Source of the DNA: Alphaproteobacteria bacterium
Lineage (GTDB): Bacteria; Pseudomonadota; Alphaproteobacteria; Geminicoccales; Geminicoccaceae
Direction: 5' to 3'
Length of the DNA stretch: 34,926 nt
Assembly (NCBI GenBank): GCA_027045875.1
Contig: JALUAG010000099.1
Span: 1 to 34,926, forward strand
Shown in pieces: positions 1 to 34,926 of this stretch. The position numbers and the translations under genes were made by a program. The notes under the pieces were generated by a model, which did no database searches, had not been told where the DNA came from, and was given only the letters and a program-made list of their open reading frames with translations. Positions within the stretch are counted from its first letter, which is position 1. The number at the start of each line of letters is the position of its first letter.

Positions 1-101
1 GCTCCCCATGTGCCGCTGATCGAGGTGCCGTAGGGGTCGTCCGCCCGCGCTGCGCGGGCGGACGACCCCTACGGCACCTCGATCAGCGGCACATGGGGAG
101 C
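1..101. repeat. Perfect fold-back inverted repeat at the window's left end
   Basis: Bases 1-50 are the exact reverse complement of bases 52-101, with a single T at 51 as the centre. The right arm includes the stop codon and last codons of the acetyltransferase gene (69-101), so the left arm is an inverted copy of coding sequence. A natural terminator hairpin could account for the GC-rich core around 33-68, but not for symmetry running 30 bases into a CDS. The most economical reading is a contig end where the assembler or a chimeric read folded back at a natural hairpin. Left-arm bases should not be trusted as real flanking sequence. Confidence 0.9.
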
Positions 102-674
102 AGCGTCCCGCGGCAGGAGGCCGGTGAGCCGCGGATCCTCCACGATCTCCACGAACCGGGCGTAGGGCGTGAAGCCACTCCGGATGTAGAGGGGCAGGGC
201 CGCCGGATGGTCGAGGGTGCAGGTATGTACCCAGAAGCGCGAGGGACCGTGGGCGAAGGCGAGGCGGACGGCCTCGGCAATGAGCCAGCGGCCGTAGCCC
301 CGGCCGGTACAGGCCGGCACGAGCCCGAAGAAGGCGAGCTCGATCTCGGGAAAGCGGCGCCGGTCGAGCTCCAGGAGGCCTACGGCGCGGCCCTCGGTTT
401 CCACGACCCGCACCTCCACCGCCGGATCGTGGAGGATCGCCCGGAGGGCCTCGTCCGACAGCAGCAGGCGGCTGAACCAGAGCCAGCGCTCGCCGACGGC
501 GCGGTATAGCTCCCGGTACCCCTCGGGCTCCGGGCGCTGCCAGTACCGGAGGCGGGTGTCGGGCGGCGGTTCCACCGCCGGCAGCGCCGGCGGCTCCCGC
601 ATCTCGAGGCAGGTCACCACGGCGGCGATCCTGCCCGCCGGCACCTCGTGCAGCCCGGTCTCGGCAAGTCGCAT
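69..674 (-). CDS. GNAT family N-acetyltransferase
   Basis: A 201-residue protein with a GNAT fold. The acetyl-CoA pyrophosphate-binding signature is visible near residues 120-135 (LVPACTGRGYGRWL, the R/Q-x-x-G-x-G/A loop). It is followed by the HPAALPLYIRSGF segment typical of the C-terminal GNAT motif (neighbouring residues, Y/F, GF). The substrate cannot be inferred. The ATG lies 3 bases after the MBL hydrolase stop, so it is probably the last gene of that operon. Its last 11 codons and stop lie in the right arm of the terminal inverted repeat. The intact stop and frame suggest the gene itself is complete. Confidence 0.8.
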   Translation of the reverse strand: MRLAETGLHEVPAGRIAAVVTCLEMREPPALPAVEPPPDTRLRYWQRPEPEGYRELYRAVGERWLWFSRLLLSDEALRAILHDPAVEVRVVETEGRAVGLLELDRRRFPEIELAFFGLVPACTGRGYGRWLIAEAVRLAFAHGPSRFWVHTCTLDHPAALPLYIRSGFTPYARFVEIVEDPRLTGLLPRDAAPHVPLIEVP

Positions 675-677
675 GCC

Positions 678-1451
678 TCACTCCTCCAGCTCGATCACCA
701 GCCCGTCGTGCGCCGGGGCCACGCCCGGTGGCAGGCGGACCGCCCAGTCGGCATAGTCCACCTCGTGGTTCATGTGGGTGAGCCAGGCCCGTTCGGGCCC
801 CAGACGGTCGATCCACTCGAGGGTGCGGGCGAGATGGGCGTGGCTCGGATGCGGCCGTTCCCGCAGCGCATCCACGATCCAGAAGCGGGTGCCGGCGAGG
901 GCGGCGAAGGCGTCCTCGTCGAGGCCGTCGGTATCGGTCGAGTAGGCGAAGGCCCCGATGCGGAAACCGAAGCTCCGACCGCGTCCGTGACGCTGGCGGA
1001 ACATGACGAGCTCCAGGGCACCGATGCGGAACGGTCCCTCCTCCACGGGATGCGGCTCGAGCTCCGGTCGCCAGAAGCCGAATTCCGCCCGTCCGCCCTC
1101 GAACACGTAGCCGAAACGGGCGCGGATGCGGTCGAAGACGTCGGGATGGGCGTAGGTGGGAATGGGACGCCCGATCAGATTGTTGATCTGCCGCAGATCG
1201 TCGATGCCGTGCAGATGGTCGGCGTGGCCGTGGGTGTAGAGCAGGGCGTCGATGGCACCGATGCCCGCGTCGAGACACTGCGCCCGCAGATCGGGCCCGG
1301 TGTCGACGAGAAGGCGCAGGCCGCCGGCCTCGATGTAGAGCGCGCAGCGGCGACGCCGGTTGCGGGGATCGGGCGACCGGCAGACCGGGCAGTGGCAGCC
1401 GATCTGGGGAACGCCGGCCGAGGTTCCGCAGCCGAGAACCGTTACCCGCAT
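678..1451 (-). CDS. MBL-fold metallohydrolase, PhnP/RNase Z-like
   Basis: A 257-residue metallo-beta-lactamase-fold hydrolase. The zinc motif HGHADHLHGID (H-x-H-x-D-H) is clear near residue 80. The N-terminus begins VTVLGCGTSAGVPQIGC and is followed by a C-x-C-x-x-C cluster (GCHCPVCRS), as in the PhnP-like branch of small phosphodiesterases. I start at ATG 1451 because the family's first beta strand begins there and the longer frame upstream is low-complexity shadow. It overlaps the tatD stop by 10 bases and precedes the acetyltransferase by 3. Genes of this type commonly follow metG-tatD in alphaproteobacteria. The physiological substrate (cyclic phosphodiester or nucleotide) is inferred, not shown. 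Confidence 0.88.
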   Translation of the reverse strand: MRVTVLGCGTSAGVPQIGCHCPVCRSPDPRNRRRRCALYIEAGGLRLLVDTGPDLRAQCLDAGIGAIDALLYTHGHADHLHGIDDLRQINNLIGRPIPTYAHPDVFDRIRARFGYVFEGGRAEFGFWRPELEPHPVEEGPFRIGALELVMFRQRHGRGRSFGFRIGAFAYSTDTDGLDEDAFAALAGTRFWIVDALRERPHPSHAHLARTLEWIDRLGPERAWLTHMNHEVDYADWAVRLPPGVAPAHDGLVIELEE

Positions 1452-2242
1452 CGCGCCGGGCACAGCGCTTCCGCCCTGCGGAAGAGCCGGAAGAAATTGT
1501 CGCTGGTGGCACGTGCCACCTCGGCGAGGTCGCATCCCCTGACCCGCGCGAGCACCTCCGCGGTGTGCACGAGATGGGCGGGTTCGTTGGTCTTCCCCCG
1601 GAAGGGCACGGGTGCCAGATAGGGCGCGTCGGTCTCGAGCAGCAGCCGCTCCATGGGCATGTCGGCGACGATCCGCCGAAGCTCTTCCGAACGCTTGAAG
1701 GTGAGGATGCCGCCGATCCCGAGATGGAAGCCGAGGGCGATCGCCCGTTCGGCGAGCTCGCGGCTCGAGCTGAAGCAGTGGATCACCCCGGTGAACGGAC
1801 CGCGCGCCATTTCCTCCTCGAGGATGTCCATCGTATCCGCGTCCGCCTCGCGGGTATGGACGACGAGGGGCAGGCCGGTCTCGCGGGCGGCCGCGATATG
1901 GGCCCGGAAATCGCGTGCCTGGGCGTCCCTCGGCGCGAAATCGTAGTGGTAGTCGAGGCCCGCCTCGCCCACCGCCACCACCCGCGGATCGGCGGCCGCC
2001 GCGATCAGCGGTGCCGGATCGACGAGCCCCTCCGCACCCGCGTTGTGGGGATGGACGCCGAGGGCGCACACCACGCCGCGATGCCGGGCCGCGAGCGCCC
2101 GCACATCGTCCCAGCTGCCGCGACGGGTGGCGATGGTCAGCACGAGCCCGACGCCCGCCCGCCGCGCGTTCGCCATCACCTCCTCCACCCGCTCGGCGAG
2201 GCCGGGAAAGTCGAGATGGCAGTGGCTGTCGACGAAGAACAC
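1442..2242 (-). CDS. tatD: TatD family metal-dependent deoxyribonuclease
   Basis: A 266-residue TIM-barrel metal-dependent hydrolase. The first metal ligands are in VDSHCHLDF (H-x-H at residues 7 and 9). GEAGLDYHYD, the VVHTREAD segment and the TDAPYLAPVPFRGK segment near the C-terminus are diagnostic of TatD. TatD/YcfH proteins are 3'-5' exonucleases linked to DNA repair. The start is a GTG at 2242: no ATG precedes the invariant N-terminal strand, and a GGAGG lies 10 bases upstream inside the end of metG. It follows metG by 5 bases and overlaps the MBL gene by 10, so translational coupling is likely. Confidence 0.92.
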   Translation of the reverse strand: MFFVDSHCHLDFPGLAERVEEVMANARRAGVGLVLTIATRRGSWDDVRALAARHRGVVCALGVHPHNAGAEGLVDPAPLIAAAADPRVVAVGEAGLDYHYDFAPRDAQARDFRAHIAAARETGLPLVVHTREADADTMDILEEEMARGPFTGVIHCFSSSRELAERAIALGFHLGIGGILTFKRSEELRRIVADMPMERLLLETDAPYLAPVPFRGKTNEPAHLVHTAEVLARVRGCDLAEVARATSDNFFRLFRRAEALCPARCG

Positions 2243-2247
2243 GGCGC

Positions 2248-3780
2248 CTACGCCTCCTGCCAGCGGGGGAACACGCCCCGCGGAGCCGGCAGCGCGGTGC
2301 CGGGCGCGAGCGGGCGTCCCGCGGGGCCGAGGGCGGCGAAATGCCGATCCTCCTGCGCCACCGCCAGCTGATCCAGGAGCCGGCTCGCCGCCCCGGGGAC
2401 GAAGGGCAGGCTCAGGAGGGCGATGTGGCGGATGGTCTCGGCCAGGACCCAGAGGACGGTGCGCATCCGTCCGGGATCGCTCTTCCTGAGGGCCCAGGGT
2501 GCCTGCGCGTCGACATAGCGGTTGGCCTCGCCGACCAGTTCCCAGATCAGTTCCAGCGCCCGGTGCAGGGCCTGCTCGGCCATCGCGTCCCGGACCGCCG
2601 GCAGCAGCGCGTGGGCGCGCGCCAGCAGCGCTTCGTCGGCGGCGGCGAGGGGACCGGGCTGCGGCACCCGCCCCTCGCAGTTGCGGGCGATCATGCTGAG
2701 CACGCGCTGCGCCAGATTGCCGTAGTCGTTGGCGAGATCGTGGTTGATGCGCCGGACCATGGCCTCGTGGCGGAAATCGCCGTCCTGGCCGAAGGGCACC
2801 TCCCGCAGCAGGAAATAGCGGGTCTGGTCGAGGCCGTAGGTCCCGACCAGCGCGTGCGGGTCGATCACGTTGCCCAGGGACTTCGAGATCTTCTGCCCCT
2901 CGTTGGTCCACCAGCCGTGGGCGAACACGCGCCTCGGCGGCTCCACCCCCGCGGCCAGCAGGAAGGCCGGCCAATAGACGGCGTGGAAGCGCAGGATGTC
3001 CTTGCCGATGACGTGGAGATCGGCGGGCCAGAAGGTGCGGAACAGTTCGCTTTCGGTGTCCGGATAGCCGAGGGCGGAGATGTAGTTGGTGAGCGCGTCC
3101 AGCCAGACGTAGATCACATGCTCCGGATCGTCCGGAACGGGGATCCCCCAGCGGAAGGTGGTGCGCGACACCGAGAGATCGGTGAGACCGCCGCGGACGA
3201 AGCTCACCACCTCGTTGAAGCGGCTCGGGGGCAGCACGAAGTCGGGATGGCGGGCATAGAACTCGAGGAGCGGCTGCTGCCAGGCGGAGAGGCGGAAGAA
3301 GTAGCTCGGTTCCTCCACCCATTCCACCGGCGCGCCGGTGGGCGCCCGCCCGTCGACCAGCTCGCTCTCGGTGTAGTAGCTCTCGTCGCGCACCGAATAC
3401 CAGCCGGCGTACTTGCCGAGGTAGATGTGCCCCCGCTCGACGAGCCGCCGCCAGAGCGCCTGCACCGCCCGCTTGTGCCGCGCCTCGGTGGTGCGGATGA
3501 AGTCGTCGGCGGAGAAGTCCATGAGCGCCAGGAGCTCGCGGAAGCGCTGCGACACCTGGTCGGTGAAACGCTGCGGGTCGAGCCCCGCCTCGCGGGCCGC
3601 CTTCTCCACCTTCTGGCCGTGCTCGTCGGTGCCGGTGAGAAACCGCACGCGACGGCCGTCGAGGCGCATGAAGCGCGCCAGGGCGTCGCAGGCGAGCGTC
3701 GTGTAGGCATGCCCGATATGGGGGGAATCGTTGACGTAGTAGATGGGCGTCGTGACGTAGAAGGCTTCGGGCGCGGACAT
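2248..3780 (-). CDS. metG: Methionyl-tRNA synthetase
   Basis: A 510-residue class I aminoacyl-tRNA synthetase that charges tRNA-Met. The ATP-binding HIGH motif is exact at residues 21-24, after PIYYVN, and KISKS is at about residues 297-301, followed by LGNVIDP. The connective peptide lacks the cysteine knuckle of zinc-containing MetRS, and there is no C-terminal Trbp111-like dimerisation domain, so this is the short form usual in alphaproteobacteria. The ATG at 3780 places the protein start directly before the first Rossmann strand. holB ends 21 bases upstream and tatD begins 5 bases downstream, within the conserved tmk-holB-metG-tatD run. Confidence 0.97.
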   Translation of the reverse strand: MSAPEAFYVTTPIYYVNDSPHIGHAYTTLACDALARFMRLDGRRVRFLTGTDEHGQKVEKAAREAGLDPQRFTDQVSQRFRELLALMDFSADDFIRTTEARHKRAVQALWRRLVERGHIYLGKYAGWYSVRDESYYTESELVDGRAPTGAPVEWVEEPSYFFRLSAWQQPLLEFYARHPDFVLPPSRFNEVVSFVRGGLTDLSVSRTTFRWGIPVPDDPEHVIYVWLDALTNYISALGYPDTESELFRTFWPADLHVIGKDILRFHAVYWPAFLLAAGVEPPRRVFAHGWWTNEGQKISKSLGNVIDPHALVGTYGLDQTRYFLLREVPFGQDGDFRHEAMVRRINHDLANDYGNLAQRVLSMIARNCEGRVPQPGPLAAADEALLARAHALLPAVRDAMAEQALHRALELIWELVGEANRYVDAQAPWALRKSDPGRMRTVLWVLAETIRHIALLSLPFVPGAASRLLDQLAVAQEDRHFAALGPAGRPLAPGTALPAPRGVFPRWQEA

Positions 3781-3801
3781 GCACGGGTCTCCGCTGCGGC
3801 G

Positions 3802-4851
3802 TCAGCGGCCGCCGCCCCGGACCTCGGGGCTTCCGGCCAGTTCGTCGAGGATCACGATCAGGGCCTGGGAAGACTCGAGATGGAGCCCTTCGCCCCGCCT
3901 CGCGAAGGCCTGCAGCTTCTCCCACAGGGCCGCGAGGCGATCAAGCGGATGGCGCGCCGCGATCGCCGCCAGCGCCGCCCCCTCGCGGGGCACGAGCTCG
4001 ACCGCGGGCGGCAGGCCCGCTTCCGCCCGCACCGCCCGGCGGACGATCTCGCCGAGCAGGGCGAAGCCGCCCCAGCCGCCGCGATCGTCCGCGAACTCGC
4101 GGAGCCGTTCCGCGGCCGCCAGGAGATCGCCCCCGCCGGCGAGAGTGTCGAGCGCCCTGCCGTAGCCGTCGAGGAAACCGCTCCCGGCGAGCTCGACGGC
4201 GCGGCCGATGCAGCCCCCGGCCAGGGAGGCGAGACGTGCCGCCTCGTCGGCGGGCAGGGCCAGGAGTTCCGTGAGCGCCCGCGCCACCAGCGGCTCCTCG
4301 AGCGGCCGCAGGGCGAGCCGGGCGCAGCGCGAGAGGATGGTCCCCGGAAGGGCGGCCGGCGTCTGGGCGACCAGCAGGAACACCACCCGCGGCGGCGGTT
4401 CCTCGAGCATCTTGAGGAGCGCGTTGGCGGCGTTGCGGTTGAGACGGTCCGCCTCCTCCACCATCACCACCCGGTAGCCCGCCCGGGCGGGCGTGGCGGC
4501 GAGGCGTTCGAGCAGGCCGCGGACGTCCCCCACCAGGATCTCCTCGCTGCGCCGCTCGCCGCCCCCCCGTTCGAGGAGATAGAGCTCGGGATGGGCGCCG
4601 GAGGCCACCTGCCGGAACAGCGGATCGTGCGGATCGTGACAGCTCTTCCACCCCCCGGGGCCGGCCAGCAGCTCGCGGGCCAGATGCCAGGCGAGGGTCG
4701 CCTTGCCGACCCCCTTCGGCCCCCGCAGCAGCCAGGCATGGGGCATGCGGTCGCGGTCCATCGCCCGGCGCATCCGGGCGACCGCCCGCTCGTGGCCGAA
4801 CAGCCGCGGGTTGTGCCGCGGTGAAGGCGGTTCCCGTCTCTCCTCCGTCAT
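3802..4851 (-). CDS. holB: DNA polymerase III subunit delta prime
   Basis: A 349-residue AAA+ clamp-loader subunit. Walker A is GPKGVGKAT near residue 45. A degenerate Walker B with VEEADRLN is followed by NALLKMLEEPP, and the SRC motif in ILSRCARL is typical of clamp-loader subunits that sense the neighbouring ATPase site. The N-terminal text (NPRLFGHERAVARM) matches the alphaproteobacterial family. Only one of the zinc-module cysteines of E. coli delta prime is evident (SCHDPHDP). Its ATG overlaps the tmk stop as ATGA (4848-4851), so it is translationally coupled to tmk, its usual partner. It would act in loading the beta clamp at replication forks. Confidence 0.94.
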   Translation of the reverse strand: MTEERREPPSPRHNPRLFGHERAVARMRRAMDRDRMPHAWLLRGPKGVGKATLAWHLARELLAGPGGWKSCHDPHDPLFRQVASGAHPELYLLERGGGERRSEEILVGDVRGLLERLAATPARAGYRVVMVEEADRLNRNAANALLKMLEEPPPRVVFLLVAQTPAALPGTILSRCARLALRPLEEPLVARALTELLALPADEAARLASLAGGCIGRAVELAGSGFLDGYGRALDTLAGGGDLLAAAERLREFADDRGGWGGFALLGEIVRRAVRAEAGLPPAVELVPREGAALAAIAARHPLDRLAALWEKLQAFARRGEGLHLESSQALIVILDELAGSPEVRGGGR

Positions 4852-5492
4852 CCCCCGAGCCCGAAACGCCTGCGCACCTCCTCCCAGACCCGGTCCGCCA
4901 GCCGGTCTTCGGCGAGGGTCGCATCGAGCACCAGAAAGCGCCCGGGTTCCCGGCGTGCGAGTTCGAGAAACCCTTCGCGGATCCGCCGGTGATAGTCGAG
5001 CCCCTTGGCCTCGAAGCGCCCGTCGCCGCCGTCCGCCCGTCGCCGCCGCAGCCCGGTCTCCGGCGGCAGGTCGAGGAGCACCGTGAGATCGGGCCGCAGC
5101 CCGCCGAGCGCGGGCTCCTGCAGACGGTCCACGAGCTCGAGACCGAGCCCGCCGGCGAGGCCCTGGTAGACGCGGGTCGAATCGGCGAAACGGTCGCACA
5201 GCACCCAGCGGCCCGCCGTCACGGCCGGCAGGATCACCCGCGCCACATGGTCGCTGCGGGCGGCGAGGAACAGATAGAGCTCGGCCAGCGGCAGCCATCT
5301 CTCGGCGGCGCCGTCGAGCAGCAGGCGGCGGATCGCCTCCGCCCCCGTCGTGCCTCCCGGTTCGCGGGTGGAGAGTTCCGGGATTCCCGCCGCCCGCAGA
5401 CGCCGGGCGAGATGGGCGAGCTGGGTCGACTTGCCCGCGCCCTCTCCGCCCTCGAAGGTGATGAAGGGTGCGGACGCGCGCCCGGCGCTCAG
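4848..5492 (-). CDS. tmk: Thymidylate kinase with a probable CTG start
   Basis: Phosphorylates dTMP to dTDP. The P-loop FEGGEGAGKST begins near residue 13, TREPGGT follows, and DRFADSTRVYQG is the dTMP-binding DR(Y/F) motif. From CTG 5492 the protein is 214 residues, normal for Tmk. No ATG, GTG or TTG exists in frame between the preceding stop and the P-loop; the first is a GTG at 5246 that would delete the whole ATP site. The CTG overlaps the dacA stop as CTGA, imitating the usual ATGA coupling, and a GGAGG sits 6 bases upstream. The gene identity is certain; the exact initiation codon is inferred. The stop overlaps the holB start. Confidence 0.93.
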   Translation of the reverse strand: MSAGRASAPFITFEGGEGAGKSTQLAHLARRLRAAGIPELSTREPGGTTGAEAIRRLLLDGAAERWLPLAELYLFLAARSDHVARVILPAVTAGRWVLCDRFADSTRVYQGLAGGLGLELVDRLQEPALGGLRPDLTVLLDLPPETGLRRRRADGGDGRFEAKGLDYHRRIREGFLELARREPGRFLVLDATLAEDRLADRVWEEVRRRFGLGG

Positions 5493-6628
5493 GACGCCCC
5501 TCCGACGAGGTAGCCGATGGCGCCCATGATGCGCCCCAGCATGCCGGCCTTGGGCACCTCCCCGCCGGCCACCAGGGGCACGGTCAGCGGCTCGATCCCG
5601 GGTGCCGTGACCACCAGGGTCCCGAGCTCCTGTCCCTCGCTCACCGGCGCCGGCACCGGATTGTCGTAGCGCACCCGCACCTCCAGATCCTCGCGCGCCT
5701 GGCGCGACAGGGTGACGGCGACCAGCTCCCGGCTGACGAGGGGCACCTTCTCCGCCTCCCCCAGCCAGACGTCGGCCTCGACCACCGGCACACCCGGTTC
5801 GAACAGCCGGTACTCGCGGAACTCGCGGAAGCCGAACTCGAGCAGGCGCTCCGCCTCGATGGCCCGGTCCCGCGCCGATTCGAGCCCGGCCACGACCAGG
5901 ATCAGGCGCCGGCCCTCGCGCTCGGCGGTGGCCACGAGACCGAAGCCGGCCTCCTTGGTGTAGCCGGTCTTCATGCCGTCGACGCCGGGGACCTTCTTGC
6001 GCAGGAGCGGATTGCGGTTGAACTGGCGGATGTTGTTGTAGGTGAACTCCCGCTGAGAATAGAAGGTGAAGTACTCGGGAAACTCGCGGATGATCCGTCG
6101 TGCCAGCATCGCCAGATCGCGCACGCTCATGTAGTGGTCGGGATCGGGCAGACCGGTGGCGTTGACGAAATTGCTGTTGGTGAGCCCGAGTTCGGCCGCC
6201 TTGGCGTTCATCAGCTCGGCGAAGGCCCGTTCGCTGCCGGCCAGCGCCTCGGCCAGCACCACCGAGGCGTCGTTGCCCGATTGCACGATCATGCCCCGCA
6301 GCAGATCCACCACCTTCACCCGGGTGCCGACCTGCACGAAGGTCCGCGAGCCGCCCGTGCGCCAGGCCTTCTCGCTCACCGGCAGCTCGTCCTCGAGACG
6401 CAGACTGCCCTCCTCGAGCCGCTCGAACACCAGATAGGCGGTCATCAGCTTGCTCATCGACGCCGGCGGCCGCGGCTCGTCGGCATTCTTCTCGAACAGC
6501 ACCTGGCCGGTCCGGTAGTCGATCAGGATGGCCGCCTTGGCGGCGGTGTCGAAGACCGCGGCGGCGGCCGCCCCCGGCAGCGCCGCGACCAGCAGCAGCA
6601 ACAGCGAGACACGGATGATCGCGAGCAT
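5489..6628 (-). CDS. dacA: D-alanyl-D-alanine carboxypeptidase (PBP5/6 type)
   Basis: A 379-residue low-molecular-mass penicillin-binding protein that trims the terminal D-Ala from peptidoglycan stem peptides in the periplasm. The catalytic motifs are complete: SMSK at residues 57-60 (Ser nucleophile), SGN at 117-119 and KTG at 220-222. A signal peptide occupies about residues 1-24 and ends in an alanine run. The C-terminus has the PBP5_C beta domain and a short amphipathic, glycine-rich helix likely to anchor it to the membrane. I start at ATG 6628, 7 bases after the rlpA stop, rather than at 6694 inside rlpA: the signal peptide begins there and GGATAGGA precedes it. Confidence 0.94.
   Translation of the reverse strand: MLAIIRVSLLLLLVAALPGAAAAAVFDTAAKAAILIDYRTGQVLFEKNADEPRPPASMSKLMTAYLVFERLEEGSLRLEDELPVSEKAWRTGGSRTFVQVGTRVKVVDLLRGMIVQSGNDASVVLAEALAGSERAFAELMNAKAAELGLTNSNFVNATGLPDPDHYMSVRDLAMLARRIIREFPEYFTFYSQREFTYNNIRQFNRNPLLRKKVPGVDGMKTGYTKEAGFGLVATAEREGRRLILVVAGLESARDRAIEAERLLEFGFREFREYRLFEPGVPVVEADVWLGEAEKVPLVSRELVAVTLSRQAREDLEVRVRYDNPVPAPVSEGQELGTLVVTAPGIEPLTVPLVAGGEVPKAGMLGRIMGAIGYLVGGAS
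5499..5503 (-). promoter_or_regulatory. Shine-Dalgarno GGAGG that decides the tmk start
   Basis: On the minus strand GGAGG is followed by GGCGTC and then CTG at 5492, an ideal 6-base spacing. It lies inside the last codons of dacA. No other in-frame initiation codon precedes the Tmk P-loop, so this site is the main evidence for non-ATG initiation at the CTG. Confidence 0.6.
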
Positions 6629-6635
6629 GGCGGTC

Positions 6636-7514
6636 CTATCCGAGAGAGGGGACACCGCCGGCGAGACAGGGAGCGGCTCCCCTGCCCCCGGCACTCAGGA
6701 ATGCCTCCGGATACCCCATCCGCCGCACCCGGTCGAGTATCGAGCGGGCCACCGCCTCGGAAGAGATCGGCCCCAGCACCACCCGCGCCAGCCCGAGCCC
6801 GTCCCGGGTCGCGCTCTCGAAGCGGATGGGGGCGAGGCCGCGCAGACGCCGCGCCACCCGACGCGCCCGCGCCGTGTCGCGGAAGGCCCCGAGCTGGACG
6901 AAATAGGGGGTCGCGACATCCGCACAGCGCCGCAGTTGCCGGCCGTCGCCGGCCTCCCCCACTGTCTCCGTCTTCCGTGGCCCTTCCGCCCGCGCGGGCA
7001 CCGGCCGGGGCCGCGGCGGCACGCCGCGGGCGTCGTCGGCAAGCCGCAGGAAGCGCACCCGGACCCGCGCCAGCCCCTTCTCGCGGAACCCCAGCTCCCG
7101 GGCCGCCGCCTCGGAGAGATCGATCAGCCGACCGTCGACGAAGGGGCCGCGGTCGTTGACCCGGACGACGAGGCTGCGCCCGGTCTCGAGATTGGTCACC
7201 TCGACGAGACTGGGCAGCGGCAGGGTGGGATGGGCCGCCGTCAGGCGGTTCCTGTCGAAGATCTCGCCGTTGGCGGTACGCCGGCCGTGGAAGGGGACAC
7301 CGTACCAGGAGGCGATGCCCACCGCCTCGTAGGCGGGATCGAACCGCGGGCGGTACCAGCGGCCGTTGACCGCGTAGGGCCGCCCGAGCTTGTACACGCC
7401 CTCGGTCCGCGGCAGCGGCGCGTCCTCGGGTGCCCGGCTGGCACTGCAGGCGACGAGCAGCAGCAGCAGGAGCATCGGTCCGATCGCGCGGACGGTTCCA
7501 CGACATGCAGTCAT
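6636..7514 (-). CDS. rlpA: RlpA-like septal lytic transglycosylase lipoprotein with SPOR domain
   Basis: A 292-residue predicted lipoprotein. The signal peptide ends in a lipobox (LLVACS, lipidated Cys at residue 23). The RlpA double-psi beta-barrel follows (GIASWYG, TANGEIFD, VRVNDRGPF, with Asp-Arg-Gly-Pro typical of the catalytic loop). After a proline- and arginine-rich linker comes a C-terminal SPOR domain (TPYFVQLGAFRD through RVVLGPI) that would bind denuded septal glycan. RlpA cleaves naked glycan strands at division sites. ATG 7514 was chosen because the lipoprotein signal starts there; the longer frame upstream is not protein-like. It sits between the MltB-like gene and dacA, all wall-modifying. 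Confidence 0.92.
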   Translation of the reverse strand: MTACRGTVRAIGPMLLLLLLVACSASRAPEDAPLPRTEGVYKLGRPYAVNGRWYRPRFDPAYEAVGIASWYGVPFHGRRTANGEIFDRNRLTAAHPTLPLPSLVEVTNLETGRSLVVRVNDRGPFVDGRLIDLSEAAARELGFREKGLARVRVRFLRLADDARGVPPRPRPVPARAEGPRKTETVGEAGDGRQLRRCADVATPYFVQLGAFRDTARARRVARRLRGLAPIRFESATRDGLGLARVVLGPISSEAVARSILDRVRRMGYPEAFLSAGGRGAAPCLAGGVPSLG

Positions 7515-7542
7515 CTCGACCCGCGTCTCCACCGGTGGAGGG

Positions 7543-8538
7543 TCACGCCGATCGCGCGCGGATGGCATCCGAGAGCAGCCCCACCGAGAGGGCGAAATAG
7601 TGCGAGCGGTTCCAGCGCAGCAACACCCGATAGTTGTCGTAGACCAGAAACGCTGCGCCACCGGGACCGTCGGGCAACAGCAGCGAGGCGTTGATGGCCA
7701 CCCGCGGCAGGGGGCGGCCGTCGAGGCGCCGCACCCCGCGCGCCGCCCAGCGGTCGAGCGGCGCCCGGTGGTCGAGACCGATCCGGCGTCGCGGCACCGG
7801 CCGCGTCAGCCGCACCTCGCGCCCCCAGAGGTAGCGGCGGTCCCAGCCGGAGCGCCTGAGATAGTTGGCCATCGAGGCGAAGACGTCGGGCAGGCTGTTC
7901 CAGATGTCCCGCCGACCGTCGCCGTCGGCGTCCACCGCATGGGCCAGGAAGGTGGAGGGCATGAACTGCGGCTGGCCCATGGCTCCCGCCCAGGAGCCGT
8001 ACATGTCCTCCACACGGATGTGTCCGCGATCGAGGATCTCGAGGGCGGCCAGCAGCTCCTTGCGGAAGAAGGCGGCCCGGCGGCCCTCGAAGGCGAGGGT
8101 GGCGAGGGCGGCGACGACGTTGAACCGTCCCTTGAAGGTGCCGAAACTGGATTCGATGCCCCAGAGGGCCACCAGCACCCGGTCGGGGACGCCATAGCGG
8201 TTCGCGGTGGCGGCCAGGATCCGCCGGTGACGGAGGCGCAGCCTGCTGCCGCGGCGGATGCGGCCGGCGCTGACCACCCGCCGCCGGTATTCGGCGAAGG
8301 TGAGGCGCCCTTCCGGCTGGCGCCGGTCGAGCTCGATCACCCGCGGCATGGGTTCGAGCCCGTCGAGCGCCCGCGCGAGCGTCGCCTCGCCGATGCCTCT
8401 GGCCCGCGCCTCCGCGCGCAGCGCCTCCAGCCAGCGGTCGAAATCCCCGCCGATGGCCGCCGCGGGGGAAGGCACGGCGAGAAGGGCGAACGGCAGAACC
8501 CCGAGGGCGGCGGCGAATTCCCTGCGCGAAACCGGCAT
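7543..8538 (-). CDS. MltB-type lytic murein transglycosylase with a Tat-like signal
   Basis: A 331-residue SLT-fold enzyme of the MltB family (glycoside hydrolase 103). The catalytic Glu is E129 in GIESSFGTFKG. GSWAGAMGQPQFMPST and the Asp-rich DADGDGRRDIW segment are family hallmarks. The N-terminus begins VSRREFAAALG followed by a hydrophobic stretch and an AAA cleavage region, which fits a twin-arginine export signal; ATG 8538 was chosen for that reason over an ATG at 8570. There is no C-terminal peptidoglycan-binding repeat. It would cleave the MurNAc-GlcNAc bond in the periplasm. It is the first gene of the minus-strand wall/replication run, 28 bases before rlpA. Confidence 0.9.
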   Translation of the reverse strand: MPVSRREFAAALGVLPFALLAVPSPAAAIGGDFDRWLEALRAEARARGIGEATLARALDGLEPMPRVIELDRRQPEGRLTFAEYRRRVVSAGRIRRGSRLRLRHRRILAATANRYGVPDRVLVALWGIESSFGTFKGRFNVVAALATLAFEGRRAAFFRKELLAALEILDRGHIRVEDMYGSWAGAMGQPQFMPSTFLAHAVDADGDGRRDIWNSLPDVFASMANYLRRSGWDRRYLWGREVRLTRPVPRRRIGLDHRAPLDRWAARGVRRLDGRPLPRVAINASLLLPDGPGGAAFLVYDNYRVLLRWNRSHYFALSVGLLSDAIRARSA

Positions 8539-8620
8539 GGCGGGCCCATCCTGCGGTCGATCCGCGATCATGGTATCAACGAAACCGCTGGCACTGAAGC
8601 CCCTAACCGAGGAACACCTT

Positions 8621-8914
8621 TCAGTAGACGACCGTCCGGTAGTCCCGGCCTCCGACCCGTTCCTCGCGGACCACCAGCGGCGCCGGCGACGGGGGTGCCG
8701 CGCTGGGATCGCCCGGGGGTGCCGCGAGCGAGGCCGAACTGCCGGTCCCCTCGCAGGGGCCACCCGCCCCGCAGGGGGCGACCACCACCACCCGCACGCC
8801 GAGCGTGGCGCCGGTGCTGCCGGCCCAGGCGGGAACGGCCGCGGGGCTCGCGAGAATGGACAGAATCGTGGCGGCTGCCAGCCGCCGGAAGGCGGACTTG
8901 CCCGACTGAGACAT
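8621..8914 (-). CDS. Small secreted protein of unknown function beside the pilus genes
   Basis: A 97-residue protein not recognised from any family. A Sec signal peptide is clear (positive start, hydrophobic core, AWAG cleavage near residue 32), and a strong GGGAGAAG ribosome site precedes ATG 8914, so it is probably real. The mature part starts with a beta-strand-like run (GATLGVRVVVVAP), has two cysteines five residues apart (CGAGGPC), a Pro/Ala/Ser-rich middle, and ends RDYRTVVY. The first strand resembles the opening strand of the spore-coat-U pilins nearby, and an aromatic C-terminal end is common in pilins, but it is far too short for a normal pilin. It lies 126 bases beyond the last pilin gene on the same strand. 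Confidence 0.65.
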   Translation of the reverse strand: MSQSGKSAFRRLAAATILSILASPAAVPAWAGSTGATLGVRVVVVAPCGAGGPCEGTGSSASLAAPPGDPSAAPPSPAPLVVREERVGGRDYRTVVY

Positions 8915-8934
8915 CGTTCTTCTCCCTACGCGGA

Positions 8935-9006
8935 CCGTATCGCATACGGCCTTCGAAGGGAACGATACAGCAGGTTCCGCTATCGCGGGTTATGTTCCGT
9001 TAACCC
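8935..9006 (-). promoter_or_regulatory. Cluster of inverted repeats between tip pilin and small secreted protein
   Basis: Three symmetric elements lie in this 126-base gap: GGGTTA-N8-TAACCC (8987-9006), the palindrome CCTTCGAAGG (8950-8959) and CCGTAT-CGC-ATACGG (8935-8949). The last ends about 20 bases before the start codon of the small secreted protein. None is followed by a T-run, so they look more like operators or leader hairpins than intrinsic terminators. The symmetry is directly visible; the function is guesswork. Confidence 0.45.
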
Positions 9007-9040
9007 AGATCACCGCCCGGCGGACGAAAAACGCTGTCTT

Positions 9041-9472
9041 TCAAAATGTTACGTTGACCACCAGCTGACTGCTGTACTGTCCGGGAGGCACACCGGGTTG
9101 CGCCGGCACCACCCCGTAGACGGTCAGCCGCTGGCGGGTACCGGCGGCGACACTGGTCTGCACGGGCACGCCGTTCCCCTCCCCGTCGCCCCACACCCTG
9201 CGATAGGTGGCATCCGTGAACAGCTCGTAGACGAGACGGGCACCGTTCGGTCCGATCATCGACCGCTGACCGCCGGAACCGGCGAGGGCGACACTGACCG
9301 CCACCGCCTCGTCGCAGAAGATGTCGATGCGACCGGTGGAGAAGGAAACCTTCGCCACATCGACGACGCCGAAGCTGACGGGGCGGGTATCCACCGTACA
9401 GGCGGCTGCCGCCGGCAGCGGCGCGAGGGTGAGCGCGGCGGCCAGCAATCCCCGTCTCAGTCGCGGGCACAT
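9041..9472 (-). CDS. Spore coat protein U domain pilin, probable tip or minor subunit
   Basis: A 143-residue secreted single-domain protein of the spore-coat-U (SCPU) family, which includes Csu-type archaic chaperone-usher pilins. The signal peptide is about residues 1-24 (APLPAAAA); the mature protein starts at ACTVDTR. Two cysteines (C25 and the one in IFCDEAV) are placed for the family disulfide. LVYELFTDATYRRVWGDG and the C-terminal PPGQYSSQLVVNVTF are SCPU hallmarks, the final alternating hydrophobic strand being the chaperone-binding one. The ATG overlaps the usher stop by 16 bases. In Csu loci the gene after the usher encodes the tip subunit, usually with two domains; this one has a single domain. 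Confidence 0.85.
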   Translation of the reverse strand: MCPRLRRGLLAAALTLAPLPAAAACTVDTRPVSFGVVDVAKVSFSTGRIDIFCDEAVAVSVALAGSGGQRSMIGPNGARLVYELFTDATYRRVWGDGEGNGVPVQTSVAAGTRQRLTVYGVVPAQPGVPPGQYSSQLVVNVTF

Positions 9473-12213
9473 CGCCGTTCTCCGAGGTCGGCCAGCAGAT
9501 CCCCCGGATCGTAGACGGGAACGGTGCAGCGGTACAGGACCTCGCCCGCCCGACCGAAGATGTCGGCGGCCCGACCCTCGGGCCGGCCGGTGATCTCGGC
9601 CAGACCGTCGCGTCCGACGAGGGCCGAGACCCGGCCCTGCCGATCCGCGAGCTCGAGGCCCGCCGGCAGCGGCTCGCCCAGCGGCCCCACGAGGCGGGCG
9701 AGCGCCCGCGCCTCGAGCCGGACCTCGAAGGGGATGCGGACGCCGGCGCGGTCGTAGGGCACGGTCTCCACCTCGCCGCGGCTGACCACGGCACCGAGGG
9801 GCAGGTCCGCGAGCTCGATGCGCAGGCGATTGACCTCGTAGGGGCGGAGCCCCGGGATCAGCAGCACGCCATCCTCGTCGGTACGCCCCACCTCGCGGTT
9901 CTCGAGATAGACGCGCACCCCGGCGAACCCCGGCAGCTCGACGAGGCCGAAGGCACGACCGATGCGGCGGGTCGGTGCCAGCCGACCGTCCATCAGGGCC
10001 ACCGAACCGCTGACCCCGAATCTGCCGTTGATCTCGCCGTCGAAGATCTCGAAATCGCCGTTGAGCGCCCCGTAGCGCCCCTGATAGCCGGCGCGGGCAT
10101 CGATGTAGCGGGGATCGTCGCCGAGTTCGGCGGCCAGACGATAGTCGAAACCGAGGTCGGTGGTCCCGCGGGCCTGACGGAACTGTGCCCGGACGCGCGT
10201 GCGCCGGTCGCTGCTCTCCACCCGCGCCGACAGGCTGCGATGGCCGGATAGCGGCAGCGAATAGGTGACCGTCACCGCCAGCTCCTCGTCCGGCTCGAAC
10301 AGGCGTGCCGCGTTGACGATCAGCGAACCGGGACCGAGGCGCAGCGAGTAGTTGCCGTTCACGGTGAGCGTGTCCTCGGCATCGTAGAGTTCCCGATTGA
10401 CCAGCAGCAGGCCGAGATGACCGAGCCCGCCGAGCTGGAGCCCGAGGGTCAGCTGGTCGGTGCGGCGGATCCCGCCCGCCTCCCCGAACTGACGGAACTC
10501 CCGATCCGTGTAGCGGGTGCGAGCGCCGATGCTGAAGCGGCGGCCGACGTATTCGTAGTCGAACGCGCCGAGGAGACCGGTGCCGCGGTCGTCGTCGTCG
10601 CTGACGCCGGCAATGGCGGTGACGGTGCCGAAGAGACCGAGCCGCAGGGTGCCGCCGAGGGCGAGACTGCGGCGGTCGGGCTCCAGTTCGGCGTGGGCCT
10701 CGCCGGTGAAGCCGTCGCTGAAGCCGTAGCGATGGGTGGCGGCGGCCATCGGGTCGCCGTAGGCGAAGCTCTCCTCCGCGAAATCCTCGCGGAGGAAGCC
10801 CAGCTCGTAGGAAAAGTCGTGCAGGCCGGCGCGCAGCAGCCGCGAGGAGACGTAGTAGTCCTGGGTGACGAGTTTCTCGCGACCGAGCAGATCGGTGACC
10901 TTGAGCTGGATCTCGCCGGCGCCGGTGACGACCGGCACGTTGGGGATGGTGAAGGGACCGGAAGGCACTTCGCCGCTGGCGCGGCGCACGTTGTCGACCA
11001 GCACCTCGACCACCGAGGGCTGTTCGGCGAGCCCCCCGATCTCCGGCAGCGGAAAGGTGACGAAGGAGGGGTCGGTGGCGAAATTGGTGGCGTACTGGAG
11101 GCCGGCGAAGCGCACCGAGCGGGCCGCCGCGCCCCCCGCCGTCAGGCTGTCGCCGATGCGCAGGCTGCGGCGGCGGTCCGGCAGATCGCGCACGAAGGTC
11201 GTCTCAAGCCGCCGGAGCTCGAAATCGCCGAACAGATCGTCCAGACGCACACTGCCGAGGAGTACGCCGAAGCCGCTGAACAGGCTGAGTTCGGCGAGGC
11301 CGTCGAGACGTTCCTCGTAGCCGTCGCCCAGGGTGTAGAGGAGATCGTAATCGAGGAAGGCACCGAGCCCCGCCTGTGGTGGCGGCGCCGCCGCCGCGGG
11401 CGGCTCGAGCGCGAAGGGCTCGAACTCGGCCGCCGGTACCGTGAGCCGGAGCCGAAGCTCGGCCCGATCGAGATCGAACGCCGCTCCCGGCACCGCGTCG
11501 AGCGGGTAGAACGGCATCCCCTGGAAGGTCAGGATGCGGTCCCGGCGCATGCGGAGGCGCCAGCGCCGCAGCTCCTCGACCGGCACGGCAAGACGGCCGC
11601 TCTCGGGATCCTCGATCAGATAGGCCCCCTCGCTCACCGACCGCCCGTTGAGCTCCACCGAAAGCAGCAACTCGCGCCAGCGCTCCTCCTCGCGCAGGGG
11701 AAGGTCGAGGGGGTCGCGCCGCGGCGTCGGTCCGGCCGCCGGCTCCGGCAGTCCGTCCTCCGCCACCTCCGGGCGCCGCGCCCCGCCGGCGGTGCCGACC
11801 CTGGCCACCGCGGTCGGGCGGACGGGTGGCAGCGCGTCGAGACCGGGCGCTTCCAGCCGCAGCGGGAGGGGCGGATCCCCGCTCGGCGGGTCGGCGGCCG
11901 GCTTCAGGGGCGCGATGGCCGCGGGTGGCGGCACCGGCAGCACCGGCGGGCCCACCGCCGGAACGCCGGTCGGACCCTGCTCCGCTTCGGCCGGGCCCGC
12001 CACGAGTTCGCGGCGCAGGCGCAGCAGGACCTCCCGCAGGGGCGGGAGCGCCTGCTCCCTCGCGGGCGCGGCCAGGGCCGCCGAAAGGAGCGTCTGCTCG
12101 CCGACCATGTCCGGACCGCCGAGCAGCAGCATGCCGAGGGCGAGGACAGCGACCGGAACGCCGAGCCGGAACCTAGCTCCCTTCCACGGAAAGCGGGACC
12201 GATATGGGGCCAC
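9457..12213 (-). CDS. Fimbrial outer-membrane usher (FimD/PapC, archaic type) with Pro-rich N-terminal insert
   Basis: A protein of about 918 residues that would form the outer-membrane assembly pore for the adjacent SCPU pilus. A hydrophobic signal segment lies at about residues 15-35. Residues 50-175 are a Pro/Ala-rich, low-complexity stretch. The usher N-terminal domain follows (ELLLSVELNGRSV, AYLIEDPESG), then the beta-barrel and plug (DYDLLYTLGDG, SLRIGDSLT, EVLVDN, DYYVSSRLLR), and finally C-terminal domains (RVYLENREVGRTDEDG, VPYDRAGVRIPFEV). The start is uncertain: I use GTG 12213, 12 bases after a GGAGG and overlapping the chaperone by 41 bases. ATG 12132 is an alternative but leaves a very short signal peptide. 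Confidence 0.88.
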   Translation of the reverse strand: MAPYRSRFPWKGARFRLGVPVAVLALGMLLLGGPDMVGEQTLLSAALAAPAREQALPPLREVLLRLRRELVAGPAEAEQGPTGVPAVGPPVLPVPPPAAIAPLKPAADPPSGDPPLPLRLEAPGLDALPPVRPTAVARVGTAGGARRPEVAEDGLPEPAAGPTPRRDPLDLPLREEERWRELLLSVELNGRSVSEGAYLIEDPESGRLAVPVEELRRWRLRMRRDRILTFQGMPFYPLDAVPGAAFDLDRAELRLRLTVPAAEFEPFALEPPAAAAPPPQAGLGAFLDYDLLYTLGDGYEERLDGLAELSLFSGFGVLLGSVRLDDLFGDFELRRLETTFVRDLPDRRRSLRIGDSLTAGGAAARSVRFAGLQYATNFATDPSFVTFPLPEIGGLAEQPSVVEVLVDNVRRASGEVPSGPFTIPNVPVVTGAGEIQLKVTDLLGREKLVTQDYYVSSRLLRAGLHDFSYELGFLREDFAEESFAYGDPMAAATHRYGFSDGFTGEAHAELEPDRRSLALGGTLRLGLFGTVTAIAGVSDDDDRGTGLLGAFDYEYVGRRFSIGARTRYTDREFRQFGEAGGIRRTDQLTLGLQLGGLGHLGLLLVNRELYDAEDTLTVNGNYSLRLGPGSLIVNAARLFEPDEELAVTVTYSLPLSGHRSLSARVESSDRRTRVRAQFRQARGTTDLGFDYRLAAELGDDPRYIDARAGYQGRYGALNGDFEIFDGEINGRFGVSGSVALMDGRLAPTRRIGRAFGLVELPGFAGVRVYLENREVGRTDEDGVLLIPGLRPYEVNRLRIELADLPLGAVVSRGEVETVPYDRAGVRIPFEVRLEARALARLVGPLGEPLPAGLELADRQGRVSALVGRDGLAEITGRPEGRAADIFGRAGEVLYRCTVPVYDPGDLLADLGERRCARD

Positions 12214-12901
12214 CTTGGCTCTCGGCCTCCAGGATGAAGGGGCCGCCGCGGCCCAGCGGAGCCGCCGGCAGCTTCCAGACATGTCGACCGCCCGCCAGCA
12301 CGTAGGCCGCCGGTTCGTCGGGCGCGATCACCACATCACCGCTCTGCGAGCGCAGACGAAGGCTGCGGATGCGGATGTGCGCGTTGCCGGTGTTGCGCAG
12401 CACGAGGAGGTAACCGTTCCCCCGGCGCCGCAGGCTCCATTCCGGCCGCGCCTGGGCGCCGGGCGGGGTGACGAATACCGGCAGGCTCAGCCGCAGGGCG
12501 AAGCGCACGCCGCCGCGCTGGCCGTCGTCCTCCTCCGGCACCTCGGCGATGAGCAGACGGTAGGCCTCCTCCACCGTACCGGCGAAGGGTTTGCGCAGGG
12601 CCACCCGGATCACCTGTCGGGCACCCGGCGGAACGCGGAACACCGAGGGCACGGCGAGGAGCTCGCGGGTGGGCTCGAGAGCTTCGTCGTTCAGCGGGCC
12701 GGTCCAGCGGAAGGTATCGACCTGGACCAGCACCGACCGGTCCCCGTCGTTGCGCAGCGTCACCGCATCGCTGCCGATGCCCGGAGCCAGCTCCAGGCGC
12801 GTCGGCGCCACCGACAGCGCGGCGGCGGCCAGCGGCGCCACCCGGAGCAGCACCGCCCCCAGCACCAACGCCAGCAGCAGGAATCGCGAGATGGTCCCCA
12901 T
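12173..12901 (-). CDS. Periplasmic pilus chaperone, PapD-like
   Basis: A 242-residue PapD-family chaperone. The signal peptide covers about residues 1-27 and ends at LAAAALS. The first Ig-like domain begins SVAPTRLELAPG with the conserved Arg, and contains VFRVPPGARQVIRVAL, the strand that donates to pilins in donor-strand complementation. The second Ig-like domain follows LSLPVFVTPP. It would capture pilin subunits as they leave the Sec channel and deliver them to the usher. It lies 12 bases after the major pilin gene and overlaps the usher start, so it is part of one operon. Confidence 0.9.
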   Translation of the reverse strand: MGTISRFLLLALVLGAVLLRVAPLAAAALSVAPTRLELAPGIGSDAVTLRNDGDRSVLVQVDTFRWTGPLNDEALEPTRELLAVPSVFRVPPGARQVIRVALRKPFAGTVEEAYRLLIAEVPEEDDGQRGGVRFALRLSLPVFVTPPGAQARPEWSLRRRGNGYLLVLRNTGNAHIRIRSLRLRSQSGDVVIAPDEPAAYVLAGGRHVWKLPAAPLGRGGPFILEAESQGGPISVPLSVEGS

Positions 12902-12913
12902 GACGGCCGGCGT

Positions 12914-13396
12914 TCAGAAGGTGAGAGTGATGTTCACGGTGTCCGTGTAGACCCCGGGCGGTACCGACTGGCCGCCGGGGATGCGGCCGAACACCTGGAG
13001 GGTGGCCTGGCTCGCCAGGATCTGGCCGAGGAACGCCTGCCCGCCCTCGCCCCACACCTGGCTCCGCGAGGGATCGCGGTAGAGCTGGTAGTCGAGCGTG
13101 TTGCCGGCATTGGCCATCTTGCGGGCGGAGACGGAACCCGCGGTGCCGCCGTCCATGGCGATGGTCACCTGCCCCTGGCAATTGGTGAGGGTGATCTCTC
13201 CCACGCCGTCGAGATCGCCCGTCTGCCCGGTCACGTACTGGCCGAAGTCGAGGGTCCCGCCTTCGATGGTGCAGCTGCTGAGAACGGTCGCGGTCACGTT
13301 GAGGACCGCCGTCTCGGTGCCGGCCTTGGCCGCCGGCGTCGCCGCCAGCAGGGGGATCAGTCCGGGCAACAGTTTGCGCAGCTGTGCAACCCGCAT
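12914..13396 (-). CDS. Spore coat protein U domain pilin, probable major subunit
   Basis: A 160-residue secreted SCPU pilin, first gene of the pilus operon and therefore the best candidate for the major subunit. The signal peptide ends TPAAKA; the mature protein starts GTETAVLNVTATV. Cysteines in LSSCTIEG and LTNCQGQ fit the family disulfide. LDYQLYRDPSRSQVWGEG and PPGVYTDTVNITLTF are typical SCPU text. I choose ATG 13396 over an in-frame TTG at 13411: the GGAGG (13402-13406) is 5 bases upstream of the ATG but would lie downstream of the TTG. The leader from the predicted transcription start is about 42 nt. Confidence 0.88.
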   Translation of the reverse strand: MRVAQLRKLLPGLIPLLAATPAAKAGTETAVLNVTATVLSSCTIEGGTLDFGQYVTGQTGDLDGVGEITLTNCQGQVTIAMDGGTAGSVSARKMANAGNTLDYQLYRDPSRSQVWGEGGQAFLGQILASQATLQVFGRIPGGQSVPPGVYTDTVNITLTF

Positions 13397-13444
13397 GAGT
13401 GCCTCCGACAAAGGGACCGGCTCGAGGATTTCTACTAATACGCG

Positions 13445-13472
13445 ATTATATATCCTACAATTCCCTTCTCAA
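13445..13472 (-). promoter_or_regulatory. Sigma70-type promoter of the pilus operon
   Basis: On the minus strand, TTGAGA (13467-13472), a 16-base spacer and a perfect TATAAT (13445-13450) lie in an AT-rich island within otherwise very GC-rich DNA. The predicted start near 13438 gives a leader of about 42 nt before the pilin ATG at 13396. This is one of the clearest promoters in the window. Confidence 0.7.
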
Positions 13473-13477
13473 GGGAA
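13461..13477. promoter_or_regulatory. Palindromic operator candidate over the -35 box
   Basis: TTCCCTT-CTC-AAGGGAA is a perfect 7-base inverted repeat centred on the -35 element of the pilus promoter. A repressor bound here would block polymerase. It could instead be a weak terminator for the upstream kinase gene (stop at 13494), but the 3-base loop and the lack of a T-run make that less likely. Confidence 0.5.
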
Positions 13478-13493
13478 ATGTGGTCCCGGATCG

Positions 13494-15182
13494 TCACGCT
13501 CGGGCGCGCGCCGATCCCACGCTCCGCGCCACCAGATCGAGCAGTCGGGCCCGTTCCACCGGCTTGGTCAGATAGCCGGTCATGCCCGCCGCCCGGCAGC
13601 GCGCGTCCTCGCCCTCCATGGCGTTGGCGGTGACGGCGACGATCGGCACCGCGGCCTTCGCGGGATCCTCGAGCGCCCGGATCCGGCGCGCCGCCTCCAG
13701 CCCGCCCATGGTCGGCATCTGCAGGTCCATCAGCACGAGATCGAACGATCCGGCCGCCACGGCGGCCACCGCCTGCTGGCCGTCCGCCACGGTCGTCACC
13801 TCGTGGCCGGCGCGTTCGAGCATGATCGACAGCAAGCGGAGATTGACCGGATTGTCGTCCGCCACCAGCACCCGCAGCCGCGGGCCGCGATGGTCGCCGA
13901 TGCTGTGGGCGGTGACGAGCTCCTCGCCGCGGCCGCTGCGCAAACGCGCGAGACAGGCGAACAGGGTCTCGGCGGAGACCGGTTTCGGAAGGAAGGCGTC
14001 GAAGCCGGCCGCTTTCGCCCGGGCGGCATCGCCGCGCAGCCCGGCCGCCGCGAGCATGACGAGACGCGCATGCGCGAGCCGGGGCGCGGCGCGGATCCGC
14101 TGCGCCAGTTCCTCGGCCGCGCCCCGGACCGAGTCGCGGGCGATCACCACATAGTCGAAGGCCGCTCCCCGGTCGGCGGCCTCGTGCAGCAGCAGCCACG
14201 CGCGCTCCGCGTCGCCCGCCTCCCGCGCAACCAGCCCCCAGCTCTCGACCAGCGCGCGAATGGTCTGGCGGCTCCGCTTCTGGCGATCGACGACCAGCAG
14301 CGCCGCCCCGGCGAGGGCGGCGTCACCCGGCCCGGTGTCGAGGCCGCGGTTTCGCGCCGGCAGGAGCCGGACCGTGGCCCGCACCACGGTCCCCGCGCCC
14401 GGCCGGCTCTCGAACTCCAGCCGGCCCTCCATCGCCTCGACGAGGCGACGGGCGATCACCAGCCCGAGACCGCTGCCCCCGAAGCCGGCTCCGGTTCCCG
14501 CCTGGAAGAAGGGCCGCGCGAGTCTGGCGAGCGCCTCTTCGGCGATGCCGATGCCGGTGTCGGTGACCTCGAAACGCAGGCCGATCCTCCCGGGAGGCGC
14601 CGGCTCGGGCGACACGGTGAGGCGAATCTCCCCTTCCTCGGTGAACTTGAGGGCGTTGCCGAGGAGGTTGAGCAGCACCTGTCGCAGGCGAGCCGGATCG
14701 CCGCGCACCACTTCGGCGGTCCCCGGTCGTCGTTCGATGACGAGCCGCAATCCGCGCTGTTCGGCCCGCAGGCCCGTCACCAGCCGGATCCGCTCGAGGA
14801 AGGGGTCGAGGGCGAAATCCACCGGCTGCAGCGCGAGCCGGCCGGCCTCCACCCGCGACAGGTCGAGCAGATCGTTGACGAGGGTCAGGAGCATCTCGCC
14901 CGATTCGAGCACCGCCGCGAGATAGCCCGACTGTTCCTCGCTCAGCGGTGTCTGGGCGAGGAGCCGCGCCATACCCAGGATCCCGTTCAGGGGTTCGCGC
15001 ATCTCGTGACTGACGGTGGCCATCAGATCGCCCTGGCCGCGCAGCCGCAGTTCGGCCTCGGCAGCGGCCCTCTCCAAGGCCGCGATACGCGCCGCGCAGC
15101 GCCGTCGGAGACGCCGCGCCTGCTGGGGTCGACGCGGCACCCATCTCGGCAGCGGCGTGCGGTCCGCGGAACCGGGAGCCAT
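13494..15182 (-). CDS. Soluble hybrid sensor histidine kinase with two receiver domains
   Basis: A 562-residue protein with no transmembrane segment. After an arginine-rich N-terminus and short coiled coil (25-50) comes a HisKA domain with His59 in VSHEMREPLNG. The HATPase domain follows (N-box LLNLLGNALKF near 171-180, DTGIGI 208-213, GSGLGL 236-241). A first receiver-like domain (about 292-415) has Ala348 where the phosphoacceptor Asp should be, although Lys400 is kept. The C-terminal receiver (435-555) is complete: DD at 442-443, Asp486 in LVLMDLQMP, Lys540. There is no DNA-binding output or sensor domain. It ends about 100 bases before the pilin gene on the same strand, so it may regulate the pilus; that is inference from position. 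Confidence 0.88.
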   Translation of the reverse strand: MAPGSADRTPLPRWVPRRPQQARRLRRRCAARIAALERAAAEAELRLRGQGDLMATVSHEMREPLNGILGMARLLAQTPLSEEQSGYLAAVLESGEMLLTLVNDLLDLSRVEAGRLALQPVDFALDPFLERIRLVTGLRAEQRGLRLVIERRPGTAEVVRGDPARLRQVLLNLLGNALKFTEEGEIRLTVSPEPAPPGRIGLRFEVTDTGIGIAEEALARLARPFFQAGTGAGFGGSGLGLVIARRLVEAMEGRLEFESRPGAGTVVRATVRLLPARNRGLDTGPGDAALAGAALLVVDRQKRSRQTIRALVESWGLVAREAGDAERAWLLLHEAADRGAAFDYVVIARDSVRGAAEELAQRIRAAPRLAHARLVMLAAAGLRGDAARAKAAGFDAFLPKPVSAETLFACLARLRSGRGEELVTAHSIGDHRGPRLRVLVADDNPVNLRLLSIMLERAGHEVTTVADGQQAVAAVAAGSFDLVLMDLQMPTMGGLEAARRIRALEDPAKAAVPIVAVTANAMEGEDARCRAAGMTGYLTKPVERARLLDLVARSVGSARARA

Positions 15183-15281
15183 CGGGGGAAAGCCTCCGCT
15201 GAACGAGGAATGCCGGTGTTCGTTCTACCTATGGTTGGGCGATTTGCAACCCCCGATCCACCGGTCACTCGGTCTCCCGGC

Positions 15282-15308
15282 TTGATAATAGGTTCATTTT
15301 CCTATAAA
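15282..15308 (+). promoter_or_regulatory. Possible promoter of the HTH-like gene, with internal inverted repeat
   Basis: TTGATA (15282-15287) and TATAAA (15303-15308) are separated by 15 bases in an AT-rich island, about 50 bases before the next gene's start. Inside the spacer and -10 region, ATAGG (15288-15292) and CCTAT (15301-15305) form an inverted repeat around 8 bases, a possible operator. The spacer is shorter than ideal, so confidence is moderate. Confidence 0.4.
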
Positions 15309-15363
15309 TAGTCCTTCCACCCCTTTGCCATCGGCCTCGGCCGACCATCAGTGGAGACCCGCA

Positions 15364-15822
15364 ATGGCCTCAACCGATACCCGAAAAGGAAAGGCTGCGA
15401 ACAGGGACGGACCCGCCGGGGACCGGGCGCGTTCCGGGCAAGTGGTCGACTGGGACGACGCGGCGCGCCTCCTCGCGGCGGGCCATTCCCACCGCGAGGT
15501 GTGCGAGCTCGCGGGCTGCACCCTGCCCCAGCTCCAGGCCAAGCTCGCGCGCAGCGCGGCCTTTCGCGAGGCCGTCGATCGCCACCGTGAGGAGGGGCCG
15601 GGCGAGCCGGCGGTGATGTACGACCGCCTGCGGCGGCTGGTCTACACCCATCTCGAACGTCTGGTGCGCTCCGGCAATCTGCGCGTGCTGCTGTGGATCG
15701 CGGACAAGCTCAAGCTCGTCCAGCCGATCGACAAGGCGATGCCGGAGCTGGAACTGCAGTCCGTGCTGCGGAATCTCAGTGAGGAGGAATTCGCCCAGTT
15801 CGAGGCGCTGGGCCGCAGATGA
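15364..15822 (+). CDS. Unassigned protein with a helix-turn-helix-like segment
   Basis: A 152-residue soluble protein whose family I do not recognise. After a charged, probably disordered N-terminus (1-28), residues about 32-66 read as a helix-turn-helix of the kind in small-terminase and resolvase-like proteins (AARLLAAGHSHREVCELAGC, then LPQLQAKLARS). Residues 85-120 are a helical segment ending GNLRVLLWIADKLKLVQP, and the C-terminus is acidic. The start at ATG 15364 has GGAG 8 bases upstream; an earlier in-frame ATG at 15325 lacks a ribosome site. A terminator follows the stop. A DNA-binding role is inferred only from the helix pattern; there are no phage genes nearby. Confidence 0.7.
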   Translation: MASTDTRKGKAANRDGPAGDRARSGQVVDWDDAARLLAAGHSHREVCELAGCTLPQLQAKLARSAAFREAVDRHREEGPGEPAVMYDRLRRLVYTHLERLVRSGNLRVLLWIADKLKLVQPIDKAMPELELQSVLRNLSEEEFAQFEALGRR

Positions 15823-15836
15823 GCCGGGAACGATCG

Positions 15837-15861
15837 CCGGCGGCCCGACCACGGCCGCCGG
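15837..15861. terminator. Strong hairpin between convergent genes
   Basis: CCGGCGGCC and GGCCGCCGG pair perfectly around a 7-base loop, followed on the plus strand by TGGTCGTTT. It lies 15 bases after the stop of the plus-strand HTH-like gene and 9 bases before the stop of the convergent minus-strand gene, so it may end transcription from both sides. Confidence 0.6.
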
Positions 15862-15869
15862 TGGTCGTT

Positions 15870-16220
15870 TCACTCCCGCTCGGGCAGGATCACGAGCTGC
15901 ATGTCGCGGGGGTAGTAGAGCGTGAGCCCGTTGCCGAAGGCGACGAAATTGTAACCGGCGACGTCGATGCCGCTCGCCGTGACATGGGCTTCGACGACGC
16001 CGCGCGCGACCGGCCGCTGCGTCGTCAGCAGGGTCAGCACCGGCATGTTGGAATCGTTGAAGAGCACGACTTCGCCGTCACGATCGGCGATCAGGTCGGA
16101 AAGCGCGAGGACCAGCGAATCCTCGCCGTCCCGCGTCCTCCTCCGGTCCCGGTCCGCCTCGCCGCCGGCCGCCGGGTCGCACCGCGACCGCTCCGGCCCT
16201 CGTCCTTCCGTAACAACCAT
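15870..16220 (-). CDS. Unassigned small protein
   Basis: A 116-residue protein I cannot assign. Residues 1-34 are highly charged and low in complexity (Arg, Asp, Glu, Gly). From about residue 35 the text is more ordered and beta-rich (SLVLALSDLIADRDGEVVLF, then DSNMPVLTLL), and it ends VAFGNGLTLYYPRDMQLVIL. No signal peptide, membrane segment or metal motif is visible. The true start may lie downstream of ATG 16220, because the ribosome site there is poor. Codon use is GC-rich like its neighbours. It sits 156 bases after the M81 peptidase stop on the same strand, so it could be transcribed separately. Confidence 0.55.
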   Translation of the reverse strand: MVVTEGRGPERSRCDPAAGGEADRDRRRTRDGEDSLVLALSDLIADRDGEVVLFNDSNMPVLTLLTTQRPVARGVVEAHVTASGIDVAGYNFVAFGNGLTLYYPRDMQLVILPERE

Positions 16221-16376
16221 GTTCTGCCCCCGACCCGCACCGCGACGCGCGGCCGCGCCCGGGTCTCGTTAAGCATGTTTTGCGGGGCCAACTAACCATC
16301 CCGCGGGGGGCGCGCAAGCCGCCGCGGACCGGAGAACACCCTATAGGGGCGGCAAAGGAAGGTGCGCGGTACGGGG

Positions 16377-17864
16377 CTATGCGGAACGCGGGGCGCAGCG
16401 CCGTTCCGGCGGCAGCCGGGTGAAGGGCAGCGCGCAGGGATCGACGATCACATGGCCGGGCGCCGCGACCACCAGGATCTCGCCGGCGATGCGGGCGAAA
16501 TCGGCCCGGAAATGAACCGAGCTTTTGAGCACCAGGATGCGCATGCGCGCGGGCTCGATGCCGAGATGGCGGAAGATCGCCTGATCCGCCGCCTGCAGCC
16601 GGCGGGTGGACACCAGCACCTTGACGCCCGGTGCCGGAGCGGGCGACAGCAGCGCCATCGGGCCGAGATCCACCCGGTTGCCGCGGTACATGGGGCCGGT
16701 GGCGACGAAGCGCCCGTCGCCCAGCGCCTCCACCCGCCAGTCGCAGACCAGGGGCTCGACGCCTTCGGGGCCGTGGCGGCCGCCGAGCGGCAGCCCGTGG
16801 AGCGTGGCCCCCTCGCCCGCGGCGTGGGCGGCGGCGGCGGCCTCGGGATCGGCCATCAGCGCGAGTGCCGCCTCTTCCGCTTTCTGTCGCACGAGCTCGG
16901 CCAGGATACCCGTGGTGTCCGAACTGCCGCCGCCGCCGGGATTGTCCTGGGTATCCGCCAGCACCACCGGACCATCGCCGCGGAAGCGACGCGCGTGGGC
17001 CACCGCCTCCTCGGCCGGCCACAGCCGTCCCGCGAAACCCGGCTCGGCTTGCGCCAGCGCCGCCGCCAGCTCCCGTCCGGCGCCCGCGACCGCCCCCTCG
17101 TCGCTTCCGTAGGCCAGCACCGAGGGTCCGCAGGCCGAGGTGTCGGAGGCCGGAAAGCCCATGCACAGCGACAGGCTCGCGACGCCGTCCCTCTCGAGCT
17201 GCCGCAGGAGATCGAACAGCCCGGCCGCCGGCTCGATGTCGGTGCACTGCCAGGGAAGGGGGATGAGGTAGTCCCCCTTGGCATGCCATCGGTACAGGCG
17301 ACCGCGGGCGAGCAGCACCTCCAGGACCGGCAGGCAGCGGGCGCCGGTCTCCGCGAGATCGACGTGGGGATAGGTGCGATAGGCGACGAGCGCATCGCTC
17401 AGGGTCACCATCGCCTGCGAGACGTTGGCGTGCAGATCGAGGGCGCAGACGACGGGCAGCTGCGGGACCTTCCGCCGGATGCGGGCGAGAAGCTCCCCCT
17501 CGCCGTCCTCGAGATGCTCCGTGACCATCGCTCCGTGCAGATCGAGGAACAGCGCATCCACCGGAAGGCTCCGCTCGAGGTCGGCGATCAGCATCGCCGC
17601 CAGCCGCTCGAAGGCGTCCTCGGTCACCGGACCGGACGGCTGGGCGTTGGCCCAGACGAGCGGTACGAGATGGTGGCCGCGGGCGCGGGCCGCCTCCACG
17701 AAGCCGGTGATGGCGAGGTTGGCGCCTTCCGTGTTGGCGAAGATCTCGCCGCCGCGGGAGAGGGGAGGCCAGGCATCGGCTTCGAGGAACCGCTCGAAGC
17801 TCGCCGGCTGCGGCGCGAAGCTGTTGGTCTCGTGATGCAGGCCGCCGACGGCGATGCGTGCCAT
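16377..17864 (-). CDS. M81 family metallopeptidase, MlrC-like
   Basis: A 495-residue protein of the MlrC (microcystinase C) family. The N-terminal signature GGLHHETNSF is present. Further conserved segments are FLDLHGAM, ALDLHANVS (metal-ligand regions) and ADTQDNPGGGGSSDT. MlrC of microcystin degraders cleaves linear peptides, but most homologues in alphaproteobacteria have unknown substrates, often next to transporters or amino-acid catabolism genes. Here it begins 21 bases after the stop of speE, so it is likely co-transcribed with the polyamine genes. There is no signal peptide, so it is probably cytoplasmic. Function beyond a metal-dependent amide hydrolase is not supported. Confidence 0.9.
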   Translation of the reverse strand: MARIAVGGLHHETNSFAPQPASFERFLEADAWPPLSRGGEIFANTEGANLAITGFVEAARARGHHLVPLVWANAQPSGPVTEDAFERLAAMLIADLERSLPVDALFLDLHGAMVTEHLEDGEGELLARIRRKVPQLPVVCALDLHANVSQAMVTLSDALVAYRTYPHVDLAETGARCLPVLEVLLARGRLYRWHAKGDYLIPLPWQCTDIEPAAGLFDLLRQLERDGVASLSLCMGFPASDTSACGPSVLAYGSDEGAVAGAGRELAAALAQAEPGFAGRLWPAEEAVAHARRFRGDGPVVLADTQDNPGGGGSSDTTGILAELVRQKAEEAALALMADPEAAAAAHAAGEGATLHGLPLGGRHGPEGVEPLVCDWRVEALGDGRFVATGPMYRGNRVDLGPMALLSPAPAPGVKVLVSTRRLQAADQAIFRHLGIEPARMRILVLKSSVHFRADFARIAGEILVVAAPGHVIVDPCALPFTRLPPERRCAPRSA

Positions 17865-17885
17865 GCCCCCTCCCCCGGTCTTCCG

Positions 17886-18740
17886 CTAGTCGAGGTTCTC
17901 CGCCACCAGGCGATCGAGCCAGGGCGGATGGATGAAGGCGCAGCAGTGGATTTCCGGCGTGTAGTAGCGAAGCCCCTCCGGGATCGGCCGCGCCCGCAGG
18001 GTGTCCGCCCGCACCCGCCGGCGGGTGGCGTCGTCGGAGGCCCAGCCCAGGGTCATGAAGCCGCCGATGTAGGTGGGCACGGCGCACAGGTAGAAGCTGA
18101 CGTCGGCGAAGCCGGCGGCGCGCTTGTTGCGCTGGGTGTCGATCAGCTCCTGCTTCTCGATGGCGGCGTTGCCGGTCTGCGTCACCAGGATCCCGCCCTC
18201 GTTCAGCCGGCTGCGGCAGCTCCGGTAGAAGGCCTCGGTGAACAGCACTTCGCCGGGCCCCTTGGGGTCTGTGGAATCGACGATGATGACGTCGAACCCG
18301 TCGCCCTCCCGGGCCATGTAGTCGGCCGCGTCGGCGACCACCAGCCGGTAGCGGGGATCCTCGAAGGCACCGGCGTTGACCTCGGGGAAGTAGGTCCGGC
18401 AGAAATCGATCACCGCGGGATCGATCTCCACATGGGTGATGCGAGCGACGCCTTCGTGCTTGCACACCTCGCGCAGCACACCGCCGTCACCGCCGCCCAC
18501 GACGCAGACCTCCCGCACCCGGCCGTGCGCCAGAATCGGCGGATGGGCGAGCATTTCGTGGTAGACGAACTCGTCCTCGGTGGTGAGCTGCAGCGCCCCG
18601 TCCAGCACCAGCACCCGCCCCCAGTCCCGGTGCTCGAAGACCAGGATCTCCTGGAGGTCGGTCTTGCTGTGATAGATCATCTTCTCGATCTTGAGGCGCT
18701 GGCGCCAGCGCGGGTGCAGGGTCTCCTCGAACCACTCCAT
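17886..18740 (-). CDS. speE: Spermidine synthase (polyamine aminopropyltransferase)
   Basis: A 284-residue enzyme transferring an aminopropyl group from decarboxylated S-adenosylmethionine to putrescine. The family text is clear: GGGDGG for the dcSAM site, THVEIDPAVIDF, the catalytic-Asp segment VDSTDPKGPG, LFTEAFYR, and PTYIGGFMTLGWAS. Full length compared with E. coli SpeE (288). Its ATG shares one base with the speD stop (TGATG at 18738-18742), so it is coupled to the gene that makes its aminopropyl donor. The MlrC-like gene follows after 21 bases. Confidence 0.95.
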   Translation of the reverse strand: MEWFEETLHPRWRQRLKIEKMIYHSKTDLQEILVFEHRDWGRVLVLDGALQLTTEDEFVYHEMLAHPPILAHGRVREVCVVGGGDGGVLREVCKHEGVARITHVEIDPAVIDFCRTYFPEVNAGAFEDPRYRLVVADAADYMAREGDGFDVIIVDSTDPKGPGEVLFTEAFYRSCRSRLNEGGILVTQTGNAAIEKQELIDTQRNKRAAGFADVSFYLCAVPTYIGGFMTLGWASDDATRRRVRADTLRARPIPEGLRYYTPEIHCCAFIHPPWLDRLVAENLD

Positions 18741-19225
18741 CAGAAGACCCCCCGGAGCTGCTCGCCGATGTTCACCCGGCGGGGCTTGAAGGCTTCCCGC
18801 AGCACCGGAATGGCCGCGTGCGGCCGGGCCTCGCCGCACATGAAGATGTCGAACGCGGCGTATCCCCGTTCGGGCCAGGTGTGCACGGAGATGTGGCTCT
18901 CGGCCAGCACCGCCACGCCCGAGAGGCCGCCGTTCGGCGTGAACCGGTGGATGTGGAGATGCAGCAGCGTGGCGCCCGCGGCCTCCACGCAGCGTCTGAG
19001 CACCTCCTCCATGAACGGTCCGTCGTCGAGCCGCTCGGCCTCCCACAGATCGAGGATCAGATGGGTACCGGCGAAGCGCAACCCGTTGCGCTCGACGAAG
19101 AAATCCTTGGGGGCCTCCTCGGGACGGCTGCCTTCGGTCGTGAAGGCCGCTTCAGAAACCTCGGCTCGGGCGACGCGCACCTCCGCTTCGGCTTCCATCC
19201 CGATTTGGGCGAGAGAGTAGCTCAT
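18740..19225 (-). CDS. speD: S-adenosylmethionine decarboxylase proenzyme
   Basis: A 161-residue pyruvoyl enzyme producing decarboxylated SAM for spermidine synthesis. The self-cleavage site is AES-HISVHTWPE: Ser110 becomes the pyruvoyl group, and His115 is the conserved processing and catalytic residue. HLHIHRFTPNGG and YAAFDIFMCG are also typical. Compared with the roughly 125-residue Bacillus-type class 1B enzyme it has an extra N-terminal segment of about 40 residues (acidic, alanine-rich). Start ATG 19225 has GGAGGAGAGCC directly upstream; the longer frame to 19294 lacks such a site. First gene of speD-speE-mlrC, after a long leader with hairpins. Confidence 0.93.
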   Translation of the reverse strand: MSYSLAQIGMEAEAEVRVARAEVSEAAFTTEGSRPEEAPKDFFVERNGLRFAGTHLILDLWEAERLDDGPFMEEVLRRCVEAAGATLLHLHIHRFTPNGGLSGVAVLAESHISVHTWPERGYAAFDIFMCGEARPHAAIPVLREAFKPRRVNIGEQLRGVF

Positions 19226-19312
19226 GGCTCTCCTCCACAAACCAGAAATGAAAGCGAAGGGCCGGCCGGGCGGCGGACCGTCCGACCGGGACACCGGCGT
19301 TTCCGCGGGCGG

Positions 19313-19337
19313 GAGCCCGAAGGCTTATTAAGGGCTC
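19313..19337 (-). promoter_or_regulatory. Mutually exclusive hairpins in the speD leader
   Basis: In the RNA sense of speD, GAGCCC (19332-19337) can pair with GGGCUC (19313-19318). Alternatively AGCC (19322-19325) can pair with GGCU (19314-19317) around a UUCG tetraloop. Both use the same GGGCU, so only one can form at a time. Whether this region is transcribed, and whether the switch matters, is unknown. It matches no riboswitch class I know. Confidence 0.35.
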
Positions 19338-19379
19338 TTGCAGTTCGGCTGCCGATCGCACCCCGCCCCTATGAACGAC

Positions 19380-19406
19380 AAAAACGCACCCCCGAGAGGA
19401 AGTGCG
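19380..19406 (-). terminator. Intrinsic terminator after mnmA
   Basis: On the minus strand CGCACTTCC pairs with GGGGGTGCG around a UCUC loop (9 pairs, two of them G-U), followed at once by TTTTTG. It lies 36 bases after the mnmA stop and about 155 bases before the speD start, separating the sulfur operon from the polyamine operon. Confidence 0.75.
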
Positions 19407-19441
19407 GTTCGCCGTCCATGCGGCTTTGCTGAGCCGGAGAT

Positions 19442-20632
19442 TTAGTCGAAAACGAGGCGAATGCAAGCCCGCGATTGCGGGCTCCCGGCCGCGTTTCCGT
19501 GGACCGTCGCGGGATCCCGGAGGGTGCGCACGATCCAACCGCCGCCCAGCAGCCGCGAGCCCGTATAGAAGACGCAGGCCTGACCCGGCGCCACCCCGCT
19601 CTCCGGCGCCCGGAACCGCACGCGCATGGTCCCGTTCTCTCCGGGCACGAGCTCTGCCGGCACCGCCGGCGTGTTGTAGCGGTGCTGCACCTCGACACAC
19701 CGCACCGCCGAAGGGGGCTCCCCGCCGAGCCAGTTGACCTCCTCGAGCACCGCAGCCGCCGAAAGCGTGGCCTCCCGGGGGCCGACGAGAATGCGATGGC
19801 GGCCGCCGTCGATGGCCACCACGTAGAGCCGCTCGCCCACCGCCACCCCGAGCCCCCGCCGCTGCCCCACGGTGTAATGGGCGATGCCGCGGTGACGGCC
19901 GAGCGGGCGGCCGTCGGCGTGTTCGATCACCCCTTCCCGCCCCGCCTCCGGCCGCAGCCGCGTGACCAGCGCCGCGTGACGGCCGTCCGGCACGAAACAG
20001 ATGTCCTGGCTTTCGGCCTTGGCGGCCACCGGAAGGTCGAGCGCGGCGGCGATGCGGCGCGTCTCCTCCTTGCGGAAACCGCCGAGGGGAAAATGACAGA
20101 AGGCGAGCTGCGCGCGGGTGGTCGCGAACAGGAAGTAGCTCTGGTCCTTGGCGGCATCCGCCGCGCGGTGGAGCTCGGGCCCCTCCCCGCCCTCGATCCG
20201 CCGCGCGTAGTGGCCGGTCACCAGCGCCGCCGCGCCGAGATCGCGCGCCACCTCGAGCAGGTCGCGGAATTTGATCCGCTCGTTGCAGCGCACGCAGGGA
20301 ACCGGCGTGCGTCCGGCGGCGTAGGTGGCAGCGAAGTCCTCGATCACCGCCGCGCGGAAGCGTTCCTCGAAGTCCAGCACGTAATGGGGAATGGCGAGCC
20401 GGTCGGCCACCCGCCGCGCATCGCGGATGTCCCGCCCGGCGCAGCAGGCGCCGGCGCGGCCGGTGGCGGCGCCGTGGTCGTAGAGCTGGAGCGTGATCCC
20501 CACCACCTCGTAGCCGGCGCGCGTCAGCAGCGCCGCCGCCACCGAACTGTCGACGCCGCCCGACATGGCCACCACCACGCGGGCGCCCGCGGGCACGCCG
20601 GAAACGGTGATCGGCGGCACCGCTTCCGTCAT
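19442..20632 (-). CDS. mnmA: tRNA-specific 2-thiouridylase
   Basis: A 396-residue enzyme that adenylates and thiolates U34 of tRNAs for Lys, Glu and Gln. The PP-loop SGGVDSS is at residues 24-30. The two catalytic cysteines are recognisable: Cys116 in [11 protein letters not shown] (E. coli Cys102) and Cys212 in [11 protein letters not shown] (E. coli Cys199). [16 protein letters not shown] and [11 protein letters not shown] are further hallmarks. Start ATG 20632 overlaps the ferredoxin stop as ATGA. Placed last in a cysE-iscS-hesB-fdx operon, it probably receives persulfide from the desulfurase encoded there, like YrvO-MnmA in Bacillus. Confidence 0.95.
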
Positions 20633-20952
20633 TCCAGCAACACCTGGGGCGGGATGCGGACCACGAGTCCGTCCAGCTCGGGCGACATCCGGACCTGGCA
20701 TCCGAGCCGCGAGGTGGGCGTCGGGCCCTCGGCGAGATCGAGCATCTCCTCCTCCTCCTCGCTGGGCGGTTCCAGCCGGTCGAACCAAGCCTCCGCGACG
20801 ATCATGTGGCAGGTGGCGCAGGCCATCGAACCGCCGCAGGCGCCCTCCACCGCGAGGCCGCCCCGGTAGGCCGCCTCGAGGAGGCTCTGGCCGTTCTCGG
20901 CTTCCACCCGTCGCCGTTCGCCGCCGGGCAGCAGGAAGATCACGGAAGGCAC
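20629..20952 (-). CDS. fdx: 2Fe-2S ferredoxin, adrenodoxin/ISC type
   Basis: A 107-residue ferredoxin. Cluster ligands are Cys39, Cys45, Cys48 and Cys85, giving C-x5-C-x2-C-x36-C, the vertebrate-type/ISC Fdx spacing. An acidic patch ([15 protein letters not shown]) fits the surface that docks redox partners. It likely supplies electrons for Fe-S cluster assembly. The start is GTG 20952; no ATG is available before the first beta strand ([10 protein letters not shown]). It lies 13 bases after the IscA-like gene and overlaps mnmA by 4. Confidence 0.9.
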
Positions 20953-20965
20953 GGCGATCGGACTG

Positions 20966-21301
20966 TCAGACGGCGAAGCTTTCGCCGCAGCCGCAGCGCG
21001 CCTTCTCGTTGGGATTGTGGAACACGAAACGGGCGGCGATGCGGTCCTCGGCCCAGTCGATCTCGGTGCCGGCGAGCAGCCGCACGGCCTCGGGATCGAG
21101 CACCAGCGTCACCTCGCCTTCGCGTACCACCACGTCCTCGGGGCCGATGTCGCGGGCGAAATCGAGGGCGTAGGAATAGCCCGAGCAGCCGCTGGTCCGG
21201 ACCCCGAGCCGAATGCCGGCCGCACCGCCCCCCTGGGTCTCCAGGAGATGACGGAAACGGGCCGCCGCGGCCGGCGTCAGCTTCACGATATCCTCTCGCA
21301 T
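20966..21301 (-). CDS. IscA/HesB-type iron-sulfur carrier
   Basis: A 111-residue A-type carrier. The three conserved cysteines are present: one in RTSGCSGYSY and two in the C-terminal CGCGESF motif. KLTPAAAARFRHLL is the family's first helix. It would accept Fe-S clusters or iron and pass them to apoproteins. Start ATG 21301 (MREDIVKLT) was chosen over a longer frame with an arginine-rich, non-conserved prefix. It is 46 bases after the desulfurase stop. Whether it is closest to IscA, SufA or ErpA cannot be settled by eye. Confidence 0.9.
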   Translation of the reverse strand: MREDIVKLTPAAAARFRHLLETQGGGAAGIRLGVRTSGCSGYSYALDFARDIGPEDVVVREGEVTLVLDPEAVRLLAGTEIDWAEDRIAARFVFHNPNEKARCGCGESFAV

Positions 21302-21347
21302 CCTGCCTCTTGCCTCCTGGGGCCGCACCGCACCGGGCCCCACCGGA

Positions 21348-22484
21348 CTATGTCGTCGCCGGCGCCCGATTGGCAAGCCCACGGCGCTCGCGGAACGCCT
21401 CCCGGAGCCGCTCCCAGGCGGCGAGGAACGCCTCGACCTCGGCCTCGGTGGTGGTCCAGCCGAGGCTCACGCGGATGGCGCAGGCGGCGATCTCGCGCGG
21501 CAGGCCCATCGCCGCCAGCACGTGGGATTCCGCCATCTTGCCCGAGGAGCAGGCGCTGCCGGCCCCCACCGCCACCCCTTCGAGATCGAGGCGCATCACC
21601 TGGAGTTCGGCCGGCACCCCCGGCATGGCGATGCAGCTCGTGTTGGCGAGGCGCGGTACCTCGCGGCCGAGGATCACCACGTCCCCGCGGGCCGCGACGG
21701 CCTCCTCCAGCCGGTCGCGCAGTGCCGCGAGCCGCGCCGGTTCCGCCGGCTCGATCGCCTCGAGGGCGGCGGCGAAGCTCATCGCCGCCGGCAGGTTCTC
21801 CGTCCCGGCGCGGGCCCGCCGCTCCTGTCCGCCGCCGCGCAGCAGGGGACGCGGCTCCACTTCCGGAGCCGTCACCAGCGCGCCGATCCCCGGCGGGCCG
21901 CCGAACTTGTGGGCGCTCAGGGCGAGGAAGTCGCCCCCGAGCCCGGCCGGGGACACCGCGAGCCGGCCCGGCACCTGGGCGGCGTCCACATGGAGCCGGA
22001 TGCCGTGGCGGCGCAGCCGGGCGGCGATCTCGGCCACCGGCTGTACGATGCCTGTCTCGTTGTTGGCCAGCATCACCGAGACGAGGCGGCAGCCGTTCTC
22101 GAGGGCGAGCCTCTCGCAGCGTTCCGGATCCACCCGGCCGTCGGGACCGACCGGCAGCCGCACCGCGCCGGGCGCCGCCTCCAGTACCGAGGGATGCTCG
22201 ATGGCGGAGACGAGTACCGGGCCGTCCGCCTGGGCCAGCGCCAGATTGTTGGCCTCGGTGCCCCCGCTCACGAAGGTCACGCGGTCCGGGGCCACCCCCA
22301 GCCGTGCGGCGATCCGCTCGCGCGCCTCCTCGAGCCGCGCCCGCGCGCGGCGGCCGAAGGCGTGCACGGAAGAGGGGTTGCCGAGCGCCTCGAGCCCGGC
22401 GAGCATCGCCGTCCGCGCCTCGGGCCGCAGCGGCGCGGTGGCGTTGTGGTCGAGATAGACGGAGGCGGCTCCGCGCGGCTTCAC
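21348..22484 (-). CDS. Cysteine desulfurase, IscS/NifS class
   Basis: A 378-residue PLP enzyme releasing sulfur from cysteine as persulfide. YLDHNATAPLRPEA, SGGTEANN, the PLP lysine Lys193 in LSAHKFGGPPG, and the catalytic Cys312 in GAGSACSSGK identify it. The start is GTG 22484, directly before the conserved YLDHNAT strand. It follows cysE by 9 bases, so cysteine synthesis and use are coupled. No iscU scaffold or iscR regulator is present in the operon; mnmA is. That context suggests it serves tRNA thiolation and perhaps feeds a SUF system elsewhere. Confidence 0.92.
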   Translation of the reverse strand: MKPRGAASVYLDHNATAPLRPEARTAMLAGLEALGNPSSVHAFGRRARARLEEARERIAARLGVAPDRVTFVSGGTEANNLALAQADGPVLVSAIEHPSVLEAAPGAVRLPVGPDGRVDPERCERLALENGCRLVSVMLANNETGIVQPVAEIAARLRRHGIRLHVDAAQVPGRLAVSPAGLGGDFLALSAHKFGGPPGIGALVTAPEVEPRPLLRGGGQERRARAGTENLPAAMSFAAALEAIEPAEPARLAALRDRLEEAVAARGDVVILGREVPRLANTSCIAMPGVPAELQVMRLDLEGVAVGAGSACSSGKMAESHVLAAMGLPREIAACAIRVSLGWTTTEAEVEAFLAAWERLREAFRERRGLANRAPATT

Positions 22485-22493
22485 GAGAGGTGT

Positions 22494-23207
22494 TCAGGAG
22501 CCGCCCACGCAGCGGATCGGATTGCCTCCCTGCCCGTCGCCGTCCGACTTTCGGGCCTCGCCGTCGGCGAGACGGCGCTCGAGCTCCGCCACCCGCTGGT
22601 TGAGACGCTCGATGGCCCGCGCCACCGGATCGACCGAATCCCCGGGCGTCGTGCCGTAGGCGGGAAAGCCCGAGGGCTTCGCCTCGGCGACCGGCCGCGG
22701 TCCGACCTGCCGGGCCGGCACGCCGACCACCGTGGCCCCCGCCGGCACCTCCTTGAGCACCACCGCGTTGGAGCCGATGCGGGCGCCGCGACCGACACGA
22801 AAGGGACCGAGCACGGCGGCGCCGGCGCCGATCACCACCTCGTCCTCGATGGTCGGATGGCGCTTGCCGCTGTTGGAGCTCACGCCGCCCAGGGTGACCC
22901 CCTGATAGAGGGTGACGTCGTCGCCGATCTCGGTGGTTTCGCCGATCACCACGCCCATCCCGTGGTCGATGAAGAAGCGCCGGCCGATGCGGGCGCCGGG
23001 ATGGATCTCGATGCCGGTGAGGAAACGGCTGAGCTGGGAGAGGAGGCGGGCGGACAGCCGCCAGCCGCGACACCAGAGTGCATGCGCGAGGCGGTGCATC
23101 AGAAGGGCATGGAGCCCCGGATAGCAGAGCAGCACCTCGATCCGCGACCGCGCCGCCGGGTCGCGGTCGAATACCGCCTGCACGTCTTCTCGCAGCCTCT
23201 TGAACAT
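22494..23207 (-). CDS. cysE: Serine O-acetyltransferase
   Basis: A 237-residue enzyme making O-acetylserine, the first step of cysteine synthesis. The N-terminal helical domain ([20 protein letters not shown]) leads to the left-handed beta-helix with hexapeptide repeats. [22 protein letters not shown] is split here as [20 protein letters not shown] and [10 protein letters not shown], with the catalytic His in DHGMG, followed by YQGVTLGG. A Pro-rich and coiled C-terminal tail extends past the usual end. The cysteine-feedback state cannot be judged. Start ATG 23207 follows GGCGGGCGAG. It is the first gene of the sulfur operon, behind a clear promoter with about 100 nt of leader. Confidence 0.93.
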
Positions 23208-23294
23208 CTCGCCCGCCTTGCCAAATCTCGGAACGCCGGCCGGTTCGCGATGCCACTGCGACCGGGGCCGTGCAGGCCGACGCTGCCGAGTGCG

Positions 23295-23324
23295 TTGCGT
23301 TTGCTGTCCCGACCCAAGTATAGA
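23295..23324 (+). promoter_or_regulatory. Promoter candidate for the hydrolase-tyrS run
   Basis: TTGCGT (23295-23300), an 18-base spacer and TATAGA (23319-23324) point rightward, with a start near 23331 and about 100 nt of leader to ATG 23430. The two divergent -10 elements share four bases (23319-23322), so polymerases could compete for this site. Confidence 0.45.
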
Positions 23325-23344
23325 GGCGCGGTCGGGTGAATCAA
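23317..23344 (-). promoter_or_regulatory. Promoter of the cysE-iscS operon
   Basis: On the minus strand TTGATT (23339-23344), a 16-base spacer and TATACT (23317-23322) form a good sigma70-type promoter. The predicted start near 23310 is about 100 nt before the cysE ATG. Its -10 box overlaps the -10 of the divergent promoter on the other strand. Confidence 0.6.
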
Positions 23345-23429
23345 TCGCGCGGGGATGCTCCCCCTTCCTCAACGTCCGGTGGGGAGGGACGGGATCGCCC
23401 GCCCATGTGCGCAAGGGGCGAACGCGAAC

Positions 23430-24098
23430 ATGCCTGAAGTGATCTTCAACGGCTCCGACGGACGTCTGGAGGGACGCTACGTGCATGGCGAGGGCCCGAA
23501 CCCGCCGCTCGCCCTCATCCTCCATCCGCACCCGCTGCACGGCGGCACCATGAACAACCGGGTGGTCTACACCCTGTTCCACATCTTCCGGCGGCGGGGG
23601 TTCTCGACCCTGCGCTTCAACTTCCGCGGCGTCGGCCGGTCCCAGGGCGTGTTCGACCACGGCCAGGGCGAGCTGCGCGACGCCGCGGTGGCCCTCGACT
23701 GGATGCAGCAGGTCAATCCCAACAACAACATGGCCTGGGTGGCGGGCTTCGGCTTCGGTGCCTGGATCGCGATGCAGCTCCTGATGCGCCGACCCGAGGT
23801 GCAGGGCTTCATCTGCTGTTCGCTGCCCGCCAATCTCTACGATTTCAGCTTCCTCGCCCCCTGCCCTTCCTCCGGCCTCATCGTGCACGGCGAGCAGGAC
23901 CTGGTCACCCCCACCGAATCGGTGATCAAGCTCGTCAACAAGCTTGCCCAGCAGCGCGGCATCATCATCGACTTCCACACCATCGAGGGCACCGACCACT
24001 TCTTCCGCGGCGCCTTCGAGGAACTCGAGGAAGTGTGCGAGGCCTACCTCGACAAGCGTCTCGAGGCGAGCGTCGAACCCGCTGCCATCGGCCGGTGA
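23430..24098 (+). CDS. Alpha/beta-hydrolase-fold protein with Gly in the nucleophile position
   Basis: A 222-residue protein of the small alpha/beta hydrolase group often found beside Fe-S genes in alphaproteobacteria. [12 protein letters not shown] carries the oxyanion-hole region, and [11 protein letters not shown] is typical. The acid is likely Asp in [11 protein letters not shown], and the His is in GTDHFFRG. The nucleophile elbow, normally G-x-S-x-G, reads AGFGFGAW here: codon GGC instead of a Ser codon. The fold seems intact but classical Ser hydrolysis is doubtful. Start ATG 23430 follows AGGGGCG; upstream in-frame codons are not protein-like. It is divergent from cysE and 9 bases before tyrS. 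Confidence 0.87.
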
Positions 24099-24107
24099 GA
24101 ACGGCCG

Positions 24108-25355
24108 ATGCGCGGTTTCCGATCGGATTTCCTGAGGGTTCTCGCCGAGCGCGGCTTCATCCACCAGTGCACCGACCCGGAGGCCCTCGACGGGGCGGCC
24201 GCCGAGGGACGCATCACGGGCTATGTCGGCTTCGACTGCACCGCCGACAGCCTCCATGTCGGCAATCTCCTGAGCATCATGATGCTGCGCTGGCTGCAGC
24301 GCACCGGCCACCGGCCGATCGCCCTCGTCGGCGGCGGCACCACGAAGGTCGGTGACCCCTCGGGCAAGGACGAGAGCCGGCGCCTGCTGTCCGAGGAGGA
24401 GATCGCCCGCAACAGGGCGGGCATCCTGCGGTCGCTCGAGAAGTTCCTCGATTTCGGCGGCGGCGAGGCGCTGCTCGTGGACAATGCCGAATGGCTCGAC
24501 CGCCTCCTCTACATCCCCTTCCTGCGCGAGGTGGGCCGCCATTTCACCATCAACCGCATGCTCGCCTTCGAGAGCGTGCGCCAGCGTCTCGAGCGCGAGC
24601 AGCCGCTCACCTTCCTCGAGTTCAACTACATGGTGATGCAGGCCTACGACTTCCTGGAGCTGTCGCGCCGTTTCGACTGCCGGCTGCAGATGGGCGGTTC
24701 CGACCAGTGGGGCAACATCGTCTGCGGCATCGAGCTCGCGCGCCGCGCCGAGGGCAGGCAGCTCTTCGGGCTCACCTGTCCGCTGCTGACTACCGCCTCG
24801 GGGGCCAAGATGGGCAAGACGGCCCAGGGTGCGGTCTGGCTCAACGAGGACCGGCTGCCCCCCTTCGAGTACTGGCAGTTCTGGCGCAACACCGAGGACG
24901 CCGACGTCGGCCGCTTCCTGCGCCTCTTCACCGAACTGCCGCTCGAGGAGATCGCGCGCCTCGAGCGCCTGCAGGGCGCGGAGATCAACGAGGCCAAGAA
25001 GATCCTCGCCTTCGAGGCGACCCGTCTCGCCCACGGCGAGGAGGCGGCGCGGAAGGCGGCGGACGCGGCGCGACGGCTGTTCGAGGGGGGCGAGGGCTCG
25101 GTGGCCGCCCTGCCCGAGGTGACCGTGCCTCGAACCCGCCTCGCCGAAGGGGTGCCGGTGGTGGAGCTCTTCACCCTGGCCGGCCTCGCCAAATCCCGGG
25201 GCGAAGCGCGGCGCCTGATCCGCGGCGGCGGCGCGCGGCTCGACGACCGGCGGATCACCGACGAGCATCTCATGATCCGCGAGGCGGACCTCGGCGACGG
25301 TGCCCTCAAGCTGTCCGCCGGCCGGAAGCGGCACGTGCTGGTGCGCGCCGCCTGA
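24108..25355 (+). CDS. tyrS: Tyrosyl-tRNA synthetase
   Basis: A 415-residue class I synthetase. The HIGH-equivalent is HVGN at residues 50-53, after [12 protein letters not shown]. The tyrosine-binding [11 protein letters not shown] segment is present, and the KMSKS-equivalent is KMGKT at about 234-238. The C-terminus (from about 350) carries an S4 RNA-binding domain ([19 protein letters not shown], then [12 protein letters not shown]). KMGKT in place of KMSKS is common in proteobacterial TyrRS of this type. ATG 24108 lies 9 bases after the hydrolase stop. Confidence 0.96.
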
Positions 25356-25416
25356 GCCTCCCGCCGCCGATCGACCGGGGGTGGACCGGCGTCCGGGCCG
25401 GCCGTACTGAGGAGCC

Positions 25417-28377
25417 ATGCGCCAGGACATCCTCGCCCCGCCGCTCGCGGCCGATCCGCAGATGCTGGCCCGCAACCGCGAGCGGTTCGAGCGCCGCCTT
25501 GCCGGTACGGCCGCGGCACCGCTGCCGGAATGGCTGGCTGCCGAGGAGCACCGGCGCCTCGTCGAGGGCGTCCTGGGCTCCAGCCCGTTCCTGACCGAAT
25601 GCCTGCTGGCCGAGCTCGACCGGCTCGCCCTGTTCGCCGCCGAAGGGGCGGATCGGGCCTTCGACCGGCTGCTCGAAGAGACCCGCGACCTCGCCATCGC
25701 CCACCGCGGCCAGCTGATGGCCGATCTCCGGCGGCTGCGGCGAGGCGCGGCGCTTCTGGTGGCGCTCGCCGACCTCGGCGGCTTCTGGGATCTGGAGGCG
25801 GTCACGGGCGCCCTCTCCCGCTTCGCCGATCTGGCGATCGGCCGGGCGGTGGACCACCTGCTCCTCGAAGCCGCACAGCGGGGGGAGATCGAACTGCCCG
25901 ACCCGCAGCGTCCCGGCCGACAGAGCGGCCTCGTGGTGCTGGCGATGGGCAAGCTCGGCGCCTTCGAGCTCAACTACTCCTCCGACATCGACCTCATCGT
26001 CCTGTTCGACGGCGGCCGCCTCGCCTACCGCGGCGGCGAGGCGCCGATGGCCTTCGCCGTGCGGCTCGCCCGCACCCTCGTCTACATGCTGGAGCAGAAG
26101 ACGCGGGAGGGCTACGTGTTCCGCACCGACCTGCGGCTGCGACCGCATCTGCCCGGCCACCCGCTCGCGATCTCCTGCGAGGACGCCGAGCTCTACTACG
26201 AGCGCCACGGCCAGAACTGGGAACGCGCCGCCTTCATCAAGGCCCGGCCGGTGGCCGGCGACATCGAGGCGGGAGAGGCCTTCCTCGACCGGCTGCGACC
26301 CTACGTCTGGCGCAAGTATCTGGACTATGCGGCGATCCGCGACATCCATTCCATCAAGCGCCAGATCCACGCCCATCGCGGCTTCGGCCACATCCGGGTG
26401 CTGGGCCACGACCTCAAGGTGGGACGCGGCGGTATCCGCGAGATCGAGTTCTTCGTCCAGACCCAGCAGCTCATCCTGGGCGGCCGCTATCCCGAGCTGC
26501 GCGGCCGGCGCACCCGCGAGGTGCTGGCGGCGCTGGCCGCCGGCCGCTGGATCGAGGCCGAGGCGGCGCGCGAGCTGGACGCCGCCTACGTGGCGCTGCG
26601 CGGCCTCGAACACCGGCTGCAGATGGTGGCCGACCGCCAGACCCAGCTCCTGCCCGCCCGCGAGACCGAATTCGCGAAATTCGCCGCCTTCGCCGGCCAC
26701 CGTGATCCGACCGCCTTCGAGGACGCCATCCGCGCGGTGCTGCTGACGGTGGAGCGGCACTACGCGGCGCTGTTCGAGAAGGAACCCGACCTCGCCGCCG
26801 GGGCGCGGCTCGTGTTCACCGGCACCGAGGACGATCCCGAAACCCTGGAGACCCTGCGCGGCATGGGCTTCCGCGATCCGGGCGCGGTCTCGGCGCGGAT
26901 CCGGAGCTGGCATCACGGGCACATCCGGGCCACCCGAAGCGCCCGCGCGCGCGAGCTGCTGACCGAGCTCACCCCGAGCATCCTCGAGGCCCTGCGCCGC
27001 CAGCCCGACATCGACGAGGCGTTCCGCCTGTTCGACGAGTTCGTCTCCAACCTGCCGGCCGGGGTGCAGATCTTCTCCCTGCTGCGGGCCAATCCGCCGC
27101 TCCTCGTGCTGCTCTCCGACCTGATGGGCGCGGCGCCGCGTCTCGCCGGATATCTGAGCCGTCACGTGGACCTCTTCGAGGCGATGCTGGCACCCGACTT
27201 CTTCGAGCCGCTGCCCGGCGCCGAGGAGCTGCGGCGCGAGCTCGACGCCCGCCTCGCCGATGCCCGCCACCTCGAGGAGGTGCTCGATCTCACCCGGCGC
27301 TGGGCCCACGGCCGCCAGTTCCAGGCCGGGCTCCACGTGCTGCTCGGGGTGAGCGACGTCCGCGCCGCCCAGGCCTGTCTCACCGCCCTCGCCGATGTCG
27401 TGCTGCAGGCGCTGCTGCCCCGCGCGGAGGCCTGGCTGGCACCGCAGCACGGCCGCATCCCGGGCGGTGCCTTCGCCGTCCTCGGTCTGGGCAAGCTCGG
27501 CAGCCGGGAGCTCACCATCGGCTCCGATCTCGATCTCGTCTTCGTCTTCGACGCCCCCGCCGAGGCCCGTTCCGACGGCCCCCAGCCGCTCGCCGCCACC
27601 ACCTTCTACGCCCGGTTCGGCCAGCGCCTCGTGAGCGCCATCTCGGCCCGCACCGCCGAGGGACGGCTCTACGAGATCGACACCCGCCTGCGCCCGTCGG
27701 GCAACGTGGGACCCGTCGCATGCAGCTTCGAGAGCTTCCAGCGCTACAATCGGGAAACCGCCCAGAGCTGGGAGCATCAGGCCCTGACCCGGGCGCGGGC
27801 GGTGGCCGGCAACGCGGCGCTCGGCCGCCGTCTCGAGAGGGCGATCGACGAGATCGTTCGCCTGCCGCGGGATACCGTCCGCCTGGCGGCGGAAATCCGG
27901 GCCATGCGGGAGCGGATCTTCCGCGAGCACGGCTCCGACAGTCCCTGGAACCTCAAGCACGTGCGGGGCGGCCTCGTCGATCTCGAATTCACGGCGCAGT
28001 TTCTCCAGCTCGCCCACGCCCACGACCATCCCGAACTGCGCGCGACGCGGACCCGCGACGTGCTGGAACGGGCGGGCCGGATCGGGCTGCTCGAGGCCGA
28101 GCGGTCGCGCGATCTGGTCGCCGCCCTCGACCTCCAGCACGCCCTCCAGGCCGTTCTCCGGCTCTCGACCAGCCCCGGTTTCCGTGCTGGCGAGGCGCCG
28201 GCGGGCATCCGCGAAGCCCTGCTGCGGGCCGCCAACCGCGTGGTCGACGGCGGGCTGCCGCTCGAAAGCTTCGCCGCCCTCGAAACGCGCCTGCGAGAGG
28301 GCCAGGCGCTCGCCCGCGAGACCTTCGACCGGTTCTGTCCTCCTTCCACCGCCCCGTCCGAGGAAACCCCGCCATGA
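25417..28377 (+). CDS. glnE: Bifunctional glutamine synthetase adenylyltransferase/adenylyl-removing enzyme
   Basis: A 986-residue regulator of nitrogen assimilation that adenylylates and deadenylylates glutamine synthetase under PII control. Two nucleotidyltransferase domains are visible. The N-terminal one (deadenylylation) has [19 protein letters not shown] with SSDIDL at about 188-193; the C-terminal one (adenylylation) has [19 protein letters not shown] with GSDLDL near 702-707. Each is followed by a helical PII-uridylyltransferase-like domain ([14 protein letters not shown], then [16 protein letters not shown]). ATG 25417 follows GAGGAGCC. Its TGA overlaps the next gene as ATGA. The opposite strand is open for 944 codons, a GC-bias shadow. 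Confidence 0.96.
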
Positions 28378-28877
28378 CCGAACGCACCGACCTCGTCCCC
28401 GGCGCTCCCTGCCCGCCCTTCGACATGCCGCTCGATCAGGGCGGTCGGGTGTCCCTCGAGAGCCTGCGCGGCCGCCCCTTCGTGCTCTACTTCTACCCCA
28501 AGGACGACACCTCGGGCTGCACCCGGGAGGCGGTCGCCTTCTCGGAACGGCATGCGGCCTTCGAGGCGCTCGGCGTGCCGGTGATCGGCGTGTCGCGGGA
28601 CAGTCTCGAAAAGCACCGACGCTTCCGGGAAAAGCACGGTCTCGAGGTGGCCCTCGCCAGCGACGAGACGGGCGCCGTCACCGAGGCCTTCGGGGTATGG
28701 GTCGAAAAGAGCATGTACGGCCGCCGGTACATGGGCATCGAGCGGGCCACCTTCCTGGTCGACGCCGAGGGGCGGATCCACCGGGTGTGGCGGAAGGTGA
28801 AGGTGCCGGGCCACGCCGAGGCGGTGCTGGCGGCCGCACGCGAACTCGTCGAAGGAAAGCCGGAGGTGTCCAGGTGA
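28374..28877 (+). CDS. bcp: Bcp/PrxQ-type thioredoxin-dependent peroxiredoxin
   Basis: A 167-residue peroxiredoxin. The peroxidatic Cys lies in KDDTSGCTREAVAF. The usual PrxQ resolving cysteine five residues later (GCTREAC in many homologues) is Val here, so this looks like a 1-Cys or alternative-resolving form; Cys13 in GAPCPPFD is the only other Cys near the N-terminus. The catalytic Thr (two residues before the SGC, TSGC) and the conserved Arg in ATFLVDAEGRI region are kept. It would reduce hydrogen peroxide or organic peroxides. ATG overlaps the glnE stop by 4 bases; its stop overlaps the next GTG start. Confidence 0.92.
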   Translation: MTERTDLVPGAPCPPFDMPLDQGGRVSLESLRGRPFVLYFYPKDDTSGCTREAVAFSERHAAFEALGVPVIGVSRDSLEKHRRFREKHGLEVALASDETGAVTEAFGVWVEKSMYGRRYMGIERATFLVDAEGRIHRVWRKVKVPGHAEAVLAAARELVEGKPEVSR

Positions 28878-29560
28878 GTCCGCGCACGCCGGGCCTCAAT
28901 GCGCGTCTGCGGGCCTATCTCCTGGAGGTCGGCCTGCGCGAACACCCGGCACTGCGCGCTCTGCGCGAGGTGACCGACCGGTTGCAGGAAGGTGGCATGC
29001 GCTCCTCCGCCGAACAGGCCCAGCTGCTCGCCTTCCTGGTCGAACTCACGGGCGCCGAACGGCTTCTCGAGATCGGCTGCTTCTCCGGCTATGCGACCCT
29101 CGCCATGGCGCTGGCCCTGCCGCCCGGCGGGCGCATCGTCACCCTCGACGTCAACGCCGACTGGGCGGAGATCGGCCGCCGGTACTGGCGGCAGGCGGGG
29201 GTCGAGGACCGGATCGAGCTGCGCCTCGGCCTCGCCCTCGACAGCCTCGACGCGCTGCTCGCCGAGGGCGCCCGCGGGAGCTTCGATCTCGTCTACATCG
29301 ACGCCGACAAGAAACGGTACGAGGACTATCTCGACCGGGCCCTCGGCCTCGTCCGGCCGGGAGGACTGATCGCCGCCGACAACGTGCTGTGGCACGGGGC
29401 GGTGGCGGATCCGGAGGATCGCAGCCGGCAGGCGCAGGCACTGCGGCGCTTCAACCGCCGGGTCCACGACGATCCGCGGCTCGCCCTCTGCATGCTGCCG
29501 GTGGGGGACGGCCTCACCCTGCTCCGCCTTCGCCCCCGAACCGGACCCGGCCAGCCATGA
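28874..29560 (+). CDS. SAM-dependent O-methyltransferase, class I (catechol/caffeoyl-CoA type)
   Basis: A 228-residue methyltransferase. The SAM-binding glycine loop is LLEIGCFSGYATLAMALALP, followed by IVTLDVNADWAEIGRRYW. The metal-binding Asp segment FDLVYIDADKKRYEDY and the IAADNVLWHGAVAD segment are characteristic of divalent-metal-dependent O-methyltransferases such as caffeoyl-CoA OMT and bacterial homologues. Substrate unknown. It starts with GTG 28874, overlapping the peroxiredoxin stop as GTGA, with GGAGG 7 bases upstream. A palindromic terminator begins 5 bases after its stop. Confidence 0.9.
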   Translation: MSPRTPGLNARLRAYLLEVGLREHPALRALREVTDRLQEGGMRSSAEQAQLLAFLVELTGAERLLEIGCFSGYATLAMALALPPGGRIVTLDVNADWAEIGRRYWRQAGVEDRIELRLGLALDSLDALLAEGARGSFDLVYIDADKKRYEDYLDRALGLVRPGGLIAADNVLWHGAVADPEDRSRQAQALRRFNRRVHDDPRLALCMLPVGDGLTLLRLRPRTGPGQP

Positions 29561-29561
29561 C

Positions 29562-29583
29562 AAAAGCGGGCCGTACGGCCCGC
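29562..29583. terminator. Palindromic terminator shared by convergent genes
   Basis: GCGGGCC-GTAC-GGCCCGC (29566-29583) is a perfect palindrome. On the minus strand it is followed by TTTTGTCA, so it is a good intrinsic terminator for the SPW gene. For the plus-strand methyltransferase it lacks a T-run but may still pause polymerase. Confidence 0.7.
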
Positions 29584-29644
29584 AGTCGACGACCGGGAAC
29601 GCGCCCACGCCACGCTCCCGGCGCCTCGTATCGAACGTTCGCGG

Positions 29645-30010
29645 TCAGTGTGCCCGGGCCGGCTGCTGACGCGCCTGCCAGGCCGCCCAGATCGCCAGCG
29701 CCGCCGTGACGATGCCGACGATCACGTGGTTCCACACGGCCGCGGTCACCGTCGCGTAGCCCGTGATCCAGGGCGAGACGACGAGCCACACGCCCAGGAG
29801 AGCGTTGACCCATTCCTCCCACTCCTGGAACGCCGTCAGCGCGGCGATGGCCGCAACGGCGACGATGACGCCCGGAACCCAAGCGTTCCAGGCGGCCGTG
29901 CTTTCGGCCGTGTAGCCGAACAGCCAAGGCGAGATCACCAGCCAGAGGCCCAACAACACATTGACCGCATCGTGCCACTGACGTGACAGCTTGCTGCCGA
30001 ACTCCGCCAT
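29645..30010 (-). CDS. SPW-repeat membrane protein
   Basis: A 121-residue membrane protein built of two tandem SPW repeats: NVLLGLWLVISPWLFGY near residue 17 and NALLGVWLVVSPWITGY near residue 68. Each is followed by a second hydrophobic helix, giving about four membrane segments. The family (Pfam SPW) is of unknown function and is found in one- and two-repeat forms. Start ATG 30010 has an excellent AGGAGGTGAGCC site. The Ser-Pro-Trp motifs are conserved in both halves, which points to internal duplication. It is probably monocistronic, with the terminator at 29562-29583. Confidence 0.9.
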   Translation of the reverse strand: MAEFGSKLSRQWHDAVNVLLGLWLVISPWLFGYTAESTAAWNAWVPGVIVAVAAIAALTAFQEWEEWVNALLGVWLVVSPWITGYATVTAAVWNHVIVGIVTAALAIWAAWQARQQPARAH

Positions 30011-30112
30011 GGCTCACCTCCTAGCCTGCCGTGCTCCAATCGACGATCGAGCTCTGCAAGCCATTCGGCAGGTTATGATTTGGCTTCCGGTTTCGTGCTT
30101 TGCAAGGGGGAA

Positions 30113-31453
30113 TCAGCGCCGGCGTGTGCGCTGCGGTTCCGGCATCCCCGCCACAGCGCGGCGCAGATCCTCAAGGCGGATGCGGTCACGATCGTCGGGG
30201 CCGATGCGTTCCTCCGCCCGCCGCAGGTAGAGCTCCGCATCGCGTCTGTCGTGGCGGAGCACCGCCCATTCGGCCAGCGCCAGAAACGACTCCCCCTCGT
30301 CGCCCAGTCGGCCGGCGACCACCCCGAGGAGCCGATAGGCGGGCGCATAGAGCCGATCGAGGCGGATCGCCTCGCGCAGCGCGGCCCGGGCTTCCGGCAG
30401 CAGCTCGGGCCGGTCCTGCTCGATCAGGGTGCGGGCGAAGGCCACCCGCACGAGCGCCGAATCCGGCCGCAACGCCAGCGCCTTCCGATAGAAGGGTTCG
30501 GCTTCCGCCACCCGCCCCCGCTCGAACAGGAACTGCCCCTTGAGTTCCAGCAGATACGGATCTTCCGGCCGCTCCCGCAGCAGCTCGTCGAGAAGCCGCA
30601 TCGATTCGTCGAAGCGGAGATCCCGGTAGAGGGCGATGGCGCGAGCGTAGCGGGTTGCAAAATCCTTTCCCCGATACCGGCGGAGCGCCTCCTGCGGCGG
30701 CGCGAGGAAGCCCACGAGCTTGGCCACGATCCGCCGGTGCTCGGCCTCGAGGGCCTGATCCGGCGGCCGTTCGTCGGCCGCCGCCGCGGTCACCTGGCTC
30801 TCGAGAAAGCGGATGCGATCACGGGTGAGCGGATGCGTCTGCAGGAATTCGCCTCCGCCTCCGGAGATGCCGCGTGCGCGGGCATCGAGAAGCTCCATCA
30901 CCTCGAGAAGGCCGCGCGGCGACATGCCCACCGCCGACAGATACGTCACCGCCGCCTGGTCCGCGGCCTGCTCCTGGGCACGGGTGAACGTCAGCATGCG
31001 CTGGCGTGCGAGCCCCTGCGAGCCGACGATCGCCGCCGTCCCGAGCTGCGGCGCCCCCGCCACTGCCGCGGCGATGCCGAGGAGGGCACCGATCAGGGCC
31101 TGCTGTCCCGCTCGCTCGCCGGCCCGCACCATCCGGGTCAGATGACCACCGGCGATGTGACCGATCTCGTGGGCGATCACGCCCGCGAGCTGCTCCGGGG
31201 TCTCGGCGGCCTCGATCAGCCCCGTGAAGACGAACAGGTTCTGGCCGCCGGCGACGAAGGCGTTGAGCCGGGGATCGGCGAGCACGAACAGGCGCAGATC
31301 CTCGGGACGGAGCCCCGCGGCCTCCAGCAGCGGATCGGCGAGGCGCCGCAGATAGCGCTCCGTCTCGTCGTCACGGATCGCACCCTGGGCCATCGCCGGC
31401 AGGGAGGCCACCAGCAGCAGCAAGAGTACCGTCAGCGCCCGCAGCAACGCCAT
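30113..31453 (-). CDS. M48 family metalloprotease with TPR repeats, BepA/YfgC-like
   Basis: A 446-residue periplasmic zinc protease. The signal peptide is about residues 1-22 (LLLLVASLPAMA). The zinc motif HEIGH is at 95-99 in VIAHEIGHIAGGH. The probable third ligand Glu is in RAQEQAADQAAV. From about residue 290 onward, helical pairs with ALYRDLRFDESMRLLDELL and AEPFYRKALALRPDS are TPR repeats. BepA-type proteins act with the BAM machinery in outer-membrane protein quality control. ATG 31453 begins the signal peptide and follows GGAG; the longer frame upstream is rejected. It is divergent from the aminotransferase. Confidence 0.92.
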   Translation of the reverse strand: MALLRALTVLLLLLVASLPAMAQGAIRDDETERYLRRLADPLLEAAGLRPEDLRLFVLADPRLNAFVAGGQNLFVFTGLIEAAETPEQLAGVIAHEIGHIAGGHLTRMVRAGERAGQQALIGALLGIAAAVAGAPQLGTAAIVGSQGLARQRMLTFTRAQEQAADQAAVTYLSAVGMSPRGLLEVMELLDARARGISGGGGEFLQTHPLTRDRIRFLESQVTAAAADERPPDQALEAEHRRIVAKLVGFLAPPQEALRRYRGKDFATRYARAIALYRDLRFDESMRLLDELLRERPEDPYLLELKGQFLFERGRVAEAEPFYRKALALRPDSALVRVAFARTLIEQDRPELLPEARAALREAIRLDRLYAPAYRLLGVVAGRLGDEGESFLALAEWAVLRHDRRDAELYLRRAEERIGPDDRDRIRLEDLRRAVAGMPEPQRTRRR

Positions 31454-31593
31454 GCCCGAACTCCGACCTGCGGGTGTCGGCGCTTCACGCGCCCGCGATC
31501 GGGTCGCTGGGGCACTGGCGAACCCGCCCACCCGGTGACAGTTTGGTGCCGTAGATATAGGAGCCGAGCGGAAACCGAAAAAGGTCGGGCCGG

Positions 31594-32775
31594 ATGAAAG
31601 CGTCGAAACGCAGCGACATCGCCCCCTTCATCGTCATGGAAGTGCTGGAGGCGGCCAACGCCCGCGCCGCCGCGGGCGCCGACGTGATGCATCTCGAACT
31701 GGGGGAGCCGGGCGGCGGACCGCCCCCTTCCGCCCTGCGGGCGGCACGCACCGCCCTCGCCGAGGCGTCCCTCGGCTACAGCGAGGCCTTCGGGCTGCCG
31801 GACCTCAGGCGGCGCATCGCCCGCCACTATCTCGAGCGCTACGGGGTCGATCTGCCGCCGGCCCGCATCGCGCTCACGGTGGGCGCTTCGGGCGCCTTCA
31901 TCCTGGCCTTCCTGGCGGCCTTCGACGCCGGCGACCGCGTCGCCCTCGCCGAGCCGGGCTATCCCGCCTACCGCAATATCCTGAAGGCCCTCGGCATCGA
32001 GGTGGTGTCACTGCCGGTGGGCTTCGCCGAGCGGTTCCAGCCCGCGCCGGAACTGCTGGAGCGGGCCGCTCCCCTCGACGGGCTGATCATCGCCAGTCCC
32101 GCCAATCCCACCGGCACCATGCTCGACGACGAAGAGCTCGCGCGCCTCGCACGCTGGTGCCGCGACAACGGGGTGCGCCTCGTGAGCGACGAAATCTACC
32201 ACGGGATCACCTACGGCCGGCCGGCGGACACCGTACTGCGCCACGACGACCGGGCGGTCGTGGTCAACAGCTTCTCCAAGTTCTTTTGCATGACCGGCTG
32301 GCGGCTGGGCTGGATCGTGCTGCCCGAGGATCTGCGGCTGCCGGCCCTCCGTCTCGCGCAGAACCTGTTCATCGCCCCGCCCACCATCTCCCAGCACGCC
32401 GCGCTCGGGGCGTTCGACGACCTGCCGCTGCTCGACGCGCGCGTCGACGGCTACCGACGCAACCGTGACCGGATCCTGACGGCGCTCGCGGAGGCGGGCC
32501 TCGCGCGCGTCGCCCCGCCCGACGGTGCCTTCTACATCTATGTCGACATCGGCGGGCTCGGAAGCGACGCCGCCGCGATCAGCCGCAGGATGCTCGAGGA
32601 GATCGGCGTCGCCACCACGCCGGGCAACGATTTCGATCCGGTGCGCGGGCATCGCTTCCTGCGCATCTCCTTCGCCGCCGAGGAGCCCACGGTCGAGGAA
32701 GCCTGTCGCCGCCTCGTGCCCTGGCTTCGGAGCCGCCTCGCCGAGGCCGCAACCGAGCTGCCCGCCGGCGGCTGA
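31594..32775 (+). CDS. Pyridoxal-phosphate aminotransferase, class I/II
   Basis: A 393-residue fold-type I PLP enzyme. The PLP lysine is Lys229 in VVNSFSKFFCMTGWRLGW. SPANPTGT, the VSDEIYHG pyridine-ring Asp segment and FLRISFA with the substrate-carboxylate Arg are in place. It resembles the aspartate/alanine/aromatic group of aminotransferases; the exact amino-acid pair cannot be told from sequence. ATG 31594 follows AGGTCGGGCCGG. Its stop is only 6 bases from the convergent stop of the RNase E gene, with no hairpin between. Confidence 0.92.
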   Translation: MKASKRSDIAPFIVMEVLEAANARAAAGADVMHLELGEPGGGPPPSALRAARTALAEASLGYSEAFGLPDLRRRIARHYLERYGVDLPPARIALTVGASGAFILAFLAAFDAGDRVALAEPGYPAYRNILKALGIEVVSLPVGFAERFQPAPELLERAAPLDGLIIASPANPTGTMLDDEELARLARWCRDNGVRLVSDEIYHGITYGRPADTVLRHDDRAVVVNSFSKFFCMTGWRLGWIVLPEDLRLPALRLAQNLFIAPPTISQHAALGAFDDLPLLDARVDGYRRNRDRILTALAEAGLARVAPPDGAFYIYVDIGGLGSDAAAISRRMLEEIGVATTPGNDFDPVRGHRFLRISFAAEEPTVEEACRRLVPWLRSRLAEAATELPAGG

Positions 32776-32781
32776 AGAGCC

Positions 32782-34926
32782 TCAGCGCAGCCAGCGGCTC
32801 CACCAGCCGGTGCGCCGCGCTCCCTCCTCGCGTCGCTCCGATCCGCGCTCGCCGACGCCGGCCTCCACGCGCTCGCCGCCCCCCCCGGACGTTTCCGCCA
32901 TCTCCCGCCCGGCACCGATCGTCCCGGCGACGCGCTCCGGGGCGGGCTCGCGCGGCCCGTTGGACTCCGCGGCCACCGCCGCGAAGGGTTCGGACGCCGG
33001 CCGCGGCAGCTCTCCCTGTGGCGGCATCGCGCGCCCGCCCGCCGCCGCGGCGCCCGCCGGTTCCTCCTCTCGGATCTCCGCCGCCGGAGCCTCGATCACC
33101 GTCGGGACCTCGGCCGCCGGCGTTTCCGGCTGTGGCTCGGATCCATCCCCGGCTTCGACGGTGGCCGGTGCTCCGGAAGATGTCGTCCCGGCCACGACCG
33201 GAGCGGTCTCGACCGGTTCGGCGGCTTCGGCCGTGGCGACGGCCGCGGTCTCCGCCGGGGCGGCGGTCGCCTCGACCGGCTCCTCCTTGCGGGACCGCCG
33301 ACGCCGACGACGGCGGCGGGCCGGGGCGGGTGCCTCCCCACCGGTCGTCTCCGCCCCTTCGGCCGCAGCGGGGGTCACAGCCTCCGCCGGCTCGGCGGGC
33401 TTTTCGGCCGGCCGTTCGGTGGCAGCCGCCTCGGCGGCCGCCTCCTCTCGGCTTTCGCCGCTGCGGCGACGACGGCGGCGACGGCGACGGCGACGGCCAC
33501 CCTCCTCCGTTTCGGCCTTCTCGCCCGCCTTCTCGCGGGCCTTGGCCGGTGCCGTTTCGACCTCGGTATCGACCTCGGCCTCCGGTTCCTCGCGCTTCTC
33601 GAGCACCTCGAGCGCCAGCCCGTGCGGCGCCAGATGCTCGTCGATCGCCACCTCGACCCGCAGCCCGTAGCGATTCTCGAGATGCGCCAGGGTCTCCCGC
33701 TTGTGGTTCAGGAGATAGATCGCGACATCGACCGGCACCAGCAGCTTGAGCGCCGCCGCCTCGTTCTTGATTCCCTCCTCCTGGATCCGCCGCAAGGCCT
33801 GCAGGGCGATTCCCTCGGTCGAGCGCACCATGCCCTGGCCGAGACAGACCGGGCAGACCTTGGTCGAGAGCTCCTGGAGGCTCGGCCGCAGGCGCTGCCG
33901 CGACAGTTCCAGCAGTCCGAAGCTCGAGATCCGGCCCACCTGGAGGCGTGCCCGGTCGGACTTGAGGGCCTCCCGCAGCCGCCGCTCCACCTGGCGCTGG
34001 TGGCGCGGCTCCCCCATGTCGATGAAGTCGATCACGATGAGACCGGCGAGATCCCGCAGCCGGAGCTGGCGGGCGATCTCGTCGGCGGCCTCGAGATTGG
34101 TCTTGAGGGCGGTCTCGTCGATGTGACGCTCGCGGGTGGAGCGGCCCGAGTTGACGTCGATGGCGGTGAGCGCCTCGGTGGTGTGGATGACGATCGAGCC
34201 GCCCGAGGGCAGTTCCACCACCGGGCTCATGATGGCGTCGAGCTGCTCCTCGATCCCGTAGCGCACGAATAGCGGGATCTCTTCCTTGTAGAGCTTGACG
34301 TGCCGTGCCCGGCTCGGGGTCATGATCTGCATCAGCCGCCGGGCGGCGCGATAGGCCTCCTCGCCCTCCACCCAGACCTCGCCGATGTCGCGGCTGTAGA
34401 GGTCCCGCAGCGCCCGCTTGACGAGGTTGCCCTCCTCGTAGATCAGGCAGGGGGCCACGCTCTCGAGGGTCGTCTCCCGGATCTCGTTCCACAACCGCAG
34501 CAGATAGTCGTAGTCGCGGCGGATCTCCGCCTTGCTGCGCTCCTGACCGGCGGTGCGGATGATGAGCCCCATGCCCTCGGGCACATCGAGCTCCTGGGCG
34601 ATCTTCTTGAGCCGCTTGCGGTCGTCGGGATTGGTGATCTTGCGGCTGATGCCGCCGCCCCGCGGGGTGTTGGGCATGAGCACGCAGTAGCGGCCGGCCA
34701 GCGAGAGATAGGTCGTCAGCGCCGCGCCCTTGCTGCCCCGCTCCTCCTTGACCACCTGGACCAGCATGATCTGCCGCCGGCGGATCACCTCCTGGATGCG
34801 GTAGGAGCGCAGGAGACGCGCCCGCCGCCGGGCGATCTCCTCGAGCACATCGGCGGTCTCCTCGTCGGCGTCGTGGGTCAGGGTGGTGCCGTCGCCGTTT
34901 TCCTCTCCCTCGCCCTCGGCGGCGGC
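32782..34926 (-). CDS. rne: Ribonuclease E, 5' end beyond the window
   Basis: The last 714 residues of the endoribonuclease that scaffolds the RNA degradosome. The frame is open to the window edge, so the N-terminus and most of the S1 region are missing. An acidic stretch (GEGEENGDG) precedes RARLLRSYRIQEVIRR, matching the acidic S1 insertion known in alphaproteobacterial RNase E. VVKEERGSKGAALTTYLSLA, the catalytic Asp segments AIDVNSGRST and IDFIDMG, and the zinc-link CPVCLGQG follow. The C-terminal tail is low complexity, with an 11-Arg tract and an 8-Arg tract separated by Ala/Glu-rich sequence, probably RNA-binding and degradosome-scaffold elements. Converges with the aminotransferase, 6 bases apart. 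Confidence 0.95.
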   Translation of the reverse strand, partial: AAAEGEGEENGDGTTLTHDADEETADVLEEIARRRARLLRSYRIQEVIRRRQIMLVQVVKEERGSKGAALTTYLSLAGRYCVLMPNTPRGGGISRKITNPDDRKRLKKIAQELDVPEGMGLIIRTAGQERSKAEIRRDYDYLLRLWNEIRETTLESVAPCLIYEEGNLVKRALRDLYSRDIGEVWVEGEEAYRAARRLMQIMTPSRARHVKLYKEEIPLFVRYGIEEQLDAIMSPVVELPSGGSIVIHTTEALTAIDVNSGRSTRERHIDETALKTNLEAADEIARQLRLRDLAGLIVIDFIDMGEPRHQRQVERRLREALKSDRARLQVGRISSFGLLELSRQRLRPSLQELSTKVCPVCLGQGMVRSTEGIALQALRRIQEEGIKNEAAALKLLVPVDVAIYLLNHKRETLAHLENRYGLRVEVAIDEHLAPHGLALEVLEKREEPEAEVDTEVETAPAKAREKAGEKAETEEGGRRRRRRRRRRRSGESREEAAAEAAATERPAEKPAEPAEAVTPAAAEGAETTGGEAPAPARRRRRRRRSRKEEPVEATAAPAETAAVATAEAAEPVETAPVVAGTTSSGAPATVEAGDGSEPQPETPAAEVPTVIEAPAAEIREEEPAGAAAAGGRAMPPQGELPRPASEPFAAVAAESNGPREPAPERVAGTIGAGREMAETSGGGGERVEAGVGERGSERREEGARRTGWWSRWLR

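Follow-up and report, generated by a model that had tools for sequence, protein, structure and literature searches.

A thymidylate kinase gene (tmk) of the Geminicoccaceae most likely begins with a recurrent and labile CUG start codon at a stop/start overlap with the upstream gene dacA, which would make it a variant of known translation coupling. The absence of a canonical start, the overlap, a Shine–Dalgarno (SD) motif, recurrence across genera and a CTG in the start column of a second gene are all seen directly in the DNA. From this pattern it is likely that tmk is translated from CUG 5492, with ribosomes that terminate on dacA reinitiating with the help of the SD.

The tmk locus and its putative start codon

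The window, the whole 34,926-nucleotide stretch of DNA that was analysed, shows the gene order SLT_2 transglycosylase, DPBB/SPOR protein (presumably RlpA-like), dacA, tmk, holB and metG (Table 1). The dacA product matches the profiles PF00768 (265 bits) and PF07943 (50 bits). dacA and tmk form a same-strand pair in which the stop codon of the first overlaps the putative start of the second, and dacA contains an SD motif. The minus-strand sequence across the junction is ...GGAGGGGCGTC-CTG-AGC..., and the 3′ end of dacA reads GGAGGGGCGTCCTGAGCGCC; CTG 5492-5490 and the dacA TGA have TG in common. The thymidylate kinase gene is essential, and a profile search of the window's genome returned a single PF02223 gene, this tmk.

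The earlier note had described a tmk frame with no ATG, GTG or TTG before the ATP-binding motif and a GGAGG six bases ahead of the CTG, and both descriptions were confirmed. Going upstream, the frame stays open as far as TAG 6638-6636, with 382 codons before the CTG devoid of ATG, GTG and TTG, and scanning from this TAG revealed no such codon until GTG 5246, which lies past the P-loop. The only in-frame NTG or ATT/ATC/ATA codons upstream of CTG 5492 are CTG 5768, ATC 5879, ATC 6281 and CTG 6365. The full tmk frame matches PF02223 with 164 bits (cut-off 27) across profile positions 1-181 of 185, P-loop included; the match of the open reading frame (ORF) from GTG 5246 is restricted to positions 70-181. 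Callers restricted to ATG, GTG and TTG would lose the ATP site of tmk. The truncation at 5246 that had been predicted for automated callers was borne out for the ORF lister, which gave 132 aa and is the sole basis for that statement.

Table 1. Features of the tmk locus and of the second gene discussed in the text
Feature	Position	Strand	Remarks
holB (DNA polymerase III delta')	3802..4851	-	PF13177, 125 bits; ATGA 4851-4848 overlaps tmk stop
tmk (thymidylate kinase)	4848..5492	-	214 aa read from CTG 5492; stop TGA 4850-4848
First canonical codon in tmk frame, GTG 5246	5244..5246	-	a start here would lose the P-loop
GGEGAGKST of Tmk, taken to be its P-loop	5424..5450	-	residues 15-23 from CTG; from translation
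CTGA, where tmk start and dacA stop overlap by 4 nt	5489..5492	-	from sequence; dacA TGA 5491-5489
Putative CTG start codon of tmk	5490..5492	-	frame without ATG/GTG/TTG; CTG at same position in G002
GGAGG, Shine–Dalgarno-like motif	5499..5503	-	inside dacA, 6 nt before CTG
dacA (D-Ala-D-Ala carboxypeptidase, S11 family, PBP5 C-terminal domain)	5489..6628	-	379 aa
O-methyltransferase, window copy	28874-29560	+	GTGA at start column

Recurrence of the tmk junction in the family

The family sample comprised 31 genomes, the single family of its order in the set; this agrees with a probable placement in Geminicoccales, an order with one named family in the taxonomy. tmk is present in 26 of them, with a dacA match directly upstream in 25 (the exception is L017). 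A CTGA at the dacA stop combined with a lack of canonical starts within 20 codons of the P-loop was found at 8 of the 26 tmk loci, distributed over 7 of 16 genera with the window's included: L002, L003 (g1), L012 (g7), L020 (g11), L021 (g3), L023 (g12), L027 (g9) and L112 (g10). These eight CTGs sit 9-15 codons ahead of the P-loop. At six of the eight loci the 100 codons that precede the P-loop contain no canonical codon, the sequence at L023 extending 115 codons beyond the CTG on that side; the exceptions, L027 and L112, carry a GTG in dacA, 12 codons ahead of the CTG. Five family members carry GTGA at the dacA stop (L004, L005, L006, L008 and L015), and four of the remaining 13 (L018, L019, L022 and L024) combine an in-frame CTGA with a canonical start 2-10 codons later. 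An in-frame ATGA, which the earlier note had envisaged close relatives might all carry at this place, occurs at the dacA stop in none of the 25 family tmk with adjoining dacA; L007 has an out-of-frame ATGA. The proposed start at CTG 5492 in a CTGA overlap is supported, and the arrangement is not unique to this locus: CTGA turns up in seven genera, and again at a second gene.

Recurrence also bears on the suggestion that a sequencing or assembly error conceals an ATG, GTG or TTG at tmk. Although the window belongs to a 110-contig assembly, CTGA stands at the identical place, in GGAGGGGCGTCCTGA, in G002, the one further genome of this genus that has tmk; it is found in eight separate genomes of seven genera, and the tmk contig of G004 is 4.97 Mb long. 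We give such an error almost no weight.

For control we used 126 tmk loci (122 distinct junctions), made up of 80 from a named genome collection, which are its best matches, nearly all labelled alphaproteobacterial and taken whatever their family, and 46 from same-class genomes, 20 of them chosen for long upstream open frames. All 126 offer tmk a canonical start between 5 and 30 codons ahead of the P-loop, and at 111 there is one at 7-15 codons. A missing canonical start alone proves little, because some 26 codons without ATG, GTG or TTG are not rare; the case for the putative CTG start is carried by the comparative counts, 8/26 in the family versus 0/126 control loci. The same loci inform on another near-cognate start for tmk, at ATC 5462 or, in L112, at an ATC just before the CTG. 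Many family members do have an ATC three codons ahead of the P-loop Glu, but this ATC codes for the Ile of FITFE, and the nearest canonical start at least seven codons ahead of that Glu in 122 of the 126 control loci argues against initiation so close to it; we regard an ATC start as extremely improbable.

Very improbable, too, is a −1 frameshift near the dacA end that would yield a DacA–Tmk fusion supplying Tmk. It would draw on a tmk frame that lies at −1 relative to dacA and stays open over a long upstream stretch, and on G-runs near the junction in some genomes. The eight CTGA junctions, inspected by eye, have no slippery heptamer in common, and a dacA in another frame or a stop in the tmk frame ahead of its start separates the two genes at L007, L010, L011, L013, L014, L016 and L026; the fusion would moreover be expected to bear the DacA export signal, leaving a kinase without ATP.

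L002 and L003 share their six last dacA codons, which is not exceptional, and junction conservation between the two congeners is not above chance. On a family tree built from DacA and Tmk the CTGA state undergoes at least six changes, of which well-supported branches demand three; counts as low came from 113 of 500 shuffles, so that no clustering is shown. A single descent of the state is unsupported because CTGA is scattered on this tree, on which the state comes and goes and is evolutionarily labile.

The profile search found no PF02223 match above the cut-off in G001, G011, G024, G025 and G027, genomes with an estimated completeness of 82-100%. Their tmk-side dacA is represented by 39-42% matches or a partial match of 63%, with none in G001. 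These five genomes are uninformative, because they have no PF02223 match and their dacA is weak, partial or absent; our guess is that assembly gaps lie behind the missing tmk.

Putative CTG-only starts across two genomes and in an O-methyltransferase gene

Coding potential was scanned with start codons ignored, and the score loss was then calculated for the case that only ATG, GTG or TTG starts are allowed; the scan, which is blind to CTG starts with a canonical codon close downstream, covered 993 complete genes in 1.2 Mb of G004 and 521 in 0.66 Mb of G000, the window's genome. tmk showed the largest loss of the 993 genes in G004 (45 bits), followed by an O-methyltransferase (36 bits). In G000 the tmk loss was again 45 bits, second of 521 behind L139:2992-3588 (81 bits). 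Clean CTG-only starts numbered 2 in 993 genes and 1 in 521, all at CTGA overlaps. A release-factor-2 frame without its own start, returned in both genomes, served as positive control; its main frame lacks a canonical start at L150:4700-5782 in the window's genome and at C1:724062-725126 in G004. We take this gene to be prfB, in which a start-less main frame is expected from programmed frameshifting.

An in-frame CTGA in the start region of a gene is common by itself. In-frame overlaps in G004 comprise 73 CTGA, 96 ATGA, 46 GTGA and 11 TTGA, and those in G000 comprise 29, 61, 31 and 5, respectively; ATGA, GTGA and TTGA overlaps thus involve 153/993 genes in the former and 97/521 in the latter. 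Most CTGA junctions have a canonical start no more than 10 codons away, and 45 of the 73 in G004 have one downstream. A strict filter, admitting no canonical codon within 20 codons downstream or 30 upstream, retained ten CTGA junctions in G004, where only tmk and the O-methyltransferase show a large loss; of the other eight, one, with a run of nine A ahead of it, loses 18 bits and the remaining seven 0-5.5 bits. The two strict junctions of G000 are tmk and another with 5.5 bits. Among the 102 CTGA genes (73 + 29), 35 of which were matched in the other genome's DNA, no further clear case beyond tmk and the O-methyltransferase emerged.

Three other frames came up in these genomes. L139:2992-3588, in the window's genome, is a strong coding frame right after an in-frame TGA, with 89 codons that lack a canonical start and no Pfam match; it is probably a broken gene. 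In G004 the frame L116:5790-6359, with a C-terminus that looks OmpA-like by eye, is connected to the upstream gene by the nine-A run just ahead of the CTGA, which is possibly a sequencing error or a slippage site. L259:2146-2742, in the window's genome, is a SPASM-domain frame (PF13186) with no clear start; it resembles the 3′ remnant of a radical-SAM gene that an indel has disrupted.

The O-methyltransferase (PF01596) was matched in 22 of the 31 family genomes. The table of its start column comprises 19 orthologues; L307, which lacks a start there, L308, matched weakly where a contig ends, and the weak matches L309-L315 were left out, and the column of L298 was shifted two codons by hand. It contains 10 ATG, 5 GTG, 1 TTG and 3 CTG. 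The CTG orthologues, L288 (G004), L300 (G024) and L301 (G019), the last two from one genus, all have CTGA, and the frame ending at that TGA is open for 176-193 codons; in G004 the coding scan called a gene there. L300 and L301 continue with MTARTIGL, close to the MSPRTLAL of other orthologues, and L288 is less alike. Canonical in-frame codons are absent from L301 within 100 codons upstream and before +41; they stand at −73 and +20 in L300 and at −51 and +43 in L288. This column provides the clearest comparative sign of an apparent replacement of a start codon by CTG in the family. CTG at tmk and CTG at the O-methyltransferase do not always go together, because G019 has a canonical tmk start and G024 no tmk match.

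Proposed initiation at the overlap and its relation to known systems

The mean SD duplex energy at tmk is −7.95 for CTG starts (n = 8), −5.26 for GTGA (n = 5) and −5.39 for the others (n = 13). The SD at CTG is stronger with a one-sided p of 0.0012, or 0.0029 without L003, with kinship ignored and the start in canonical genomes chosen by the author, which could bias the result. The O-methyltransferase gave −8.6 for CTG (n = 3) versus −4.2 for ATG (n = 10), with p = 0.022 against all others, kinship again ignored. Strong SDs at putative CTG starts point to compensation as much as to the lowered Tmk output that the earlier note thought possible. SD compensation is reported for GUG and UUG starts in PMC5622118, where one test found alphaproteobacteria without a significant start-codon difference in SD conservation. 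Those starts resemble tmk in pairing a weaker start codon with a stronger SD; tmk differs in that its putative codon is CUG, in several genera of one family, and switches to CUG were counted there at 2/61,358 for AUG, 1/5,080 for GUG and 1/2,468 for UUG.

The same SD could instead recruit 30S subunits de novo, the CUG being used in the ordinary way, the overlap reflecting compact packing, and dacA translation having a minor role or merely unfolding the mRNA. The GGAGG with its 6-nt spacing and an anti-SD duplex of −10.0 kcal/mol in both L002 and L003 would suit this account, as would the stronger SDs reported for non-AUG starts (PMC5622118). Against it, all three clean CTG-only genes among the 1514 scanned lie at overlaps, against a background of 153/993 and 97/521 genes with an in-frame ATGA, GTGA or TTGA overlap, a small number and not independent evidence, because two of the three are tmk itself. 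On balance we consider de novo binding unlikely, though to be taken seriously.

Under the preferred reading, reinitiation at the CUG, ribosomes would end dacA at the overlapping UGA, the SD inside the dacA end would hold the terminated ribosomes at the junction, and these would restart on the CUG with initiator tRNA. We infer initiation in vivo, this route and its efficiency. With the TGA fixed by the 4-nt overlap, one and the same base opens the start codon and closes the last dacA codon. In these GC-rich genomes it could be either G or C, and CUG may be good enough as a start where a strong SD is combined with the hand-over of ribosomes.

Coupling by termination-reinitiation at stop-start overlaps (NTGA, −4 nt) is described in PMC6728339, PMC10666635 and the review PMC12548453. 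dacA-tmk resembles these pairs in its 4-nt overlap, the SD inside the upstream gene and co-directional genes, and differs in its putative CUG start. "CUG" is absent from the main texts of all three sources and "CTG" from those of PMC6728339 and PMC12548453, the review writing the motif as NTGA. PMC4648390, on reinitiation at non-canonical codons, was set aside as its 40S subunits denote a eukaryotic system. A search of the open-access literature for CTG/CUG starts, whether in bacteria generally, at overlaps, in thymidylate kinase genes or in this family, brought up no earlier report that we recognised as describing this case.

Published figures for CUG counsel caution. CUG makes up 0.024% of bacterial initiation codons, and a measurement quoted in the same source puts its output at 0.86% of that of AUG (PMC11497404), which counts against a CUG start. 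So does a CUG upstream of Caulobacter dnaA that bound ribosomes in vitro and was unused in vivo (PMC8443254). Like tmk it is an alphaproteobacterial CUG with an SD; unlike tmk, dnaA has a canonical AUG.

Lineage-wide relaxation of start selection is not supported: both scanned genomes have few CTG-only genes, and IF3 was matched in seven of the eight CTGA genomes (the exception, G020, is 93% complete). A pattern for the initiator-tRNA anticodon stem with three G-C pairs matched in none of eight genomes. A looser one matched in 10 of 12, with GGCTCATAACCT in most, class relatives included, and with no match in G008 and G010, both CTGA genomes; where it matched, the stem has one form, whether the genome is a CTGA genome, a family member lacking CTGA or a relative in the class.

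The infC gene of E. coli, which starts at AUU and is autoregulated by IF3, offers another example of a non-canonical start in an important gene; it differs from tmk in that codon and in its regulatory loop, no comparable loop being evident for Tmk. More generally, we tentatively propose that reinitiation at stop/start overlaps loosens the requirement on the base that opens the start codon. CUG might then serve as a working fourth NUG start in this family, confined to NTGA junctions with a strong SD and exchanged in the course of evolution with GUG, AUG and UUG. That a single-copy essential gene probably starts at CUG in members of seven genera suggests an effect of the overlap on the rules of start selection; a ribosome that has just terminated on one gene may be less selective about where it starts the next.
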